Below, piece by piece: positions 1-64,000 of a stretch of 64,000 nucleotides of DNA. The DNA is from a virus, in IMG/VR virus record IMGVR_UViG_3300023174_003623, positions 90,778 to 154,777 of that record. One strand, written 5' to 3'. Numbering within the stretch: the stretch's first letter is position 1; every line of letters starts with the position of its first letter. The position numbers and the translations under genes were made by a program. The notes below the pieces were generated by a model. That model did not search any database. It saw nothing but the letters and a program-made list of their open reading frames with translations, and was not told the origin of the DNA.

Positions 1-1
1 G

Positions 2-1666
2 TCTATGTTTGTTCCTATCAATTCAGCATATAATGTATCTATTCCTACAAATATTTCAAATGCAGGAATTTCATTTATTGTAGGATCAAACCAAGCTACT
101 ATCTTTATTGCTAATAGTGCTGGTAGTTGGGATACTGGTGCAGGTACAAGTTCTGCACAATATGGTCTAGAAGCAATTGTAGCTAATACACTTATAGTTG
201 GTAGTATTCTAAAAGCTGGTAATGCTACATTAGGTATACAAGATCTTCGTATTACTGGATTTGCTGCTAACGCTGTATATTCTGCTGGTAATACAACTTA
301 TGTAGTTAATTTAAATACCAATTATAGTTTATCTTCTAATTTTTATGCAAATACAATTGTAAACAATTGGGAATACTATAACGCAGTTTCTAAAGCTCCT
401 AGTCCTTCAGTTTATCAAAAGAGTTTTGGTGGTAATTCGGCAGTTGTCGATGAACTTCATGTTGTAGTTGCCGATGAAGATGGCAAATTTACTGGTGTTC
501 CCGGTACAATTCTTGAAGTATTCCAAGGTCTTTCAAGAGCTACAGATGCTAAAACACAAGATGGTAATACATTATACTACAAAAATGTAATTAATCAAAA
601 TTCAAATTATGTTTGGTGGGCATCTGATCGTGGTGGTTCTAGTTCAGCAACTTCTCTTGTAATTACCAATTCAACTAATTCTAAACCAATGACTTTATCA
701 TTTATTAATGGTTCAGATGGTGTTGATGAATCAAGCATTGCAATTGGCAATTTAACTCGTGCTTATGACAAATTTAAATCCGCAGAAGATATTGATGTTT
801 CGCTCATTCTTCAAGGTAAAGCTCGTGGTGGGTCTACACAACCAACTGGTGCTGTTGCCACTGCTGTTGGATATCAACTTGCAAATTATTTAATTGATAA
901 TATTGCTGGCTCTCGCAAAGATTGTGTAGTGTTTATATCACCAGATAAAGATGATGTTGTCAACAATATTGGTAAAGATGAATATCAAGATATTGTTGAT
1001 TTTAGACTTGCGCTTTCTTCTAGTTCATATGCTGTGATAGACTCTGGTTATAAATACCAATATGACAAGTATAATGATGTTTATCGTTGGGTTCCTTTGA
1101 ATGGTGATATTGCTGGTCTTGCAGTTCGTACTGATAATTTAAGAGATCCATGGTGGTCACCTGCTGGTTTTAATCGTGGTCAAATTAAAAATATCATTAA
1201 ACTAGCTTATAATCCTGCTAAAGCAGAACGTGACATTCTTTATAAGAATGATATTAATCCAGTCTGCATATTCCCCGGCCAAGGTACGGTGTTATTTGGT
1301 GATAAAACGCTTCTTGGCAAACCAAGTGCATTTGACCGAATCAACGTTCGTCGTTTGTTCATCGTTCTTGAAAAAGCAATTGCAACTGCCGCTAAATTTA
1401 CGTTATTTGAATTTAATGATGCATTTACAAGAGCACAATTTAGAAACTTAGTTGAACCTTTCCTAAGAGACGTTCAGGGTCGTCGTGGTATCTACGACTT
1501 CAAGGTTGTTTGTGATGAAACAAACAATACTGGTGAAGTTATTGACCGCAACGAATTTGTAGGAGACATTTACATCAAACCAGCACGCAGCATCAACTTT
1601 ATTCAGTTGAACTTTGTAGCAGTTAGAACTGGTGTCGAATTCTCTGAAGTTGTTGGCAATTTCTAA
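2..1666 (+). CDS. 18: Contractile tail sheath protein (gp18), 5' end cut by window
   Basis: Forms the contractile sheath around the tail tube. The frame is open to the first base of the window, and the visible 554 codons are shorter than T4 gp18 (659 aa), so the N-terminus probably lies upstream and the ATG at 5 is internal. The C-terminal third is the conserved sheath core with the pattern RGIYDFKVVCDETNNT, then 'PARSINFIQLNFVAVRTG' close to the end. It is followed at 32 bp by the tail tube gene, as in T4. The middle is rich in Gly/Ser/Thr/Asn and probably forms the variable outer domains. Confidence 0.93.
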   Translation, partial: SMFVPINSAYNVSIPTNISNAGISFIVGSNQATIFIANSAGSWDTGAGTSSAQYGLEAIVANTLIVGSILKAGNATLGIQDLRITGFAANAVYSAGNTTYVVNLNTNYSLSSNFYANTIVNNWEYYNAVSKAPSPSVYQKSFGGNSAVVDELHVVVADEDGKFTGVPGTILEVFQGLSRATDAKTQDGNTLYYKNVINQNSNYVWWASDRGGSSSATSLVITNSTNSKPMTLSFINGSDGVDESSIAIGNLTRAYDKFKSAEDIDVSLILQGKARGGSTQPTGAVATAVGYQLANYLIDNIAGSRKDCVVFISPDKDDVVNNIGKDEYQDIVDFRLALSSSSYAVIDSGYKYQYDKYNDVYRWVPLNGDIAGLAVRTDNLRDPWWSPAGFNRGQIKNIIKLAYNPAKAERDILYKNDINPVCIFPGQGTVLFGDKTLLGKPSAFDRINVRRLFIVLEKAIATAAKFTLFEFNDAFTRAQFRNLVEPFLRDVQGRRGIYDFKVVCDETNNTGEVIDRNEFVGDIYIKPARSINFIQLNFVAVRTGVEFSEVVGNF

Positions 1667-1672
1667 TAAATA
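1665..1672 (+). promoter_or_regulatory. Possible late promoter AATAAATA before gene 19
   Basis: Differs in one base from the T4 late consensus TATAAATA. It overlaps the stop codon of gene 18 and sits about 25 bp before the tail tube start. Weaker than the perfect copies elsewhere in the window. Confidence 0.4.
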
Positions 1673-1697
1673 GGTTTAACTAGCAAGGAGAATTTAA

Positions 1698-2249
1698 ATG
1701 GCTTTCAATATTAATGAAATTAAAAGTCAAATGTTATTTGATGGAGCGCGACCTGCGCTCTTTCAGGTAACTCTACAAAACCCTGCAAATTCTGTAGCAG
1801 ATATTAAGTTTCCATTTATGTGTGAGGCTACAGCATTACCCGCAGCAGATGTTGGTACAGTTCAAGTCCCATATTTTGGTAGATTTATCAAATTAGCTGG
1901 AGACCGTGTTTATGCTGATTGGCAGGTAACTATTATTAATGATGAAGATTTTTTAGTTAGAAATGCCCTTGAAGAGTGGTCTAATAAGATTAACTCTTTC
2001 CAAGGTAACATTAGAGCTTTTGGATCAGCATCACCATTATTATATAAGTCACAGGCGCAAGTAATTCAATATTCAAAAACTGGTGTTCCAATTCGGACTT
2101 ATCAATTTAATGGAATTTTCCCAACTGTTATAAGCGATATTCCGCTTTCATGGTCTACACAAAATGAAATTGAAAGATTTACGGTAACCTTTGCCGTTGA
2201 TTATTGGGAAGTTTCCGGTGGAATTACCGGAAATGCGGGCGGTATTTAA
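1698..2249 (+). CDS. 19: Tail tube protein (gp19)
   Basis: Main subunit of the inner tail tube; 183 aa against 163 in T4. Features typical of the family are the N-terminal MAFNINEIKSQ followed by 'DGARPALFQVTL', a central LEEWSNKINS segment and a C-terminal 'VTFAVDYWEV'. AAGGAG lies 8 bp before the ATG. It stands between sheath and portal genes as in T4 and is followed by a terminator. Confidence 0.93.
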   Translation: MAFNINEIKSQMLFDGARPALFQVTLQNPANSVADIKFPFMCEATALPAADVGTVQVPYFGRFIKLAGDRVYADWQVTIINDEDFLVRNALEEWSNKINSFQGNIRAFGSASPLLYKSQAQVIQYSKTGVPIRTYQFNGIFPTVISDIPLSWSTQNEIERFTVTFAVDYWEVSGGITGNAGGI

Positions 2250-2255
2250 TAATAA

Positions 2256-2283
2256 AGGGGGAAAATTTCTTCCCCCTATTTTT
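2256..2283 (+). terminator. Rho-independent terminator after gene 19
   Basis: 8-bp perfect stem AGGGGGAA/TTCCCCCT (2256-2263 with 2270-2277), 6-base loop, then ATTTTT. It separates the tail tube gene from the portal gene. Confidence 0.8.
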
Positions 2284-2297
2284 AGTGAGATAATATA

Positions 2298-3857
2298 ATG
2301 GCAGGATCACCAAGTATTTTTGGGTTTCAATTCAAGCGAAAAAAAGAAGATGATAAAAGCAATAACGAATCATTCGCACCGTTAATTCAAGATGACGGTG
2401 CAGTCGCTGTTGCGGCTGGTGGTGCATATGGTACTTATGTAGATTTAGAAGGTTCTGCTCGTACAGAAGCAGAACTTGTTACCAAATACCGAGAAATGTC
2501 GCTTCATGCAGAACTCGATTCTGCAATTGAAGATATTGTTAATGAAGCGATTATTGTAGATGATGATTTTGATCGCGCTATCGAAATCAATCTAGATAAA
2601 ACTGGACTTTCTGATAAACTTAAAGGTGCTATTCGTCAAGAGTTTTCTCAAATTCTTCAGTTGTTTGAATTCAATACACACAGCTATGATATCTTTAGAC
2701 GTTGGTATATTGATGGTAGACTATACTATCATGTAATTATCGATGATGCTAGACCCCAAGATGGTATTAAAGAATTTCGGTATATAGATCCAAGAAAAAT
2801 TCGTAAGATTCGTGAAGTAAAGAAAAAGCCTATACCAAATTTTAACATTGAAGTTACAAAAAATCAACAAGAATATTTTATATACAATGAAAAGGGGTTT
2901 AGTCAAAACATAGGCCCAACTTCTACTGGTACTGGTAGCACTGGTGTTAAGATTTCTGCTGATGCAATTCTTCATATTACATCAGGATTAACAGATAAAA
3001 ACAATCAATTAGTATTAGGATTTCTTCATACTGCAATTAAGCCATTAAATCAACTTAGAACACTTGAAGATGCCACATTAATTTATAGAATTTCTCGCGC
3101 ACCAGAACGTCGAGTATTTTATATCGATGTAGGTAACTTGCCTAAAATGAAAGCTGAACAATATCTTCGTGATATTATGGCAAGATTTAAAAACCGAGTT
3201 GTGTACGATTCTTCTACTGGTGAAGTAAGAGATGACAGAAAGTTTATGACCATGTTAGAAGATTTCTGGCTACCTCGTCGTGAAGGTGGTAAAGGAACAG
3301 AAATTCAAACACTTCCTCCCGGTCAAAATTTGGGGCAATTAGAAGATGTTAAATACTTTCAAAGAAATCTTTACAAAGCTTTAAAAATTCCTGTCAATCG
3401 TATTGAACCTGAACAGACTTACAATCTTGGTCGTGCAACTGAAATTACAAGAGACGAAGTGAAATTTGCTAAATTTGTAAATAGATTGCAGACTCGTTTT
3501 GCAACTTTATTTTTAAATGCTCTTGAAAAACAATTAATTCTTAAAAAGATTATCACACCAGAAGATTGGGTGGTTCTCAGTAATTCAATATCATTTGATT
3601 TTGCTAGAGATAATCATTATGCAGAATTGAAAGAATTAGAAATTGTAAACAACAGAATGGCGGCTGTACAAGCTGTAGACCCATTTGTTGGAAAATATTT
3701 CTCAGTTGAGTGGGTTCAGAAAAACCTTTTACGTCAAAAAGATGAAGATATAGAAGAAATTATGCAACAAATAGGTAATGAAGTCCAGCAGGGAATTATT
3801 CAACCTGTAGAACAACCAGAGCAGGCTGCTGCTCCTGCCAAATCAAGTAAAAAATAA
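2298..3857 (+). CDS. 20: Portal vertex protein (gp20)
   Basis: Dodecameric portal through which DNA is packaged and ejected; 519 aa, close to T4 gp20 (524 aa). Recognised by overall T4-type portal sequence: 'DLEGSARTEAELVTKYREM' near residue 50, then 'SAIEDIVNEAI', 'YRISRAPERRVFYIDVGNLP', and 'ALKIPVNRIEPE' with 'TEITRDEVKFAKFV' in the C-terminal half. The last about 30 residues are Gln/Pro/Ala-rich and probably disordered. Standard T4 position before the prohead core genes. Confidence 0.95.
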   Translation: MAGSPSIFGFQFKRKKEDDKSNNESFAPLIQDDGAVAVAAGGAYGTYVDLEGSARTEAELVTKYREMSLHAELDSAIEDIVNEAIIVDDDFDRAIEINLDKTGLSDKLKGAIRQEFSQILQLFEFNTHSYDIFRRWYIDGRLYYHVIIDDARPQDGIKEFRYIDPRKIRKIREVKKKPIPNFNIEVTKNQQEYFIYNEKGFSQNIGPTSTGTGSTGVKISADAILHITSGLTDKNNQLVLGFLHTAIKPLNQLRTLEDATLIYRISRAPERRVFYIDVGNLPKMKAEQYLRDIMARFKNRVVYDSSTGEVRDDRKFMTMLEDFWLPRREGGKGTEIQTLPPGQNLGQLEDVKYFQRNLYKALKIPVNRIEPEQTYNLGRATEITRDEVKFAKFVNRLQTRFATLFLNALEKQLILKKIITPEDWVVLSNSISFDFARDNHYAELKELEIVNNRMAAVQAVDPFVGKYFSVEWVQKNLLRQKDEDIEEIMQQIGNEVQQGIIQPVEQPEQAAAPAKSSKK

Positions 3858-3860
3858 TTT

Positions 3861-3868
3861 TATAAATA
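3861..3868 (+). promoter_or_regulatory. Late promoter TATAAATA before prohead core genes
   Basis: Perfect T4-type late promoter 12 bp before the ATG at 3881, so the transcript would have a very short leader. Confidence 0.65.
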
Positions 3869-3880
3869 TAGGAAATTACC

Positions 3881-4141
3881 ATGTCTAATATAGAAATAAT
3901 TGATTTAATTAAGTATGCAAATGAAAATCAACCTGTAAATTTTTCGGCTGCATTAGACAATATTTTAAGTCAAAAGACATTAGATGCTCTTGTTACAAAA
4001 AAAGAAGAAGTATCATCTACAATGTTCAATGGCCCAGATGATGAAGAATATGAAGATGATGAAGAATATGAAGATGATGAAGAATATGAAAATACAGAAG
4101 ACAACACCGAATTAGAAGACGATGGAGAAATAGATGATTAA
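3881..4141 (+). CDS. Small acidic prohead core-like protein (gp67 position)
   Basis: 86 aa. The N-terminal half is ordinary; the C-terminal half is almost entirely Asp/Glu/Tyr. Position between portal and protease genes and strong acidity match T4 gp67, a prohead core protein removed by gp21, but sequence identity cannot be judged here. Contains three perfect tandem copies of an 18-bp unit (see separate repeat). Overlaps the next gene by 8 bp. Confidence 0.6.
   Translation: MSNIEIIDLIKYANENQPVNFSAALDNILSQKTLDALVTKKEEVSSTMFNGPDDEEYEDDEEYEDDEEYENTEDNTELEDDGEIDD
4037..4090 (+). repeat. Three tandem 18-bp repeats inside acidic core gene
   Basis: GATGATGAAGAATATGAA occurs three times without change, encoding DDEEYE three times. 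In-frame, so copy number could change by slippage without breaking the gene. Confidence 0.95.
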
Positions 4142-5132
4142 TTTATCAGAACTTTTAGATCGTGCTAAAAAGAAGGCTTTAGAAAAACCTGATAATAAAG
4201 ATGGGTATGCTCCAAAAAGCACTGATGAATTACGATTCAAACGTAAACATGTAGTTAATACTACACCAGATGCTAATAAAAATGGTGATGATGTGTTCAA
4301 GGGCACCAGCGTTAAGGCTGTAGATCGTGCTGGAACACGCTTTGGTTATAATCCCGGTCAAGATGAAGAAGTTTATGAAGAAGTCAAGAAGAAAAAAGTG
4401 TGCAAGGAATGTGGTAAAAAATACACAGGAAAGCAATGTTCTTGTTGCATGAATGAAGCAAAAACAAGAATGCCATTAGATGGGCACCCTTATCATAATA
4501 AATCTGATGCTGAATTAAAATACATAATTAAAGATGCGGGTGAAGCTGCTCAGGCTATGCGTGGTCAAGATTCCAAAGCTGAAAATAAATATTTAGACCA
4601 AGTTAATGATGCATCCACAATTCTTGCTTATCGTCAAAAGCTTCAAAAAAATTCTTATGAACCAGATGGTGAACATATTTCTGAAATGCAATGGAATTAT
4701 GGAAAAAAAAGAGAACCATCACCAAATCCACACCCAGACCATGAATTCAATAAATTATCAGACAAAGAATTAAAAAATATTATAGACACACATAATCAAA
4801 CTTATCCAGAACGCAATGATTATGACCCAACCGGTAACAGACCTTCAAGAAAAACTCCATTAGGGAGTAATTGGTCTTATATGTCAGATAGAGACAAACA
4901 AAAAGAGATAAAACAAAACCCAAAAATTCAAGAATACTTGAAATCAGCTAAAAATTTTCCAATTGCTAAGGAGATCTTACGTTGGAGAGACGGTCAAGTT
5001 AATGAATCTGCTGCTCCCGGTAAAGAAGATTGGATTAAAGCAAATAAACAAAGATTTATCAAGCAATATGGTAAAGAAAAAGGATTAAAAATCCTTTATG
5101 CCAAAGCTTGGGCAATGTCAAAGGGTAAATAA
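4134..5132 (+). CDS. Prohead-region protein with Cys4 zinc-ribbon motif
   Basis: 332 aa, unknown function. It lies where T4 has gp68, between the acidic core protein and the protease, but is far longer than gp68. Visible features: N-terminal MINLSELLDRAKKKALEK helix; a zinc-binding pattern CKECGKKYTGKQCSCC near residues 91-106; a segment 'DAGEAAQAMRGQDSKAENK' followed by YLDQVNDA, seen in other phage head proteins; and a basic C-terminus 'KILYAKAWAMSKGK'. Low-complexity charged linkers suggest a multi-domain protein. Could be head cargo or a core component; not decided. Confidence 0.6.
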   Translation: MINLSELLDRAKKKALEKPDNKDGYAPKSTDELRFKRKHVVNTTPDANKNGDDVFKGTSVKAVDRAGTRFGYNPGQDEEVYEEVKKKKVCKECGKKYTGKQCSCCMNEAKTRMPLDGHPYHNKSDAELKYIIKDAGEAAQAMRGQDSKAENKYLDQVNDASTILAYRQKLQKNSYEPDGEHISEMQWNYGKKREPSPNPHPDHEFNKLSDKELKNIIDTHNQTYPERNDYDPTGNRPSRKTPLGSNWSYMSDRDKQKEIKQNPKIQEYLKSAKNFPIAKEILRWRDGQVNESAAPGKEDWIKANKQRFIKQYGKEKGLKILYAKAWAMSKGK

Positions 5133-5134
5133 CT

Positions 5135-5545
5135 ATGGCAACAATGATTAATAGATCTGGGGCTTCTGCAATTATTCATGTAACATCTAACGATTGTGTT
5201 GTTATTGCTGGTAATCCTACCGTTAGTAATATTGCATTTGGTAATAGCACTGTATTTGAAACCATAACAGGAGCTTCTATTACACAAGTTTGGTGGGGTT
5301 CTACAGGTATTTCAGGCAATTCTTATTGGGTGGTCAATCGAGGCTTAGGTAGTGCTGGTTCTCCAGTTACAACAGTTAATGCTAATACGGTTTTAGTTTT
5401 ACCAGATTCCGGTTATATGGATTACGCAGGTGCTGGTGCGGCGTTGATTAAAAATTTAACTGCCAATTGCTCAGTTGCTTTATATAATAGCACCACTGGT
5501 TATTTGATGGTTGAATTCCAAAAAACACCAACAATTGACAAATAA
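5135..5545 (+). CDS. Unknown small protein in the capsid cluster
   Basis: 136 aa, rich in Gly/Ser/Thr/Ala/Asn/Val with a beta-strand-like alternation and two adjacent Trp (VWWG). No recognised motif. Starts 2 bp after the preceding stop and ends 9 bp before the prohead protease, so it is probably late expressed with the head genes. A decoration or structural role is possible but is inference from position and composition only. Confidence 0.6.
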   Translation: MATMINRSGASAIIHVTSNDCVVIAGNPTVSNIAFGNSTVFETITGASITQVWWGSTGISGNSYWVVNRGLGSAGSPVTTVNANTVLVLPDSGYMDYAGAGAALIKNLTANCSVALYNSTTGYLMVEFQKTPTIDK

Positions 5546-5554
5546 GGAACTAAC

Positions 5555-6214
5555 ATGAAACTTATCTGCGAACAAATAGAAAATGTTAGATACGTTGTAG
5601 AATCTAAAGAATCTGGTAAAAAAGATTTCTACATTGAAGGCATTTTTATGCAAGGCGAAATTCAAAATAGAAACGGTCGAGTATATCCCGTTACTGTTTT
5701 AGAAAAAGAATGCGCTCGTTACATGAAAGAAGCTGTAAAGCAAAATAGAGCTTATGGCGAACTTGGGCATCCTAATGGCCCTTCAATTAATCTTGATCGA
5801 GTTTCTCATTTGATTACAGATCTTCGTCAAGAGGGATCTAATTTCTACGGTCGTGCTAAGATCATGGAAACTCCAATGGGAAATATCGTAAGAAATATTA
5901 TGGAAGGTGGCGGATCATTTGGTGTTTCTACTCGTGGTATGGGATCTATTAAAGAAAATAAATCTGGCGTTATGGAAGTACAAGACGATTTTCATCTCGC
6001 AACTGCCGCAGACATTGTTGCAGACCCTTCAGCCCCTGATGCATTTGTTCGTGGCATTATGGAAGGGGTTGAGTGGCTTTGGGACAATGGCATACTTAAG
6101 GCACATAAGCTTGAAGAGATGAAGACAACAATTACAAAGGCTTCATCAAAGAATCTCGAAGAAACAAAATTGAATGTTTTCAAGAGTTTTATCAACGAAT
6201 TAGTTAAAAGATAA
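5555..6214 (+). CDS. 21: Prohead core protease (gp21)
   Basis: Serine protease that matures the prohead by cutting scaffold, capsid and internal proteins after [L/I]xE. 219 aa against 212 in T4. Visible family motifs: 'GELGHPNGPSINLDRVSH' with the likely catalytic His near residue 72, and GGSFGVSTRGMG with the likely catalytic Ser near 125. Between core-region genes and scaffold gene, exactly the T4 order. It matters for the cargo proteins described elsewhere in this window because their N-termini carry candidate cleavage sites. Confidence 0.93.
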   Translation: MKLICEQIENVRYVVESKESGKKDFYIEGIFMQGEIQNRNGRVYPVTVLEKECARYMKEAVKQNRAYGELGHPNGPSINLDRVSHLITDLRQEGSNFYGRAKIMETPMGNIVRNIMEGGGSFGVSTRGMGSIKENKSGVMEVQDDFHLATAADIVADPSAPDAFVRGIMEGVEWLWDNGILKAHKLEEMKTTITKASSKNLEETKLNVFKSFINELVKR

Positions 6215-6219
6215 CTTTT

Positions 6220-6227
6220 AATAAATA
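6220..6227 (+). promoter_or_regulatory. Possible late promoter AATAAATA before scaffold gene
   Basis: One mismatch to TATAAATA, 33 bp before gene 22; GAGGAG ribosome-binding site follows at 6246. Confidence 0.45.
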
Positions 6228-6259
6228 CATAAAACATAATTTTTAGAGGAGTTTCTAAG

Positions 6260-7255
6260 ATGAACCTTACAGAAACAATAAAGAACATGAAACAAAATAT
6301 TAATGAAGCTGTTCAAAATGGTGGCGGTACTACTGGTGTATCCATGGTACCTGATCCAACAAATGTTCGTGCAAAGCCTCCCGGTAATAGCAAGATACAA
6401 GGGGATATGAAGGTAATCAATCCTATTGCTGGTGATGAAGAAGAAACAGACCCAGAAAACAATAGTGCACCTACAAATACATCCGCAGATAAAAATAGAG
6501 CCACAATTGCTGCAAAAGGAACTGGCATGAAAGAACATATCATTTCAATGTTCGACGGAGAAGATCTCTCTGAAGAATTCAAAGAAAAAGCTGGCACACT
6601 ATTTGAAGTTGCAGTAAATCAACGTGTTGCCGAACTTCAAGAAGAATTTGAAATTGTTCTTGCTGAAGAAATTGAAAAAATAGAAGAAGAAGCCACTGCT
6701 CAAATTGAAGAGCTTGTCGCTAAGCTTGACGAATATCTTTCTTATGTTGCCGAACAGTGGGTTGCCGAGAACGAAATCGCAATAGAAACTGGTCTCAAAG
6801 CTGATATTACAGAAGGTTTTATCGAAGGTTTAAGAGATCTTTTTGCAGAACATTATATTGATGTTCCTGATGAAAAATTTGATGTTGTTGAGGAATTGGC
6901 TGCTCGTGTTGAAGAACTTGAGGGTCAGTTAAACGAAGCTATAAACGAAAACATTAAGCTTAATTCTTCGATCACCGAAATGACTGCTGAAGAAACTTTT
7001 AATGAAGTTGCTGAAGGTCTTGCTTCTACTCAGGTAGAAAAATTCAAGCATTTGGCAGAAGGTATTGAATTTGATGACGTTTCAAATTTCAAGAAAAAGC
7101 TTAATATCATCAAAGAAAATTACTTCTCCACAGGAGTCGTAGAAAAGAAAACTTCTAATCTTCTAGAGGAATCTTTTGAAGGCGAAGAAGAACCAAAAAA
7201 TCATGGTCCAATGGCTAACTATGTTAGAGCCATTAGCAGGAACATTGTTAAGTAA
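6260..7255 (+). CDS. 22: Prohead scaffolding core protein (gp22)
   Basis: Assembles the internal core on which the capsid forms, then is degraded by gp21. 331 aa, somewhat longer than T4 gp22. Strongly acidic with long Glu/Lys/Leu coiled-coil stretches (for example around residues 110-150 and 205-240). Several [L/I]xE sites suit gp21 digestion. The N-terminus MNLTETIKNMKQNINEA is an amphipathic helix. Located between protease and major capsid genes as in T4. Confidence 0.88.
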   Translation: MNLTETIKNMKQNINEAVQNGGGTTGVSMVPDPTNVRAKPPGNSKIQGDMKVINPIAGDEEETDPENNSAPTNTSADKNRATIAAKGTGMKEHIISMFDGEDLSEEFKEKAGTLFEVAVNQRVAELQEEFEIVLAEEIEKIEEEATAQIEELVAKLDEYLSYVAEQWVAENEIAIETGLKADITEGFIEGLRDLFAEHYIDVPDEKFDVVEELAARVEELEGQLNEAINENIKLNSSITEMTAEETFNEVAEGLASTQVEKFKHLAEGIEFDDVSNFKKKLNIIKENYFSTGVVEKKTSNLLEESFEGEEEPKNHGPMANYVRAISRNIVK

Positions 7256-7267
7256 AAAAATTAAATT

Positions 7268-7275
7268 TATAAATA
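7268..7275 (+). promoter_or_regulatory. Late promoter TATAAATA for major capsid gene
   Basis: Perfect match, about 43 bp before the gene 23 start. Leader followed by AAAGGAG at 7304. Expected to be one of the strongest late promoters. Confidence 0.85.
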
Positions 7276-7317
7276 GTTAAAAGCAAAATAATTAATTGCT
7301 TACAAAGGAGAATCCCA

Positions 7318-8667
7318 ATGATGTTAACTGAAGATGCACAAAGAAAGTGGGCACCCGTTCTACAGCACCCAGATCTACCAAAGATCTCCGATGCTCATCG
7401 TCGTGCCGTAACCGCAATAATCCTAGAAAACACAGAGTACGCTCTCCGTGAAGCCGGTGCCCATCTTGGTCATCAAAGACTTCTAGGTGAAGATGCACCC
7501 AACAACGCAATCGGCAACCCAGCCTCAGATAATTCTGGTGCTATCGATACCTTCGATCCAGTATTAATTTCATTGGTTCGTCGCTCAATGCCAAATCTAA
7601 TTGCCTATGATATCTGCGGCGTTCAGCCAATGACAGGTCCAACTGGTTTGATTTTCGCAATGCGTTCACGTTATACTAATCAAACTGGCACTGAAGCGTT
7701 ATTTAACGAAGCAAATTCAATGTTTGCTACAACAAGAATAGCAGGCACTGGCCTTGGTAATAACTCTGTTGGTACTTCTCCCGTTGCAAACAACAGCATT
7801 ACGAATAACCTTTACAACACTGGTAAAGGTGCTCTTACTGCTAATGCCGAAGCTTTAGGTACAACCAATAACCCAGACATTCCTCAAATGGCTTTCAGCA
7901 TCGAGAAGGTAACCGTAACGGCTCTAACTCGTGCTCTAAAAGCTGAATACACAATGGAACTTGCTCAGGATCTAAAGGCTATTCATGGTCTAGATGCCGA
8001 AACAGAACTATCTAATATTCTAAGTTCTGAAATTCTAGCTGAAATCAACCGTGAAGTCATTCGTACAATCAACATTACTGCAAGACAAGGTGCCAGTTCT
8101 GGTACAACTACTGCCGGTGTGTTCGACCTTGATACGGACTCCAATGGTCGTTGGTCAGTTGAAAAGTTCAAAGGTCTAATGTTCCAAGTAGAACGTGAAT
8201 GTAATCAGATTGCCAAAGAAACCCGTCGTGGTAAAGGCAATATTCTAATCTGCTCTTCTGACGTAGCTTCTGCTCTTCAGATGGCAGGTGTTCTAGATTA
8301 CGCTCCTGCTCTAAATAGCAATAACCTAAATGTTGACGATACTGGCAACACCTTTGCTGGTGTTCTAAATGGTCGTATCCGTGTCTACATTGACCCATAT
8401 ACAACTGGTAATTATCTAACAACTGGTTATAAAGGTTCAAGCCCATTCGATGCCGGTCTATTCTATTGCCCATATGTTCCACTACAAATGGTTCGTGCGG
8501 TCGATCAGGGTAGCTTCCAGCCAAAGATTGGTTTCAAGACCCGCTACGGTATTGTTGCTAATCCATTCGCTGAAGCCACTAATGCTGCCACACCAGCAAA
8601 TAGCGGTCGTCTAGTAGAAGATTCTAACGTCTACTATCGTCGTATGGTTGTTACCAACATCATGTAA
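7318..8667 (+). CDS. 23: Major capsid protein (gp23)
   Basis: Hexamer-forming capsid protein, 449 aa (T4: 521). Characteristic T4-type segments: 'VLISLVRRSMPNLIAYDICG' near residue 81, then VQPMTGPTGLIFAMRSRY; a central 'MAFSIEKVTVTALTRALKAE' followed by YTMELAQDLKAIHGLDAETEL; and C-terminal 'PKIGFKTRYGIVANPF'. A likely gp21 cleavage site is LLGE|D after residue 58, which would remove an N-terminal peptide as in T4. No gp24-type vertex paralogue is seen in this window. Codons are more C-ending than those of the neighbours, as expected for a very highly expressed gene. Confidence 0.97.
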   Translation: MMLTEDAQRKWAPVLQHPDLPKISDAHRRAVTAIILENTEYALREAGAHLGHQRLLGEDAPNNAIGNPASDNSGAIDTFDPVLISLVRRSMPNLIAYDICGVQPMTGPTGLIFAMRSRYTNQTGTEALFNEANSMFATTRIAGTGLGNNSVGTSPVANNSITNNLYNTGKGALTANAEALGTTNNPDIPQMAFSIEKVTVTALTRALKAEYTMELAQDLKAIHGLDAETELSNILSSEILAEINREVIRTINITARQGASSGTTTAGVFDLDTDSNGRWSVEKFKGLMFQVERECNQIAKETRRGKGNILICSSDVASALQMAGVLDYAPALNSNNLNVDDTGNTFAGVLNGRIRVYIDPYTTGNYLTTGYKGSSPFDAGLFYCPYVPLQMVRAVDQGSFQPKIGFKTRYGIVANPFAEATNAATPANSGRLVEDSNVYYRRMVVTNIM

Positions 8668-8678
8668 TTAAGGTACAA

Positions 8679-8705
8679 AAAGAGGGGGTTTATGCCCCCT
8701 CTTTC
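8679..8705 (+). terminator. Terminator 1 after major capsid gene
   Basis: 10-bp stem AAAGAGGGGG/CCCCCTCTTT (8679-8688 with 8695-8704), 6-base loop; short T-rich tail. Confidence 0.8.
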
Positions 8706-8730
8706 CTTATAAGAAGATTGTTATAAATTA

Positions 8731-8758
8731 TAGGAGAGTAACCCTCTCCTATTTTTTT
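8731..8758 (+). terminator. Terminator 2 after major capsid gene
   Basis: 8-bp stem TAGGAGAG/CTCTCCTA (8731-8738 with 8744-8751) followed by seven T. With terminator 1 it forms a tandem pair insulating gene 23. Confidence 0.85.
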
Positions 8759-8759
8759 G

Positions 8760-8767
8760 TATAAATA
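8760..8767 (+). promoter_or_regulatory. Late promoter TATAAATA
   Basis: Perfect match directly after terminator 2 and 20 bp before the start at 8788. Confidence 0.8.
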
Positions 8768-8787
8768 TTATGATAAAGGAGATTTTT

Positions 8788-9324
8788 ATGTCAGCTTTAT
8801 CAAATCAACCCACAAATAAAAACTTTATGTCTCCGTTAGGATTTAAATTCCTAATTAAGAAGACACCTAATATCAATTGGTTTATACAATCCGTAAACCT
8901 CCCCGGAATCAAAGTTCCTCCTGCGCCTATTGATACTCCTTTTGTTCGCATTCCATTTAGTGGAGAACAAATGACATTTGATGATTTAAGGATTACTTTT
9001 CGTGTTGATGAAGACATGAAAAATTATCTTGAAATATACAATTGGATTATCGGTACAGCATTTCCTGAAACATTTGAACAATATGAAGGTATTGGTCCCA
9101 GTACATCTAATACTAACAGATTTACTAAACCGGGTCAACTAAAATCTGATGCATCTTTAATAATTATGAATTCTGCTATGAATCCTATCTTAGATATTTC
9201 TTTTTATGATGTAGCCCCTACGGAATTATCTGCAATATCATTTGATACTAGACTTACAGATGTTTCTTACATTGATGCCTCAGTAACATTTTCTTATCTT
9301 AGATACAAAATTAATACGATTTAG
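8788..9324 (+). CDS. Tail-tube-fold structural protein (gp19/gp54-like)
   Basis: 178 aa. The ATG at 8788 is chosen over the one at 8770 because AAAGGAG (8776-8782) precedes it correctly. The pattern 'FKFLIKKTPNINWFIQSVNL' with PGIKVP, then 'FRVDEDMKNYLEIYNWI' in the middle, is that of tail-tube-related proteins conserved in T4-like cyanophage and marine myoviruses. It probably acts at the baseplate or tube junction (tube initiator or terminator). The family is clear at fold level; the exact role is inference. Own late promoter. Confidence 0.65.
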   Translation: MSALSNQPTNKNFMSPLGFKFLIKKTPNINWFIQSVNLPGIKVPPAPIDTPFVRIPFSGEQMTFDDLRITFRVDEDMKNYLEIYNWIIGTAFPETFEQYEGIGPSTSNTNRFTKPGQLKSDASLIIMNSAMNPILDISFYDVAPTELSAISFDTRLTDVSYIDASVTFSYLRYKINTI

Positions 9325-9327
9325 CTA

Positions 9328-9355
9328 TTGACATTTTAAAAAATACTGGTATAAT
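9328..9355 (+). promoter_or_regulatory. Sigma-70 type promoter for uvsY
   Basis: TTGACA (9328-9333), 16-bp spacer, TATAAT (9350-9355). Both boxes perfect. Drives the uvsY-uvsW recombination genes early, after the late structural block. Confidence 0.85.
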
Positions 9356-9388
9356 CAGTAATGTCTTGAATCATATAATGGAAGTATT

Positions 9389-9823
9389 ATGAAGTTAGAA
9401 GAAATACAGTCTATGTGGAAAGAACACTGTAACATTGACAGAAGTGAACTTGGTGAGGAAAGCTTAAAGATTTCTCAATATCATTCTATTTACTTTAAGA
9501 TTTTTTCAGAGGAACGTCTTCTTCTTAAGAAACTTGAAAGGTCTTATAAATCTTTATATAAAACTAAGTATGAATATTACAATGGATCGATTAGCTATGA
9601 AGAATTAAAAGAGAACGGATGGGAACCTTTTGGATTAAAGATTCTTAAATCAGATACACATATATACTTAGACTCAGATAAAGATGTGATATCCCTTCAG
9701 CTTAAGATTGAATACCAAAAAGAAAAAATTGATTTCTTAGAAAATATTATTAAGAGCTTAAACGCAAGAGGATATCAAATTAAAAATGCAATTGATTGGT
9801 CTAAGTTTATAAATGGTGTTTGA
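9389..9823 (+). CDS. uvsY: UvsY recombination mediator
   Basis: Loads UvsX recombinase on gp32-coated single-stranded DNA. 144 aa (T4: 137). The N-terminal MKLEEIQSMWKEHCNID and the 'LLKKLERSYKSLYKTKYEY' segment are typical of UvsY. Highly charged and helical. Its stop overlaps the uvsW start by one base (TGATG), as expected for a coupled uvsY-uvsW pair. Confidence 0.93.
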   Translation: MKLEEIQSMWKEHCNIDRSELGEESLKISQYHSIYFKIFSEERLLLKKLERSYKSLYKTKYEYYNGSISYEELKENGWEPFGLKILKSDTHIYLDSDKDVISLQLKIEYQKEKIDFLENIIKSLNARGYQIKNAIDWSKFINGV

Positions 9824-11268
9824 TGGATGTAAGAATTACTAAAATTAATGAAATCTATAATAAGATTGACTGTGAACCGGGAATAGCAAAAGAGATAGAC
9901 TCTTTTTTTTCCTTTAAAGTTCCTAACTATCAGTTTATGCCTTTGTATAAAACTGGTAGTTGGGATGGTTCTGTTCATTTATTTTCTATACAAAACCGTC
10001 TTTTATATGCTGGTTTAACTCAGTACTTAGATAAGTTTTGTGAAGAAAGAGAATACACTATAGAATATAAATCAGATTTTAGTGACGATTCTTTATCTGA
10101 TGAAGAAGTTAAAAGCTTCATTTCTTCATTAGGGCTACCATTTTCTCCAAGAGATTATCAAATAGATGCGTTTATTCATGCAATATGTAAACGCAGATCT
10201 CTTCTTATATCTCCAACTGCCTCTGGTAAATCTTTGATCATTTATTTGATCACACGATATCTCAACTCACGCACTCTTCTTATTGTCCCTACTACTTCCC
10301 TTGTGCATCAAATGTATTCTGATTTTGAATCTTATGGTTTTGACTCAAAGAAGAACTGCCATAAAATTTATTCAGGCGAAGATAAACATGAAGATAAAAT
10401 GGTAACAATTACAACATGGCAATCTATTTACAAGATGCCCAAAGCATGGTTTAAAAAATTTGATGTTGTAATTGGAGATGAAGCTCATTTGTTTAAAGCC
10501 AAATCACTTACAACCATAATGACAAATTTACTGAACAGCAAATATAGATTTGGCTTTACGGGAACTTTAGATGGCACTCAGACTCATAAGTTAATGCTTG
10601 AAGGATTATTTGGTCCCGTCAAAAAAGTAACCACTACTCATGAGTTGATCGAACAAAAACACCTTTCAAATTTTAAAATCAAGTGTATTCTTTTACAGCA
10701 TACAGATGAACATCGTAAACTTCTGGTAAAGAAAAAATATGCTGAAGAAATGGATTTTATTGTTGGGTTAGAAAAACGAAATAAATTTATACAGGATTTA
10801 GTGCTTTCTCAGAAAGGAAATACATTATTGCTGTTTCAATATGTTGAAAAACATGGAAAAATACTGTATAATAGTATCAAACAGGCAATCTCTAAAGAGA
10901 GATCTATTTACTTTGTTCACGGTGGAGTTGAAGGAGAAGATCGAGAGAATATAAGAAAATTGGTGGAGATGGATAATGATGCGATTATTATTGCTTCTTA
11001 TGGAACATTTAGTACTGGCATCAACATAAAAAATCTTCACAACATTATATTTGCTTCTCCGTCAAAGTCAAGGATTAGAAATCTACAATCAATTGGTCGT
11101 GGGCTTCGATTAGGAGAGAACAAAGAAAGCTGTACATTGTTTGATATTGCAGATGACCTTTCATGGAAATCAAAAAGAAATCATACATTACTGCATTTTA
11201 TCGAGCGAATTAAAACTTACAACGAAGAGAAGTTTGACGTAAAAATTTTCTCAAAGAGACTGATATGA
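9823..11268 (+). CDS. uvsW: UvsW DEAH-box helicase
   Basis: Superfamily 2 helicase that remodels R-loops and branched DNA and helps switch from origin- to recombination-dependent replication. 481 aa from the ATG at 9823. Walker A PTASGKS at about 131-137, DEAH at about 219-222, motif III-like GFTGTLDG, and motif VI QSIGRGLR. The start is the ATG of the TGATG overlap with uvsY rather than the TTG at 9820. Confidence 0.95.
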   Translation: MDVRITKINEIYNKIDCEPGIAKEIDSFFSFKVPNYQFMPLYKTGSWDGSVHLFSIQNRLLYAGLTQYLDKFCEEREYTIEYKSDFSDDSLSDEEVKSFISSLGLPFSPRDYQIDAFIHAICKRRSLLISPTASGKSLIIYLITRYLNSRTLLIVPTTSLVHQMYSDFESYGFDSKKNCHKIYSGEDKHEDKMVTITTWQSIYKMPKAWFKKFDVVIGDEAHLFKAKSLTTIMTNLLNSKYRFGFTGTLDGTQTHKLMLEGLFGPVKKVTTTHELIEQKHLSNFKIKCILLQHTDEHRKLLVKKKYAEEMDFIVGLEKRNKFIQDLVLSQKGNTLLLFQYVEKHGKILYNSIKQAISKERSIYFVHGGVEGEDRENIRKLVEMDNDAIIIASYGTFSTGINIKNLHNIIFASPSKSRIRNLQSIGRGLRLGENKESCTLFDIADDLSWKSKRNHTLLHFIERIKTYNEEKFDVKIFSKRLI

Positions 11269-11699
11269 GTACATATACAATAATTAAATTAAACACAGGT
11301 CAAGATATTATTTGTTCACTTACTAAGGAACACTTATCTTCTTCTTTCATGTTAGAAGTAGAGAATCCTATGTTAATTCATCATAGCGTGAATGCTGATG
11401 GTTCAATAATAATTCTTCTTAAAAGATTTAACCCATTAGCTTTATCTACTAAGATGACAATAGAGCGGGCGCATATTATTGCAACGTATGCGCCACAAAA
11501 ACAATTTGCAAATTATTATTGTGCAATTCTAGCTTTTCATGAAAAAGTTTTGGATGAAATGGCAATAAGAGATATTGATATAGCCACATCATTTATTGAT
11601 GCAGCAATTATGAATGAAAAATTTGAAGAGACCTTTAAAGATATAAAGGAAAAGAAGAATGCACATGTAACAAAAAAGACTGATAAAAAGGTACATTAA
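11265..11699 (+). CDS. Unknown protein, possible LSm-like fold
   Basis: 144 aa. The N-terminal half (YTIIKLNTGQDIICSLTKE ... ENPMLIHH) has the short beta-strand pattern seen in small conserved proteins of T4-like marine phages that have been suggested to be LSm/Hfq-like; the C-terminal third is charged and helical. ATGA overlap with uvsW upstream and a 1-bp overlap with gene 55 downstream, so it is translationally coupled inside the recombination and late-transcription operon. LSm assignment is inference. Confidence 0.55.
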   Translation: MSTYTIIKLNTGQDIICSLTKEHLSSSFMLEVENPMLIHHSVNADGSIIILLKRFNPLALSTKMTIERAHIIATYAPQKQFANYYCAILAFHEKVLDEMAIRDIDIATSFIDAAIMNEKFEETFKDIKEKKNAHVTKKTDKKVH

Positions 11700-12283
11700 T
11701 GAATATTGAAACCTCACATTATGTAAATAATAAAAAGTTACTAGAAGAACTTATTATACATCATAATCTAGTAAAAGAATCGAAAGTTAATGGTGCGAAA
11801 AAACCTCGCATTTCTAATTATGTAGGTGAGTGTATTATGTTGATTGCCAAAAAATTGTGCAATCGACCAAATTTCATGAACTATCCTTTTAAAGAAGAAA
11901 TGATTGGTGATGGTATTGAAAATTGCTTGATGTATATTGATAATTTTGATCCGGCAAAATCTAGTAATCCTTTTGCTTATATTACACAAATTATTTACTT
12001 TGCATTTGTTCGTCGTATAACAAAAGAAAAGCGTCATTTATATACAAAACATAAATTAATACAAAATTATGTAATTCATGGTGGTAACTATGATCAAAAT
12101 GAATGGGATGAAATAGTTCAACAAACTTATGTTGAGAATGAGAATGCGGGCGATTTTATCAAAGCATTTGAAGAAGGTTTAGTCCGTAAGAAAAAAGAAA
12201 AAAAGAAAATAGGAATTGAAAAATTTATTGAAGAAGATATTGAAGAATTAGAATCTGAAATTGTAGTGAAGGATGGATTATGA
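11699..12283 (+). CDS. 55: Late-transcription sigma factor (gp55)
   Basis: Directs host RNA polymerase to TATAAATA late promoters, activated by the gp45 clamp. 194 aa (T4: 185). The core 'PFKEEMIGDGIENCLMYIDN' with FDPAKSSNPFAYITQIIYFAFVRRI is the sigma region-2-like element of gp55. The C-terminus is a Lys/Glu-rich tail. At least nine perfect TATAAATA sites ahead of genes in this window are its expected targets. Confidence 0.93.
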   Translation: MNIETSHYVNNKKLLEELIIHHNLVKESKVNGAKKPRISNYVGECIMLIAKKLCNRPNFMNYPFKEEMIGDGIENCLMYIDNFDPAKSSNPFAYITQIIYFAFVRRITKEKRHLYTKHKLIQNYVIHGGNYDQNEWDEIVQQTYVENENAGDFIKAFEEGLVRKKKEKKKIGIEKFIEEDIEELESEIVVKDGL

Positions 12284-13344
12284 CTCAAGTTGCTCTTATA
12301 ACAGATACTCATTGGGGTTGTAGGAATGACAGTCCAATCTTTGCACAACATATTTTTAGGTTTTACAGCGAAGTATTTTTCCCTTATCTTAAGCAGCATG
12401 GAATTAATTTTATCATTCATCTTGGCGATATTGTAGATCGAAGAAAGTATATCAACTTTGTTACGGCTAAGAATCTTAAAGATGATTTTATCGACCCAAT
12501 AAAGAATAACAAGTTATTCCTTCATGCGATTATAGGCAATCACGATACATTTTTTAAGAACACTAATGAAGTAAACTCGATGGATGTTTTATATGGAGAC
12601 AGTTCTCCATTTCGATATTATTCATCCCCTCAAGAAATTAATATTGATGGCTGTAAAATATTATTGATGCCTTGGATTTGCACTGATAATCATGATGAGT
12701 GTATGGAAGCTATTGAAAATACAGATGCTCAAATATTGTTTGGTCATCTTGAACTCAGTGGGTTTGAGATGTATAAAGGACATGCTAACGATCATGGATT
12801 TGAGTCGAAGATTTTTGATAAGTTTGATTTAGTATGTTCCGGTCATTTTCATCATAAATCAACGAGAGGCAATATCAATTATCTTGGTGCCCCTTATGAA
12901 ATGACTTGGAGTGATTATGATGATCCCCGTGGCTTTCATGTGTTTGATACTGCAACAAGAGAATTGACTTTTATAGAAAATCCAAATAAGATATATCATA
13001 AAATAATCTATGATGATACTGATAAAACTATTGAATATGTTACTTCTCAAGACTTTTCAGAGTATAAGGGTTGCATAATAAAAGTTATCATTAAGCAGAA
13101 GACCAACCCACATCTGTTTGATTTGTTTATTGATGCACTTGAGAAAGCTGGAGTTGCAGACCTTCAAGCAGTTGAAGATCATCTGAATCTAGACCTTACG
13201 ATGGATGAAGAAATCCTTGAAGAAGCAGAAGATACTTTGTCGATATTGAATAAGTTTATTGAACAAATTGCAGACAAAAACAATCACAATAATCTTTCTC
13301 GTTTAATCAAAGAGTTATATGATGAAGCTCTAGCGGTGGAATAA
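12280..13344 (+). CDS. 47: Recombination nuclease subunit gp47 (SbcD/Mre11-like)
   Basis: Metallophosphoesterase subunit of the gp46/47 end-processing complex, needed for recombination-dependent replication and host DNA breakdown. 354 aa. Metal-binding motifs in order: TDTHWG (D9, H11), HLGDIVDRR (about 48-55), GNHD (about 86-89), and GHFHH further on. Overlaps gene 55 by 4 bp. Confidence 0.95.
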   Translation: MTQVALITDTHWGCRNDSPIFAQHIFRFYSEVFFPYLKQHGINFIIHLGDIVDRRKYINFVTAKNLKDDFIDPIKNNKLFLHAIIGNHDTFFKNTNEVNSMDVLYGDSSPFRYYSSPQEINIDGCKILLMPWICTDNHDECMEAIENTDAQILFGHLELSGFEMYKGHANDHGFESKIFDKFDLVCSGHFHHKSTRGNINYLGAPYEMTWSDYDDPRGFHVFDTATRELTFIENPNKIYHKIIYDDTDKTIEYVTSQDFSEYKGCIIKVIIKQKTNPHLFDLFIDALEKAGVADLQAVEDHLNLDLTMDEEILEEAEDTLSILNKFIEQIADKNNHNNLSRLIKELYDEALAVE

Positions 13345-13349
13345 TTTAT

Positions 13350-15065
13350 ATGATTAATTTTAAATTTCTACGATGGAAAAACCTGTTATCTACAGGTAAT
13401 AATTTTACAGAAATAAATTTGAGTAAATCTAAAACCACTTTGATTGTGGGTGAGAACGGTGCGGGTAAGTCTACTATTCTTGATGCGCTATCGTTTAGTT
13501 TGTATGGTAAACCTTTTCGTAAAATTAACAAATACCAACTGGCTAACACCATCAACAATAAAAATGTGGTTGCAGAAGTAGAGTTTGATATTGGTCGTCA
13601 CTCGTATAAAGTTGTACGAGGAATGAAGCCCAATATATTTGAAATTTATCAAAACGGAACTCTACTTAATCAAAACGCTGAGATGAAGGAGTACCAAGAG
13701 ATATTTGAGAAGCAGATTTTGAAGATGAATCATAAATCTTTTTCTCAGGTGGTCATTCTTGGATCAGCATCTTTTACTCCATTTATGCAATTACCTGCTG
13801 CTCATCGTCGTGAAGTAATTGAAGATCTACTTGACATTCAGATTTTTTCGACAATGAACTCTTTGCTTAAAACAAAGATGCAGCAGAATAAAGAAGATTT
13901 AGCGAAATCTGAAATGATGATTCAGTTAGCCAATCAGAAGATAACCTTACACAGACAAAACATTGAAACTCTTAAACAAAATAATGATGAGTTAATTGAA
14001 GGATATCATCGTAAAATTGATACTAATAGAATGGCAATTGAAGAATATTCTTTATTAGTTCAAAAGCTAGTGGCAGAGACTGAAGACTTGAAGACAAAGA
14101 TTACTGACCAATCTAAGGTACACAATAAGTCTAAGAAATTAGATACTATAGAATTTCAAATAAAAGAAAAACGAAAGTCTATTGAAAAGGAAATATCTTT
14201 TTTTCATGACAACGACAACTGCCCAACTTGTAAACAAGAGTTACAAGTTGAACATAAGAATGAAAGACTAACTGAGCGGTCTAGTCAATTAAAATCTCTT
14301 GAAGAAGCTTTTGAACGGTTCAAACAAGAACGGGCTGATTGTAATGTTAGGCTTGAAGAGATTATAGCAATTACCGCTGAGATTTCTAAAAAGAATAATA
14401 AGATTTCTGAAATTAAACATAGCATCAATATCTGTAATGCTACGATTAATTCACTAGAAAATAATATTAAATCTATTGAATCTCAATCTAAGAAAATTGG
14501 AGAAGATAGCAGCAAGTTAGAAGAAATTCAAAACGAACTTTCGCTTTCTATTCAAGAAAAAAACAAATATGCAGAATTAAAGTCATTACACGACATTGCA
14601 GCAAATCTCCTTAAAGATACAGGAATAAAAACTAAAATCATTAAACAATATATTCCTGTGATGAATAAGTTGATTAACAAGTATTTGGCGGCAATGGATT
14701 TTTTTGTAGAATTTGAGTTGAATGAAAATTTTGAAGAAAAGATTAAATCGAGGTATCGAGATGAATTTAGCTATGACTCTTTTTCAGAAGGTGAAAAACT
14801 TCGTATTGACTTGGCTTTATTGTTTACTTGGAGAGCCATTTCTAAATTACGCAACAGTGCTAGCACTAATCTTCTCATCATGGACGAGATATTTGATTCT
14901 TCCTTAGATAATGCAGGTACAGAAGAGTTTCTAAAAATTCTAGAAACCTTGACAACAGACACAAATGTGTTTATAATAAGTCATAAAATAGATAATCTTT
15001 ATGACAAATTTCACTCTGTGATTCGGTTTGAAAAACATAAAAACTTTAGTAGAATAGCGGCTTAA
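13350..15065 (+). CDS. 46: Recombination nuclease subunit gp46 (SbcC/Rad50-like)
   Basis: SMC-type ATPase partner of gp47; 571 aa (T4: 560). Walker A GENGAGKST at 34-42, two long coiled coils around a zinc hook CPTCKQEL near residue 291, ABC signature FSEGEKLRIDLALLF and Walker B LLIMDEIFDSSLDN near the C-terminus. Five bases after gene 47. Confidence 0.95.
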   Translation: MINFKFLRWKNLLSTGNNFTEINLSKSKTTLIVGENGAGKSTILDALSFSLYGKPFRKINKYQLANTINNKNVVAEVEFDIGRHSYKVVRGMKPNIFEIYQNGTLLNQNAEMKEYQEIFEKQILKMNHKSFSQVVILGSASFTPFMQLPAAHRREVIEDLLDIQIFSTMNSLLKTKMQQNKEDLAKSEMMIQLANQKITLHRQNIETLKQNNDELIEGYHRKIDTNRMAIEEYSLLVQKLVAETEDLKTKITDQSKVHNKSKKLDTIEFQIKEKRKSIEKEISFFHDNDNCPTCKQELQVEHKNERLTERSSQLKSLEEAFERFKQERADCNVRLEEIIAITAEISKKNNKISEIKHSINICNATINSLENNIKSIESQSKKIGEDSSKLEEIQNELSLSIQEKNKYAELKSLHDIAANLLKDTGIKTKIIKQYIPVMNKLINKYLAAMDFFVEFELNENFEEKIKSRYRDEFSYDSFSEGEKLRIDLALLFTWRAISKLRNSASTNLLIMDEIFDSSLDNAGTEEFLKILETLTTDTNVFIISHKIDNLYDKFHSVIRFEKHKNFSRIAA

Positions 15066-15067
15066 TT

Positions 15068-15604
15068 ATGACAGAAGAAATTAAATACGAAATATTACCA
15101 TTAGTTCCTAATACAGACCCTATTCTGTTTAGGCCAATCGAACGGTTTAATTTTGAAAACCCACCAGTAGATCCAATTTATCTAGCAAATTGTTTGATTG
15201 CTACAATGAATCATAATTCCGGTATGGGGTTATCAGCAAACCAATGTGGACTTCCTTTTAGGGTATTTGTAATGCGAGCAGAAGAAGCTATTGTGTGTTA
15301 TAATCCACGCATTATTGAAGTTGCTCCAGAGCAAGTTAATTTAGATGAAGGCTGTCTTTCATATCCTTTTCTATATGTTAAAATTAAACGCCCCATGTAT
15401 GTTAGGGCACGTTTTACTAATGCATTTGGTGAAACGTTTACAAAACAATTTGTGGGTATGAGTGCTCGTTGTTTTCTGCATGAAATGGATCATCTTGAAG
15501 GAATTAATTTTACTCAGAGAGCTAATAAAGCATTGTTAGACCGAGCAAAACGTCAATCTATTAAAGTACAAAAAAGACAGAAACCTGCTAAGTTGGCACT
15601 ATGA
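15068..15604 (+). CDS. def: Peptide deformylase
   Basis: Metalloenzyme removing the formyl group from new proteins; phage-encoded forms are known from T4-like marine phages. 178 aa with all three motifs: GLSANQCG (54-61), EGCLSYP (94-100) and HEMDHLEG (138-145) with HExxH. The family usually has GIGLAAPQ and QEFDHL, so this is a normal phage variant. Starts 2 bp after gene 46. Confidence 0.93.
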   Translation: MTEEIKYEILPLVPNTDPILFRPIERFNFENPPVDPIYLANCLIATMNHNSGMGLSANQCGLPFRVFVMRAEEAIVCYNPRIIEVAPEQVNLDEGCLSYPFLYVKIKRPMYVRARFTNAFGETFTKQFVGMSARCFLHEMDHLEGINFTQRANKALLDRAKRQSIKVQKRQKPAKLAL

Positions 15605-15939
15605 AATTATTTAATTTAATTCAAGATGATATAATCCTTGCTGAAGGAGTAACCTTTACTGATGGTCGTTGTGCTTTAAATTGGTTAAACACAAATTATA
15701 AGAAAATTACTGGTATGGCTTTTTTTGATTGCGAAGAACATATTATAGAAATACATGGGCACAATCGAAAAATAAAAATCAAATATCTTGATGAAGATAC
15801 GCCGGTAAGTCCTACATCAGAATACGATGCTGATGAAAATGGATATGTGGTAAAACATATTAGATGCTTAACAAGTGACCCAGATAAGATGTGCGATTCT
15901 TGCACATGTTGGAAGTCAACAAGAAAATATTGCTCATAA
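15601..15939 (+). CDS. Unknown small protein
   Basis: 112 aa, overlapping def by 4 bp and followed at 3 bp by dCMP deaminase. It ends in a Cys cluster (CDSCTCWKSTRKYCS). No recognised family; the Cys cluster could bind zinc. Confidence 0.6.
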   Translation: MKLFNLIQDDIILAEGVTFTDGRCALNWLNTNYKKITGMAFFDCEEHIIEIHGHNRKIKIKYLDEDTPVSPTSEYDADENGYVVKHIRCLTSDPDKMCDSCTCWKSTRKYCS

Positions 15940-15942
15940 ATT

Positions 15943-16404
15943 ATGAATTCTTGGGATAAAAAATATTGTGAATTGGCTCAACATATTTCTACTTGGTCAA
16001 AAGACCCATCTACTCAAGTAGGTGCTATTACTGTAGGAAAGATGGGGCAAATTCTTTCGCAAGGTTATAACGGCTTTCCTCGTGGGATTGAGGATACACG
16101 AGTACGTCTTTATAATCGTGAAGAAAAATATAAATACGTTGTTCATGCAGAAATGAACTGTATTTACAATGCATGTTTGAATGGTGTTTCATTGCATGAT
16201 TCTACCCTTTATGTCTATGGCTTGCCAGTTTGCTCAGAATGTGCTAAAGGCGTAATCCAAGTTGGTATCAAACGTGTTGTAGTATATACACCAAATATGC
16301 ATAAAGAAGATTTTTCAGATAAGTGGAAAGCATCTGGAGAATGGGCTGAAGAACTATTTAATGAAACTAATGTGGAGTTTTGCTGGTATGTCAATTCCTT
16401 ATAA
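15943..16404 (+). CDS. cd: dCMP deaminase
   Basis: Converts dCMP to dUMP for dTMP synthesis. 153 aa. Zinc and catalytic motif HAE (68-70) and PVCSEC (C97, C100) are complete. 'STWSKDPSTQVGAI' near the N-terminus is typical. The 3' end overlaps the next gene by 17 bp. Confidence 0.93.
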   Translation: MNSWDKKYCELAQHISTWSKDPSTQVGAITVGKMGQILSQGYNGFPRGIEDTRVRLYNREEKYKYVVHAEMNCIYNACLNGVSLHDSTLYVYGLPVCSECAKGVIQVGIKRVVVYTPNMHKEDFSDKWKASGEWAEELFNETNVEFCWYVNSL

Positions 16405-16741
16405 ATATAATGAAGATGAAGCACTACAAGAAATTAAAAAATATGTAGATGCAACGTATAATGAACATTACAGTGGTAAGTATCAAGCCACTGATATGAT
16501 TATTGATGCTGGTCATGGTACTGGGTTTTGCATTGGTAATATTATGAAATATGCCAAGCGATATGGTAAAAAAGGTGGCTATAATAGAAAAGATATAATG
16601 AAGATTATTCATTATGCAATTATTGAATTGTATGTCCAAGACTTACAACAAAAATTGGATAAAGAAAATCAACTAAATATAGTAGTTGATGATGATAAAC
16701 CTTTACATATATCACCAAGTCATTATTATAGTGTGCCTTAA
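16388..16741 (+). CDS. DUF3310 family protein
   Basis: 117 aa from the ATG at 16388 (MSIPYKYNEDEA); the ATG at 16361 lies deep in dCMP deaminase. The core GFCIGNIMKYAKRYGKKGG, then 'NRKDIMKIIHYAIIEL', matches the DUF3310 pattern (GNAxKYxxRxGKK...DLxKAxWY), a small phage family of unconfirmed role in nucleotide metabolism. The neighbourhood (dCMP deaminase) agrees. Confidence 0.7.
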   Translation: MSIPYKYNEDEALQEIKKYVDATYNEHYSGKYQATDMIIDAGHGTGFCIGNIMKYAKRYGKKGGYNRKDIMKIIHYAIIELYVQDLQQKLDKENQLNIVVDDDKPLHISPSHYYSVP

Positions 16742-16764
16742 AATTATTAAAAGTGGAGTAAATT

Positions 16765-17622
16765 ATGTCTAATTTTCAAGTTAAGGTTCCTGTTGAAACA
16801 TTAAGAACACGCAAGCTATTCCTTGCTGTGCCTATGTATGGTGGGCAATGCAGTGGAATGTTTGCGCGGTCAGTTGCAGATTTGTCTGCAATGTGTACTC
16901 AATATGGAATTCCCCTTCAGCTTTATTTTCTATTCAATGAATCGCTAATTACTCGCGCACGCAATTATTGTGCAGATGAATTTATGCGTTCTGGTGCAAC
17001 CCATCTAATGTTCATTGATAGTGACATTGGGTTTAATCCAAATGACGTTATTGCACTTCTTGCTATTCAAGATGATGCAAGTCCATATGACGTTATTGGT
17101 GGCCCTTATCCTAAGAAGTGTATCTCTTGGGAAAAGATTAAACTTGCAGTAGATAAGGGTGTAGCGGATGATAATCCAAACAACCTTGAGAAGTTTGTCG
17201 GTGATTATGTATTCAATCCTAAGTCTGGTCAGGCTCAGATTCCGATTGGCGAACCAGTTGAAGTATCTGAAATTGGTACTGGATTTATGATGATTCGTCG
17301 TCGTACTTTTGAGAAGTATGCGGAAGCTTTCCCCGAGCTTTCTTATAAGCCAGACCATGTTCGTACCGAGCATTTCGATGGTAGCCGTGAGATTATGGCT
17401 TACTTCGATTGTATCATTGACCCAGTATCAAAGCGGTACTTGTCAGAGGACTACATGTTCTGTTATAATGTACAGAAGATGGGCGGTCAGGTTTGGTTCT
17501 GTCCTTGGATGCAGCTACAACATGTCGGCACTTATATCTTCGGTGGCTCACTTGCAGATCTTGCATCAATTGGTGCTGCTGCTACTGCTGATGTTAATTA
17601 TTCGCATAAGAAGGGTAAATGA
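16765..17622 (+). CDS. Glycosyltransferase-like protein (GT-A fold)
   Basis: 285 aa. Starts with TRKLFLAVPMYGGQCSG, then 'ITRARNYCADEFMRSG' and 'HLMFIDSDIGFNPND', where DSD is the metal-binding DxD of GT-A enzymes (near residue 91). 'GGPYPKK' and 'EIGTGFMMIRRRTFEK' are also usual for phage members of this family. Donor and acceptor are unknown; DNA, LPS or protein could be modified. It sits alone between nucleotide and clamp genes. Confidence 0.75.
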   Translation: MSNFQVKVPVETLRTRKLFLAVPMYGGQCSGMFARSVADLSAMCTQYGIPLQLYFLFNESLITRARNYCADEFMRSGATHLMFIDSDIGFNPNDVIALLAIQDDASPYDVIGGPYPKKCISWEKIKLAVDKGVADDNPNNLEKFVGDYVFNPKSGQAQIPIGEPVEVSEIGTGFMMIRRRTFEKYAEAFPELSYKPDHVRTEHFDGSREIMAYFDCIIDPVSKRYLSEDYMFCYNVQKMGGQVWFCPWMQLQHVGTYIFGGSLADLASIGAAATADVNYSHKKGK

Positions 17623-17633
17623 GGTAATATATT

Positions 17634-18290
17634 ATGAAATTGAGTGCTAAAACGATTCAGATTCTGAAGAACTTTAGCTCTATCAATCCCTCAATCATGT
17701 TCAAGGAGGGGAACATCTTATCAACGATGTCCCCTCTAAGGACTATTATCGCTAAAGCAACTATTGCTGAAACGATTGAACGGGATTTTGGTATCTTTGA
17801 CCTTAATCGGTTTCTTGGAATTCTCTCATTATTTAATGATCCAGACCTTATCTTTACTGATACTTTTGTAAAGATTACCGATGGACAGAAAAGCGTAAAC
17901 TTTACTTACGCCGATCCAATTACCATCACAACTCCTCCTGAAAAAGAAATCAAAATGAACATGCCCTATGTGGAATTCGATTTGACTTCTGACCTATTGC
18001 AAAACGTAATGAGAGCAGCAAGTGTTCTCCAGCTATCAGAAATTTCATTGTTTTCTGAAAATGGTAGAATGATGATGGGTGCGAAAGATTTTAAGAATCC
18101 TTCAAACAACTCATTTGAAATTGATGTAAAAGAAACGAACGATAACTTTAAAATCATTTTCCTATGTAATAATATGAAGATGATGCACAACTCCTATAAA
18201 GCTTGTGTGGCTAAGGGTATCGGTCGTTTTTCATCTGAAGATATTGAATATTTTATTGTGACTGAAAGTAAGTCTACCTATGGGGTTTAG
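17634..18290 (+). CDS. 45: Sliding clamp (gp45)
   Basis: Trimeric processivity clamp for DNA polymerase and co-activator of gp55-dependent late transcription. 218 aa (T4: 228). The N-terminal MKLSAKTIQILKNFSSINPS and 'FDLNRFLGILSLFNDP' are characteristic. Directly followed by gene 44 as in T4. Confidence 0.95.
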   Translation: MKLSAKTIQILKNFSSINPSIMFKEGNILSTMSPLRTIIAKATIAETIERDFGIFDLNRFLGILSLFNDPDLIFTDTFVKITDGQKSVNFTYADPITITTPPEKEIKMNMPYVEFDLTSDLLQNVMRAASVLQLSEISLFSENGRMMMGAKDFKNPSNNSFEIDVKETNDNFKIIFLCNNMKMMHNSYKACVAKGIGRFSSEDIEYFIVTESKSTYGV

Positions 18291-18296
18291 TAACTT

Positions 18297-19238
18297 ATGA
18301 TTCGTGATGAATTTTTGTGGTCTCAGCAATACCGTCCTAAGACTGTATCAGAATGTATTCTTCCTATTAACCTTAAGACAACCTTTCAGGAGTTTGTCGA
18401 TAAGGGCACAATTCCTAATATGCTTCTTACTGGGCGGGCTGGAGTAGGTAAAACTACTGTGGCCCGCGCCATTCTTGATCAATTAGAATGTGATTATATG
18501 GTTATCAATGGATCGATGAACGGTAACATTGATACTCTTCGTGTTGATATAAGTCAGTTTGCTTCTTCTATGTCTTTGATGGGTGGAAGAAAATATGTTA
18601 TTCTTGATGAAGCAGACTATCTAAATCCCAATAGCACTCAGCCTGCTTTGCGAAACTTCATGGAGGAGTTTTCAAGCAACTGTGGATTTATTTTGACTTG
18701 TAATTTTAAGAACAAGATTATTGAGCCGCTGCATAGTCGTTGTACCGTAATTGATTTTAAGATTCCTAATGATGAGAAGTCTAAGTTAGCTTCTCAATTT
18801 ATGAAACGAATTGAGAAAATTCTTGAGGTAGAAAATGTACAGTTCGACCGGCCTGCTATTGCTGAGCTTATTAGTAAGCATTTCCCTGATTGGCGGCGAG
18901 TTCTAAACGAGCTTCAGCGATATTCTGCTACGGGTAAAATCGATAGTGGTATATTGGCTAATATTGGCGATGAAAGCTTTAAGACGCTTTTTGGTCATCT
19001 GAAAGCTAAATCGTTTACCAATATGCGTAAGTGGGTAGGAGAGAATAGTGACATTGAAACTTCGGCATTGTTTCGTCGAATTTATGATAGTGCAGCCCAA
19101 TACATTAAACCAGCATCTATTCCTAGTTTAGTATTGTTGTTGGGTGACTATCAATATAAAGCCGCTTTTGTATCCGATCCTGAAATCAATATTGTAGCGT
19201 GCTTGACTATGATTATGACTGAGTGTGAGTTTATATAA
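18297..19238 (+). CDS. 44: Clamp loader large subunit (gp44)
   Basis: AAA+ ATPase that opens and loads gp45. 313 aa (T4: 319). Walker A GRAGVGKTT (46-54), Walker B ILDEADYL (DEAD 104-107) and the SRC motif (147-149). The gene for its partner gp62 is not adjacent, as it is in T4, but lies about 2 kb downstream beyond a cargo-like gene. Confidence 0.95.
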   Translation: MIRDEFLWSQQYRPKTVSECILPINLKTTFQEFVDKGTIPNMLLTGRAGVGKTTVARAILDQLECDYMVINGSMNGNIDTLRVDISQFASSMSLMGGRKYVILDEADYLNPNSTQPALRNFMEEFSSNCGFILTCNFKNKIIEPLHSRCTVIDFKIPNDEKSKLASQFMKRIEKILEVENVQFDRPAIAELISKHFPDWRRVLNELQRYSATGKIDSGILANIGDESFKTLFGHLKAKSFTNMRKWVGENSDIETSALFRRIYDSAAQYIKPASIPSLVLLLGDYQYKAAFVSDPEINIVACLTMIMTECEFI

Positions 19239-19241
19239 ATA
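19234..19241 (+). promoter_or_regulatory. Late promoter TATAAATA overlapping gene 44 stop
   Basis: Perfect match, about 31 bp before the start at 19273. It gives the following cargo-like gene late expression inside a replication cluster. Confidence 0.8.
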
Positions 19242-19272
19242 GAAAAACAATATTTTTTTGGAGAAACCCCTT

Positions 19273-21183
19273 ATGCTCAAGTTCAGTAAATTTATAGTTG
19301 AAAGTGTTCAAGAAGAACATAATGAAGTTCCAATAGAGCAAGATAGACAGAATACACTTTTTGGAACAAATGATTATGTGCCATTTCATGAAGGCGATAA
19401 GTTTAATGAATCTTATATTGTAGAATCAGTTGAAGACCACCCTGATAATCCTGCAAGATTAGTTTTTAGAGGTAGCGGCGCTGCAAAGGGTATTGTTGTG
19501 CCTCGACATATGTGGGAAGGCAGTAAACCTACAGACCCAAATGCACCGGTCAAATTGGGTAAAGATGGTAAGCCTAAAAAACAAAACCGAACGATGGGAA
19601 TGCGAGATAGAAATAAACTTAGAGCACAAGTATATGGTGGTGAAAATAGAGATCCATTAACTTTAGGTCAAATAGAAAATGTTCATAAACAAACTTTAGA
19701 TGAGCATTTTGCAAAACCTAAATCTCAACAAATTGAAGCAGAAAAAGCCGCAATATCAAGATTACAAGCTGCTGGTCATTTAGGTAAGAACGGTGATACT
19801 ACGGATGAGGGTGAAAAAACTGATACCGTCCAAAATGAATATGATGAGAAAGGTAGATCTTTTGTTGCTTCTGCTTCCAAAGGTGTTGCTGGTCATGCTC
19901 TTTATACTTCTGGTTATGGTGAAAATGAAAGACATCATATTTTAAACACTTGCCCTGCTCAAACCGTAGGTTGTGGTGGTGGCGTTGATGCACATGGTGT
20001 GGCTGATACGTCTAAAGGTGGGTGTTTTGCACCTAACGCTGAAGCTCAATATGTTGCCGCTTCAGTTAAAAGAGCTTGTCATGAACAAGCTAAACATGAC
20101 CCAGCAATGACCCGTGATTGGATTCTAGCTCATGCTCATTCTTTACGAAATCGAGCAGATGAAGCAGATAAACAAGATAAAAGAACATTATTTAGACCAA
20201 ACGTAGTAGATGAAACTGATAGAACCTCGCGTCATTTAATTAATCATTTGAATGCTCAACGGGCAACAGAAGACAATCCAAGTCGCCCCGGTGAATCAAA
20301 ACCACCAATTATTGCTAATTCTTATGGTAAGACTAATGAATTACATGATCCCGAAAATAATTATCATGTAACTTATTCAAATACTGGGCCTAAAGTAAAA
20401 AATGGTGGTTTTATTCATGAAAATATGCGAAAAGATAAACAGAGAATTAGGAATACAATCAACGCTACACGAAATGCTGTAGGTGAAGACATCGTTAATG
20501 ATCAAGGTAATAAGACACCACCTAAAGGCTCATATTTAGTAACAGACATGAGAAGAGGTAAAAAACTAGATCAAGAATATCAAAAAAACATAACTCATAT
20601 TAAATATTGGTCTGGACCTAGAGAAGAAAATGAATTATCTTCTGCTGAAAAAAAGGAAGGACCAGAAGGTCATTATGATGGTAATGGTAAGGCAACCACT
20701 CCAGATAAAGCTCATTATGGACATAAGACTATCAACGGAAGGCGATATGATTATCAAAAACAACATGTAGTACATCCTCGGTTAGTAAAGGTTGGTGATA
20801 AATTAATTCCAACAGACTCAAGATTTAAAGATGAAGATTTCTTACCAAAAGAAAGATTTAAATCTAAGAATGGTAAAACTCCCGGTGGCATTTTAGTTAC
20901 TACACCAACTACATCTACAAGCAAGATAAAACATGAATCGGAGTTTAATCACCATGTTGGACCTGAGACTATTGAACATGCTAAAATGAATAACGGTGAG
21001 CATGAAATTGATAAGCCAGAAGATCAAGAAGCTGCTCGTGGTAATCCTTTTGTTAACCCATCAATGGAAACGGCTGTAAAATCCGCCAAATCAAAATCCG
21101 ACAAAGTAAGGCAGAAAGTTGGTCGCCCCATGACGGGTGTTGAACGTGCAATTGCAAGAGCAAAGGGTCAGCAAATAGACTAA
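19273..21183 (+). CDS. Large unknown protein with capsid-targeting-like N-terminus
   Basis: 636 aa from ATG 19273 (GGAG at 19260-19263; an upstream in-frame TTG at 19258 is rejected). The N-terminus MLKFSKFIVES resembles the T4 capsid-targeting sequence MKTYQEFIAEA, with FIVE|S as a possible gp21 cut. The middle has a Cys/Gly segment (CPAQTVGCGGG ... GGCF) near residues 230-255, followed by 'AAAS'-type helices and YVAASVKRACHEQAK. The C-terminal half is hydrophilic, Lys/Pro/His-rich and ends basic. The gene inserts between 44 and 62 with its own late promoter. Enzymatic role not recognised; inferred virion cargo. Confidence 0.6.
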   Translation: MLKFSKFIVESVQEEHNEVPIEQDRQNTLFGTNDYVPFHEGDKFNESYIVESVEDHPDNPARLVFRGSGAAKGIVVPRHMWEGSKPTDPNAPVKLGKDGKPKKQNRTMGMRDRNKLRAQVYGGENRDPLTLGQIENVHKQTLDEHFAKPKSQQIEAEKAAISRLQAAGHLGKNGDTTDEGEKTDTVQNEYDEKGRSFVASASKGVAGHALYTSGYGENERHHILNTCPAQTVGCGGGVDAHGVADTSKGGCFAPNAEAQYVAASVKRACHEQAKHDPAMTRDWILAHAHSLRNRADEADKQDKRTLFRPNVVDETDRTSRHLINHLNAQRATEDNPSRPGESKPPIIANSYGKTNELHDPENNYHVTYSNTGPKVKNGGFIHENMRKDKQRIRNTINATRNAVGEDIVNDQGNKTPPKGSYLVTDMRRGKKLDQEYQKNITHIKYWSGPREENELSSAEKKEGPEGHYDGNGKATTPDKAHYGHKTINGRRYDYQKQHVVHPRLVKVGDKLIPTDSRFKDEDFLPKERFKSKNGKTPGGILVTTPTTSTSKIKHESEFNHHVGPETIEHAKMNNGEHEIDKPEDQEAARGNPFVNPSMETAVKSAKSKSDKVRQKVGRPMTGVERAIARAKGQQID

Positions 21184-21199
21184 AGGTAAATACTATATT

Positions 21200-21592
21200 A
21201 TGAATCCATTTGATTATGTGAAATCGATTAATGAATCGAAAGTGAATTTGATGGTTGATACAGAGAATGATGAGTTGGCAGAGAAGGATTATGTTCCCTT
21301 TCTGACCAACAAGTCATTCTCGTATCATATTGACACAATCCTCTATGCAAACGAAATTAATCAGTTTGCACACATGGATAACAAGCTTCAATATGAATAC
21401 TATCTAAACGGTATTCCTAAAAAGAAGCGGTTTAGCCAGTGGACAAAGAAAACCTCCAATGAAGATTTAGATATTGTAGCTGAATATTACAGTTGCAATT
21501 ACATTCGTGCTGCCGAAATCTTGACAATTATAAATAAAAAACAGTTCAGTCTGATTAAAAATAAATTGCAAAAAGGCGGGACAAATGAATAG
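21200..21592 (+). CDS. 62: Clamp loader small subunit (gp62)
   Basis: Completes the gp44/62 clamp loader. 130 aa, shorter than T4 gp62 (187). 'MNPFDYVKSINESK' then 'EKDYVPFLTNKSFSYHIDTI' and 'QYEYYLNGIPKKKRFSQW' match gp62 of T4-like phages. Followed by regA as in T4. Confidence 0.88.
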   Translation: MNPFDYVKSINESKVNLMVDTENDELAEKDYVPFLTNKSFSYHIDTILYANEINQFAHMDNKLQYEYYLNGIPKKKRFSQWTKKTSNEDLDIVAEYYSCNYIRAAEILTIINKKQFSLIKNKLQKGGTNE

Positions 21593-21621
21593 ATCTGTGT
21601 AGTTGAAGGTTAGAAACAACT

Positions 21622-21654
21622 ACTCCGATTATAATAAATTAAAAAAAGCGGAGT
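21622..21654 (+). promoter_or_regulatory. Hairpin covering the regA ribosome-binding site
   Basis: ACTCCG (21622-21627) pairs with CGGAGT (21649-21654) across a 21-base A/T-rich loop. The 3' arm contains the GGAG of the regA ribosome-binding site, 9 bp before the ATG at 21663. A structure that limits regA translation is plausible; T4 RegA represses its own message. Pairing seen; regulation inferred. Confidence 0.5.
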
Positions 21655-21662
21655 GAGTAAAC

Positions 21663-22058
21663 ATGAATGTAGTTGATTCCTTAGTAGAAGTGAGTCTCTT
21701 AGAACAAGAAGATTTTTTAAAGATTAAAGAAACTTTGACTCGTATTGGTGTTGCTTCAAAGAAAGATAATACTTTATATCAATCTTGTCATATTCTTCAT
21801 AAACAAGCAAAATATTACATCGTACACTTTAAAGAACTTTTCATGTTAGATGGTAAGCCGTCTAACTTTTCAGATGATGATAAAGCCAGACGAAATACTA
21901 TTGCCACTTTATTAGAACAGTGGGGTCTTCTTAAAGTTGTTCGTCCAGAGTACATTGCAGAAATGATGGCACCAATTAGTCAAATCAAAATTATCTCTCA
22001 TAAAGAAAAAGATGATTGGGAATTGGTAGCGAAATATAATATAGGCAGAAAAAAATGA
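21663..22058 (+). CDS. regA: RegA translational repressor
   Basis: Binds near start codons of early phage messages and blocks translation. 131 aa (T4: 122). 'VEVSLLEQEDFLKIKETLTR' with IGVASKK, then 'LYQSCHILHKQAKYYIVHFK' and ELFMLDGK, are strongly RegA-like. Located after gene 62 as in T4. Overlaps the next gene by 4 bp. Confidence 0.95.
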   Translation: MNVVDSLVEVSLLEQEDFLKIKETLTRIGVASKKDNTLYQSCHILHKQAKYYIVHFKELFMLDGKPSNFSDDDKARRNTIATLLEQWGLLKVVRPEYIAEMMAPISQIKIISHKEKDDWELVAKYNIGRKK

Positions 22059-22579
22059 TAGCAACTTTTAGGGAATTTGTAGAGACTATACCTGAGCATG
22101 AGCCTAAATTTAATAAACTTAGTGACGATCAAATTTCCAAAAGAGGAAACCTATCACATACTCTTGAGACTGACAGATTCCATGTAAAAGCTATCGATCA
22201 CAATGACGGGTTTAGAACTTATACCGTTCATGATAAAGCTACCGGAGAACATGTCGGTACTGTAGAAGGTCAGATGCTACATAAAGGCAAAACTTTCAGA
22301 GCAGAAGAAGTAACTAAGGATAGAACTTCTCATCCAAAAATGATGCATGAAGTCTATAATGCAATATTGAATAACGGAACTTCGATGATGAGTTCTGGGT
22401 CTATAAGCAAAACGGCACATAAGATCTGGGAACGCTTGCATTCTGAAGATAGACCTGTTAGACTAGTCAAAGATGGAAAGATTGTTCCAAATTCTAGTCC
22501 TGACTGGAAGAAAAATGTCCAAAAGCCTACATTAAAAAATATAGAAAATCCTACAGTTTATTTTGTAAGGGCTAAATAA
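22055..22579 (+). CDS. Possible head-packaged GNAT-like protein
   Basis: 174 aa. The N-terminus MIATFREFVETIPEHEP is a capsid-targeting-like motif (FVET). The body has 'YTVHDKATGEHVGTVEGQML' and then 'SHPKMMHEVYNAILNNGT' followed by MMSSGSISKTAHKIWERL, a pattern met in small phage proteins thought to have an acetyltransferase-like (GNAT) fold. Acetyl-CoA binding loop not clear. ATGA overlap with regA and directly followed by the LRV-repeat gene, so all three could be cotranscribed. Confidence 0.5.
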   Translation: MIATFREFVETIPEHEPKFNKLSDDQISKRGNLSHTLETDRFHVKAIDHNDGFRTYTVHDKATGEHVGTVEGQMLHKGKTFRAEEVTKDRTSHPKMMHEVYNAILNNGTSMMSSGSISKTAHKIWERLHSEDRPVRLVKDGKIVPNSSPDWKKNVQKPTLKNIENPTVYFVRAK

Positions 22580-24319
22580 ATGTTAAGATTCAAAGCTTTT
22601 TTATTAATTTCAGAAGAATTAAATGATTCACAACGTGAAGAATTTAATCAAATGCCTAGAGATCCAAAAGCCGTAAAAGCTACTGATCATTATTTTGGTG
22701 TAGGTAATGATGTTGTGTCTAAACCATTAGAAGGCACAATGGATAAATCTGAAATACACAAAGCTATTGAACGACATTTAGGACGATCCATTTCGCATCA
22801 AGATTACAAAAATGGTATAACAAATGATGAATATGGTCGTCAAACTAAACTTGGTAAACTTCTAACTAAAACAAAAGCACCTTCTACATTAGTTAATGGG
22901 TTTGCTAACGATAACACCAGACAAGGTAAAAAATTCACTGGGTTAACTGCAATAACTACTAGATCTCCGGGCGGAGATCCTAGTAAAGGTGATAAATCTG
23001 GTGTTGCAGGTCAAACCTCTTCTAATCAATCTTGGCAACAACAATCTTGCAAAAATGTAGAAACCGGTCTCCATAAAAAGTACCTACCACAAGAAATTAA
23101 ACATGGAACAGTTGTTACTTATTTACAAGATCATGAAGGGCGAGAATTAGCCAGAGCAACATTACAACCGCATATTAATGATCAAGGGCATACAGCATAT
23201 GCCGTAGATTCACATTATGGTATCGATCACGCTGGATTTAAAGCTCATGCAGAGCAATTAGCTAAAGATTTATCAGGACCACATAAAGGTGGTTCAATCG
23301 TTTATAAAAAACATCCTGATGTATATAATGATAATGGTTATACTACAATGATGCATCCTGATGTTGCACCAGAACATATAACTAAAGCATTAGATGATGA
23401 TGATAAATTAGTTCGTCTAGCAGCAATTAGTCACCCTAAAGCAACATCAGAACATATAACTAAAGCATTAGATGATCCAAACGAAGGAATTCGTAAAGCA
23501 GCACTTGAACACCCTAAAGTAACATCAGAACATATAACTAAAGCATTAGATAATACAAATGATTTTGTTCGTTTAGCAGCAATTAGACACCCTAAAGCAA
23601 CATCAGAACATATAACTAAAGCATTAGATGATCCAGCTGAATATATTCGTGACTCAGCACTTGAACACCCTAAAGTAACATCAGAACATATAACTAAAGC
23701 ATTAGATAATACAAATGATTTTGTTCGTCAAATAGCAATTAAACACCCTAAAGCAACACCAGAACATATAACTAAAGCTTTAAATGATCCAAGCATTGAA
23801 GTTCGTAGAGCAGCACTTGAACACCCTAAAGTGACATCAGAACATATAACTAAAGCTTTAAATGATCCAAGCAGTAGTGCAGGAGTTCGTCAAGCAGCAA
23901 TTAGACACCCTAAAGCAACATCAGAACATATAACTAAAGCTTTAAATGATCCAAGCAGTAGTACAGGAGTTCGTCTAGCAGCAATTAGTCACCCTAAAGC
24001 GACACCAGAACATATAACTAAAGCATTAGATGATACAAATGATTTTGTTCGTGAAATAGCAATTAGACGCCCTAATGCAACACCAGAACATATAACTAAA
24101 GCTTTAAATGATCCAAGCATTGAAGTTCGTAGAGAAGCACTTAAACACCCTAAAGTGACATCAGAACATATAACTAAAGCATTAGATGATGATGATGTAT
24201 TTCGTCGTGCAGCAGCACTTGAACACCCTAAAGTAACATCAGAACATATAACTAAAGCATTAAATGATCCAAGCAGAGAAATTCGTCAAATAGCAATGAA
24301 AAAACAAAAAGCTAAATAA
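22580..24319 (+). CDS. LRV-repeat protein with capsid-targeting-like N-terminus
   Basis: 579 aa in two parts. Residues 1-about 264: N-terminus MLRFKAFLLISEE (targeting-like, ISE), then a Gly/Ser-rich domain with 'TGLTAITTRSPGGDPSKG' and 'DHEGRELARATLQPHIND'. Residues about 265-579: twelve tandem repeats of about 26 aa built on EHITKAL-D-D-x(4)-VR-xAAI-xHP-K-ATS, matching the variant leucine-rich (LRV) repeat type and expected to form a curved helical solenoid for protein or nucleic-acid binding. Function unknown; packaging with the genome is inferred. Confidence 0.65.
   Translation: MLRFKAFLLISEELNDSQREEFNQMPRDPKAVKATDHYFGVGNDVVSKPLEGTMDKSEIHKAIERHLGRSISHQDYKNGITNDEYGRQTKLGKLLTKTKAPSTLVNGFANDNTRQGKKFTGLTAITTRSPGGDPSKGDKSGVAGQTSSNQSWQQQSCKNVETGLHKKYLPQEIKHGTVVTYLQDHEGRELARATLQPHINDQGHTAYAVDSHYGIDHAGFKAHAEQLAKDLSGPHKGGSIVYKKHPDVYNDNGYTTMMHPDVAPEHITKALDDDDKLVRLAAISHPKATSEHITKALDDPNEGIRKAALEHPKVTSEHITKALDNTNDFVRLAAIRHPKATSEHITKALDDPAEYIRDSALEHPKVTSEHITKALDNTNDFVRQIAIKHPKATPEHITKALNDPSIEVRRAALEHPKVTSEHITKALNDPSSSAGVRQAAIRHPKATSEHITKALNDPSSSTGVRLAAISHPKATPEHITKALDDTNDFVREIAIRRPNATPEHITKALNDPSIEVRREALKHPKVTSEHITKALDDDDVFRRAAALEHPKVTSEHITKALNDPSREIRQIAMKKQKAK
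23372..24316 (+). repeat. Twelve 78-84 bp coding repeats (LRV units)
   Basis: The DNA core GAACATATAACTAAAGC recurs twelve times with almost no synonymous change. Units are 78 bp except units 7 and 8 (84 bp, containing AGCAGTAGT insertions). Several units are near copies of each other (for example units 3 and 5, 6 and 10, 7 and 8), showing recent duplication within the gene. Confidence 0.95.
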
Positions 24320-24323
24320 ATTG

Positions 24324-24331
24324 TATAAATA
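24324..24331 (+). promoter_or_regulatory. Late promoter TATAAATA for hsp20
   Basis: Perfect match about 90 bp before the hsp20 ATG, leaving an unusually long leader (see next entry). Confidence 0.8.
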
Positions 24332-24343
24332 GAGTTTGATATT

Positions 24344-24391
24344 GCCATGCCTTCGGGGTGGCGCGTTTGATAGTATCGCATAAACTATCAA
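24344..24391 (+). promoter_or_regulatory. Structured 5' leader of hsp20
   Basis: Two hairpins between promoter and gene: an imperfect GC-rich one (GCCATGCC...GGGGTGGC, 24344-24362, one mismatch) and an 8-bp perfect one TTGATAGT/ACTATCAA (24367-24374 with 24384-24391). Small heat-shock genes in bacteria are often controlled by leader RNA thermometers; that role is possible here but unproven. Confidence 0.45.
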
Positions 24392-24421
24392 TTTATTAAT
24401 CTTGCCTAACAGGAGATACTT

Positions 24422-24892
24422 ATGACTAAGACATACTATGTCCCAAAAAATTGGGACGCCTTCAATTCGTTCTTTGTCGGATTTGATCACGTTTTCAACG
24501 AAGCTTCAAAACTTCATGACGACTTCACAAAGAGCATCCCCCACTATCCTCCGTACAACATCAAAAAAATCGATGAGAATAAGTACGCAATCGAGCTTGC
24601 AGTAGCTGGTTTCGGTCGTTCTGATATCGAGATTGAGTTTGTCGAAGATAAGCTAGTCATCACGGGCAATTCCAAAAATGACGATGCCAATCCTTACCTT
24701 TATAAGGGAATCAGTACTCGTGCCTTTACACGAACTTTTTCTCTAAATGACTCTATCGAAATTAAGGGTGCTGAGATTTTAAATGGTATTCTTCAGATTG
24801 TTCTGGAGCGTATTATTCCTGATCATAAGAAGCCCAAAAAGATCGAAATTAAAGAACCAACTACTAAACAGTTTCTTGCGGAGGAAAAATGA
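24422..24892 (+). CDS. hsp20: Small heat shock protein Hsp20
   Basis: Alpha-crystallin type holdase chaperone, common in T4-like cyanophages and related marine phages, thought to assist virion folding. 156 aa. The alpha-crystallin domain runs from about 38 (PPYNIKKIDENKYAIELAVAG) through 'VEDKLVITGN' to 'GILQIVLERIIPDHKKPKKI', including the L/V-I-x-L/I-type end. AGGAG 6 bp before the ATG. The stop overlaps a 30-codon ORF. Confidence 0.93.
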   Translation: MTKTYYVPKNWDAFNSFFVGFDHVFNEASKLHDDFTKSIPHYPPYNIKKIDENKYAIELAVAGFGRSDIEIEFVEDKLVITGNSKNDDANPYLYKGISTRAFTRTFSLNDSIEIKGAEILNGILQIVLERIIPDHKKPKKIEIKEPTTKQFLAEEK

Positions 24893-24981
24893 ATCTTATT
24901 AAAGACAATACAGCTTTGTCACTTTTGATCTTATTTAATGCTTGTTCATTGATAAGTTATTTTATGAGAACTGGCATTTAA
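24889..24981 (+). CDS. Tiny membrane peptide, 30 aa
   Basis: ATGA overlap with hsp20. The sequence MNLIKDNTALSLLILFNACS continues as LISYFMRTGI: one hydrophobic helix with a short charged N-terminus. GAGGAAAA lies just before the ATG inside hsp20. It faces the endolysin gene across a terminator, so a lysis-related role can be imagined, but nothing proves it. May also be noise. Confidence 0.4.
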   Translation: MNLIKDNTALSLLILFNACSLISYFMRTGI

Positions 24982-24992
24982 TCTAAAAAAGG

Positions 24993-25017
24993 AAAGGGGA
25001 GATTTTGCTCCCCTTTT
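24993..25017 (+). terminator. Bidirectional terminator between hsp20 and endolysin
   Basis: 9-bp perfect stem AAAGGGGAG/CTCCCCTTT (24993-25001 with 25008-25016), A-run on the left and T-run on the right, placed between converging genes. Confidence 0.85.
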
Positions 25018-25019
25018 CA

Positions 25020-25637
25020 TTAAACTCCTAGGAGTTTAGCATATTCATAAGTGTGATTTTTGCGATCTTCTAACCCAATAGTGCCACCATTGATTTTTTT
25101 TGTCAATTCTGTAATTGCTATAAGATTGATGCCTTTATCGCAAATATCCCAAAGATTATTCTTATCAAAAAAGAACATAGCGGATTCAAAAGCAAGTTCA
25201 CCAGAAACAATGTCTGGGTTTGAAAGTATATCTGGGCGTCCAAAAGCTTTAGCAAAAGCAGCATAATTTTCACGACCAGTTAATTGAATAGCACCGCGCC
25301 CTCTGTATTTCCAACCATCACCAGAAGATTCATCACTATTTCCCATACGATTACTGTATACTTTATTAGCAATCTTTTCTGGATTTCTGGCATAAGGAGT
25401 AGCAGCAGAAATATCAGGGAAATACTTATGAAAGATCTTGACAAGTCCGTCTGCACTATAGTTTAGATTTTCTGATAGAGTTTTGAAGTTGCCACTTTCA
25501 TGAGCAGTTTGAGCAAAGAAATGAGCAGCACGAATTTTAGACATTTTATAATAATTTACTGCTGCTTTAAGAGTGTTTGCTCCCCATTCACCATCAGGAG
25601 TTACGCCAATTTTTGTTTGAAAATGTTTTAAACTCAT
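25020..25637 (-). CDS. Endolysin, GH19 chitinase-like, with N-terminal binding domain
   Basis: Peptidoglycan-cleaving lysin, 205 aa. Residues 1-30 (FQTKIGVTPDGEWGANTLKA) look like a short peptidoglycan-binding module. The GH19 domain follows with 'FFAQTAHESGNFKTLSEN' (catalytic Glu 47) and 'WKYRGRGAIQLTGRENY' near 108-124. It is one of only three minus-strand genes I support in the window. Start with AAGGA 8 bp upstream. T4 lysozyme is GH24-type, so this is a replaced lysin. Confidence 0.9.
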   Translation of the reverse strand: MSLKHFQTKIGVTPDGEWGANTLKAAVNYYKMSKIRAAHFFAQTAHESGNFKTLSENLNYSADGLVKIFHKYFPDISAATPYARNPEKIANKVYSNRMGNSDESSGDGWKYRGRGAIQLTGRENYAAFAKAFGRPDILSNPDIVSGELAFESAMFFFDKNNLWDICDKGINLIAITELTKKINGGTIGLEDRKNHTYEYAKLLGV

Positions 25638-25659
25638 ATGAAAATCCTTTAAATATTAT

Positions 25660-25688
25660 TTGACTTACTGTTAAAATAGTAGTATAAT
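25660..25688 (+). promoter_or_regulatory. Sigma-70 promoter for DNA polymerase
   Basis: TTGACT (25660-25665), 17-bp spacer, TATAAT (25683-25688); 31 bp before the ATG of gene 43. Confidence 0.85.
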
Positions 25689-25718
25689 ACAATATAAAAT
25701 ATTTATATAGGAACAAAA

Positions 25719-28265
25719 ATGCATTTTTATACTTCCGTGATTCAACGAGGCGATAATATTCTATACAGAGGATATGAAAACGGAAAGCTTGTACAGAAGA
25801 AGATTCGATATAAACCTTACCTTTTCGTAGAGTCTTCTAATCCTTCTAAGTATAAAACCCTTCAAGATGTGTCTGTCCACAAAATGGATTTTGATTCTAT
25901 TGGTGATGCTAAAGAATTTGTAGAAACTCATGAGGGCGTTTCTAATTTTACTATTCATGGTCAAAGCCCTCGTTCATTTAATTATCTTTGGATTTATGAC
26001 AATTATCCTACTGAAATTGCTATTGATGTTGACTTGATTAAAGTTGTATACCTTGATATTGAGGTTGCTTCTGATGATGGGTTTCCTAAACCAGAATTTG
26101 CAGATAAAGAAGTTACTGCAATCGGTATGAAAATTAAGGATACTAAAATAGTACTTGGTTGTGGTAAGTATTCCGCGAACGATGATGTTAAGTATATTAA
26201 ATGCCGTGATGAAGCCCACCTTCTAGACTCTTTTTTGAGGGTATGGAAAGAAATCAATCCTGATATTATTACGGGTTGGAATGTTGAATCATTTGACGTA
26301 ATGTACCTCATCAATCGTATTAATAAAATTCTTGGTGATAACGAGGCAAGGCGGCTTTCACCTTGGAATATTATTGTAGAGAAGAAAGTCAGTCACGGTA
26401 AAGCAAATGGACATTTTACTGCGTATGATATTTTAGGTATTGCTATTCTTGATTACCTTCAGCTTTACAAGAAATTTACTTATAGTAATCAAGAATCTTA
26501 TAAGCTCGACCATATTGCCATGGTTGAACTTGGTGAGAAAAAACTTGATTATTCTGAGTATGGTAATCTATATGAGTTGTATCGAAATAATTATCAAATG
26601 TTCATCGATTACAATATCAAGGACGTAGAGCTTGTAGAACGTTTAGAGGATAAACTTAAACTTATTGAACTTGTTTTTGCAATGGCTTACAGTGCCAAAG
26701 TAAACTATGTGGATACTTTTGGTGTTGTAAAGCTTTGGGATATTGTCAGCCATAACTTCTTGTTAGATCGCAACATTGTAGTGACACCAAAGGAAAGCAT
26801 CCCTGATATTCCGTATGCGATGTTGAATTCACCAGAGAATCTTATGAATGATTCTATTGAAGAAGGATCATTTACTGGTGCGTATGTTAAGGTGCCACAA
26901 GTAGGAATGCACGAGTGGGTTTGTTCATTCGATTTGAACAGCCTATATCCACACCTTATCATGCAGTACAACATTTCACCAGAGACTTATGTCGAACAGG
27001 TTCCCGGTCAAAAGAATGTAGATACTTTCCTTCAAGGGGATGCTGATAATTGGAATACAGACCTAATCAAAACTGCGAATCGTTGTTTGTTTCGACGGGA
27101 TAAACAAGGATTTCTTCCTGAATTGATGGAATTGTATTACAACAAACGAACCATCTATAAGAAGAAGATGATCGAACTTCAGAAAGAATATCAAAAGAAT
27201 AAGTCTTATGAGCTAGAAAAGGAGATTGCTCGATACAACAATCTTCAGATGGCTTTTAAGATTATGTTGAATTCGGCGTATGGTGCTCTTGGCAATTCAC
27301 ATTTTAGATATTACCAGATTGCCCTTGCCGAATGTATTACTCTTTCAGGTCAGGTTGCGATTCGTTGGATTGAGAATGAAATGAATAGATATCTGAACAA
27401 GTTATTGAAAACGGATAAGGATTATATTATTGCCTCAGACACAGATTCAATTTATATCAATTTTAGTGAACTTGTAGATAAAGCGTTTGAAGGTAAAAAG
27501 AAAGATATCACAAAAGTTATTAATTATCTGAATAGAGTATGCGAAGAAAAACTTGAGCCTTTTATTGACGAGTGTTATAGGCATCTTGCAGTGTATACTA
27601 ATGCGTATGCTCAGAAGATGAAAATGAAGCGAGAGTCTATTGCCGACAAAGGTATCTGGACTGCCAAAAAGCGATACATTTTAAACGTATATGACTCAGA
27701 AGGTGTACGATATGCTGAACCCAAACTTAAGATGATGGGTATTGAAGCTATTAAATCATCTACTCCTTTGGCCTGTCGAGAGTCTATCAAAAATGCTTTA
27801 AAGATTATGATGACTCAAGACAATCAAGTACTTATTGAGTTTGTCAAGGATTTTCGTGAGAAATTTTCTAAGATGACTTTTGAAGAAATTGCCTTTCCTC
27901 GTGGATGTAATAATCTAGCCAAATATTCTAACGATGATTTAGTATATTCTAAGGGAACACCCATTCATGTTAAGGGTGCATTGTGGTATAATCTTCTAAT
28001 AAAGAAGAAGAATTTGGCAAAACGCTATCCTTACATTTCTGAGGGTGAGAAGATTAAGTTTTGTTATTTGATGCCGAATAAATACGGAATAACGGTTATT
28101 TCATCTCCAGCGGAATTACCTAAAGAATTAGATATTGAGCAGTTTATTGATTATGATACTCAGTTTGATAAGGCATTCATTGAACCTTTAAATGCAATTG
28201 CTGAAAAGATTAACTGGACAACAAAAGAAAACACTGCTACTACGCTGGACGACTTTTTTTTATGA
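25719..28265 (+). CDS. 43: Family B DNA polymerase (gp43)
   Basis: Replicative polymerase with proofreading exonuclease; 848 aa (T4: 898). Exo I YLDIEVAS (D113, E115); 'ITGWNVESFDVMYLINR' is exo II; motif A DLNSLYPHLIMQYN near 405; motif B 'KIMLNSAYGALGN' near 513; motif C DTDSIY near 574. The C-terminus TTLDDFFL resembles the clamp-binding tail of T4-type polymerases. No intein or intron interrupts it. Confidence 0.97.
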   Translation: MHFYTSVIQRGDNILYRGYENGKLVQKKIRYKPYLFVESSNPSKYKTLQDVSVHKMDFDSIGDAKEFVETHEGVSNFTIHGQSPRSFNYLWIYDNYPTEIAIDVDLIKVVYLDIEVASDDGFPKPEFADKEVTAIGMKIKDTKIVLGCGKYSANDDVKYIKCRDEAHLLDSFLRVWKEINPDIITGWNVESFDVMYLINRINKILGDNEARRLSPWNIIVEKKVSHGKANGHFTAYDILGIAILDYLQLYKKFTYSNQESYKLDHIAMVELGEKKLDYSEYGNLYELYRNNYQMFIDYNIKDVELVERLEDKLKLIELVFAMAYSAKVNYVDTFGVVKLWDIVSHNFLLDRNIVVTPKESIPDIPYAMLNSPENLMNDSIEEGSFTGAYVKVPQVGMHEWVCSFDLNSLYPHLIMQYNISPETYVEQVPGQKNVDTFLQGDADNWNTDLIKTANRCLFRRDKQGFLPELMELYYNKRTIYKKKMIELQKEYQKNKSYELEKEIARYNNLQMAFKIMLNSAYGALGNSHFRYYQIALAECITLSGQVAIRWIENEMNRYLNKLLKTDKDYIIASDTDSIYINFSELVDKAFEGKKKDITKVINYLNRVCEEKLEPFIDECYRHLAVYTNAYAQKMKMKRESIADKGIWTAKKRYILNVYDSEGVRYAEPKLKMMGIEAIKSSTPLACRESIKNALKIMMTQDNQVLIEFVKDFREKFSKMTFEEIAFPRGCNNLAKYSNDDLVYSKGTPIHVKGALWYNLLIKKKNLAKRYPYISEGEKIKFCYLMPNKYGITVISSPAELPKELDIEQFIDYDTQFDKAFIEPLNAIAEKINWTTKENTATTLDDFFL

Positions 28266-28282
28266 ACAATTTGAGGTAAAAT

Positions 28283-29203
28283 ATGTCATTTTTCAAAAAT
28301 CTTGTAGAAAGTATAAAAGATGAAGACACTAATATCGTTGCTGATGGTCAAGGTTCTTCAGAATTTAGTGGATTTATTGATACTGGGTCTTATATTCTCA
28401 ATGCAGTTGTTAGTGGTAGTATTTTTGGTGGTGTCCCAAATAATAAGATTACTGCTTTTGCTGGTGAATCTGCTACCGGAAAAACTTTCTTTGTGCTTGG
28501 GATTGTCAAAGCCTTCTTAGATGCAAATCCTACCGCTGGTGTTATGTATTATGATACTGAGGCTGCTGTTACCAAACAGATGATGGAGTCTCGCGGAATT
28601 GATACTAAGCGAGTAATTGTTGCTGAACCAGATACTATTCAGAAGTTTAGAACTCATGCCCTTAAGACGCTTGACTATTATGAAAAGGGTGGTGCAGACC
28701 GTCCTCCGTTTATGATGGTGCTTGATTCATTGGGTCTTCTATCTACCACAAAAGAAATGGAAGATACTGCTGAAGGTAAAGAGACTCGTGACATGACTAA
28801 ATCCCAAACTATTAAGGCTGCATTTCGAGTGTTGACTTTGAAGTTAGCAAAGGTCAAGGTTCCGCTTATTGTAACCAATCACGTTTATGATATCGTTGGC
28901 GCATATGTTCCCACCAAAGAAATTTCTGGTGGATGTTTGGTTGCAGGCACTAACGTCTTAACGCGCAGAGGGTTTGTTAGCATAGAAAATATTAGTACTA
29001 ACGATTTAGTGATGACTAAAGAAGGTGAATTTAAAAACGTATTAGAATGTCACACTTTTGATGATAAAGAACTATTGCAAATCCATTTAGAAGATGGGTC
29101 AAGTGTAACGTGTACACCAGAGCACAAATTTTTTATTAACAATCAATGGGTTGAAGCAAAAAACATTATTATAGGTGATGATCTGCAAACATTACAAAAA
29201 TAG
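28283..29203 (+). CDS. uvsX-N: UvsX recombinase N-half fused to split-intein N-fragment
   Basis: 306 aa. Residues 1-217 are the N-extein of the RecA-like strand-exchange protein UvsX: Walker A GESATGKT (61-68), Walker [11 protein letters not shown] near 150, ending ...KEISGG. Residues 218-306 are an intein N-fragment: Cys1 and block [15 protein letters not shown], block [13 protein letters not shown] with the T-x-x-H pattern, then a stop. The break falls in the conserved GG(T/S)G loop of UvsX. Protein trans-splicing with the fragment encoded at 29931 should restore a 354-aa UvsX. Confidence 0.93.
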
Positions 29204-29217
29204 GTAGTGGTTTAAAG

Positions 29218-29233
29218 TATAAATTAATAAATA
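29218..29233 (+). promoter_or_regulatory. Possible late promoter pair before the HNH gene
   Basis: TATAAATT (29218-29225) and AATAAATA (29226-29233), each one mismatch from TATAAATA, 27-42 bp before the HNH start. Confidence 0.4.
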
Positions 29234-29259
29234 CATGTATGACGTTTAGGAGGTCTTGC

Positions 29260-29934
29260 ATGTATTTAAATAACAAATATACAAATTGGTATATGAAATT
29301 GATGAATTCTAGAAAACAATTACCTAGAAAAAGAAAAGACGGTAATTGTTATGAATCTCATCATATTTTACCTAAAAGTTTAGGCGGCAGTAATCATAAA
29401 TCTAATTTAGTATTATTAACTCCAAGAGAACATTTTATAGCCCATTGTTTATTAATAAGAATGACCTATGGCGCACAAAAACGAAGTATGACATATGCAT
29501 TGGTGCGGTTTTTAGGTAAAAATATCGATAATCAACGGTATAAAATAACTTCTAGAATATATGAAAATATCATAAAAAATAATCGAATTTTTACTTTAGG
29601 TAAAAATAATCCCATGTATGGCAAACCTTGTTGGCATACAATGACAGAAGAAGAAAAAAGTGAATGGAAAACTAATATTAGTAAAGGGATGATGGGAGAA
29701 AAAAATCCATTTTATGGTAAAACACACAATCAAGAAACTCGAAATATTATATCACAAATCCGTTCTCAACCAATTTTAGTTAAATTCAATAATGGTTCAG
29801 AAATAACATTTACTCAATATAAATTTTTAGGTACTTACATTGGTAAATCTGAAGCATTAGGACAGAAATTATGCAAACCTCAACACAATAATTTATTGGC
29901 AAAATATGGAATAAAGGAAATTATAAAATTATGA
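29260..29934 (+). CDS. HNH homing endonuclease inside the fractured uvsX
   Basis: 224 aa, starting at ATG 29260 because AGGAGG (29248-29253) precedes it; the ATG at 29239 lacks a site. HNH core '[18 protein letters not shown]' and [13 protein letters not shown], followed by two NUMOD3-type motifs NPMYGKP and NPFYGKTHN used for DNA contacts. It lies between the two split-intein fragments with its own ribosome-binding site, and its stop overlaps the C-half start (ATGA). Likely cuts intein-free uvsX alleles and so spreads the whole insert. Confidence 0.9.
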
Positions 29935-30449
29935 AAGTAGTTAATATTAAATCTGTAGGAACAGGAAAAGTATATGACATTACAGTTGATGAGCATGAAA
30001 ATTATATTCTTGAAAATGGATTGATAACTCACAATTCAGGGCTTAAATATGCTGCGTCTACTATCGCCATGCTTTCTAAGAAGAAAGATAAAGATGGTAA
30101 CAACGATGTGGTTGGTAACATCATCAAAGTCAAGATGCACAAATCTAGGTTATCGAAAGAGAATGGTCAGGTTGAAGTTCGCTTATCATATGATAAAGGT
30201 CTTGATAAGTATTATGGTTTGCTTGATTTAGCTGAAAAGTATGGTATAATCAAGAAGGTCACTACTCGATACGAGATGCCTAACGGAACTAGGCTTTTTG
30301 GAAAGGAAATTCTATCCAATCCAGAAAAGTATTTCGATGATGAAATGCTTCTTCGTCTAGAAGAGTGTGCCAAAAAAGAATTTAGTTATGGTGGTCAAGG
30401 AGAAATTGATGACAATCGAGAAGACGATTCTATCGAATCTGGTGTTTAA
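29931..30449 (+). CDS. uvsX-C: Split-intein C-fragment fused to UvsX C-half
   Basis: 172 aa. Residues 1-35 are the intein C-fragment: block [15 protein letters not shown] and block G ENGLITHN ending in the His-Asn pair needed for cleavage. Ser36 is the +1 nucleophile of the C-extein ([16 protein letters not shown]), which continues the UvsX L2-loop sequence. The C-extein is 137 aa and ends in a typical acidic UvsX tail. The fragment sizes (89 + 35) resemble those of known phage split inteins such as gp41-1. Confidence 0.93.
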
Positions 30450-31788
30450 TGAACAATATGCTCGTAAAACAATACCCTTTCTCAAAGAAGAATATTTCAA
30501 AGATAATACAGAAAAACGACTTTTTAGACTACTTGATGAATATGTGAAGAAGTACAATGCCTTTCCTTCAAAGGAGGCATTGACAATTGATTCATCAGCT
30601 ATGGCTGACCATACTGAACAATCATTTAAAGAAACACAGGAATATATCGAAGCATTAATTTTTGATTCCTCTACAAAGGAAGAATGGTTGTTAGATCAGA
30701 CCGAGAAGTTTTGTCAAGACCAAGCTTTGTTCAATGCAATTTCTAAATCTATTCAACTTATGAATAGTGACAATTCAGGTATTTCTAAAGGATCTATTCC
30801 TCAGATTTTGGCAGATGCTTTGGCAGTATCTTTCGATACACACATTGGTCACAGTTTCCTTGATGACTGGGAGACTCGATTTAATTCCTATCATTTGAAA
30901 GAGTCTAAGATTCCTTTTGATTTGGAATATTTTAATAAAATTACTCAGGGCGGTCTTTCTCCTAAGACATTGAACATTTGCTTGGCTGGTACTGGTGTTG
31001 GTAAGTCAATGTTTATGTGTCACTGTGCTACCGGTAATCTGATGGCAGGGTATAATGTTTTGTATATCACCCTTGAAATGTCTGAAGAAAAGATTGCTGA
31101 ACGTATTGATGCAAACACTCTTAACGTCACAATCGATGAGTTGTCTTCTCTCTCTAAAGATGTTTATGAAAAGAAGATTAACAAAGCTCGTGAGAAAACT
31201 GTAGGTAAACTCATTATTAAAGAATATCCTACGGCATCTGCTAGTGCTTCTAATTTTCGTTATTTACTGAATGAACTTAAGATTAAGAGAAATTTTGTAC
31301 CTGATATTGTATACATTGATTACTTAAACATTTGTGCATCTTCTCGTTTAAAGACAGGAACAAACTTCAATTCATACACTTACATCAAAGCAATTGCAGA
31401 AGAGCTTCGTGGACTTGCTGTTGAGTTTAACGTACCAATCATTAGTGCGACTCAGACAAATCGCGGAGGTTTTGGAAACTCTGACGTAGAACTTACAGAT
31501 ACTTCGGAATCGTTTGGTCTTCCTGCTACGGCTGACTTTATGTTTGCAATCATCACTAGCGAACAGCTTAACACATTGAATCAATTAATGGTCAAGCAAT
31601 TGAAGAACCGTTATAGTGACCCAAATATGTATAGAAAGTTTGTCATAGGGGTTGACAGGTCTAAGATGAGATTGTATAATCTTGAGGAACGAGCACAGGA
31701 TAACATTATTGATGGTGCTCAACCTTCAATGACAGTTTCCCCTGTCAAAAAAAAATTTGACAAACCCTCATTTCAGGACTTTACTTAA
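30409..31788 (+). CDS. 41: Replicative DnaB-like helicase (gp41)
   Basis: Hexameric 5'-3' helicase of the phage replisome; 459 aa (T4: 475). Start at ATG 30409, with AAGGAG (30398-30402) ahead and 41 bp inside the uvsX C-half. Walker A GTGVGKSM near 193-200, '[20 protein letters not shown]' (motif 1a), Walker [12 protein letters not shown], and motif '[12 protein letters not shown]'. Gene 61 primase is not in this window. Confidence 0.95.
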
Positions 31789-32369
31789 TGAATATCTTTT
31801 TCTTGTCACATGACCCGAATCAATGTGCTGAGTATCACTGTGATAAACATGTGGTCAAGATGATTCTTGAATATGCACAACTATTATCAACCGCTCATCG
31901 TATTCTTGATGGTCAAGAATATGTTGACAACAGTTCTGGGCGTAAAATCAAACGTTGGAAGTTAAATGATGGGCGAGAAGATATGTTGTATAAAGCTACA
32001 CATATCAACCATCCTTCAGCAGTTTGGGCTAGGCAAGGAAAAGCTAATTATTCATGGCTTTATGCATTGTGGGTAAGTTGCCTTAATGAATATACTCATC
32101 GATATGGTAAAGAACATGCTTGCGAAAAACTTAGATTTGTTCTTGTCAACTGTCCTAAAAATCTAAAAGATAATGACTGGTCAGATCCACCGCAAGCAAT
32201 GCCTGACGAATGCAAAACAAGTGATGTTGTAAATGCATATCGTCAATACTACATTATGAAAAAGAATGGATTTGCTCGATGGACTAACCGAGAGATTCCA
32301 AAGTGGTATTCACACGGAATTTTATCTTTACTTACAATCGAATCACAAGCGATGGGTCTATATGATTGA
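31788..32369 (+). CDS. Conserved phage protein of unknown function
   Basis: 193 aa with a highly characteristic N-terminus FFLSHDPNQCAEYHCDKHVV then KMILEYAQLLSTAHRIL, followed by HINHPSAVWARQGKANYSWL and 'PPQAMPDECK'. Close relatives occur in many unrelated tailed phages, but I know no proven function. Begins on the last base of gene 41 (TAATG). Confidence 0.8.
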   Translation: MNIFFLSHDPNQCAEYHCDKHVVKMILEYAQLLSTAHRILDGQEYVDNSSGRKIKRWKLNDGREDMLYKATHINHPSAVWARQGKANYSWLYALWVSCLNEYTHRYGKEHACEKLRFVLVNCPKNLKDNDWSDPPQAMPDECKTSDVVNAYRQYYIMKKNGFARWTNREIPKWYSHGILSLLTIESQAMGLYD

Positions 32370-32811
32370 TATAGAAATAAATGGCATTCGTTCAAATAAG
32401 AAAAAGATGAGTCTCTTTACCGAGGCTCTGAATTTTTATATGAGCAAATTGTTTAATAAAGATCCAAAAATTGAAGTTGAACTTAATTTCATTAAAAATT
32501 TAGATGCCCATGGCTATTGTATTGTAGAAAGTTCTCATTATCCAAAATTTTTTGTGATAGAACTAAATAAAAGCATAGATGAAGAACATCAACTCAGAGC
32601 ACTTGCACATGAATCTGTGCATTGTATGCAATATCGTAAAAACCATCTTCAAAATAAAAAAGATGGTGTTTATTGGAAAGGTGTTTGGTTTGAGTCGATG
32701 GAAAAAAATGAAATGTATTTCACAGCACCTTGGGAAGTGCAAGCATATGAATTAGAAGAAACACTTTACAATGATTTTATGTTACATTATATTGCAATAA
32801 ATAGTAAATAA
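32362..32811 (+). CDS. HExxH metalloprotease-like protein
   Basis: 150 aa from ATG 32362. The ALAHESVHCMQY motif (H83-E84-x-x-H87) and a downstream 'PWEVQAYELE' Glu fit a zinc metallopeptidase of the short SprT/gluzincin-like kind found in phages. Overlaps the previous gene by 8 bp. Substrate unknown. Confidence 0.65.
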   Translation: MIDIEINGIRSNKKKMSLFTEALNFYMSKLFNKDPKIEVELNFIKNLDAHGYCIVESSHYPKFFVIELNKSIDEEHQLRALAHESVHCMQYRKNHLQNKKDGVYWKGVWFESMEKNEMYFTAPWEVQAYELEETLYNDFMLHYIAINSK

Positions 32812-32818
32812 AGAATAT

Positions 32819-32891
<73 letters not shown>

Positions 32892-32897
32892 CCTTGA

Positions 32898-32915
32898 GAG
32901 TCTTCGTCAAGACTC
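32898..32915 (+). terminator. Hairpin directly after tRNA-Asn
   Basis: 7-bp perfect stem GAGTCTT/AAGACTC with a CGTC tetraloop. No T-run follows, so it may be a processing signal rather than a terminator. Confidence 0.4.
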
Positions 32916-32920
32916 GACCT

Positions 32921-32928
32921 TATAAATA
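32921..32928 (+). promoter_or_regulatory. Late promoter TATAAATA for GIY-YIG gene
   Basis: Perfect match 17 bp before the start at 32945; TAGGAGG follows. Confidence 0.75.
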
Positions 32929-32944
32929 AGTGTAGGAGGCTTTT

Positions 32945-33505
32945 ATGCACTACACAATTTATAAGATTACAAATAAGATTAACGGCAAGGTCTACATAGG
33001 ATCACATAAGACCAAAAATCTTGATGACGGGTACATGGGTTCAGGAAAGTATCTTAAACGAGCCATAGAAAAAAATGGAATAGAGAATTTTGAGAAAGAA
33101 ATTCTTTTCGTTTATGATAACCCTGAAACCATGTATCAAAAAGAAGGCGAACTTGTTAACGAAGATTTTCTCGCTACAGAAAACACTTACAACTTAAAAG
33201 TTGGTGGTTATGGCGGATTTGATTATATTAACAGCAATAAATTAAACGTCTACGAAAATGCCGGTAAAATCGGGTATGGTGGAGAAAATTTATTAAGAAG
33301 CCATACAGAAGAAACGAAAAAGAAAATAAGCGAGAAAAATAAAATCTCCCAAAAAGGAGAAAAAAATTCTCAATATGGAACTAAATGGGTTCATAATCCT
33401 TTGACTAAAAAATCAAAAAAGATAAAGGGCGAACTTGAAGAAGGTTGGCTGTTAGGTAAATATAAATTACCTAAATCAAAAGTAATTTCTATCCGTGTGG
33501 TGTAA
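32945..33505 (+). CDS. GIY-YIG homing endonuclease (Seg-like)
   Basis: 186 aa. GIY-YIG domain with 'TIYKITNKINGKVYIGSHKT' (4-23) and the following helix 'GSGKYLKRAIEKNGIENFEK'. The C-terminal half is a basic, NUMOD3-like DNA-binding region (TEETKKKISEKNK ... NSQYGTKW). Inserted between tRNA-Asn and tRNA-Trp; its last codons and stop lie inside tRNA-Trp, so its 3' end is shared with the tRNA gene. T4 seg genes likewise occur near tRNA genes. Confidence 0.9.
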   Translation: MHYTIYKITNKINGKVYIGSHKTKNLDDGYMGSGKYLKRAIEKNGIENFEKEILFVYDNPETMYQKEGELVNEDFLATENTYNLKVGGYGGFDYINSNKLNVYENAGKIGYGGENLLRSHTEETKKKISEKNKISQKGEKNSQYGTKWVHNPLTKKSKKIKGELEEGWLLGKYKLPKSKVISIRVV

Positions 33506-33564
33506 CGGCAGCACAACTGTCTCCAAAATAGTTAGTTGAGGTTCAAATCCTTACACGGATGCCA
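33491..33564 (+). tRNA. tRNA-Trp (CCA)
   Basis: Acceptor ATCCGTG/CACGGAT, anticodon stem ACTGT/ATAGT around loop CTCCAAA (anticodon CCA, 33523-33525), T arm GGTTCAAATCC, G discriminator and encoded CCA. The first 15 bases overlap the GIY-YIG gene. Confidence 0.92.
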
Positions 33565-33568
33565 AATT

Positions 33569-33841
33569 ATGAAAAACATTTTACGATGGATAAAACATGA
33601 TTTCAATTCAAATCCTTTTAGGTTTGTTATTGAGTGTCTCGCTTGGTGTGGCAGTATCGGAAGTGCTATTGGAATGGCGCTTACCGTTCCTAATCCTCCC
33701 CTTATGGTGTTTTATCCTATATGGATTACTAGTTGCGGTATGTACGCTTGGTCTGCTTTTACTCGCAGGTCATTCAGTATGCTCTTAAATTATGTACTTC
33801 TAATGACGATTGATTCGATTGCACTTTATAGAATGTTATAA
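33569..33841 (+). CDS. Small membrane protein
   Basis: 90 aa from ATG 33569, 4 bp after the tRNA-Trp CCA. Two or three hydrophobic helices (ECLAWCGSIGSAIGMALTV; 'MVFYPIWITSCGMYAWSAF'; LLNYVLLMTIDSIALY). Unknown role; similar small phage inner-membrane proteins are common. Confidence 0.65.
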   Translation: MKNILRWIKHDFNSNPFRFVIECLAWCGSIGSAIGMALTVPNPPLMVFYPIWITSCGMYAWSAFTRRSFSMLLNYVLLMTIDSIALYRML

Positions 33842-33844
33842 ATA
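33837..33844 (+). promoter_or_regulatory. Late promoter TATAAATA
   Basis: Perfect match overlapping the preceding stop codon, 38 bp before the ATG at 33883. Confidence 0.65.
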
Positions 33845-33882
33845 TCATTTCTATCAACCAGCTTAAACAGTAGGAGATGTCT

Positions 33883-34062
33883 ATGTATAAGCAAGTAAAC
33901 TATTATGAAGTTGATAATTTCAATACACTTGAAATATTGTATCAACAATTACACGATCAATATAAAAATGTCGAAAAACGTTTAATTAAAACACTCGACG
34001 AAAACATGACTCTTAAATCGTTATATTCAGAAAATAAAAATCTACATCCTTTTATCGACTAA
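33883..34062 (+). CDS. Unknown small protein
   Basis: 59 aa, chosen start ATG 33883 (GGAG at 33873-33876); the ATG at 33877 touches the site and is unlikely. Helical, charged, with a heptad-like middle (LYQQLHDQYKNVEKRLIKTL). TAATG overlap with the next gene. Confidence 0.6.
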   Translation: MYKQVNYYEVDNFNTLEILYQQLHDQYKNVEKRLIKTLDENMTLKSLYSENKNLHPFID

Positions 34063-34379
34063 TGAAAACATGTCCTAAATGTGGCAAGGATCATGAGCGA
34101 AACGGAAAATTTTGCTCATCCTCTTGTGCTAATAGTAGGACATGGACTGAAGAAGATAAGAAAAAAAAATCTGATTCTTATAAAAAATTTTATAAGACTG
34201 AAGAAGGTGAACTAAATAAATGGATAAAGGGGAAAAGGAATTCCAAAGATGGATTTCTTCCCATGGATTCGATAGAAGTCTTAGAAAAAGTAGAAGATGA
34301 TTATATAATTCCATATAATTTTGAAGAAGATACTTCAAGATTTGTTTCAGGTGGAGATGTGTGGTTCGTTGATGAATGA
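34062..34379 (+). CDS. Zinc-ribbon protein, homing-endonuclease-related
   Basis: 105 aa. CPKCG...FCSSSC Cys4 cluster at the N-terminus followed by 'RTWTEEDKKKKSDSYKKF', the NUMOD3-like basic segment usual in phage endonucleases, but no nuclease domain. Could be a remnant or a stand-alone DNA-binding module. Confidence 0.6.
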   Translation: MKTCPKCGKDHERNGKFCSSSCANSRTWTEEDKKKKSDSYKKFYKTEEGELNKWIKGKRNSKDGFLPMDSIEVLEKVEDDYIIPYNFEEDTSRFVSGGDVWFVDE

Positions 34380-34387
34380 GGTGCAAC

Positions 34388-35089
34388 ATGTTTGAACATG
34401 CAAAAAGTAATTTTATTGTTGTTTTTAAAAATTTTAAAAGATATGATTGCTTAGAGTTGTCTATAAAAACTACTAAACATTTTATACCTGAAAGTGATAT
34501 TTTTTGTGTTGACATGATGGGTGAACAATATTCAGAATCTTTTAAAGATTTAATTCCTCTCCCTAAATCTCAAATTTTTAATCGCCCCACAAAATACATA
34601 GCATCAAATCCACAATTTATAGAATCGTGGAGACCTTATAATTGTTTATTTTTTTCCGAAGGATATAATACAATATTTGATATTTTTCAAAATTTCAATG
34701 GAAAAATTTTGGCAATAAATGAAGATCAATTTTTTACTAATGGTAATACGCTTAAAGAACTAAAGGAAAATGACTTTGATTTGGCATGGGCTAATTGGGT
34801 GTGGCCTGATGAAAACACTGTAAATGGTAGCATATTATGTTTTAATCCAATTAAATGTAAAAACTTATTTCCTTTACCAGAAGAACCTACTTATGTAGAT
34901 AAGCGTTTGTATGAACATATCATGACTAAACATGAAGAACTGGACATAAAATTATATAAGATGAAAAATAGAGTGGGAGATAATTATATGCAAGATGGTA
35001 TAAGAGTTACTATCGATAAAGGGTATTCTGAAAAACAACAAATGATAGAATACTTATCGTATAATTTACCATCGGTGCTTAATATATGA
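34388..35089 (+). CDS. Putative glycosyltransferase-like protein
   Basis: 233 aa. Start ATG 34388 with GAGGTG just upstream; ATG 34376 is possible. Pattern 'IVVFKNFKRYDCLELSIKTT' then 'KILAINEDQFFTNGNTLKEL' and 'DFDLAWANWVWP' suggests a nucleotide-sugar transferase-type fold, but no clear DxD. It is first in a three-gene overlapping run with a heptose kinase and a GT9 enzyme, which supports a sugar-transfer role. Confidence 0.45.
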   Translation: MFEHAKSNFIVVFKNFKRYDCLELSIKTTKHFIPESDIFCVDMMGEQYSESFKDLIPLPKSQIFNRPTKYIASNPQFIESWRPYNCLFFSEGYNTIFDIFQNFNGKILAINEDQFFTNGNTLKELKENDFDLAWANWVWPDENTVNGSILCFNPIKCKNLFPLPEEPTYVDKRLYEHIMTKHEELDIKLYKMKNRVGDNYMQDGIRVTIDKGYSEKQQMIEYLSYNLPSVLNI

Positions 35090-35844
35090 AAAAACCATTT
35101 ATTCTTTTAATTGGCGATAATTGCCGTGATATCTATTATTATGGCAATGTAAATCGAATTAGTCCAGAAGCTCCTGTTCCTATTTTAGATTCTTCTTTTA
35201 AAGAAGAAAAATATGGAATGGCAGGTAATGTATGGCACAATTTAGAAAAACTTGGTTGTGATATTGTATTCCTCACTTCTGGGCGGTCTTCAAAAACTCG
35301 ATTTATTGATGTTAAAACCAATCAGCATTTAATTCGATTTGATGAAGATCCAAAACGAGAGCCAGTCAAATTACCTTCTTTACATTCCAACACATCTGTA
35401 TTTGACGCAATAGTAATTTCTGATTATGATAAAGGTTCTGTTACTTACGATACCATTGATTATATTAAAACTTATTATGATGGTCCAATTTTCATAGATA
35501 CTAAGAAAAAAGATCTTGCCCGATTTGAAGGTATGTATGTCAAGATTAATCAAAAAGAATATGAAGATGCTATCTCTTATCCAGAAGAACATTTGATTAC
35601 AACTTTAGGTGATATTGGAGCGTCGTATAAAGGTAAATTGTATGGAACTAAAAGTATAGATAAGTTTGATGTATGTGGTGCTGGTGACACTTTCTTTGCT
35701 TCTTTGATTTATAAGTTTCTCTTTACAAAAGACATAGAACAAAGTATAATTTTTGCAAACGCAGCAAGTGCTGTAACAGTCCAACATAATGGAGTATATT
35801 CACCATCAATAAGTGAAATTGAAGAGGTATTAAATGACAAGTAA
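35086..35844 (+). CDS. PfkB-family heptose-7-phosphate kinase (HldE kinase-like)
   Basis: 252 aa. 'GDNCRDIYYYGNVNRISPEA' (10-29) and PVPI, 'QHLIRFDED' (80-88), and the PfkB signature DVCGAGDTF (195-203) match the kinase domain of HldE, which makes heptose bisphosphate for ADP-heptose and LPS core. The nucleotidyltransferase domain of full-length HldE is absent. ATGA overlap upstream and an 11-bp overlap with the GT9 gene downstream. Active-site Asp of GAGD is present. Confidence 0.82.
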   Translation: MKKPFILLIGDNCRDIYYYGNVNRISPEAPVPILDSSFKEEKYGMAGNVWHNLEKLGCDIVFLTSGRSSKTRFIDVKTNQHLIRFDEDPKREPVKLPSLHSNTSVFDAIVISDYDKGSVTYDTIDYIKTYYDGPIFIDTKKKDLARFEGMYVKINQKEYEDAISYPEEHLITTLGDIGASYKGKLYGTKSIDKFDVCGAGDTFFASLIYKFLFTKDIEQSIIFANAASAVTVQHNGVYSPSISEIEEVLNDK

Positions 35845-36676
35845 ATTAGGGATAATTCAACTGCGAGGTGGTGGAGATTGTTTAATTACACTTCCTATTG
35901 CAAAACATTTTTATGATAAGGGACATGAAGTTTATTGGGTAATCGATGGTGCTTTTCAAAAGGCATTTCAATATGCCGCCCCTTATGTAAATTTTCTTCC
36001 TTTATCAGTAGAAGAAAAGTCAATTCAATCTAATATTCGCAATCCATATTGGTTTGAGACACCGAGGCAAATGTTATTGGATGAAGGATGTTCTGAAATA
36101 ATAAGTTTTCCGTATGAAGAAATCTTACACTTTTCAAAAATTGGCATGCCTTCTCGATTGATTGATCCAGTTCCAATTCGTGCTAAAGAACTTGGTCTAC
36201 CTTTCCATACTACATTTGATCAATTTAAATATGCTGCAACAAGTGTTCCTTTTGAAAAAAAATGGAATCTTGACATTCGACGTAATCTTAAACAAGAAAA
36301 AGAATTATATGATCGTTTGGTTTGGGATAAGGCTGGTCCATATATTATTGCTCACACTTCTGGTGCGATGGGAAGAATTAAGTATGAACTTGATTTAAGA
36401 AATTTTGCTATTAATATTGGTTTAGCTGAAGCACAGATTATTGAAATAAGCGATTTAACTGACAACATTTTTGATTGGATTACTCTTATTGAAAAGAGTG
36501 CATGTTTTGTTGGAATTGATTCATTTTTTGTGAATTTGGTAGAGCAACTTCAAATGAAAATAAGAAAGTTTTTCATTCGTCGATCACCTACTAATTTTAC
36601 ACCAGTATTAAAAGGTACTTGGGATTATTTGCCGATTTCATTGGCTACCGATCAGCCACACGATCTACAGTTTTAA
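35834..36676 (+). CDS. GT9-type glycosyltransferase (heptosyltransferase-like)
   Basis: 280 aa. N-terminal 'LGIIQLRGGGDCLITLPIAK' (5-24) is the GT9 nucleotide-sugar pattern of LPS heptosyltransferases. Later 'YIIAHTSGAMGRIKYEL' and 'SACFVGIDSFFVNLVEQL' correspond to the GT-B C-domain motifs. With the heptose kinase upstream it suggests modification with heptose, of host surface or phage component. Confidence 0.75.
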   Translation: MTSKLGIIQLRGGGDCLITLPIAKHFYDKGHEVYWVIDGAFQKAFQYAAPYVNFLPLSVEEKSIQSNIRNPYWFETPRQMLLDEGCSEIISFPYEEILHFSKIGMPSRLIDPVPIRAKELGLPFHTTFDQFKYAATSVPFEKKWNLDIRRNLKQEKELYDRLVWDKAGPYIIAHTSGAMGRIKYELDLRNFAINIGLAEAQIIEISDLTDNIFDWITLIEKSACFVGIDSFFVNLVEQLQMKIRKFFIRRSPTNFTPVLKGTWDYLPISLATDQPHDLQF

Positions 36677-36687
36677 GAGGTAACAGT

Positions 36688-36864
36688 ATGAAATATGATA
36701 AAAATTATAAGATGAATAAAATGACTAAGATAATGCTTAGTTTAATGCCTGATCAAAGCAGTTATTCTTTAGTAAAAAAGGCATTTATTGAAGCTGAACA
36801 ACATGCTTTTAATTCTAAAAAGAAAATGTCAGTTAAACATATACCATCCGATACAGAAGAATAA
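36688..36864 (+). CDS. Unknown small protein
   Basis: 58 aa from ATG 36688 (TAAGAGG upstream). Lys/Met-rich, basic N-terminal half. No family recognised. Confidence 0.55.
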   Translation: MKYDKNYKMNKMTKIMLSLMPDQSSYSLVKKAFIEAEQHAFNSKKKMSVKHIPSDTEE

Positions 36865-36891
36865 GATTTAATATATAGAAAATGTATTTCA

Positions 36892-36899
36892 TATAAATA
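36892..36899 (+). promoter_or_regulatory. Late promoter TATAAATA for cargo gene cluster
   Basis: Perfect match 40 bp before the start at 36939. Confidence 0.8.
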
Positions 36900-36938
36900 T
36901 CAATATCTTATACTCACTGCTTTTATAGAGGAACTACC

Positions 36939-37589
36939 ATGGCAAAGAAGTTTACGCAATTTGTTCAAGAAGCCCATATCAAGACAATCAATGAAGACGA
37001 ACTTACTCATTTTATAAATGAATTGGTTGAAGAACATGATTTGACTGAAGAAGAAACTCAAGAAGTGCTTGACGAACTTTTTGGAATTGGTAGCACATTG
37101 AAACGAGTTGGTAGTGTTGTAGCTTCCCCATTCAAACATGTTGGTGCATGGGTTAAAGGGAAAGTAGATAAAGCAAAATCTGGTATTCATGCTTTAAAAG
37201 TTAAATCTCGTGCAGCAGATATAAAAAGTGCTGGTAAATTGTCTGCCGCTAGACAAGCTAGTGCAACAAGTGTATCAGATACTTATAAAAAATCTGCTGG
37301 TGCAGATTCTGAACGTACTAAAGCAAGACAAGTTCGTCAAGCAACTATTCGCACACGAAAAGCTGGTGGTGGTGTAACTTCAACAGGCAGTGCATATATC
37401 ACTCATCCAGAAACGGGTCGGCATGTTGCTATTTCTCATGATGATGCTGGTGCAATTGGTAGAGGTGAAAAGAAAGCCTCTGATGTAATTAAAGCTAAAG
37501 CACCTAAACCAAAGGCAGTTGCTCCAGCACCTAAACCAAAAGCTAAGGCTCCTTCATCAGTTGTTAGATCACCAAGACGTAGCAGATAA
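36939..37589 (+). CDS. Basic internal-protein candidate with capsid-targeting-like start
   Basis: 216 aa. N-terminus MAKKFTQFVQEAHIK is very close to the T4 targeting peptide (FVQE|A, an ideal gp21 site). A short acidic helical part follows, and from about residue 65 the protein is very basic with Ala/Lys/Arg/Ser runs (KAKAPKPKAVAPAPKPKAKA), as expected of a DNA-binding internal head protein. Late promoter just upstream. Confidence 0.65.
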   Translation: MAKKFTQFVQEAHIKTINEDELTHFINELVEEHDLTEEETQEVLDELFGIGSTLKRVGSVVASPFKHVGAWVKGKVDKAKSGIHALKVKSRAADIKSAGKLSAARQASATSVSDTYKKSAGADSERTKARQVRQATIRTRKAGGGVTSTGSAYITHPETGRHVAISHDDAGAIGRGEKKASDVIKAKAPKPKAVAPAPKPKAKAPSSVVRSPRRSR

Positions 37590-37600
37590 AGGACTTATTA

Positions 37601-37873
37601 ATGGATTATTTAACCATTAAAGAACTTGTGCTAGAAATTGTTGAAGAGATTTTGTCTTCTGACGAGGATTTGCAAGAACTTTTTGTCAGAAGACGAAAAT
37701 CTGCTGTACCAAAGAAAAGAGGTCAATACCCTCAAAAAGTTGATCGTCACAAATATGTGAAACAATTCAGACCTTTTGCTACTCGTGGTGGATTTCAGAT
37801 TGATGCTCGATATGTGCGTAGAGGTGGGCCAACATCAAATCCTTTGAATCCTGTCAGACCACCTCGTCCTTAA
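37601..37873 (+). CDS. Unknown small protein
   Basis: 90 aa. Acidic N-terminal helix (IKELVLEIVEEILSSDEDLQ) then an Arg/Lys/Pro-rich tail ending RPPRP. The first helix resembles a segment near the C-terminus of the next gene (LKEIIHQYVVEALEEILDEG), suggesting shared origin or shared partner. Confidence 0.6.
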   Translation: MDYLTIKELVLEIVEEILSSDEDLQELFVRRRKSAVPKKRGQYPQKVDRHKYVKQFRPFATRGGFQIDARYVRRGGPTSNPLNPVRPPRP

Positions 37874-37878
37874 AATTA

Positions 37879-38781
37879 ATGAAATCTTTGCATCAGTTTA
37901 TAAAAGAAAAAGTTGCATCAGGTAAAGTTATCAATGCAGAAGAAAGCCCTTTATATAAAAAAAGAGATAAACCAGAAGAAAAACTATCTTCAGAAGAAGA
38001 AGTTCAAAAAGCTCTTAATACTGATGCCACATCCAGAAGAATAATTGCAAAAAATATTCAACATCCTGTAGGTACTCGGATTGGTGCGCGACTTAATCTT
38101 AACGTATTAAAAAATAATGGTATTCCTGTTTTAACAATTCATAAAGGTTCTAAAAGAGGAGGATCTTATGGTGGTGAGGCTCAAGCTTACCATCATGTTG
38201 TAACCCTTCATAATGTAGAATTTAACGTCAATCAATCAGCAAGAGATGCTATTGCAACGGGTAGAGAAAATAAAAGTGCAATGGCTTCAGTTGATGGCGA
38301 AATACAAGATCCTAGCAAGCATAGTTTTAATGGTGTAGTTGCTAAATTCAATCCAAAACGTCAACATGTATTTGTAGATGAAAATGGACGGGCAATTAAG
38401 TCTGCTGAAGATGTAACTCTACATGGAAATCGTGCATACTTGCGTGGAAAAATTGAATATCATAACGCAGAAACAATACCGCATCCTATAGGGGATTCGC
38501 CTTCAGATGCAAAATTACATGAAAAAAGGAATTTAGGAGAAACTAATATGTCAAAACTAAAAGAAATCATTCACCAGTATGTTGTAGAAGCACTTGAAGA
38601 GATTCTTGACGAAGGTGTTGAGCGTGAAGCCAGACTTCAAAATAGCGTCTTGAATGATCCTACAAATCAAGATAAAAGAGATGCATTAGAACGTGCAGTA
38701 ACAAAAAACGTTAGAAGAAAAGTTAGAGCTATGAGAAAGCGTCTTTTTGTGCCAAAACCCGATGATAAGTATGATGACTAA
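37879..38781 (+). CDS. Cargo candidate with capsid-targeting-like start
   Basis: 300 aa. MKSLHQFIKEK start (FIKE|K). Middle: 'IGARLNLNVLKNNGIPVLTI' with HKGSKRGGSYGGEAQ, VTLHNVEFNVNQSARD and 'HGNRAYLRGKIEYHNAE', an unrecognised domain. A C-terminal acidic helix (about 226-250) is followed by a basic end. An in-frame ATG at 38548 preceded by AGGAG (38537-38541) could start a short C-terminal product. Confidence 0.6.
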   Translation: MKSLHQFIKEKVASGKVINAEESPLYKKRDKPEEKLSSEEEVQKALNTDATSRRIIAKNIQHPVGTRIGARLNLNVLKNNGIPVLTIHKGSKRGGSYGGEAQAYHHVVTLHNVEFNVNQSARDAIATGRENKSAMASVDGEIQDPSKHSFNGVVAKFNPKRQHVFVDENGRAIKSAEDVTLHGNRAYLRGKIEYHNAETIPHPIGDSPSDAKLHEKRNLGETNMSKLKEIIHQYVVEALEEILDEGVEREARLQNSVLNDPTNQDKRDALERAVTKNVRRKVRAMRKRLFVPKPDDKYDD

Positions 38782-38787
38782 ATTTAA

Positions 38788-39108
38788 GTGATATCTTTTA
38801 TTGATTACATTCTCGAAGTAAAGCATACAAAGCGAACCAAGAGAATAAAAAGGGGAAAAGCAAAGGAGCCAACACAGCCAAGACAAAGTGATTGGCCTCC
38901 TTTCACCCCTGAGCCTCCATCATATACAAACAGCACTGGTATAGCGGAACAGGAAGGCGAACCCACAAAGCCTAACAACCCTACACCTTTGCCACCTTCT
39001 AATCCCCCCCAAAAGAAGAAGAAGCCATCTAAAAGCACTTCTCTTTTTGGGTCTGGGTTTACAGGTCTTTCAAGCGGTCTTCCTCCGACTTCTGCACAGG
39101 GCAATTAA
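38788..39108 (+). CDS. Proline-rich cargo candidate, GTG start
   Basis: 106 aa. Starts at GTG 38788 with MISFIDYILEV (YILE|V), then a basic patch (KHTKRTKRIKRGK) and a long Pro/Ser/Lys-rich low-complexity region. No good ribosome-binding site, so it may be coupled to the preceding gene 6 bp away. Smallest of the targeting-motif proteins. Confidence 0.5.
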   Translation: MISFIDYILEVKHTKRTKRIKRGKAKEPTQPRQSDWPPFTPEPPSYTNSTGIAEQEGEPTKPNNPTPLPPSNPPQKKKKPSKSTSLFGSGFTGLSSGLPPTSAQGN

Positions 39109-39112
39109 ACTC

Positions 39113-39140
39113 TTTACTTTTTAAAAAAACTCTGTATAAT
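39113..39140 (+). promoter_or_regulatory. Sigma-70 type promoter
   Basis: TTTACT (39113-39118), 16-bp spacer, TATAAT (39135-39140); 26 bp before the next gene. Marks the change from late cargo genes to early-type genes. Confidence 0.65.
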
Positions 39141-39165
39141 TGCCTTCATCTTAACAGGAGGCGAT

Positions 39166-39396
39166 ATGAAAGTTAAATTTGATCCGTCCAACCCTAGCCA
39201 TCTCAGGTCTTATCGAATTTTCTTGACACATAAGACTTGGTTGAATGGCTGCATCTTTGAACTAGAATGGCCGTATCATGACATTCCCGTGATGATTCAG
39301 GCAAAAATTATTGATAAATATCTTGACAAACTTATCAAAATGATGGATACTGAATCTTCTGAAAACAAAACTAAACGTCAACGAAAAAGTGCTTGA
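39166..39396 (+). CDS. Unknown small protein
   Basis: 76 aa, start MKVKFDPSNPSHLRSYRI with AGGAGG at 39156. Two Trp; Lys-rich tail. Likely early expressed. No family recognised. Confidence 0.65.
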   Translation: MKVKFDPSNPSHLRSYRIFLTHKTWLNGCIFELEWPYHDIPVMIQAKIIDKYLDKLIKMMDTESSENKTKRQRKSA

Positions 39397-39421
39397 CAAG
39401 TTTTCAAAAGAATTGTACACT
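39393..39421 (+). promoter_or_regulatory. Sigma-70 type promoter for DUF932 gene
   Basis: TTGACA (39393-39398), 17-bp spacer, TACACT (39416-39421). Confidence 0.75.
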
Positions 39422-39452
39422 AGTTTTCGTAATAACAATTGAGGTGATTTAT

Positions 39453-40409
39453 ATGGCTCATATGATTGAAGAAATTAATGGTGTTGCTCAAATGGCATAT
39501 TCTATTTCGGGTGAAGTACCTTGGCACAGTCTTGGTAAACCAGTTCCGCCCGATCTGTCTCCGAAGCAGATGCTAGAGGCTGCTGGTGTAAACTGGACTG
39601 TTCGCAAGGTTCCGGCTTTTGCAAATGTGAACGGTAAGAACGTAGCGGTTGGTCGTTCTGCTCTGGTTCGCGATTCTGATGATAGCATTCTTGATGTTGT
39701 CTCTGATGATTGGAACATTCTTCAGAACGAAAGTGCTTTTGAGTTCTTTCATGATTTTGTTGCTGCCGGTGAGATGGAAATGCACACTGCTGGTTCTCTT
39801 CGTAACGGTCAGATTGTCTGGGCACTTGCGAAGGTTAATGATGGCTTTGAGCTTTTTAAGGGTGATACTGTAGACTCTTATCTACTCTTCACCAATCCGC
39901 ATCGTTATGGTTGGAGTATTGACGTTCGCTTTAGTCCGATTCGTACCGTGTGTTGGAATACCTTGACTCTTTCGTTGAATACTGCTTCTACGAACATGGT
40001 GAAGGTTTCTCACCGCCGACAGTTTGATTCGGATATGGTGAAGGAAACTCTTGGTGTTGCTAAAGAGAAGTTGGGTAAGTATAAGGAAATGGCTTCTTAT
40101 TTGGGTGCCAAGCGTTATACTGAACAGTCTCTTGTGGAATACTTCAAGAAAGTATTTCCGGTTTCTGGTGCTGGTGAAAAGGAAATGTCTCGTTCTGCTA
40201 GTAAGGCTCTTGATATCATTCATACGCAGCCCGGAGCTTCATATGCTGAAGGTTCTTACTGGCAAGCGTGGAATGCGACTACATATATGGTAGACCACAT
40301 TATTGGTCGTAACAATGACAATCGCCTTACGTCAGCTTGGTATGGTCAGGGCAAGACTCTTAAGAATAAGGCTCTTGAACTTGCGATTACTATGGCTGAA
40401 GCTGCATAG
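39453..40409 (+). CDS. DUF932 (TIGR03299-type) phage/plasmid protein
   Basis: 318 aa from ATG 39453 (GAGGTG upstream). 'MAHMIEEINGVAQMAY' with 'PWHSLGKPVPPDLSPKQML' and NWTVRKVPAF are hallmarks of the DUF932 family carried by phages and plasmids; function unknown. C-terminal 'GTLLNALNA'-type helix replaced here by WQAWNATTYMVDHIIGR. Codon use is biased toward C/G-ending codons, suggesting high early expression. The last base of its stop codon is the first base of a hammerhead ribozyme. Confidence 0.85.
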   Translation: MAHMIEEINGVAQMAYSISGEVPWHSLGKPVPPDLSPKQMLEAAGVNWTVRKVPAFANVNGKNVAVGRSALVRDSDDSILDVVSDDWNILQNESAFEFFHDFVAAGEMEMHTAGSLRNGQIVWALAKVNDGFELFKGDTVDSYLLFTNPHRYGWSIDVRFSPIRTVCWNTLTLSLNTASTNMVKVSHRRQFDSDMVKETLGVAKEKLGKYKEMASYLGAKRYTEQSLVEYFKKVFPVSGAGEKEMSRSASKALDIIHTQPGASYAEGSYWQAWNATTYMVDHIIGRNNDNRLTSAWYGQGKTLKNKALELAITMAEAA

Positions 40410-40464
40410 TCCTTCTGACGAGTCTTTAATAGACGAAACGGGAAAAGGATGTCCCGTCAAGGAC
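40409..40464 (+). ncRNA. Type I hammerhead self-cleaving ribozyme
   Basis: All conserved core bases are present: CTGACGA (40415-40421) and GAA (40435-40437). Stem I GTCCTT/AAGGAC (40409-40414 with 40459-40464), stem II GTCT/AGAC (40422-40425 with 40431-40434, loop TTAAT), stem III ACGGGA/TCCCGT (40438-40443 with 40452-40457, loop of 8). C17 is C40458, giving the classic GUC cleavage site, so self-cleavage is predicted between 40458 and 40459. Open helix is stem I, hence type I. All three stems are perfect. Confidence 0.92.
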
Positions 40465-40594
40465 ACGCACCGAGACCTTGTGGTGTATCGGTGACGCGGG
40501 GTATAATGGAATTCCCCAGGAAGAATGTAGGCAGATGAAAGAGTCTTGTCGGAGTTGATCGCCCGCCCTCTCCATCTCACATTCTTAAACCGCG
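40465..40594 (+). ncRNA. Structured RNA downstream of the hammerhead
   Basis: Hairpin CACCGA/TCGGTG (40468-40473 with 40488-40493), then three nested helices: CGCGG/CCGCG (40495-40499 with 40590-40594), AAGAATGT/ACATTCTT (40521-40528 with 40579-40586), AGATG/CATCT (40533-40537 with 40573-40577), plus GAG/CTC inside. It ends one base before the stop codon of the converging minus-strand gene. No reading frame. Hammerhead cleavage would release it with a 5'-hydroxyl end. Identity unknown. Confidence 0.65.
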
Positions 40595-40987
40595 CTATAT
40601 CTTTCTAGAAACTATACCTCGACCTTTTGGCGCATATGGTTTTACTCTTTCTACATTCAAAAGAGGATATCCCCATTTACCATTTGGGCCTATATCAAAT
40701 TTAGATTGTGGTGCGACTTGATGTTTGTCGTAATCTCTTCTAAACTCTTCTTCGTTTTTATAAAAGATAGGCTCTCCAACAGTAGCATGACCAACAACCT
40801 GTGCTGGGCCTTTACCTGTTCTTACAATACCTATTTTCTTTCCGATATATGGATGAAGAGTGGGTGTATTTCTGGTTTCAATAGTTTTCTGACCGTGTAG
40901 AATTTGGTCAGTAAAAGGTTGAGTTTTATCGTTTATATTGATACCGATTGACACTTCTTCAGTTATAAAATTAATAAATGAAAGCAT
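40595..40987 (-). CDS. ASCH/PUA-like protein with capsid-targeting-like start
   Basis: 130 aa. Residues 1-11 MLSFINFITEE are targeting-like (FITE|E). From about 15 the protein has the ASCH pattern: 'QPFTDQILHGQKTIETRNTP' then YIGKKIGIVRTGKGPAQVVG and 'GYPLLNVERVKPY'. ASCH domains bind RNA or modified nucleotides. Transcribed leftward from a late promoter that overlaps the promoter of its rightward neighbour; AAAAGGAGA precedes the start. Convergent with the hammerhead RNA. Confidence 0.75.
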   Translation of the reverse strand: MLSFINFITEEVSIGININDKTQPFTDQILHGQKTIETRNTPTLHPYIGKKIGIVRTGKGPAQVVGHATVGEPIFYKNEEEFRRDYDKHQVAPQSKFDIGPNGKWGYPLLNVERVKPYAPKGRGIVSRKI

Positions 40988-41003
40988 ATAGTCTCCTTTT
41001 GCA

Positions 41004-41015
41004 TATTTATAAATA
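41004..41015. promoter_or_regulatory. Overlapping divergent late promoters
   Basis: TATTTATAAATA contains TATAAATA on both strands: minus-strand copy 41004-41011 (toward 40987) and plus-strand copy 41008-41015 (toward 41044). The two share four base pairs, so polymerase can occupy only one direction at a time. Confidence 0.8.
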
Positions 41016-41043
41016 ATATGTCACATTGATAAGGTATAAAAAG

Positions 41044-41595
41044 ATGTTATCATTCTTCGAGTTTATTACAGAAAAAGTTTTATCGATTGGACTAAACCCA
41101 GAACACGAAAAATATCGAACACAACATATGCAAGATATGCACGATATGCTTGTAAAATCATATCATTATGTTGGTGGCTATGCTGGGTTGGGTTCTGGTT
41201 CTGAGGAAGAATCAAAAGCAATTCACTCTGATTTATCCAATCCAGATCATATTATTAAAGTCATTAAAAGAGGCAGTGCAATCACCGCTCTTGCTATGTA
41301 CAAACCACAATTCGGACGTAAAGGTATAGCATCTGCTACTGATGGCACTGCTCAAGGGGTTAAAGATTGGAAAAAAATGAGGGACGAAGATAGTCGTCGG
41401 CATGGTTGGGCGGAAACTTCACATAAAGCTACCGCAGCATTAAAAAAACTAGGCTACCCTGAAATTCCAATTCAAGATATGCAGCGAATCTTATCAAATA
41501 AGAAACTGACACCAACCTCTGGTAACAAATATACTAGAGAGATTGGTGGACACGAACACGAAAAAGTTGGAATGGGCTATCCAAAGCTAGACTAA
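41044..41595 (+). CDS. Phage GNAT-like protein with capsid-targeting-like start
   Basis: 183 aa from ATG 41044. N-terminus MLSFFEFITEK is nearly the same as that of the divergent ASCH gene. The body 'AITALAMYKPQFGRKGIASA' then TDGTAQGVKDWKKMRDEDSRR and 'WAETSHKATAALKKLGYPEI' matches a family of phage proteins suspected to have a GNAT acetyltransferase-like fold. Activity unproven. Late promoter 29 bp upstream. Confidence 0.65.
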   Translation: MLSFFEFITEKVLSIGLNPEHEKYRTQHMQDMHDMLVKSYHYVGGYAGLGSGSEEESKAIHSDLSNPDHIIKVIKRGSAITALAMYKPQFGRKGIASATDGTAQGVKDWKKMRDEDSRRHGWAETSHKATAALKKLGYPEIPIQDMQRILSNKKLTPTSGNKYTREIGGHEHEKVGMGYPKLD

Positions 41596-41616
41596 TTCAA
41601 ATTGTTATGATATAAT
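41588..41616 (+). promoter_or_regulatory. Weak sigma-70 type promoter
   Basis: TAGACT (41588-41593), 17-bp spacer, TATAAT (41611-41616). The -10 box is perfect, the -35 weak. It is the only candidate ahead of the early genes from 41657. Confidence 0.5.
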
Positions 41617-41656
41617 TTATAAACTGAAGTTATAAACAAATGTGCAAGGATTTGGT

Positions 41657-41947
41657 ATGAAAGTTACAATATGTGATCCTCCGAGTGGTTGTCAATATGG
41701 ATTTCCCCGTGCAATTCCTCAAGAAGTTCTTGATAGTATGATTGTAGCCCGTGAAAAAGGCGAATCACATACTACTATATTTAATAATTGGCTCATTTCA
41801 TGTGATTATCCTCCATCTCTGATTGAATCGTATGGAGATCAATTTTATTGCCGTTATTGGGAAGAGGATGTCAGACCTGTAACTAACATAACTAAATTCG
41901 TTGCTGAACCAGATGTTGAATGTCTTGGATTTGATGAAAATGACTGA
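41657..41947 (+). CDS. Unknown protein
   Basis: 96 aa from ATG 41657. 'ICDPPSGCQYGFPRAIPQEV' then LISCDYPPSLIESYGDQFYCRYW; three Cys and several aromatic residues. Close to small proteins seen in other large phages, no known role. First gene of the long early run; overlaps the next by 8 bp. Confidence 0.65.
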   Translation: MKVTICDPPSGCQYGFPRAIPQEVLDSMIVAREKGESHTTIFNNWLISCDYPPSLIESYGDQFYCRYWEEDVRPVTNITKFVAEPDVECLGFDEND

Positions 41948-42137
41948 TTCTAATAAAAGTTTGAGCGAAAACGATTTTCATGCAATGTCAATTTCTATTG
42001 ATAGTGCTATTTTAATGTGTGATAATGAACGTGAATTATTGAAGCTTGCTTGTGTTATGTTGCAACGAGCTGTAGAGATTTTTGAAACACATTTAGGGGT
42101 AGATGGGCGTAAGCAAATGTTTAAGGATTTAGTATGA
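41940..42137 (+). CDS. Unknown small protein
   Basis: 65 aa, helical (FHAMSISIDSAILMCDNERE). Overlaps on both sides, so part of a coupled operon. Confidence 0.6.
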   Translation: MTDSNKSLSENDFHAMSISIDSAILMCDNERELLKLACVMLQRAVEIFETHLGVDGRKQMFKDLV

Positions 42138-42376
42138 AACCATGGTATTATAAACTGTTATGCATTCTTTTAGGGCATCAATTAAGAATTCACAAAATCT
42201 TTTGGGATAGGACTCGAAAGGTGCATTGTGAAAGATGTAAACTACAATTCCATACAAATCTCTTTATGGAGCATTTAGAACCTTGGGATAAACGCTGCGA
42301 AGAAATTTATAAGAATGATGATAGAAATTTCTTTAGTTCTTTAGATGAAAAAGATGAGGTTGTAAAATGGATCTGA
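42134..42376 (+). CDS. Unknown small protein with CxxC
   Basis: 80 aa; hydrophobic start MKPWYYKLLCILLGHQ and one CERC pair near residue 32. ATGA overlap upstream, 10-bp overlap downstream. Confidence 0.6.
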   Translation: MKPWYYKLLCILLGHQLRIHKIFWDRTRKVHCERCKLQFHTNLFMEHLEPWDKRCEEIYKNDDRNFFSSLDEKDEVVKWI

Positions 42377-42744
42377 AAAAGTATATGGTAGAAACGATTA
42401 GTATTCATCGAATTCGATATGTGGTCGAAGCCAAAGAAGCGACTCATGCGACTGATGAAGTGGTGATGAGGATGGGCGATACTCACTTTGATGAATTCTC
42501 TCAGCATCATATTGATGAGGTTATTTCTTCCGTCCGTGAAATTTCTGATGAAGATTATCTTAAGACTTTTGATGAAGATAACGACTATCTTAAGAATTGG
42601 TCTGATGAAAAGAAATTTGGATTCGTTCAGCGAATTGATTATGGTGAAGAATTTTTGCAAAAATTAACTGATATTCATAAAGAACTAGATCCTCTTTGTG
42701 GTGATCCTGATTGTTGTGGAGTATGCAATGATAATTCAAAATGA
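42367..42744 (+). CDS. Unknown acidic protein
   Basis: 125 aa. 'MVETISIHRIRYVVEAKEAT' near the start and an acidic middle, ending in a Cys cluster CGDPDCCGVC that could bind a metal. Overlaps the next gene by 17 bp. Confidence 0.6.
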   Translation: MDLKKYMVETISIHRIRYVVEAKEATHATDEVVMRMGDTHFDEFSQHHIDEVISSVREISDEDYLKTFDEDNDYLKNWSDEKKFGFVQRIDYGEEFLQKLTDIHKELDPLCGDPDCCGVCNDNSK

Positions 42745-43045
42745 AGCACAGTGCGCCAAGTGTAAGGAGATTATATTCTCCGTGCATCGGCATGATTATA
42801 AATCCTGTGAATGCGGTGCGATTGCGGTTGATGGTGGAATGGCTTATCTAAAACGTGTAGGCAATCGCGAGGATATCATTGAGCGTGCTTTGGACTTGGA
42901 TGAGAAGATTGTAGAACAATGCGCTAATGCTGCTCAGTGGGGCATTGATACAGGTCGGAATGCTTACGGTATTACTCTTGCAGTCATCCGTGCTTTGCGT
43001 GATAATGATTGTCTAAACCTTGAGAAATTTGGAGCATCAAAATGA
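42728..43045 (+). CDS. Zinc-ribbon protein (DUF7695-like)
   Basis: 105 aa from ATG 42728. 'CAKCKEIIFSVHRHDYKSCE' then CGAIAVDGGMAYLKR is a compact zinc-ribbon seen in many phages (I believe DUF7695). The second half is helical. Function unknown. Confidence 0.65.
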   Translation: MIIQNEAQCAKCKEIIFSVHRHDYKSCECGAIAVDGGMAYLKRVGNREDIIERALDLDEKIVEQCANAAQWGIDTGRNAYGITLAVIRALRDNDCLNLEKFGASK

Positions 43046-43260
43046 ACCTTGAAGACATTATCCGCATGGCGCGGGAGGCAGGCCTCACCGTGCTGATAGA
43101 GCACGGTCTGACCGGTTACTTGGAACGCTTCGCCGCGCTAGTCGCCGCCGCCGAGCGCGAGGCGTGCGCGAAAGTTGTTGAGGACTACTGGAGAGAAGTT
43201 CACCTCGATATAGCAGTAGGTGAAATTGCGGCAGAAATCCGCGCAAGGGGGCAGGAATGA
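43042..43260 (+). CDS. Small REACA-motif protein 1
   Basis: 72 aa. Contains FAALVAAAEREACAKVVEDY and ends in a short EIRARG motif. Member of a family repeated in this region (43257, 44801, 47874; more distantly 44084, 44296). Markedly GC-rich compared with neighbours, suggesting recent arrival. Confidence 0.65.
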   Translation: MNLEDIIRMAREAGLTVLIEHGLTGYLERFAALVAAAEREACAKVVEDYWREVHLDIAVGEIAAEIRARGQE

Positions 43261-43451
43261 ACGAGCGACTTACTGAATTTTACAAACAGGCTTTTGGATA
43301 TTTGCCCGCACCCATCGGCGAGCCTGAGCTAGAAAAGTTTGCCGCTTTGGTCGCCGCCGCCGAGCGCGAGGCGTGTGCGTCTATGGTCGATCATATTTTA
43401 TGTGAAGGTGGCGGAACCTATGGAGATGCAATCCGCAGGAGGTCAGAGTGA
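43257..43451 (+). CDS. Small REACA-motif protein 2
   Basis: 64 aa; FAALVAAAEREACASMVDHI is nearly identical to the preceding gene over this motif, at DNA level too, indicating tandem duplication. ATGA overlap. Confidence 0.65.
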   Translation: MNERLTEFYKQAFGYLPAPIGEPELEKFAALVAAAEREACASMVDHILCEGGGTYGDAIRRRSE

Positions 43452-43484
43452 TTTTGTTTTTTTGTACTCTAAAAGGAGATTAAA

Positions 43485-43727
43485 ATGGAAGTAATGATTA
43501 AACTAGATGGTGATCAAGTTGACCGAATCGTGGTTGATCAACTTAAGAACAGTATCGCGTTGTTGGAAATGGAACTAGACAATCGTAATCGTAATCTTAA
43601 TTCCTTTGGTGTCTTTACCAGCGACCGCGAGAAGGATATTGTAGAAATTGAAAACCATCTTCTTGCTATGAAGACGACTCTCGATTGGTTTGAACCTTCT
43701 TGGATGCGAAATGAAAACCAAAAGTAA
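43485..43727 (+). CDS. Unknown small protein
   Basis: 80 aa with AAAGGAG upstream. Helical and charged; 'ELDNRNRNLNSFGVFTSDRE' in the middle. The 3' end overlaps the next gene by 17 bp. Confidence 0.6.
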   Translation: MEVMIKLDGDQVDRIVVDQLKNSIALLEMELDNRNRNLNSFGVFTSDREKDIVEIENHLLAMKTTLDWFEPSWMRNENQK

Positions 43728-43878
43728 AACCTTGGCTAAGGCTCTTAGACATATGAATGAAAAAATTGAGTCTTCTATTATTGCAGAAGCCGCTAACAAG
43801 ATTGAAGAACTGGAAGCCAAGGTATCTGAGTTGAACCAAAAACTATGTAAAGAAATCTTTAGATTAAGAGGTTCATAA
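43711..43878 (+). CDS. Small coiled-coil protein
   Basis: 55 aa from ATG 43711. 'ANKIEELEAKVSELNQKL' forms heptads, so it is a short coiled coil. TAATG overlap with the next gene. Confidence 0.55.
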   Translation: MKTKSKTLAKALRHMNEKIESSIIAEAANKIEELEAKVSELNQKLCKEIFRLRGS

Positions 43879-44087
43879 TGAGTCGGGCTGAAAAGGTTCT
43901 TAGGATGAGTGACGAAACAATTAACTTTTTGTCATCTACACTCGTATTGGGTGTTGTTTTTGGATTGATGTTTTTTACCGATATCATACAACCAACTTAC
44001 ATCACATCCTTACTGTATAAGTGTCAAGAGACTTTGCCAAGAAATCAGCACTGTAAAATCATTGCTGTTCCGGATGAAATCAAATGA
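43878..44087 (+). CDS. Small membrane protein with LPRxxxC motif 1
   Basis: 69 aa. One transmembrane helix (STLVLGVVFGLMFFTDII) followed by KCQETLPRNQHCKIIAVPDE. The motif C-x2-3-LPR-x3-C-x-IIA-[VI]-P recurs in the protein at 48441. Probably an inner-membrane protein with the Cys pair outside; role unknown. Confidence 0.6.
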   Translation: MSRAEKVLRMSDETINFLSSTLVLGVVFGLMFFTDIIQPTYITSLLYKCQETLPRNQHCKIIAVPDEIK

Positions 44088-44299
44088 AAAGACAAAAAAT
44101 TGAAGACCTCGCAATTCAAGCCGGAATCAAATCCTATGTATTAGGAATGGCTACCGAAGAAGCGTGGCAACAAACTGAACGATTTGTTGAGTTGATCATT
44201 CAAGCGTGTATTGACAATCTTTTTTTCCACGGACACGATGAAGCTGCTAATCAGTTAGAATGGTTGCGTGTGAATCGATTTGGAGTGAAGAATAAATGA
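44084..44299 (+). CDS. Unknown small protein, REACA-family-like
   Basis: 71 aa. 'IEDLAIQAGIKSYVLGMATE' then 'RFVELIIQACIDNLFFHGHD' follows the layout of the REACA family (L-A-x2-A-G ... F-x-x-LI-x2-AC). Confidence 0.6.
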   Translation: MKRQKIEDLAIQAGIKSYVLGMATEEAWQQTERFVELIIQACIDNLFFHGHDEAANQLEWLRVNRFGVKNK

Positions 44300-44817
44300 A
44301 AGAACTATCCAAAGAAGAAATCCTAGAAGCATTTAAGCGTCTTGCTAGCTCTCCTCGGTATCGTCTAAGCGAATTCGAAATCTTTACGATGGCTGTTCGC
44401 TGGATGGAAAAACAGAATAAAGGCGAAGAATCTATGAAAGAAATTACAGAAATTACTGATTATTCTATGAATATCAAGGATTTAGATATCAAGGATTTAG
44501 TAGCAGAAACTAATGCTAAATCCTTGTCTCTTTTTGATTTCAAACCAAATTATAATGTTGTGTTTCACAATGGAGATCGCCAGATTGGGAGACTTGACTT
44601 TAATGGTGGTGTGATGGTGTTTGAAGGAGATGCTGAAGAGAGTGCTAAAATATTCTTTGATGCTCTTGCAGAAAAGTTTGCGGATCGTTTGAAAGAAGAA
44701 CGAGAGAAGGAGCGCGAGGCAATTTGCCGTCTGGTACAGAGCATGTGGCGTGGCATCGACGCTGACAGGATGGTCGAAGCAATCCGCGCAAGGGGGAAGA
44801 ATGAACGAACTAATTAA
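44296..44817 (+). CDS. Unknown protein with REACA-like C-terminus
   Basis: 173 aa. N-terminal helical part, a central beta-rich part (NYNVVFHNGDRQIGRLDF), and the C-terminal 'EREKEREAICRLVQSM' with VEAIRARG, matching the ends of the small REACA proteins. Looks like a fusion of an unknown domain with that module. Confidence 0.6.
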   Translation: MKELSKEEILEAFKRLASSPRYRLSEFEIFTMAVRWMEKQNKGEESMKEITEITDYSMNIKDLDIKDLVAETNAKSLSLFDFKPNYNVVFHNGDRQIGRLDFNGGVMVFEGDAEESAKIFFDALAEKFADRLKEEREKEREAICRLVQSMWRGIDADRMVEAIRARGKNERTN

Positions 44818-45010
44818 AGAACTCGCCGACCAATCTTGGAACACATTTGATCTCCGAGGCGTTGAAGTCGGACCTCCTTATGTCTTTGCTGAACGATTCG
44901 CCGAGTTGATTGTGCGGGAATGTAGCATAGTCATTCAAGATTTTGTAGATCATAGAATTCCTGCCAGCGAATATCCTAAGCAGTTAAAAGAACATTTTGG
45001 AGTTGAATAA
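44801..45010 (+). CDS. Small REACA-family protein
   Basis: 69 aa from ATG 44801, overlapping the previous gene by 17 bp. 'MNELIKELADQSWNTFDLRG' then FAERFAELIVRECSIVIQDF. TAATG overlap with the next gene. Confidence 0.6.
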   Translation: MNELIKELADQSWNTFDLRGVEVGPPYVFAERFAELIVRECSIVIQDFVDHRIPASEYPKQLKEHFGVE

Positions 45011-45171
45011 TGGGTTGGACTTATGAAGTTAATGTTTGGGATGGTCCAACTGATGGTCAATTTAAATGGTTGCAGATTTACGCCGGAGAGAGTATAATCA
45101 AAGCAGTCTACAATATGTGGTGGGCTAAACGCAACGGATGGCAATGTATCAAGCTGGAATATAGACCGTGA
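45010..45171 (+). CDS. Unknown small protein
   Basis: 53 aa: MGWTYEVNVWDGPTDGQFKW and four more Trp. Beta-rich. TAATG start overlap and a GTGA overlap to the next gene support it as real. Confidence 0.6.
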   Translation: MGWTYEVNVWDGPTDGQFKWLQIYAGESIIKAVYNMWWAKRNGWQCIKLEYRP

Positions 45172-45347
45172 TAGATAAAACAACAAAGACGGTGATGGTG
45201 CTAGCCATAGTTGTATTCTTGGTCTTGAGTTATTTCGCAGTCACTCGCTCAAATGAACGAGAAGAAAAGTGTAGCAAAGTAAACGGGATTGTGATACAAT
45301 CCAATCAAGGTTGGATTTGTGTAGACTCTAACATTATGAAAGGATAA
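45168..45347 (+). CDS. Small membrane protein, GTG start
   Basis: 59 aa from GTG 45168. One N-terminal transmembrane helix (VMVLAIVVFLVLSYFAV) then a short hydrophilic tail with two Cys (KCSKVNG ... GWICVDS). Same layout as the product at 51294. A spanin-like or membrane-anchored role is possible; not shown. Confidence 0.5.
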   Translation: MIDKTTKTVMVLAIVVFLVLSYFAVTRSNEREEKCSKVNGIVIQSNQGWICVDSNIMKG

Positions 45348-45351
45348 ACAA

Positions 45352-45612
45352 ATGATTGAAGGCAAGGTTGAAGGCATTCGCCGTGAGAAGTATTGGAACG
45401 AGCGTGATATTGATGAGAAGCTAGAGGGTCTCCGTCAGGCTCTGTTTCAGCAACATCATCTGATTAGTATGATTCATGATATGGTGTTAAAGTTGAACGT
45501 GCATCAGCATGTAAACGATAAAATGATTCTTCCGTTTAATTTTCCGGATAATCACATTAGAAGCCCGTATGTTCCTAATTGCATTCAGATTCAGAATGAA
45601 CAGAAGGAATAA
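45352..45612 (+). CDS. Unknown small protein
   Basis: 86 aa, charged N-terminal half and His-rich middle (QQHHLISMIHDMVLKLNVHQ). No family recognised. Confidence 0.6.
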   Translation: MIEGKVEGIRREKYWNERDIDEKLEGLRQALFQQHHLISMIHDMVLKLNVHQHVNDKMILPFNFPDNHIRSPYVPNCIQIQNEQKE

Positions 45613-45617
45613 TTGCA

Positions 45618-45989
45618 ATGTCTAAGTTAGCACATTTGATTACTGCGACTGCAACAGGAGATGTTGCTGCATCAAGGAAACTAAAACCAAATTATATTAA
45701 TGTTGACGTTGAGCATTCATACGATCCACACTCTTATGATGTGCTTTATGACATTGGAATGAGGTTACATAAAAAAACTCGTATTGCAAGGTCCTTATCT
45801 GAACAAATCAATGCTGAAGCTGAACAAGATATGTTAACTAATGTTAGGCGCGCAATGATAGAAGAGGTGTTTGGAGAATTCCGTCACTATCTTGTTGAAA
45901 TGCGTGCTGCATTATACGATAATGATGATTATCGCATTAAAACTCTTTTGGCGGAGATGGAACATCAAATGTTTCATGAAGGAATTTAA
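45618..45989 (+). CDS. Unknown helical protein
   Basis: 123 aa. 'MSKLAHLITATATGDVAASR' start, long helix in the second half (NVRRAMIEEVFGEFRHYLVE). Unknown. Confidence 0.6.
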   Translation: MSKLAHLITATATGDVAASRKLKPNYINVDVEHSYDPHSYDVLYDIGMRLHKKTRIARSLSEQINAEAEQDMLTNVRRAMIEEVFGEFRHYLVEMRAALYDNDDYRIKTLLAEMEHQMFHEGI

Positions 45990-45990
45990 T

Positions 45991-46218
45991 ATGATCATTG
46001 ACCGTTATGTAAAGTTTGAATGGAAGGGTTCTCAGGAAGTAGAGAACGGTGTCGCTGTATTCACTGTTCTTGAATCTGAAAGACTTGAAGTGGAGCTGAC
46101 CCATTTTGGTGCGGCTCATGCTATTTTCAAGCGAATGGAAAAGATTGCGGGCATGGCGTTTCGCGATGGTGAATCTAGCTTGCTGGCAAGAGTCAATAAT
46201 TTGGTGCAGTCGCTATGA
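45991..46218 (+). CDS. Unknown small protein
   Basis: 75 aa from ATG 45991. 'MIIDRYVKFEWKGSQEVENG' beta-rich start and a helical end. ATGA overlap downstream. Confidence 0.6.
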   Translation: MIIDRYVKFEWKGSQEVENGVAVFTVLESERLEVELTHFGAAHAIFKRMEKIAGMAFRDGESSLLARVNNLVQSL

Positions 46219-46406
46219 AGTCCCATAAAGAACAGGTAATAGAATCCGCTATTCAAGGATTGATTGAGGGAGGATTCACCAAAGACTATGCTTATTTGTT
46301 TGAGAAGTTGCTTGACAGGGTATATACCGCAGCATACAATGAGGGTAAGTGGTCAGGTCAACAGGAAAGTTATATCAACAGCCTTCATTGGAGCAATAGT
46401 AGATAA
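46215..46406 (+). CDS. Unknown small protein
   Basis: 63 aa. 'VIESAIQGLIEGGFTKDYAY' then LLDRVYTAAYNEGKW. Distantly like the REACA set in size and layout. Confidence 0.55.
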   Translation: MKSHKEQVIESAIQGLIEGGFTKDYAYLFEKLLDRVYTAAYNEGKWSGQQESYINSLHWSNSR

Positions 46407-46407
46407 C

Positions 46408-46623
46408 ATGAAATACTACACCTACTGTGAGCCAACCAGTACCGAGGACATGACACCGCTGTATATCACTCTAAGTGAAGAAGAGATTCTAAAAGAATAT
46501 TGGGACTATTGGTATGGTCGGATGTGCGCCAAGTTTGGTCAAAAGCATGTTGATGCGAACTATAGCACTAAAGAATGTATAGAAGACTGGTGCGTGGTGC
46601 ATTGGGCAGAGGAGAGTGAGTGA
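46408..46623 (+). CDS. Conserved small phage protein
   Basis: 71 aa. 'MKYYTYCEPTSTEDMTPLYI' and 'SEEEILKEYWDYWYGRM' are met in small proteins of many tailed phages. Function unknown. TGATG overlap with the next gene. Confidence 0.65.
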   Translation: MKYYTYCEPTSTEDMTPLYITLSEEEILKEYWDYWYGRMCAKFGQKHVDANYSTKECIEDWCVVHWAEESE

Positions 46624-46967
46624 TGAGTGAGATAATCGACCTTAATAAAGCATTCTTGAAATACTTTAACGAATCAGAAGGATTTTCATTAAGATCTGAA
46701 AGATTCTATGATGATGTTAGGTCGATTCTAACAAATCCAGCGTTATCCTCGGCAAGTAGAAATAAACTGATGCGTGGTTGGCTTGAGGCTGCATTCATTC
46801 AAGGTGCAAGGACTATGGCACAGGATACTCTAGACACGCTTGGTGATTATGCCACAGCTGTTGCTGGAATTGATGAAAAAGTATATAATAGATCTGAAGC
46901 ATTTGATGCTGCTAGAGATAATCTTATGACATACTTCACACAGGTACTAAACGGAGAAACAGAATGA
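46623..46967 (+). CDS. Unknown protein
   Basis: 114 aa from ATG 46623. Helical, with 'RSEAFDAARDNLMTYFTQVL' at the end. No family recognised. Confidence 0.6.
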   Translation: MSEIIDLNKAFLKYFNESEGFSLRSERFYDDVRSILTNPALSSASRNKLMRGWLEAAFIQGARTMAQDTLDTLGDYATAVAGIDEKVYNRSEAFDAARDNLMTYFTQVLNGETE

Positions 46968-47164
46968 ATGCAGAAGAAGACCTTAAAAAACTAAGGCGAT
47001 TATTAAAAGAGTTCTTTCAGATGCTGGATAGTACAGAAGAGAGCGACAGCGGAAGAATCTTTAAACCAATCCAAATATCTAGTTGTCGCGCTTTGATGAT
47101 CAAACCTTTAAATAAATTGTTGAACGATCTTAGAAAAGAAGCAATGAGGGAGATTGAAGAATGA
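46964..47164 (+). CDS. Unknown small protein
   Basis: 66 aa, helical and charged; ATGA overlaps on both sides. Confidence 0.6.
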   Translation: MNAEEDLKKLRRLLKEFFQMLDSTEESDSGRIFKPIQISSCRALMIKPLNKLLNDLRKEAMREIEE

Positions 47165-47562
47165 GCCCTGAACTAGATAAACGACTATGCGAAGACTTTC
47201 CTAAAATCTTTGCACAAAGAAACGGATCGCCTAAAGAAACTGCATTTGCATTTGGTTTCGAATGCGGTGATGGGTGGTACGATATTATATCCACACTATG
47301 TGCTGTGATTCAGAATCAAATTAAGTATACTCCTGATATTCCTGAAGTCGTTGCTCTTCAGGTCAAAGAAAAATATGGAACACTTAGATTTTATATCTAT
47401 GGTGGTAATGACTATACTGATGGAATGATTGCAATGGCTGAATCTATGAGCGCAAAGATCTGTGAACTCTGCGGTAACAAAGGCAAGGTCATTGAAGATA
47501 ATGGTTGGTTGAAGACTCGGTGTAACACTTGCCATCGTGTTGAAGAGGTTGGACAAGAATAA
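47161..47562 (+). CDS. Conserved phage zinc-ribbon protein
   Basis: 133 aa. 'FGFECGDGWYDIISTLCAVI' then 'QVKEKYGTLRFYIYGG' and a Cys4 zinc ribbon (CELCGNKG ... RCNTCHR). Similar proteins occur in diverse phages, role unknown. Confidence 0.7.
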   Translation: MSPELDKRLCEDFPKIFAQRNGSPKETAFAFGFECGDGWYDIISTLCAVIQNQIKYTPDIPEVVALQVKEKYGTLRFYIYGGNDYTDGMIAMAESMSAKICELCGNKGKVIEDNGWLKTRCNTCHRVEEVGQE

Positions 47563-47567
47563 AGTTG

Positions 47568-47596
47568 TTTACTTATTTTAATTTATAGATTATAAT
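47568..47596 (+). promoter_or_regulatory. Sigma-70 type promoter
   Basis: TTTACT (47568-47573), 17-bp spacer, TATAAT (47591-47596). Confidence 0.6.
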
Positions 47597-47626
47597 TGAC
47601 TTATAAATTGAAACGAGGATCTTACG

Positions 47627-47863
47627 ATGTACACTACAAAAGTTACTTGGCTCGGCACCGAATATGGTTGCCGAGTGTTCAAGGACGGTGAACTGATCCT
47701 TGAAGGATGGGCTTCTTCTCGGGAGCTTATTGGTGCAACTTTCCGCGATTTGCTCCGCACCATTGACAAGTGCGGTGAGGGCGACAGCTTTACTTCTGCT
47801 GCTCGTCATCGTAATAGCAAAGAAGGAAATCTTTGCATCGGTGTGAAACACATTTGGCATTAA
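47627..47863 (+). CDS. Unknown small protein
   Basis: 78 aa, start MYTTKVTWLGTEYGCRVF with CGAGGA upstream. C-rich codon ends suggest strong early expression. The pattern 'ASSRELIGATFRDLLRTIDK' with CGEGDSFTSAAR is shared by small proteins of other phages. Confidence 0.65.
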   Translation: MYTTKVTWLGTEYGCRVFKDGELILEGWASSRELIGATFRDLLRTIDKCGEGDSFTSAARHRNSKEGNLCIGVKHIWH

Positions 47864-47873
47864 GGAGGAAGAA

Positions 47874-48155
47874 ATGAATGACCGAATTCTAGAATTGGCT
47901 GTACGGGCTGAGTTATATGTTGATTGGAATGGAAGACCGTATCCTCGGGCAATGAGTGCTGAGGAATGCAGGGCAGCCTATGCAAAGTTTGCTGAACTCA
48001 TTATCGCTGATACACGCGAGGCTTGTGCTAAGATTTGCGATTCTTATGCTGAAAACCAGAAATCTTGGTCTACCGGAGAAGATAGTGCTGAAGAATATCG
48101 AGAGCAAGCGGCAAATGAACTCGCCGATACAATCCGTGAAAGTTGGAATATATGA
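47874..48155 (+). CDS. REACA-family protein
   Basis: 93 aa. 'MNDRILELAVRAELYVDWNG', FAELIIADTREACAKICDSY, and a C-terminal 'ANELADTIRESW'. The fullest member of the family repeated across 43-48 kb. Confidence 0.65.
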   Translation: MNDRILELAVRAELYVDWNGRPYPRAMSAEECRAAYAKFAELIIADTREACAKICDSYAENQKSWSTGEDSAEEYREQAANELADTIRESWNI

Positions 48156-48439
48156 GACCACAAGAAATCAATCGTAACATTGATTTAGCTTTCAAACGGT
48201 TTGCTCGTGATGGCAATCTAATTCATTTTCAGAAGTGTAAGAATCATCTGGAAAAACGATTAGAATGGTTTCGTAAGACTGAACCAGAATTAGATTTTGG
48301 TTTTACAAATTATATGTATTGTTTTAAAGATGAGTATAACGAAGAAGACATAAAGCATCATTTAAGTTATATCTCTGACCGATGGAATTGCCCCGGTCGC
48401 ATTAACTTTATGCTTGAAGTGATTAACCGAGGAATTTGA
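48152..48439 (+). CDS. Unknown protein
   Basis: 95 aa from ATG 48152 (ATGA overlap). Charged; 'FGFTNYMYCFKDEYNEEDIK' in the second half. Unknown. Confidence 0.6.
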   Translation: MRPQEINRNIDLAFKRFARDGNLIHFQKCKNHLEKRLEWFRKTEPELDFGFTNYMYCFKDEYNEEDIKHHLSYISDRWNCPGRINFMLEVINRGI

Positions 48440-48440
48440 T

Positions 48441-48623
48441 ATGAAAGATGATATTGTAAGTCTTATAGGTTTTCTAGGTGGCATAGTAGTTACTGTTTGT
48501 TTGCTTATTGCACTTTGCCCGGATTCATTCACGCAAGCAGAAGATGCCCTAAAACAATGTGAAAAATCTTTACCTAGAGATCAAAAATGTATGATAATTG
48601 CAATTCCAGAGGATAAAAAGTGA
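48441..48623 (+). CDS. Small membrane protein with LPRxxxC motif 2
   Basis: 60 aa. Transmembrane helix LIGFLGGIVVTVCLLIAL then CEKSLPRDQKCMIIAIPED. Paralogue of the 43878 product by the shared tail motif. Confidence 0.65.
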   Translation: MKDDIVSLIGFLGGIVVTVCLLIALCPDSFTQAEDALKQCEKSLPRDQKCMIIAIPEDKK

Positions 48624-48961
48624 AAAAGATTAAATCAGAATTGACGCTCGAAGAAGCATGGGGCATGAACGGGCTGATGGCAACTTCCGCTTTTCGTTAC
48701 TGCCTCGGGCGAATGACTTACATCGTTGGCGAATGTGCTGATTGGCTTATCGCTAACTGGGATAAGTTTCCGCCTAGTGTCAGGTCTCTTATTGAACGAG
48801 AACTTGAAGAAGAATTTGGAAATGATGACAGGGAACGGATGCACAATCCACAAGGCATGTGGAAGCCTCTCGGGCACGATTGCGACCGCAAAGAATGGGA
48901 ACGAGTAAGAAAGCTTTGGAATAAAAAAGAAGACTATGATGATGAAACCACAGGATGTTGA
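48620..48961 (+). CDS. Conserved phage protein, GTG start
   Basis: 113 aa; GTG 48620 overlaps the previous stop, with AGAGG at 48608. 'ATSAFRYCLGRMTYIVGECA' with DWLIANW is typical of a widespread small phage protein of unknown role. Overlaps the following ORF by 26 bp. Confidence 0.65.
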   Translation: MKKIKSELTLEEAWGMNGLMATSAFRYCLGRMTYIVGECADWLIANWDKFPPSVRSLIERELEEEFGNDDRERMHNPQGMWKPLGHDCDRKEWERVRKLWNKKEDYDDETTGC

Positions 48962-49091
48962 TGAGCTTATGTCTGCTTTCATTCGATATGAGAAAGCACT
49001 GACTCATCTTCCTTTTGAATCTCTTTTAACAAGAGAAGAGATGGAAGAAGCTGAACTAATAATGCAACAACAGTTTGCATACGAAGAATAG
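48936..49091 (+). CDS. Unknown small acidic protein
   Basis: 51 aa from ATG 48936 (or the ATGs at 48939 and 48942). 'DVDELMSAFIRYEKALTHLP' and an acidic helix 'TREEMEEAELIMQQQF'. Start is uncertain because three ATGs are adjacent. Confidence 0.45.
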   Translation: MMMKPQDVDELMSAFIRYEKALTHLPFESLLTREEMEEAELIMQQQFAYEE

Positions 49092-49145
49092 ACCACTACC
49101 ACACTTCCCCCCAGATGTCAATAGAAAAGAATTTCTTTTTACCTG

Positions 49146-49173
49146 TTGACATCTTTTTTTGATTCTGTATAAT
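49146..49173 (+). promoter_or_regulatory. Early promoter, family A (AAA ATPase)
   Basis: TTGACA, 16-bp spacer, TATAAT (49168-49173), then the family A leader core CTCATCGAAACGAAACAGGAG split over the ribosome-binding site. Confidence 0.85.
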
Positions 49174-49204
49174 GCCTCTCATCGAAACGAAACAGGAGAT
49201 GGAA

Positions 49205-50053
49205 ATGCCTAAAGGTGTATACGAACGTAAGCCGCGCATTAAGAAAGACGACTTTGCGACTCCCCGTATGTCAATGGTTGTCACTGAGACTGATGACCAG
49301 ATTGACACTCGCCTTCGTAGCCGGTTTCGCACTGTTGGTATCATGGCGAAGTCTGCATGTGATGGTATTACTCGCTCTTTGATTGTCTCTGGGCCTCCGG
49401 GTCTTGGCAAGTCTTTCACGGTCGAGAAGATTGTGTCAGACTACGATAAGAGTGGTAAGAAGGCTGTCATCTGCAAGGGTTATGTGCGTCCTACTGGCTT
49501 GTATAAGACTCTGTACGAATATCGTCATGCTGGCAATGTGATTGTGTTTGACGACTGCGACTCTGCCTTTCAGGATATGGATGCTCTCAATCTTCTGAAG
49601 GCTGCGTGCGATACTACTGAGAAGCGACGCCTGATGTGGGGTGCTGAGACTCGCATGACTGACGCTAACGGTAAACCCATGCCTTGGTCGTTTGATTTTG
49701 AAGGTTCTATCATCTTCATCACCAATTACGACTTCGATGCTGCGATTGCCGCTAACAACAAGTTCAGCGAACACTTCAATGCGCTTATCAGTCGGTCGCA
49801 CTACATTGATACCGGCATGAAGTCGATTCGTGACTATCTGGTGCGAATTCAGCAAGTGGTCGATGAAGGCATGTTGGACGATATGGGGTTGACGGCATAC
49901 CAGCAGCGTGATATCATTGACTTCGTGTTCGACAACGCACCTAAGTTTCGAGAGCTTACGTTGCGTATGGTAATCAAGCTCGCAGGGTTGTACAATATCA
50001 GCCGTACCGAGTGGAAGACGATGGCTTCTGTTACTCTGTTCAAGAAAATCTAA
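49205..50053 (+). CDS. AAA+ ATPase
   Basis: 282 aa from ATG 49205 (AGGAG 7 bp upstream; ATG 49199 is too close to it). Walker A GPPGLGKS (63-70), Walker B NVIVFDDCDS (D116, D117), sensor-1-like 'SIIFITNYDF'. The family occurs in early regions of large phages, role unknown. Strongly biased codons and a consensus promoter point to high early expression. Confidence 0.85.
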   Translation: MPKGVYERKPRIKKDDFATPRMSMVVTETDDQIDTRLRSRFRTVGIMAKSACDGITRSLIVSGPPGLGKSFTVEKIVSDYDKSGKKAVICKGYVRPTGLYKTLYEYRHAGNVIVFDDCDSAFQDMDALNLLKAACDTTEKRRLMWGAETRMTDANGKPMPWSFDFEGSIIFITNYDFDAAIAANNKFSEHFNALISRSHYIDTGMKSIRDYLVRIQQVVDEGMLDDMGLTAYQQRDIIDFVFDNAPKFRELTLRMVIKLAGLYNISRTEWKTMASVTLFKKI

Positions 50054-50067
50054 ACTGGAGACTTATA

Positions 50068-50427
50068 ATGATTGACTACATTGTGACTTTTACCGACAAC
50101 CACCTTAAGAACATTGCCAAGGGTCTGTTGAGTTATAACGGTATTGAGGCGTCTGATTTGCGAAAGCTTAAGACGACCAAAACGAAAGTCGTCGAGGCTA
50201 TTGTCGCTGACCCTGAGTTCAAACAGTCTTTACTTAAGACTCTTAATGATCATCTGGCTTTTAGCAATCTTTATGATTGTTTTCCGTTTGAAGATGATAT
50301 GTACGATATTGCTATCATCAAAGATATTTGTGACGCACTTCAAGTTAAGAACCAAGAAGCTAACAGGAAGCGTATGATTGAAGACGCCCGTGAGTTGTTG
50401 ATTGAGAACGGGTATACGGTTTCTTAA
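50068..50427 (+). CDS. Unknown protein downstream of AAA ATPase
   Basis: 119 aa from ATG 50068. Helical; 'NHLKNIAKGLLSYNGIEASD' near the start and 'RKRMIEDARELLIENGYTVS' at the end. Probably cotranscribed with the ATPase; may be its partner. Its last bases overlap the end of the converging HicA-like gene. Confidence 0.65.
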   Translation: MIDYIVTFTDNHLKNIAKGLLSYNGIEASDLRKLKTTKTKVVEAIVADPEFKQSLLKTLNDHLAFSNLYDCFPFEDDMYDIAIIKDICDALQVKNQEANRKRMIEDARELLIENGYTVS

Positions 50428-50669
50428 CTGTTACCAAGAGCTGCCACACGACTTGTCTTTTTAAGAATGTCTCTCACTACACCGGGAGACACTTTATTGT
50501 GGTGTGGCAGTTCTACTCTTTCTTCTGGTGCGTCTGGGTGTTTATAGATAGCATGGTCGCCTGTGTCTCTATGCTTCACCCAGCCATTCTGTCGTAAGTG
50601 TGACTCAACATCACGACGTTTGTCCATCGTGATTTTAATTTCTTGAATGTATTGAAGAAAAGTTATCAT
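50424..50669 (-). CDS. HicA-like toxin domain with capsid-targeting-like start
   Basis: 81 aa. Residues 1-11 MITFLQYIQEI fit the targeting motif (YIQE|I). The rest is a HicA/YcfA mRNA-interferase-like dsRBD fold: 'RRDVESHLRQNGWVKHRDTG' with DHAIYKHP, then 'ELPHHNKVSPGVVRDILKKT', including the usual active His region (GDHAIYKH). No HicB antitoxin gene is adjacent. Minus strand, with a late-like promoter upstream, inside an otherwise rightward early region. Confidence 0.75.
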   Translation of the reverse strand: MITFLQYIQEIKITMDKRRDVESHLRQNGWVKHRDTGDHAIYKHPDAPEERVELPHHNKVSPGVVRDILKKTSRVAALGNS

Positions 50670-50690
50670 AAAAGAGTTCCTGTTTTTTTG

Positions 50691-50698
50691 TATTTATG
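50691..50698 (-). promoter_or_regulatory. Possible late promoter CATAAATA for HicA-like gene
   Basis: Minus-strand CATAAATA, one mismatch to the late consensus, 22 bp before the start at 50669; AGGAAC lies between. Confidence 0.5.
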
Positions 50699-50700
50699 TG

Positions 50701-50729
50701 TTGACAGGCTTAAACCCGTCCTGTATACT
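50701..50729 (+). promoter_or_regulatory. Early sigma-70 promoter
   Basis: TTGACA (50701-50706), 17-bp spacer, TATACT (50724-50729). Confidence 0.8.
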
Positions 50730-50755
50730 ACCTTCACTAACTGAGGAGAAACACT

Positions 50756-51013
50756 ATGACCGTGAATCGTGAAGAACTGATTAACCTGCTCAAGAAGACT
50801 GAAGTTATCGTCGCTTTCACTAAGGCTGACGGCACTGAACGAGAACTGCACTGTACGCTTCAATCACACTTACTTCCTGTTCGCGAAGTAGTGGAAGGCG
50901 AAGTCAAGAAGGAGCGCAAGGTTAATGAGTCTGTCATTGCCGCCTTCGACCTTCAGAAGATGGAATGGCGCTCTTTCCGTATCGATTCTGTAAAGTACTA
51001 CCATAAGCTTTAA
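50756..51013 (+). CDS. DUF2693 (WYL_2-like, SH3-fold) protein
   Basis: 85 aa. 'VIVAFTKADGTERELHCTL' near 18-36 and 'VIAAFDLQKMEWRSFRIDSV' at the end are the DUF2693 pattern, a small SH3-like phage family of unknown role. GAGGAG upstream. Confidence 0.8.
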   Translation: MTVNREELINLLKKTEVIVAFTKADGTERELHCTLQSHLLPVREVVEGEVKKERKVNESVIAAFDLQKMEWRSFRIDSVKYYHKL

Positions 51014-51020
51014 GGAGCGT

Positions 51021-51212
51021 ATGATGAAACTGCAACTGACGATTGGTACATGCACTGTCAACACTACCTTCAAAGGACTAAGCAAAGTCTTTAATGAAGA
51101 AGATGCTAGGATTTTTGAAAATATGTTGACTGTGGGTAGTTCACTTCAAAACGGAGTGACAATCAGTCAAACTATTGACGGTGTAGATTACAGCATTCGT
51201 CTTATCAAATAA
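51021..51212 (+). CDS. Unknown small protein
   Basis: 63 aa, beta-rich (LQLTIGTCTVNTTFKGLSK ... NGVTISQTIDGVDYSIRL). AAGGAG upstream; start at 51021 or 51024. After it, 51213-51293 holds a 5-bp hairpin CCCGT/ACGGG (51223-51239) and a C-run but no gene. Confidence 0.6.
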   Translation: MMKLQLTIGTCTVNTTFKGLSKVFNEEDARIFENMLTVGSSLQNGVTISQTIDGVDYSIRLIK

Positions 51213-51293
51213 ATATCGGGTGCCCGTAAAGAGTACGGGTTAAATGCGAGCGACATTCCAGCCCCCCCTTTTCCAAACAACACTTGACAAACC

Positions 51294-51434
51294 ATGAAAC
51301 TTTCTTATATAGAAACTTTAATTCTTCTTGCTATCATTCTGTTGGGACTTAGGTTATACTCCCAATCAGACTGTGATAGCAAAGGTGGCGTGTTGTATCA
51401 ATGGCAATGCGTTCAGGTCAATCTTATCAAATAA
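51294..51434 (+). CDS. Small membrane protein with Cys tail
   Basis: 46 aa. N-terminal transmembrane helix ETLILLAIILLGLRLY then 'SDCDSKGGVLYQWQCVQV' with two Cys. Same design as the 45168 product. No clear ribosome-binding site, which lowers confidence; TTGACA at 51284-51289 lies just before it. Confidence 0.45.
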   Translation: MKLSYIETLILLAIILLGLRLYSQSDCDSKGGVLYQWQCVQVNLIK

Positions 51435-51439
51435 AGTGG

Positions 51440-51467
51440 TTGACACTCCATACCAGTCCTGTATAAT
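51440..51467 (+). promoter_or_regulatory. Early promoter, family A
   Basis: TTGACA (51440-51445), 16 bp, TATAAT (51462-51467), spacer with ACTCCATACCAGTCCTG, leader CTCATCGAAACGAAGGAG. Confidence 0.88.
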
Positions 51468-51495
51468 GTCTCTCATCGAAACGAAGGAGTAGATT

Positions 51496-51684
51496 ATGAT
51501 TGTCAGTGCCAAGATTGCTGGGTTTCAGTTTGAGACTGTGCTTGACTTGTTCTTTCTGGACAATCCGAAATGGGCTGACAGTAAAGAATTCATCGAACGT
51601 GAACTGCGTATTTATGGTGAAGCTGTATGTTGGCGCAGTCCTGACTTTGACGTGAAATGCGTCCTTACTCTTATTAAGGAATAA
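51496..51684 (+). CDS. Unknown small protein
   Basis: 62 aa, start MIVSAKIAGFQFETVLDLFF directly behind a family A promoter. Unknown. Confidence 0.65.
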   Translation: MIVSAKIAGFQFETVLDLFFLDNPKWADSKEFIERELRIYGEAVCWRSPDFDVKCVLTLIKE

Positions 51685-51688
51685 AACA

Positions 51689-52000
51689 ATGAAAGGTATT
51701 GAACTCCTATTCTCTGATAGGAACGGTATTTACATTCCTAAGATGTATGCAGAAATGGTAAACGACTTTCTGTATCTTTGGGAAAGTGTTAGTCGAGAAG
51801 ATATCGACTTACTTCTCAAAGGCCCAGAAGAAGAGTCTTACTGGGATGTGTGGAACGATGTTGTGCAGTGGGCTAGATATACTGATGAAGAAGGTAAAGT
51901 CTGGCGTCTACATCAGGATGGCGACTTGTTTGCCTACTGCGACGAGCGTATGAGTGATGAAGAGTATTTCAACTTTTGGGGAGAAAATCGGGATGAGTGA
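51689..52000 (+). CDS. Unknown acidic protein
   Basis: 103 aa, acidic and Trp/Tyr-rich (EEESYWDVWNDVVQWARYTD). Overlaps the MazG-like gene by 8 bp, so coupled to it. Confidence 0.6.
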   Translation: MKGIELLFSDRNGIYIPKMYAEMVNDFLYLWESVSREDIDLLLKGPEEESYWDVWNDVVQWARYTDEEGKVWRLHQDGDLFAYCDERMSDEEYFNFWGENRDE

Positions 52001-52343
52001 ACTAACTTTTATTGAACATGATTTTATTGTTGGATTTAACAATATGCAGGCAAGCGTACACCAGACTGGTCGAGACAAGGGCTGGTGGGACACAAACCGT
52101 TCTGATGGTGAATGTATCGCTCTGATTCATTCTGAACTGTCAGAGGCTTTAGAGGCTTTACGTCATGATAATCCGTCTGACGATAAGATTCCAATGTTTA
52201 CTGGTGCAGAGGCTGAACTGGCTGATACCGTGATTCGCATCATGGACTTGGCACAGCAACGTGGATGGGATGTTGCGGGTGCGATTGTTGAGAAGGCCAA
52301 ATACAACAAGACTCGCCCTATTCGTCACGGTAAGAAGTTTTAA
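51993..52343 (+). CDS. MazG-like nucleotide pyrophosphohydrolase
   Basis: 116 aa from ATG 51993. 'LIHSELSEALEALRHDNPSD' and 'GAEAELADTVIRIMDLAQQR' give the ExxE...ExxD metal-binding set of all-alpha NTP pyrophosphohydrolases. May hydrolyse dNTPs or lower host alarmone. MazG-like enzymes are common in T4-like marine phages. Confidence 0.85.
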   Translation: MSELTFIEHDFIVGFNNMQASVHQTGRDKGWWDTNRSDGECIALIHSELSEALEALRHDNPSDDKIPMFTGAEAELADTVIRIMDLAQQRGWDVAGAIVEKAKYNKTRPIRHGKKF

Positions 52344-52346
52344 CTA

Positions 52347-52375
52347 TTGACAATCCTTGTATCATAGTTCATACT
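52347..52375 (+). promoter_or_regulatory. Early sigma-70 promoter
   Basis: TTGACA (52347-52352), 17 bp, CATACT (52370-52375). The spacer ATCCTTGTATCATAGTT is nearly repeated at 52671. Confidence 0.75.
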
Positions 52376-52401
52376 GCACTCATCAACACAGGAGACGCTA
52401 T

Positions 52402-52668
52402 ATGATTTTTAACTACGCTGGTTATGTCTATGATACTTGGGTTGACTACGAAGAAGACAACCGCAAGATATTCCATGAAGTGCTTAAAGATGGTAACTTT
52501 GTCAAGAGTATCGACTTTACTCCCTATCGACGCATGACTTTGAAGGACTTCATCAATTATATTGACTTGGGGTTGCCTTCTCGAATCAACAAAGGCCCAT
52601 TGACAAGTGAAGATTTGCAGTATCTTAAAGACACTGCTACTTTTTGTGAAGGCCATTCTTTTACTTGA
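52402..52668 (+). CDS. Unknown small protein
   Basis: 88 aa from ATG 52402 (AGGAG upstream). 'MIFNYAGYVYDTWVDYEEDN' start. Unknown. Confidence 0.65.
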   Translation: MIFNYAGYVYDTWVDYEEDNRKIFHEVLKDGNFVKSIDFTPYRRMTLKDFINYIDLGLPSRINKGPLTSEDLQYLKDTATFCEGHSFT

Positions 52669-52693
52669 CAATCCCTGTATCATAGTTCATAAT
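52665..52693 (+). promoter_or_regulatory. Early sigma-70 promoter
   Basis: TTGACA (52665-52670), 17 bp, CATAAT (52688-52693); begins in the preceding stop codon. Close copy of the 52347 promoter. Confidence 0.75.
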
Positions 52694-52719
52694 GCCCATC
52701 ATCTTAAGGGAGAGCAGAA

Positions 52720-52866
52720 ATGAAAGCTGAAAAGATTGTGATTGCAGTTGCCCATCGTCCTATGCGTGCCGTCGAACTCTACGCTCACGGCACTCCTTTC
52801 CGCCACAAAACCCAACGCGACCGTACCAAGTATAACCGTAAACCCAAACACAAAGGAGACTTCTAA
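52720..52866 (+). CDS. Small basic protein
   Basis: 48 aa, MKAEKIVIAVAHRPMRAVEL start and a very basic tail (RHKTQRDRTKYNRKPKHKGD). Likely nucleic-acid binding by charge. TAATG overlap with the next ORF. Confidence 0.6.
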   Translation: MKAEKIVIAVAHRPMRAVELYAHGTPFRHKTQRDRTKYNRKPKHKGDF

Positions 52867-53012
52867 TGGGCTACTTTAGCCAGATTGTTGTTGAAGTTGA
52901 AGAAATGTATATGCAAGGTTTCTCTAAAACTCGTATTGCAGAAATTCTAAATCTGCCGTATGATACTGTGGAATCCTATCTGTCTAACTTTGAGGAAACT
53001 TCTGATGACTAA
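52866..53012 (+). CDS. Small helix-turn-helix-like protein
   Basis: 48 aa. 'YMQGFSKTRIAEILNLPYDT' then VESYL reads as a helix-turn-helix (xxGxSxxxIAxxLxxxxxTV), so a small DNA-binding regulator is possible. Overlaps both neighbours. Confidence 0.55.
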   Translation: MGYFSQIVVEVEEMYMQGFSKTRIAEILNLPYDTVESYLSNFEETSDD

Positions 53013-53313
53013 AGACTGGGATGCACCGACAGACTTATCGCCTTTAGGTCTTGCTGCTGTTTCTGTTTTTAAGACTGTTGCTAAAAAGAAGAAAACGACT
53101 TATAGTGGTTCAAAGGTATTCTATAGCCCAAAAGAATGGGCTGACCGTGGAGAATCTTTTGGTTTGAATTCTGAGCTTATCATTCAGTATGATGGCAGTC
53201 CAGATGTTCGTTTTCTTGCTGCGCTTAGTCATGATGTGGCTGGCGCTTTACTTATGCATGGATTGTATGTAGAATCTTGCACTGGTTGGTATTCTGCTGT
53301 CTATAAGATTTAA
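53005..53313 (+). CDS. Unknown protein
   Basis: 102 aa from ATG 53005. 'VFYSPKEWADRGESFGLNSE' then LIIQYDGSPDVRFLAALSHD. Resembles small proteins of other phages; unknown. Confidence 0.6.
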   Translation: MTKDWDAPTDLSPLGLAAVSVFKTVAKKKKTTYSGSKVFYSPKEWADRGESFGLNSELIIQYDGSPDVRFLAALSHDVAGALLMHGLYVESCTGWYSAVYKI

Positions 53314-53323
53314 CGGAGGCTCT

Positions 53324-53530
53324 ATGATGCACTACCGCGAAGACTTTACGCCTGAAGAACTCAAACAGTTTAAGGCTGAACTCGATGCTTTGGATGCTGC
53401 ATATCAGGCTATGGCGAAGGCTGACCGTGAAGCTGAGTCTGAATGGTTAGCTAACGCTTCGCCTGATGATATCGAGGCTGCAATGGAAGAAGCCGAGTAT
53501 AACGACTTTCTTTACTCTTTACCGCGATAG
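53324..53530 (+). CDS. Unknown acidic helical protein
   Basis: 68 aa; 'TPEELKQFKAELDALDAAYQ' and an acidic end. CGGAGG upstream. Confidence 0.6.
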   Translation: MMHYREDFTPEELKQFKAELDALDAAYQAMAKADREAESEWLANASPDDIEAAMEEAEYNDFLYSLPR

Positions 53531-53539
53531 GAGAACACA

Positions 53540-53884
53540 ATGAACTTCGACCGAGTAACAGCAGAACTAGCATATGATTTACTTCAAAGAGGAGTATGGA
53601 CATCAGCCGAGTTCCGAGCATGGAATATCTTCAAGCTAAAAGAAGCAATAAACAAAACAGATTCAACCGTCCGTCACTTCATGTATGGAATAAGATACCA
53701 AGAAGGTGACTACTCACGCCTTACCCGTCTGGTGTTCTTCGACATGCGTGAGGCTCAAGACCGTATCGATAAATGGAATCATCTCTTAGTTAAAGAAGGT
53801 ATGTCTGGCCGACATGTATTAGAGACTCTGATTCTCGTGGATCCAGAGAATGATTGGAATTTTCTAAAAAAAATTTCTGTGTAA
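53540..53884 (+). CDS. Unknown protein
   Basis: 114 aa; AGGAG upstream. 'VTAELAYDLLQRGVWTSAEF' start. Its first half uses A-rich codons unlike the C/G-ending neighbours. Unknown. Confidence 0.6.
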   Translation: MNFDRVTAELAYDLLQRGVWTSAEFRAWNIFKLKEAINKTDSTVRHFMYGIRYQEGDYSRLTRLVFFDMREAQDRIDKWNHLLVKEGMSGRHVLETLILVDPENDWNFLKKISV

Positions 53885-53888
53885 AGTG

Positions 53889-53916
53889 TTGACATTCTTT
53901 TATGTTTCTGTATAAT
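53889..53916 (+). promoter_or_regulatory. Early sigma-70 promoter
   Basis: TTGACA (53889-53894), 16 bp, TATAAT (53911-53916). Confidence 0.85.
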
Positions 53917-53947
53917 GCCACTTCTTCTTTAAGAAAGGAAAAACACC

Positions 53948-54406
53948 ATGGGCCTTGATATGTACATGACTGCTCGCCGCCATTTGTCTACCTATGATAC
54001 GAACGAAACCTTGCAGACTGCTCGCACTGCATTGGCTGAAGTGATGCAGCAACTCGATGCGCCTGTCGATAGCGCAGTGAATGATGTTACAGTTGAAGTG
54101 GCATATTGGCGTAAGGCAAACGCTATTCATAACTGGATGGTGGCTAACGTCCAGAATGGCAACGATGACTGCCGTGAGTATTATTTCTCACCAGCAGCCA
54201 TGCAGGAGCTTCTTAACGTGTGTGAGGCTGTTCTGGAAAACATTGGAGAGGCTGGAGAACTGTTGCCTCCGACCAGTGGATTCTTTTTTGGTTCGACGGA
54301 TATTGACGAGTATTATTTGCGCGAAGTCAAGTATACTCGTGACCGCTTGACTGAATGTCTGAAGTGTGGTACTGAATGGAGTTTTTATTATTCTTCATCT
54401 TGGTGA
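53948..54406 (+). CDS. Conserved phage protein (MGLDMY family)
   Basis: 152 aa. MGLDMYMTARR start, 'AYWRKANAIHNWMVANVQNG' and 'LLPPTSGFFFGSTDIDEYYL' are highly typical of a protein shared by many unrelated phages. Function unknown. Confidence 0.78.
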   Translation: MGLDMYMTARRHLSTYDTNETLQTARTALAEVMQQLDAPVDSAVNDVTVEVAYWRKANAIHNWMVANVQNGNDDCREYYFSPAAMQELLNVCEAVLENIGEAGELLPPTSGFFFGSTDIDEYYLREVKYTRDRLTECLKCGTEWSFYYSSSW

Positions 54407-54416
54407 TAAAAAGTAG

Positions 54417-54444
54417 TTGACACCCAGTACCAGCCCTATATAAT
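54417..54444 (+). promoter_or_regulatory. Early promoter, family A
   Basis: TTGACA (54417-54422), 16 bp, TATAAT (54439-54444), then GCACTCATCGAAACGAACTG and GAGAGAACATC before the ATG. Confidence 0.9.
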
Positions 54445-54475
54445 GCACTCATCGAAACGAACTGGAGAGAACATC

Positions 54476-54703
54476 ATGAAGGCTGACTACTCTGTCGTTG
54501 AAGCTCGCCGCTGGATTCACACTGATGGTCGCACTGCTTCCTTTCACGGTGCGGTGCCTTACTTTGGTGTGAACGATGGCTGGACTGTTGCAATCGTAGG
54601 CTACACTGTGTACAATGCGAAGTCTAACACCTACGGTTGCGGTCGTCCTCCCTTCAAGACCGTTTCTGAGGCTCAGGCGTGGATTGAATCTTTGGCTGCT
54701 TAA
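54476..54703 (+). CDS. Unknown small protein
   Basis: 75 aa from ATG 54476. 'GWTVAIVGYTVYNAKSNTYG' and a C-terminal 'FKTVSEAQAWIESL', the latter usual in small phage proteins. Behind a family A promoter. Confidence 0.65.
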   Translation: MKADYSVVEARRWIHTDGRTASFHGAVPYFGVNDGWTVAIVGYTVYNAKSNTYGCGRPPFKTVSEAQAWIESLAA

Positions 54704-54713
54704 GGAGTATACT

Positions 54714-54944
54714 ATGAATGGTTTTGAACTTGTGAACTCTATAGACGAGGTGATGGTTTCTTTAAACAAACCCTACCATGAACGAACTGGGTTTCTTATG
54801 GGGCTGATGGGGATTATGATGAATGAGATGAAACACCACAACCCTGAAGCCTATGCTATGGCTGAGAAGTATATCGAACAGGCTGTGGCTGGTTTAATTA
54901 TTCGCGAACAGGGGAAACTGAATGATGCCGTCACCGCCGCCTAA
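54714..54944 (+). CDS. Unknown helical protein
   Basis: 76 aa from ATG 54714 (AAGGAG). 'FLMGLMGIMMNEMKHHNPEA' in the middle. Overlaps the next ORF by 23 bp. Confidence 0.6.
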   Translation: MNGFELVNSIDEVMVSLNKPYHERTGFLMGLMGIMMNEMKHHNPEAYAMAEKYIEQAVAGLIIREQGKLNDAVTAA

Positions 54945-55044
54945 AATCTTTGGTATGGAAGCAGATACTCTTGCTATTGTGTTTGCTTTTGCTGCAAATG
55001 TTTTGTTGATTGTTCCCACATTCTTTCCGTTGTACACACTTTAA
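54922..55044 (+). CDS. Small membrane peptide
   Basis: 40 aa from ATG 54922 with AGGGGAA upstream. One transmembrane helix (LAIVFAFAANVLLIVPTF). Unknown. Confidence 0.45.
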   Translation: MMPSPPPKIFGMEADTLAIVFAFAANVLLIVPTFFPLYTL

Positions 55045-55053
55045 GAGGCTGTT

Positions 55054-55275
55054 ATGAACGATATCGAACCTACCATGACTGAAAACAACAATCCGATTAG
55101 TGATGACTTGACAGAAGCTGAATTGCAGATGCTTCGCGGCCTAAATGCAAGAGGTTATGCTGTTGCTGTATTTACTGCTATTGAAGTTGGTGATGCTGAC
55201 TATCTGGACGTTGAAGATGCTATGATTGAAGCGGGCTGGAACGTCATTTTTAACGAAGAAAGGACTCGCGAATAA
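55054..55275 (+). CDS. Unknown acidic protein
   Basis: 73 aa, 'DLTEAELQMLRGLNARGYAV' and VFTAIEVGDADYLDVEDAMI. TAATG overlap downstream. Confidence 0.6.
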   Translation: MNDIEPTMTENNNPISDDLTEAELQMLRGLNARGYAVAVFTAIEVGDADYLDVEDAMIEAGWNVIFNEERTRE

Positions 55276-55451
55276 TGAATACCTATCTGGCTTACTACAA
55301 TCGAAAGACCGTGACTATTCACGCAGAAACTTCATACGAAGCACAGAAGAAAGCCGCCTTTTACTTCAAAGCGAAGAAGGCTTATAAGGTTGCTGTGATA
55401 CTAGTAATGGATTTAAATGGTGAAGTAGTACACGATACTGCTTCGCTATAA
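55275..55451 (+). CDS. Conserved small phage protein
   Basis: 58 aa: MNTYLAYYNRKTVTIHAETS then 'KKAAFYFKAKKAYKVAVIL'. This short beta-alpha pattern is frequent in phage early regions; unknown role. Confidence 0.65.
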   Translation: MNTYLAYYNRKTVTIHAETSYEAQKKAAFYFKAKKAYKVAVILVMDLNGEVVHDTASL

Positions 55452-55690
55452 CCGAACGTGTCGATTAGCCATCGACTAGTGTGCGCCCGCACGATGAGAA
55501 GCCGTGTCGCAGCGGCTGGGCCTTACTCTTAGGTAGCGAAGAGCGGTGGCACCCGATAGTGTTCTGTGGCCGAGAAGAGGATGGTAGGATTGAGTGATGG
55601 TAGTTAGCTGATGGTATCGAAGGGCAGGCCAGCCAGACCCCGGAACCAGATGATGCGAAACTACTTGACAATCTATAGAACCTCCGCACA
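55452..55690 (+). ncRNA. Gene-free, hairpin-rich region, candidate RNA
   Basis: No supported reading frame. Four successive perfect small hairpins: GTCGAT/ATCGAC (55460-55476), GTGC/GCAC (55481-55492), AGCCG/CGGCT (55500-55517), CTCTT/AAGAG (55526-55543). More GC-rich than its flanks. It could be a structured RNA on the early transcript. No known RNA family recognised (not tRNA, tmRNA or hammerhead). Confidence 0.4.
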
Positions 55691-55719
55691 GAACAAGCAC
55701 TTTCTTTTCAAAATAATTG

Positions 55720-55747
55720 TTGACACCCAGTACCACTCCCGTATAAT
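55720..55747 (+). promoter_or_regulatory. Early promoter, family A
   Basis: TTGACA (55720-55725), 16 bp, TATAAT (55742-55747), leader GCACTCATCAAAACGAACTG. Confidence 0.9.
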
Positions 55748-55777
55748 GCACTCATCAAAACGAACTGAGGCAATCAT

Positions 55778-55999
55778 ATGAAAAAGTTTCTTCTCGACGG
55801 TAAAGAAGTCAATAGGAACGATTATTACAAGGTTGTGGTTGGTAGCAATTCTTCCCCCGCTACGTTTGAATTCCCCTGCCGAGGCTATTCTTTGGAGTCT
55901 GAAATGAAATTCCAGAGCAGCCTGAAACACTTTTCTTTTTTTGTTGAAAAGATTGACGAGAACGAGTACAATACACTTCGTAACGGTGCTGCTAACTAA
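55778..55999 (+). CDS. Unknown small protein
   Basis: 73 aa, 'MKKFLLDGKEVNRNDYYKVV' start; aromatic and charged end. Behind a family A promoter. Confidence 0.65.
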   Translation: MKKFLLDGKEVNRNDYYKVVVGSNSSPATFEFPCRGYSLESEMKFQSSLKHFSFFVEKIDENEYNTLRNGAAN

Positions 56000-56011
56000 G
56001 AGGACTTCACG

Positions 56012-56176
56012 ATGATGAACGAATTCGGCTGCTATGACCCCTACTATGACCTGACCGACTCTGAATTGAAAGAACTGAATGAATGGTTCGATTCGGTTGA
56101 CACTCCCCCCGAATTGTGCCAGACTATCGTTGTTGACTTTGTTGACTTTGACCCCAACGAAGACCTTCCGTTTTAA
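56012..56176 (+). CDS. Small acidic protein
   Basis: 54 aa from ATG 56012 (or 56015); 'MMNEFGCYDPYYDLTDSELK', many Asp/Glu. AGAGGA upstream. Possibly a DNA mimic by charge, not shown. Confidence 0.55.
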   Translation: MMNEFGCYDPYYDLTDSELKELNEWFDSVDTPPELCQTIVVDFVDFDPNEDLPF

Positions 56177-56186
56177 GGAGAATCAA

Positions 56187-56324
56187 ATGGACTACTATCC
56201 TGACCCTGACTCTGCTTACGAAGACCAGTTTCATTCTGAAGACGCCGAATACTACGATACTGAAGAAGTGTACGGTGATGAATACGATGATGAAGACTAT
56301 CGCTTTTTCGGGGAGTTTGAATAA
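56187..56324 (+). CDS. Very acidic Tyr-rich peptide
   Basis: 45 aa from ATG 56187 (AAGGAG). Almost entirely Asp/Glu/Tyr (MDYYPDPDSAYEDQFHSEDA). TAATG overlap with the next gene. DNA-mimic function is possible but only by composition. Confidence 0.55.
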   Translation: MDYYPDPDSAYEDQFHSEDAEYYDTEEVYGDEYDDEDYRFFGEFE

Positions 56325-56521
56325 TGCAAAAGAATTACGAGTCCTACATCAGCACCAGTCAAGGCATGTGGCGGGTTATACATCAGGGACTGCCAATGTG
56401 TAAAGACTTTCCTGACCGTTCTTCGCCTGATAAAGAAGCGAAACGACTCAGGCTAGACTTGTCGCATGGCTTTCGTTGGGATGGTGATATTGGTGACTGG
56501 GTAGTTGACAGCCCAGTCTGA
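56324..56521 (+). CDS. Unknown small protein
   Basis: 65 aa; 'YISTSQGMWRVIHQGLPMCK' start. Ends 9 bp before tRNA-Cys. Confidence 0.6.
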   Translation: MQKNYESYISTSQGMWRVIHQGLPMCKDFPDRSSPDKEAKRLRLDLSHGFRWDGDIGDWVVDSPV

Positions 56522-56530
56522 TTATGCTAA

Positions 56531-56604
56531 AGCTGGATGGCAGAGTGGTTATGCGCGGGCCTGCAAAGCCTTATATGTCGGTTCGATTCCGATTCCAGCT
56601 TCCA
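56531..56604 (+). tRNA. tRNA-Cys (GCA)
   Basis: Acceptor AGCTGGA/TCCAGCT, anticodon loop CTGCAAA (anticodon GCA, 56563-56565), T arm CGGTTCGATTCCG, U discriminator as in tRNA-Cys, and encoded CCA. Located between early genes, far from the other two tRNAs. Confidence 0.9.
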
Positions 56605-56616
56605 ATCAAAAAGTAG

Positions 56617-56644
56617 TTGACACTCAGCACCAGACCCGTATAAT
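56617..56644 (+). promoter_or_regulatory. Early promoter, family A
   Basis: TTGACA (56617-56622), 16 bp, TATAAT (56639-56644); leader identical to that at 54417. Confidence 0.9.
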
Positions 56645-56675
56645 GCACTCATCGAAACGAACTGGAGAGAACATC

Positions 56676-57023
56676 ATGGGCACCTATGTTTACACTCGCC
56701 GCGCTGAGACCAAGACCATTGCTGGCGTCACCATTGGCCGCTTTGCCTTTGCCTACAAGTACAGCCGATTCGATGGTTGGTATCCGGGCGGCAAGAATCG
56801 CACTGTCCGTATCATGGAGTCTTTTGCTGCTAAGGCCGCTGAAAAGACTCCCAATGTCGAGTTCTTTGTTATTGGTGACTTCGAGCGTGCTGCCGCTTGC
56901 AATTCTCTGGTTTATCAGATGCCTAAAGACGTTGAGTATTTTGTCGAAGAACCGACTGGCGCGGAGGTTGTCGGTACTCTTCGCAAGGTTGGTCGTAAGT
57001 TTGTCCTGTCAACTCTAATTTAA
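56676..57023 (+). CDS. Unknown protein
   Basis: 115 aa from ATG 56676. 'MGTYVYTRRAETKTIAGVTI' start; mixed alpha/beta. Optimised C-ending codons. Unknown. Confidence 0.68.
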   Translation: MGTYVYTRRAETKTIAGVTIGRFAFAYKYSRFDGWYPGGKNRTVRIMESFAAKAAEKTPNVEFFVIGDFERAAACNSLVYQMPKDVEYFVEEPTGAEVVGTLRKVGRKFVLSTLI

Positions 57024-57033
57024 GGAGAAAGTT

Positions 57034-57279
57034 ATGCGAACTGGCTACAATGCTTTTAATTCTACCTACGTTTTTCACTCTATGGCTGCTGGTCATGTGA
57101 TGAACTGCTACGATGATGATGGTTCTTATTATCGTAGCGAACCCAGCAACGCCGAGGAAATTTACAACTCGAACTGGGACAATTCAATGACTTCGTTCTC
57201 GCCCACTTGCCACTATCGCTTTTCTGATGGAAGTGTGGTAGAAGTCGGCTATTCGGGTGCATGGGAAATTCCTGATTAA
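57034..57279 (+). CDS. Unknown small protein
   Basis: 81 aa, aromatic and Ser/Asn-rich, 'HYRFSDGSVVEVGYSGAWEI' at the end. AAGGAG upstream. Confidence 0.62.
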   Translation: MRTGYNAFNSTYVFHSMAAGHVMNCYDDDGSYYRSEPSNAEEIYNSNWDNSMTSFSPTCHYRFSDGSVVEVGYSGAWEIPD

Positions 57280-57284
57280 AGTAG

Positions 57285-57312
57285 TTGACACTCAGTACCA
57301 GTCCCGTATAAT
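57285..57312 (+). promoter_or_regulatory. Early promoter, family A
   Basis: TTGACA (57285-57290), 16 bp, TATAAT (57307-57312), leader GCACTCATCGAAACGAAGTG. Confidence 0.9.
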
Positions 57313-57343
57313 GCACTCATCGAAACGAAGTGAGGAACTGCTA

Positions 57344-57859
57344 ATGACTCTGCTCGATACCCGCAAAGCTGAAGTGGTCGCGAAACTTGACGTATTGGTA
57401 AAGCAGGCGCAGGCTCTCTGGCCCAAGGCTCAGGGGCTGACCTACACGGTTCGCTTCGACCTTCGCGGTGCTGCTGCTGGTACTGCTCGTGTTCGCGACG
57501 GCATCTACACTCTGCGCTTTAACGTCGATATGATGCAGAACGAGGCTTGGCAGCACCTCATCAACGACACCGTGCCGCATGAACTGGCCCACATTATGGG
57601 TTACCATCTGGGCTACGGCATGAATCACGGCAAGGCATGGCGGTCTATCTGCATTCGCCTTGGCGGCACTGGCAAACGCTGCCATAATGAGTCTGTGACC
57701 TACGCTAAGGGCGCTACGTTCGAGTACACGACTTCGACCGGTCGTAAGGTGATTCTCAGCCAGATTCGCCACAATCGCGTCCAGATTGGCGAGAGCGTCT
57801 ACCGCTGGCGTGACGGGTCTAAAATCGACCGTGCCTGCTCTTTCAAAAAGGTTGCTTAA
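57344..57859 (+). CDS. SprT-like zinc metalloprotease
   Basis: 171 aa from ATG 57344. HExxH in 'VPHELAHIMGYHLGYGMNHG' (H79, E80, H83; third ligand near H95), then KAWRSICIRLGGTGKRCH, which is the SprT/Spartan-type signature. The C-terminal part may be a degenerate zinc ribbon. In cells such enzymes act on DNA-bound proteins; phage role unknown. Confidence 0.82.
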   Translation: MTLLDTRKAEVVAKLDVLVKQAQALWPKAQGLTYTVRFDLRGAAAGTARVRDGIYTLRFNVDMMQNEAWQHLINDTVPHELAHIMGYHLGYGMNHGKAWRSICIRLGGTGKRCHNESVTYAKGATFEYTTSTGRKVILSQIRHNRVQIGESVYRWRDGSKIDRACSFKKVA

Positions 57860-57864
57860 ACCGC

Positions 57865-57894
57865 TTGACGACCATCCGGGGAGTGTGAGACAAT
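57865..57894 (+). promoter_or_regulatory. Early promoter, family B
   Basis: TTGACG (57865-57870), 18 bp, GACAAT (57889-57894). -10 lies between GGGGAG and CTCCCC arms; leader CGTTGACCCCTTACCACTCT then GGAGG. Confidence 0.75.
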
Positions 57895-57931
57895 ACTCCC
57901 CGTTGACCCCTTACCACTCTGGAGGCTTTTC

Positions 57932-58150
57932 ATGAAAACTCTTCGCGATATCAACAAAGCTCTGAAACCGCATAACGTCAGGCTTAACAAGGGTAGTTGC
58001 TACATGTACATGACTTACGATACCAATGTGTCGTTTGAATCCAAAAGCTTCTATGGCAGTCATTTCGCCAGCCTTTCGCCTGAGCGTTGGGTGGAAGAGG
58101 GGATTGACTTTGCTGATAGGTGTTTCCTTAAAGTTAGGGAGAATGACTAA
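57932..58150 (+). CDS. Unknown small protein
   Basis: 72 aa; 'MKTLRDINKALKPHNVRLNK' start. First gene behind a family B promoter; TAATG overlap downstream. Confidence 0.62.
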   Translation: MKTLRDINKALKPHNVRLNKGSCYMYMTYDTNVSFESKSFYGSHFASLSPERWVEEGIDFADRCFLKVREND

Positions 58151-58332
58151 TGAACGCATTTGCTGAAGAACTCTATCAACAGGAACTGATTGACAGACGC
58201 TGCGAAGTGCTTGAGAATAGGCTTCGAGACCTGAAGAAGTCGATACAGTCTCTGCCGCCTAATGGAATGGAAATTCTGATTGAAATGAAGCAGTTACATA
58301 ACGAACTGCTAGAACTCTATAGTCGAGTCTAA
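58150..58332 (+). CDS. Small helical protein
   Basis: 60 aa, one long charged helix (RCEVLENRLRDLKKSIQSLP). Unknown. Confidence 0.6.
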   Translation: MNAFAEELYQQELIDRRCEVLENRLRDLKKSIQSLPPNGMEILIEMKQLHNELLELYSRV

Positions 58333-58343
58333 AGGAGAACAAT

Positions 58344-58547
58344 ATGCGTAAAAGCAAAATGACCAAGCTTATCATCAAAGCCGGAGAACTGGCTAGCAAG
58401 TATAACGACGCTGAACTCGACCGCATTCTTGAAGATGCTCTACTTCACTTCTCTGAACTTGATGCCCTTGTTTATGGTATTGAGCTTGAACTTGAGAAGT
58501 ATACCGAAAGTGAAGACGCCGATTGTGGGTATGAGTGCTCGATTTAG
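58344..58547 (+). CDS. Small helical protein
   Basis: 67 aa; 'MRKSKMTKLIIKAGELASKY' start, acidic end. AAGGAG upstream. Confidence 0.6.
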   Translation: MRKSKMTKLIIKAGELASKYNDAELDRILEDALLHFSELDALVYGIELELEKYTESEDADCGYECSI

Positions 58548-58560
58548 AAAGGAGAACGAT

Positions 58561-58830
58561 ATGCTGAATATCAATCACACTGTTCGCGCTTACACTGGTA
58601 AAAGGGGATGCATGTGCGGCTGCCTTGGTCAGTACAAGGATAGTGAGCGCGTTCGTAAGCTTGCAATCACTCAGCTTCTCAAAGACCCTGACGTTGAGTT
58701 TGATACTTGGGCCGAGGAAGGTTGCCTTTCGGTGACCACTGCAACTCGTACCCGTGTCCTTTACCTGAACAGTGAAGGGGTTGACATCGTGCGTAAGATG
58801 GGTATTCGAGAGAATCAAGTCTACGGATAA
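58561..58830 (+). CDS. Conserved phage protein with CMCGC motif
   Basis: 89 aa from ATG 58561 (AAAGGAG). 'RAYTGKRGCMCGCLGQYKDS' is a distinctive motif shared by small proteins of many phages; may bind metal. Unknown role. Confidence 0.7.
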   Translation: MLNINHTVRAYTGKRGCMCGCLGQYKDSERVRKLAITQLLKDPDVEFDTWAEEGCLSVTTATRTRVLYLNSEGVDIVRKMGIRENQVYG

Positions 58831-58835
58831 AGTAG

Positions 58836-58865
58836 TTGACGACCATCCGGGGAGTAGGTTACACT
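58836..58865 (+). promoter_or_regulatory. Early promoter, family B
   Basis: TTGACG (58836-58841), 18 bp, TACACT (58860-58865) framed by GGGGAG/CTCCCC. Confidence 0.8.
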
Positions 58866-58901
58866 GCTCCCCGTTGACCCCTTACCACTCTGGAGGCTTT
58901 C

Positions 58902-59021
58902 ATGTTTATTGCCATTTGCCTTCTCGCCGCTTTTGCCGTTGCCTGTGGCGTGTATATCATGGTCGAACTGGAAAAACAATATAAAATCGAGCGGGAAAAC
59001 ATTCACGGTGATGATTGTTAA
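58902..59021 (+). CDS. Small membrane peptide
   Basis: 39 aa, MFIAICLLAAFAVACGVYIM transmembrane helix then a charged tail. TGGAGG upstream in a family B leader, so expression is well supported. Confidence 0.6.
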   Translation: MFIAICLLAAFAVACGVYIMVELEKQYKIERENIHGDDC

Positions 59022-59026
59022 ACCGC

Positions 59027-59055
59027 TTGACGCACTGCTCGAACTAGGCTACACT
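59027..59055 (+). promoter_or_regulatory. Early promoter, family B variant
   Basis: TTGACG (59027-59032), 17 bp, TACACT (59050-59055). The left GGGGAG arm is missing here and ACTGCTC occurs twice instead. Confidence 0.72.
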
Positions 59056-59091
59056 GCTCCCCGTTGTCCGATTCATCATCTGGAGGCTCTC

Positions 59092-59424
59092 ATGGCTAAA
59101 GTTTACGTCACCACTCAGAACTACGAGAACTACGCTTGGAACGAAGACGGTTCGCTCGGCACTGGCGTCGATGCGTACTGGAAGGCGAAGGGCGGCTCGG
59201 ACTACTTTATCACCATTCCCGTTGGCACTCGCTGGGAGAACATGGGCGACGTTGCCAAGGCTCTCGTGGAGGCTCACCGTCAGGATATTGAGTGCGATAA
59301 CGATGCCTTTCGGTCGAACATTATCGGCTGGGAAATTGTTGACGACCACTACTTGACAGACTACGAACAGTCACAACTGCGCTACGAAGGCTACATTCAG
59401 TTCTCTACCACAGTGCTTGCTTAA
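59092..59424 (+). CDS. Unknown protein
   Basis: 110 aa from ATG 59092. 'MAKVYVTTQNYENYAWNEDG' then YWKAKGGSDYFITIP is a pattern seen in small phage proteins. Unknown. Confidence 0.68.
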   Translation: MAKVYVTTQNYENYAWNEDGSLGTGVDAYWKAKGGSDYFITIPVGTRWENMGDVAKALVEAHRQDIECDNDAFRSNIIGWEIVDDHYLTDYEQSQLRYEGYIQFSTTVLA

Positions 59425-59429
59425 ACTGC

Positions 59430-59459
59430 TTGACGACCATCCGGGGAGTAGGTTACACT
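59430..59459 (+). promoter_or_regulatory. Early promoter, family B
   Basis: TTGACG (59430-59435), 18 bp, TACACT (59454-59459) framed by GGGGAG/CTCCCC. Confidence 0.82.
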
Positions 59460-59497
59460 GCTCCCCGTTGACCCACTCACCACTCTGGAGGCTTTTC

Positions 59498-59707
59498 ATG
59501 AAGTACCGCGCAATCGTTAATGGCGTTTCGTTCTACACCACTACCCGTGCGATTCAGAACGGGGTTGGCGACTTCACTAAAATCAACGACGCCCTTCGCA
59601 TGGCAATGGTCGAGTTGGATAAGCTTGCTAAAGACGGCGCGATTGGTTTCGCTGGCACTTGGAACGGTTGCCAGATTCAGCTTACCAAAATTCCAAAGGC
59701 TGCATAA
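59498..59707 (+). CDS. Unknown small protein
   Basis: 69 aa from ATG 59498. 'MKYRAIVNGVSFYTTTRAIQ' then 'KINDALRMAMVELDKLAKDG'. Same strand-strand-helix layout as the product at 60522; possibly related. Confidence 0.65.
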   Translation: MKYRAIVNGVSFYTTTRAIQNGVGDFTKINDALRMAMVELDKLAKDGAIGFAGTWNGCQIQLTKIPKAA

Positions 59708-59712
59708 ACCGC

Positions 59713-59742
59713 TTGACGACCATCCGGGGAGTAGGTTACACT
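59713..59742 (+). promoter_or_regulatory. Early promoter, family B
   Basis: TTGACG (59713-59718), 18 bp, TACACT (59737-59742) framed by GGGGAG/CTCCCC. Identical core to 59430. Confidence 0.82.
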
Positions 59743-59780
59743 GCTCCCCGTTGACCCACTCACCACTCTGGAGGTTCTGC

Positions 59781-59975
59781 ATGGAAATCGACTTCAACCG
59801 TAAGTCCCTTGACACCTTGCTGCAAGTGTTCACCGCTGGCCCTTTTGGCCCTTGCCTTGCCTTTCGCTCCTACTACCAGATTCCTGTAAACGAAGCCATT
59901 GTTACTGAAGACGTTGAGAACTTCGCCATGGCTTTCATGACTGCCGCTAATCGCGTCTATCCGGAGACTTTTTAA
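59781..59975 (+). CDS. Unknown small protein
   Basis: 64 aa from ATG 59781. 'MEIDFNRKSLDTLLQVFTAG' start; helical end. Unknown. Confidence 0.65.
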   Translation: MEIDFNRKSLDTLLQVFTAGPFGPCLAFRSYYQIPVNEAIVTEDVENFAMAFMTAANRVYPETF

Positions 59976-59977
59976 CG

Positions 59978-60187
59978 ATGAAACTACGCTCTGATTTTAA
60001 GACCGAAAAAGCGTATCTGAAGTACCTTGACGCCCAGCTAAAGTATTGGGCAGACACTCAAAAAGAGCACGACGAGGCTCAGGCTGACCTCGCTCGTCGC
60101 CGTGAACTTGACAATCACTATCAGGCTGTCGAACGCCGAAACGATGAATGGTTTCGCTGGTATATGAAAAACGTCAACGGAAAGTAG
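59978..60187 (+). CDS. Small charged helical protein
   Basis: 69 aa, 'MKLRSDFKTEKAYLKYLDAQ' and a long Asp/Glu/Arg helix. Cotranscribed with the previous gene. Confidence 0.62.
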   Translation: MKLRSDFKTEKAYLKYLDAQLKYWADTQKEHDEAQADLARRRELDNHYQAVERRNDEWFRWYMKNVNGK

Positions 60188-60216
60188 TTGACAACCCGCA
60201 CCAGTGCTGCGATACT
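60188..60216 (+). promoter_or_regulatory. Early promoter, hybrid of families A and B
   Basis: TTGACA (60188-60193), 17 bp, GATACT (60211-60216). Upstream half like family A (AGTAGTTGACA...CACCAG), downstream leader like family B. The -10 sits between AGTGC and GCACT arms, a different sequence but the same inverted-repeat layout. Confidence 0.72.
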
Positions 60217-60252
60217 GCACTCCGTTGACCCACTACCACTCTGGAGGCTCTC

Positions 60253-60450
60253 ATGGAACTGTTCAGCAAAGTCAAAGGCTATGCGACCCGTGATGGTGCG
60301 ATTAAGAAGCTGGCAAAGGAACTGCCAGACTACCACAATTACCGCTGGATGATTGTCTCGCTGCCGTCTGGCCGCTTCTCGCCTGCGGTCAGAACTGTCG
60401 GCACTGATATCTGCGGCGCTCTGGCTCATCGGGACGTTGGCGAATTCTAA
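60253..60450 (+). CDS. Unknown small protein
   Basis: 65 aa; 'MELFSKVKGYATRDGAIKKL' resembles domains seen in other phage early proteins. Unknown. Confidence 0.65.
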   Translation: MELFSKVKGYATRDGAIKKLAKELPDYHNYRWMIVSLPSGRFSPAVRTVGTDICGALAHRDVGEF

Positions 60451-60455
60451 ACCGC

Positions 60456-60484
60456 TTGCAAGCTTGCCGGGAGTAGGTTACACT
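60456..60484 (+). promoter_or_regulatory. Early promoter, family B
   Basis: TTGCAA (60456-60461), 17 bp, TACACT (60479-60484), framed by GGGAG/CTCCC. Confidence 0.75.
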
Positions 60485-60521
60485 GCTCCCCGTTGACCCA
60501 CTACCACTCTGGAGGCTCTGC

Positions 60522-60740
60522 ATGAAAAAGTCCAAACCCGTCTTCGAAGTCACCATGCGTTCGCCCAAGGCTGGCGAGTACTTCAACTCCCGCCTGACCC
60601 GTCGCGACGTTTCCAGCCGCCTGTACTCTGCTGCCGACGTTCGCCTTGTTCAGAACCTTATCGACTCGCTCGACAAGGGCACGACCGTCGCTAGCATCAC
60701 GGTTGCCGACGACACCTACTCCGTTCGCTTGGTCGCCTAA
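60522..60740 (+). CDS. Unknown small protein
   Basis: 72 aa; 'MKKSKPVFEVTMRSPKAGEY' start. GC-rich. Unknown. Confidence 0.65.
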   Translation: MKKSKPVFEVTMRSPKAGEYFNSRLTRRDVSSRLYSAADVRLVQNLIDSLDKGTTVASITVADDTYSVRLVA

Positions 60741-60765
60741 CCTACTGAATTTCGGAGGATTTAGC

Positions 60766-60921
60766 ATGAACTTCGCCCAGCACCCCGTGACCCGCCTGTT
60801 CTGGAATGGTAAGACTTTCGCGGCGACTTTCGCGACTGCCACTCCCCTGACCCGTGACGCTGCCCGCTTCCTTGCGTGGCTGCACAATGCCCTGACCATC
60901 ACCGTCACGATTGACGGCTAA
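60766..60921 (+). CDS. Unknown small protein
   Basis: 51 aa from ATG 60766 (CGGAGG). 'MNFAQHPVTRLFWNGKTFAA' start. Unknown. Confidence 0.58.
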   Translation: MNFAQHPVTRLFWNGKTFAATFATATPLTRDAARFLAWLHNALTITVTIDG

Positions 60922-60936
60922 ACGGAGGCCTATACG

Positions 60937-61131
60937 ATGAACGACACCCAACTGTCTACTGCTCTGCTGACCCGCCGCCTCGACAACCTGAAGGCTGAGG
61001 CGGCAATGTACCCAGCCCTGAAGTTCTGGGCTTCTATCGGGCGGCTGCAAATCGATGCAGTGTACGTCCAGCTTGATGAATTGCACGGCGAAACTACTGC
61101 CGAGGCTCTGGCCGCCCGCGCAGGCTATTAA
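60937..61131 (+). CDS. Unknown small protein
   Basis: 64 aa; CGGAGG upstream. 'MNDTQLSTALLTRRLDNLKA' start. Unknown. Confidence 0.6.
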   Translation: MNDTQLSTALLTRRLDNLKAEAAMYPALKFWASIGRLQIDAVYVQLDELHGETTAEALAARAGY

Positions 61132-61135
61132 CCGC

Positions 61136-61164
61136 TTGCAAGGTTCGCGGGAGTGTGAGACAAT
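61136..61164 (+). promoter_or_regulatory. Early promoter, family B
   Basis: TTGCAA (61136-61141), 17 bp, GACAAT (61159-61164), framed by GGGAG/CTCCC. Confidence 0.75.
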
Positions 61165-61200
61165 ACTCCCCGTTGACCCCTTACCACTCTGGAGTACGCC

Positions 61201-62118
61201 ATGACCAACCGCACCGATGCTCACCGCCCGTCTGCCCTCGTCGCGACCGACTACGAATTCGTGGAGTTCTGCTCGGCCCGCGAATTCGAGGTCTACGACC
61301 TCGCCCCCCGTGGAGAGGCTGGCGGCTACTTTAAGCACCAGAAGATGACCGGCGGCACTTGGTACGCTGGCGGCGAGCAGTTCTGCCGCTGCGATATCTG
61401 TGGCACGACCCGCGCTCTGGACTTCGCCATTTTTTGGCATAAGCCCAGCAACGTGTACGTTCGCACGGGCGGCGACTGCGCGACTCGAGTGTGCGACTTG
61501 CTCGAAGTCGAAGGCTTTCAGGCTTTCCGCGACGCCGCCCGTGCCAAGTCGGTGCGCCTTGCTGGCGAAGCCGTCGCCGAGGCTGCTCTGGCTGCGAAAG
61601 GCATCGACCTCGACTTCGCTGCACTGCGTCAGGCCTCCCGCGAGCTTCACGGCATCAAGACCGGCGGCACTCCCCGCGAGCAGTGGACTGTCTCTACCGC
61701 TCTGGATATCGCTGGCAAGTTCGCCAAGTACGGCAACATGTCCGAAAAGCAGGAAAAGTTTCTCGTGAGCCTGCTGGACTCCGTTGCCCGTCGCGACGAA
61801 GTCCGCGCCCTGTGGGCTGCTCGTCACGCTGAGCGCGTCGCGACTAGCATGCACCTCGGCACGGTTGGTGACCGCATCGAACTCACCGTGACCGTCAAGT
61901 TCGCCAATTCCTACGAGTCCAATTTCGGCCAGTTCTGGATTGTCGGACTCGAAGACGCCTCTGCCAACACCGTGATTTACAAGGGGAATTCGCCCTTCAG
62001 CACGACCAAGGGCGAGGTCGTCAAACTCAAGGCGACGGTGAAAGAACACGGCGAACGCAATGGCGTCAAGCAGACCGTGATTGCCCGTCCGAAAGTGCTG
62101 GAAGTCGCCGCCGCTTAA
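61201..62118 (+). CDS. Conserved phage protein with zinc-type CxxC
   Basis: 305 aa. N-terminal domain with 'CRCDICGTTRALDFAIFWHK' (about 61-80) and VRTGGDCATRVCD, a zinc-ribbon-like layout; the C-terminal domain (about 205-300) is beta-rich with 'GDRIELTVTVKFANSYESNF', possibly an OB-like fold. Largest gene of the family B region; very GC-rich, C-ending codons. Unknown role. Confidence 0.72.
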   Translation: MTNRTDAHRPSALVATDYEFVEFCSAREFEVYDLAPRGEAGGYFKHQKMTGGTWYAGGEQFCRCDICGTTRALDFAIFWHKPSNVYVRTGGDCATRVCDLLEVEGFQAFRDAARAKSVRLAGEAVAEAALAAKGIDLDFAALRQASRELHGIKTGGTPREQWTVSTALDIAGKFAKYGNMSEKQEKFLVSLLDSVARRDEVRALWAARHAERVATSMHLGTVGDRIELTVTVKFANSYESNFGQFWIVGLEDASANTVIYKGNSPFSTTKGEVVKLKATVKEHGERNGVKQTVIARPKVLEVAAA

Positions 62119-62123
62119 ACCGT

Positions 62124-62152
62124 TTGCAAGGTTCAAAATAGGGGAGTAAACT
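62124..62152 (+). promoter_or_regulatory. Early promoter, family B variant
   Basis: TTGCAA (62124-62129), 17 bp, TAAACT (62147-62152). GGGGAG and CTCCCC are only 7 bases apart here. Confidence 0.7.
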
Positions 62153-62191
62153 GCTCCCCGTTGACCCCTTAACACTCTGGAGTACGCGCAA

Positions 62192-62707
62192 ATGACGACC
62201 ACCACCTTCGACCTCGCCGTTGCCATTGAAAACATGAACACCGCTATCGACTCTGCCGCCCGCTGCGCCCGTGAAGCCCTTGAATCGACTCTGGCTTTCA
62301 GCGACCGCACTTTTAGCACCGCAGTCCGCGCCGAACAGCTCATCTCGATAACCGCTAACTTGCGCGGTGCTGCTGAACAGGCCGAAACCAATCCCGTAAA
62401 GGCTGCTGAACTCGCCTTTCTTAGCACCGCTCGCGCCACTGATATCGCCGACTTGGTTGAAGGTATTGTCGGCGTTGAAGGTGACGTAGTGGACACCGCG
62501 CAGAATTGCTTTGAAGTCGCCACTGCCGCTCAGGGGATTGCCTACGCTGCCCAAAAAGTATGGGAAGTTGCTGATGCTGTCGCCGCTGAAGGTGAGTCCG
62601 ACGCCGACTTCTCGAAGGTTGTTGCATATCGACGCGACTTTGCAACTTGCCTGCGCCGCGCCTCAACTGCTCGCCACAACCTTTATCTGATATCCCGCGA
62701 CCTCTAA
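62192..62707 (+). CDS. Ala-rich helical protein
   Basis: 171 aa, almost wholly alpha-helical with heptad Ala/Glu patterns (AEQLISITANLRGAAEQAET). Last gene before the gene-free end region. Unknown. Confidence 0.65.
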   Translation: MTTTTFDLAVAIENMNTAIDSAARCAREALESTLAFSDRTFSTAVRAEQLISITANLRGAAEQAETNPVKAAELAFLSTARATDIADLVEGIVGVEGDVVDTAQNCFEVATAAQGIAYAAQKVWEVADAVAAEGESDADFSKVVAYRRDFATCLRRASTARHNLYLISRDL

Positions 62708-62726
62708 TTCCCCCCACTCCCCTCAC

Positions 62727-62757
62727 AAGCCTGCCCTAACCCGGCAGGCTTTTTTTT
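62727..62757 (+). terminator. Strong terminator closing the early region
   Basis: 9-bp perfect stem AAGCCTGCC/GGCAGGCTT (62727-62735 with 62743-62751), 7-base loop, eight-T tract. Confidence 0.93.
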
Positions 62758-62804
62758 GTCTGTCTTTTCAATGCCTTACACCAATAACCCTGCATTTCGG
62801 CACC

Positions 62805-62940
62805 TTTCACCACTCTAGACCCTGCTCAATCATATTACTTTCAAGCCTTTTTTCGTAAGCCATTGATTTCATTATACTTTATCATTTAACTGGTACTTTG
62901 ATGACACTTGTAACTATCTGATTCATAAGGACTTTTTTTA
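62805..62940 (+). repeat. Direct repeat, copy 1
   Basis: Starts TTTCACCACTCTAGACCCTG and contains ATTACTTTCAAGCCTTTTTT and TTTAACTGGTACTTTGATGA; imperfectly repeated from 63020. Confidence 0.85.
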
Positions 62941-63019
62941 TCAACTTTCCCTATAGACTGATTAAAACCCTAGCCGCTCATTCTCGCCTTTCACTCACTC
63001 GCCTGCTCGTTTTCTCGGA

Positions 63020-63152
63020 TTTCACCACTCTAGACCCTGCTCGCCGATATTACTTTCAAGCCTTTTTTACTAAGTGTCTGTTTTTCATGCTGTTTTTCTT
63101 TTAACTGGTACTTTGATGACATTCGCAAGTGTCTGATTTTATTACGCTTTTT
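63020..63152 (+). repeat. Direct repeat, copy 2
   Basis: Second copy of the 62805 block, 215 bp later; the three conserved segments are kept and the stretches between them have diverged. Confidence 0.85.
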
Positions 63153-63523
63153 CGGTTGCTCTGCTGCTCTGCCCGTTGTCTGGCATGCTTTCAGGGGAAT
63201 GCTCGCAGGCACCTCGCAGGCTTACGTTAACGTCAGGGTCGAACTATGGGGAAACCTAGCAAATGCCTGTCAGACGCTTGCAGGGGTTTAGGGCGCATAC
63301 CACACAAACACCTCAAAAGTCAAGCATTATTTTCTGCCAGACGCTCAAATGCTCGTTTATATCATGTTTTTTAGGGCCAGTCAACCACTTTTGCTCGACG
63401 CTCAAATGCTCGCTTATAACACACCTCGCAGGGCTTGTCAAACGCTCGACGCTTAACCTATACGTCAACTTTCAATCCCTCGACGCTCGACGCTTGACAT
63501 TTACGTTAAGGTCAACTTTGAAA

Positions 63524-63579
63524 CGCTTGACGCTTGACGCTTGACGCTTGACGCTTGACGCTTGACGCTTGACGCTTGC
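63524..63579 (+). repeat. Tandem heptamer array CGCTTGA
   Basis: Seven perfect head-to-tail copies of CGCTTGA (63524-63572) followed by CGCTTGC. Scattered GACGCTC/GACGCTT copies precede it from 63345. The unit equals the -35 neighbourhood of family B promoters (CCGCTTGACG). Confidence 0.95.
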
Positions 63580-63597
63580 CTCTAACACACATTGCAG

Positions 63598-63820
63598 CAC
63601 ATGTCAAGCCCCCCCATGCAGAACAGCGCATATACCACAACACGCGAGAACATGCAAGCACCTGCCAGACACCGCAAAGGCCAGCGCATACCACACAAGC
63701 CAGCACATGTCAAGCACTGCGAGAAACATGCAAAACACCTGCACATACCACATTACGAGCAGCATGTCAAGCACCTGTGAGACACCTCCCAATACCACAA
63801 AAGCACATCACATGTCAAGC
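63598..63820 (+). repeat. Four spaced CATGTCAAGC motifs
   Basis: Copies at 63600-63609, 63706-63715, 63763-63772 and 63811-63820. GTCAAGC is the reverse complement of GCTTGAC, so these are inverted relative to the heptamer array. Confidence 0.85.
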
Positions 63821-63841
63821 AATATATTTTCGCGCAGGGTA

Positions 63842-63871
63842 TTGACAGGGGTGGGCTGGGCATGCTATACT
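63842..63871 (+). promoter_or_regulatory. Sigma-70 promoter at the window end
   Basis: TTGACA (63842-63847), 18 bp, TATACT (63866-63871). Directs transcription to the right, past the window, starting close to a run of eleven G (63875-63885). Confidence 0.7.
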
Positions 63872-64000
63872 ATCGGGGGGGGGGGTACTTAAAAGTTTTT
63901 GCAGTTTTCGATCTGGTTCCATGGCGGCTAGCATCCCACCCCTATAAGCACCGTAGAAAAAGATTGCCATGGGTCTCAAAAAAATTCGCCAGTAAAAAAA

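Follow-up and report, generated by a model that had tools for sequence, protein, structure and literature searches.

The window that we analyzed is a stretch of 64,000 nt (positions 90,778 to 154,777) from the IMG/VR virus record IMGVR_UViG_3300023174_003623. Its sheath, portal, scaffold, major head protein, and DNA polymerase belong to T4-type families, and the matches of the sheath, portal, capsid, and DNA polymerase bear out the label "T4-like" given in a preliminary description of this DNA. In the window, a gene for a DUF932 protein ends on a stop codon whose last base is also the first base of a hammerhead ribozyme, and the ribozyme runs directly into a second RNA domain (Table 1). The DUF932 protein falls into PHROG 1221, which is annotated "function unknown." The promoter listed 5' of its gene was retrieved by a consensus scan that returned 9 promoter-like sites in comparison to 4.8 expected by chance. 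The next gene 3' of the element is convergent (40987-40595).

Table 1. Features of the DUF932 locus and of the composite RNA (positions in the window)
Feature	Position	Strand	Remarks
Sigma-70-like promoter, TTGACA-17-TACACT	39393..39421	+	5' of the DUF932 gene; consensus scan only
DUF932 gene, 318 aa	39453..40409	+	Stop codon TAG at 40407-40409; Pfam PF06067, E 3.6e-36
Type I hammerhead ribozyme	40409..40464	+	RF00163, 33.8 bits; compensatory changes at the same place in L001, L002, and L004; 0 of 300 shuffles
Stem I of hammerhead	40409-40414/40459-40464	+	6 bp, GUCCUU/AAGGAC; 5' end is the G of the stop codon (40409)
Core CTGACGA	40415-40421	+	G8 is 40420
Stem II of hammerhead	40422-40425/40431-40434	+	4 bp, GUCU/AGAC; loop TTAAT (UUAAU)
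GAA	40435-40437	+	A13 is 40436
Stem III of hammerhead	40438-40443/40452-40457	+	6 bp, ACGGGA/UCCCGU; 8-nt loop
Predicted cleavage site, C17/A1.1	40458..40459	+	Predicted from where the hammerhead core lies
Conserved structured RNA domain fused to hammerhead, ~136 nt	40459..40594	+	Domain carried by 29 other contigs; not in Rfam 15
P2 hairpin	40466..40496	+	5' strand 40466-40473; 14-nt loop 40474-40487; 3' strand 40488-40496, bulge at 40494
P2-loop strand, CCU (40476-40478) and UGUGGU (40479-40484)	40476..40484	+	Pairs with tail
P3 hairpin, GGGG...CCCC	40498..40517	+	Compensated differences among members; helix picked by eye
J3/4, AGG	40518..40520	+	GG invariant in the members aligned
P4 hairpin, AAGAAUGU...ACAUUCUU	40521..40586	+	Hypervariable inside; constrained folding
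Tail, ACCGCG	40589..40594	+	Pseudoknot partner of 40479-40484; the conserved unit ends here

The hammerhead on the DUF932 stop codon

The type I core is complete (CUGANGA, GAA, A15.1-U16.1, and H17), as judged both by direct reading and by alignment to the RF00163 (Hammerhead_1) model. All sequence details of the preliminary description, which had placed a complete type I hammerhead with three stems of 6, 4, and 6 bp on the DUF932 stop codon, were confirmed. In the covariance model search that it had proposed, RF00163 matched 40409-40464 with 33.8 bits, in comparison to a gathering score of 34, and with an E-value of 8.1e-7 in a search of 401 bases. Because this score is just under the curated cut-off, a default Rfam scan misses the window hammerhead. 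When the whole record of 154,777 bases was searched, RF00163 gave one match (E 7.4e-8), and none of 14 control genomes had any. A geometric scan for stems of at least 6, 4, and 6 bp found one match in the window, whereas 300 dinucleotide shuffles had none, in agreement with the earlier judgment that an accidental origin is improbable. Relaxing the stems to 4, 3, and 4 bp still yielded one match in the window and a single one across all 300 shuffles.

We then compared the four IMG/VR loci that are closest to the window in their DUF932 protein (L001 to L004). In three of them (L001, L002, and L004), a hammerhead sits on the same DUF932 stop codon, and its changes in stems II and III are compensated; in L003, the hammerhead lies ~290 nt further on from the stop codon. 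Across the larger set of elements described below, two of which (L096 and L122) reach 37.2 bits with RF00163, compensated changes are found in stems II and III (with 98.4% and 100% pairing, respectively), and stem I is nearly constant. The pair GUCCUU/AAGGAC occurred in all members found, with A instead of G in two copies, a constancy of stem I, and likewise of stem II, that is partly ascertainment because several search patterns fixed parts of both stems; the invariance of AAGGAC, in particular, was partly built into the patterns. Together, these comparisons identify 40409-40464 as a genuine type I hammerhead with a predicted cleavage site. We also noticed that, in window-type hammerheads (window, 40438-40457; L090, L096, and L122), the stem III loop repeats the 3' strand of stem I in the form AAGGA(C/U), and this repeat could compete for GUCCUU.

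Taken alone, this hammerhead is a further member of the known phage hammerheads. Hammerheads at gene junctions of phages and prophages, with several flanking genes, have been described, the cutting of long transcripts being their suggested task (Perreault et al. 2011, PMC3088659). The conserved partner of the window hammerhead is the structured RNA just 3' of it, which the preliminary description did not contain.

A conserved pseudoknotted domain fused to the hammerhead

By reading on past the hammerhead, we first noticed that conservation extends over a further ~135 nt, as far as a tail AACC. The coordinates 40409-40464 put forward earlier are thus correct for the hammerhead and too short for the conserved unit, which continues to about 40594. 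We found the composite in 29 IMG/VR contigs in addition to the window, with one copy (L113) lacking a recognizable tail. A search pattern made from the downstream part alone, with the hammerhead excluded, retrieved eight true members, all in viral contigs, and eight out of eight had the hammerhead. Hammerhead-based and core-based patterns brought in more divergent members. Exactly one composite was present per record in 27 of the 27 matched records.

Homology was further evaluated with a held-out model, R1, a sequence-only model of the AAGGACA-P2-loop region made from eleven distant members, none of them of the window type. The sole match of R1 in the 64-kb window was 40459-40491, with an E-value (0.0014) that is modest as evidence of homology across subgroups. 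R1 also found L160, L096, L095, and L122 and, weakly, L098, L115, and L126. It did not match anything in eight viral contigs with hammerhead arrays (L081 to L088) or in 46 DUF932 loci without the element, nor, at an E-value of 0.01, in 53 other viral loci. Three representatives compared by blastn with 50,697 phage records gave no real match, and no cultured phage with the element was found in this way; one representative compared with plasmids gave no real match either, the short matches in both searches being due to chance. None of 398 genomes searched, all from the phylum to which a Roseovarius genome belongs, had the hammerhead pattern. Seven pattern matches in bacterial genome contigs had neither hammerhead nor tail and were dismissed as chance. 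Likewise, we removed L097, L099 to L108, L117 to L119, L129 to L134, L137, L139 to L144, and L145 to L230 except L160 as chance matches, either by reading or because they had no hammerhead and tail.

Members share a general order after the predicted cut: AAGGACA, P2, P3, a junction that is usually AGG, P4, one to a few nucleotides that usually end in A, and a tail ACCNNN. The P2 loop has the consensus CCU-NNNGGU-GYA, the 3' strand of P2 is bulged in most members, and P4 is hypervariable in both length and sequence. The last six bases of the P2-loop strand are complementary to the tail, and in the window this loop-tail helix contains six out of six pairs, two of them G-U. In nearly all members, the head AGG and the tail ACCNNN are complementary to adjacent parts of this one loop.

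We measured covariation over the hammerhead stems, P2, and the loop-tail pseudoknot in 21 distinct anchored sequences, counting on hand-chosen anchored segments because a whole-element MAFFT alignment was poor in P4. Pairing was possible in 98.4% of the cells in comparison to 84.6% in shuffles, 62 cells were changed on both sides (18.3 in shuffles), and the covariation score was 0.391 (0.106 in shuffles). None of 500 shuffles reached the observed paired fraction, two-sided changes, or score, and pairing fell to 22 to 45% in slid controls. For the loop-tail pseudoknot alone, 29 of 33 variable cells were paired, in comparison to a shuffle mean of 20.7 (p 0.0006). Compensatory loop/tail variants include GUGGU/ACCAC, AUGGU/ACCAU, UCGGU/ACCGA, and CCGGU/ACCGG, with one position of the helix showing G-C, A-U, U-A, C-G, and G-U pairs and two others showing three pair types each. 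In P2, all three inner pairs had changes on both sides, and 100% of the cells were paired. By the measure of covariation, P2 and the loop-tail pseudoknot are demonstrated to be real helices. P3 and P4, which were chosen by eye, also showed compensated differences. Minimum-energy folding gave no significant z-score, as expected since the RNA is pseudoknotted, and was not used as evidence.

Besides hammerheads, no Rfam 15 family matched the element at E-values up to 10 in the window, L091, L111, L112, L114, or L123 to L125; permissive searches included, Rfam holds no known family to which the second domain could be assigned. Nor did we find a description of the composite in the open-access literature, to which our survey was confined. 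The composite of a hammerhead and a pseudoknotted RNA thus appears undescribed and adds a structured RNA family to those in Rfam 15, from which it is apparently missing because its members come from environmental phages that have not been cultured, as the blastn search of phage records indicates.

Genomic contexts and related phage ribozymes

In the window, L090, L098, and L120, the final base of a stop codon is also the first of the hammerhead, and in L111 and L114, the hammerhead follows a tRNA at a distance of 6 to 9 nt. At the other end, the tail is found 1 to 9 nt 5' of a tRNA gene in L111, L135, L136, L138, and L160 and 16 to 24 nt 5' of a start codon led by a Shine-Dalgarno sequence in L109, L110, L112, L114, L122, and L123. 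In L111, the composite fills the gap between tRNA-Leu and tRNA-Asn. These flanking stop codons, tRNAs, and Shine-Dalgarno starts set the 5' boundary of the unit at the hammerhead and its 3' boundary at the pseudoknot tail. The preliminary description had seen the point of the hammerhead in the DUF932 gene and in the 3' end of its mRNA. This idea is not supported, since the composite is also found within tRNA arrays and ahead of other genes, and since 46 other DUF932 loci are without the core; for the same reasons, we rejected an element specific to DUF932.

The position of the composite also differs between close relatives. It follows DUF932 in the window, and in L096 and L122 it is held beside a ~260-nt intergenic RNA, RNA-2, near tRNA-Asn; flanks of the L096/L122 type lie elsewhere in the window phage. 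A tRNA-Asn(GUU) gene was observed just or soon 3' of the element in L111, L160, L096, and L122 and may be an insertion hot spot. RNA-2, the second intergenic RNA that looks structured, is located directly after a stop codon at 55441-55700 (+) of the window, and further copies are present in L122 (about 3029-3270), L096 (about 12400-12640), and L095 (192-435). The window copy is about 85% identical to those of L096 and L122, and RNA-2 adjoins the hammerhead element in L095, L096, and L122. Searches for RNA-2 among cultured phages (blastn) and, with the L095 copy, in Rfam (E-values up to 1) gave no match. L114, a phage contig with the element and tRNA genes, also contains a permuted tmRNA at 22-214 (-) (RF04321, 136 bits).

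The ribozyme resembles RF00163 in its complete core, its three stems, and its open stem I and departs from typical members in that stem I is near constant and its 3' strand is the first segment of the second RNA domain. The RAGATH-1 hammerhead (RF03152) shares the core, but its match is distant, with 16.2 bits, far below the cut-off of 56.3. Like the hammerheads of Perreault et al. (PMC3088659), the window hammerhead is intergenic and located at a gene end, here the DUF932 stop codon. Unlike those, of which there are several, it is the only one in 154,777 bases and, in every record counted, a single copy fused to a conserved pseudoknotted RNA. The type I hammerhead arrays that we found in the viral contigs L081 to L088 look like the earlier type: each hammerhead is at or next to a stop codon, and a second domain is absent. 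For example, the six hammerheads of L081 (8690-13234, -) all start at or beside a stop codon, with a Shine-Dalgarno site and the next gene coming after each of them.

HDV-like theta ribozymes of gut phages are associated with tRNAs and cleave at tRNA 3' ends (PMC10879173). They share with our element that a self-cleaving ribozyme class sits in phage tRNA arrays and likely releases RNA ends. In contrast, theta ribozymes have an HDV-like double pseudoknot and cut at the tRNA 3' end, whereas the element is a hammerhead whose predicted cut would give a separate RNA its 5' end, and no HDV-like Rfam match was obtained over the element in the window and the members searched. VIPR guide-RNA arrays are interspersed with hammerheads, according to a 2026 preprint (PMC13142463). 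The element resembles VIPR as a phage RNA with a pseudoknotted tail and in having hammerheads beside small RNAs. It differs from the VIPR vrRNA, since reading of 40409-40594 revealed no tandem YNNGG repeats and since its hammerhead forms one unit with the RNA. A link to VIPR was also sought in the hammerhead-array contigs and rejected: L081 to L084 and L086 to L088 contain no GGYNN arrays of at least 7 units.

Release and possible role of the RNA

What bacterial and phage hammerheads are for is a question as old as their discovery. Here, a hammerhead is tied to a defined and conserved RNA product, which turns its function into a testable question. We estimate at about 55% the probability that the element is a self-processing structured phage RNA, released by its hammerhead, protected at its ends, and most likely acting in trans. 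The 5' hammerhead would cut the RNA free of a carrier transcript, either a messenger or a tRNA transcript and, in the window, a read-through of the DUF932 gene. As already proposed in the preliminary description, the DUF932 message would end, and a downstream RNA would begin, at such a cut. Hammerhead cleavage leaves a 2',3'-cyclic phosphate on the 5' fragment and a 5'-OH on the 3' fragment. The DUF932-side fragment would accordingly carry the cyclic phosphate, and the freed RNA would begin with 5'-OH-AAGGAC, fold into P2, P3, and P4, and be locked by the pseudoknot between NNNGGU of the P2 loop and ACCNNN of the 3' tail. The 5' AGG could pair with the neighboring CCU of the same loop and thereby bring both ends together. 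Because this pairing would draw on the same AAGGAC strand as stem I, the RNA could refold once it is cut, and religation could thereby be blocked. The putative AGG:CCU pairing is the same in all members, and covariation therefore has no bearing on it; the loop CCU might instead pair with the AGG of J3/4, the junction with GG that follows P3. Both ends should be safe from nucleases, one through its 5'-OH and the other through the pseudoknot, which would yield a stable small RNA. If this is true, phages would be able to free a stable small RNA from any transcript without the help of a protein. A bolder reading, which we consider rather unlikely, is a new class of phage noncoding RNA that would excise itself by means of its hammerhead from mRNA or tRNA-array transcripts, with one loop splinting both ends, and that is possibly circularized or nuclease proof and directed in trans against host functions.

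A self-released, end-protected small RNA acting on its own is most likely the most economical role, its main rival being a 5' leader that works in cis. According to the latter, a polycistronic transcript would be divided by the hammerhead, and the second domain, with no job of its own, would become the 5' end of the downstream mRNA or tRNA precursor, which it would stabilize or whose translation it would control. The six copies with a Shine-Dalgarno start 16 to 24 nt past the tail fit this role equally well, the five with a tRNA 1 to 9 nt past the tail are in line with it, and hammerheads at gene junctions are known in phages (PMC3088659), with the six in a row at stop codons in L081 as a further case. 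However, the convergent gene in the window leaves no downstream cistron to be led by the RNA, downstream genes are mostly unrelated among members, and one copy per record is unlike the arrays that dice mRNAs, which are without the second domain. On balance, a cis module appears rather unlikely to us.

We regard as improbable that the second domain is itself a ribozyme or a ligation splint, in which CCU-NNNGGU would hold the tail beside the 5'-OH, the tail would be trimmed, and the RNA would be circularized by itself or by a phage or host ligase. That AGG and ACCNNN are complementary to neighboring stretches of the same loop in almost every member would suit such a device, as would the sharp ends of the unit. 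A 5'-OH end is a substrate of RtcB-type ligases, so the end made by the hammerhead would be appropriate. Against this, the AGG:CCU pairing is invariant and thus draws no support from covariation, and we recognized no second cleavage motif and no Rfam match. That related phages hold the composite at different places (L096 and L122 versus the window) could point to a selfish mobile element with a hammerhead RNA, similar to retrozymes, hopping between intergenic sites. Yet there is one copy per record with a single hammerhead, no repeats or transposase were seen, no clear empty site with a target duplication was found, and ordinary phage recombination suffices to explain the different places, which makes mobility of this kind very improbable. 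Finally, a score 0.2 bits under the Rfam cut-off might suggest a chance or decayed look-alike of a hammerhead without function, but this is hardly credible in view of 0 of 300 shuffles and compensatory evolution in 21 distinct sequences.

Three copies weigh against the reading that we favor, a small RNA released by its hammerhead. In L135 (2138-2245, -), L136 (8538-8642, -), and L138 (9446-9550, -), GUAAC is present instead of GAAAC, corresponding to a change of A13 to U, and the second domain is intact. This change should cripple the hammerhead, and cleavage may have been lost in some tRNA-array copies; given this replacement, cleavage may not be essential in every copy. The same three copies have a ~60-nt insert in stem III, and the insert itself looks conserved. 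Two further contigs, L232 (IMGVR_UViG_3300032246_001167) and L233 (IMGVR_UViG_3300032219_001111), have near-identical elements whose main difference is a large insert in stem III, which suggests that loop III is an insertion hot spot.
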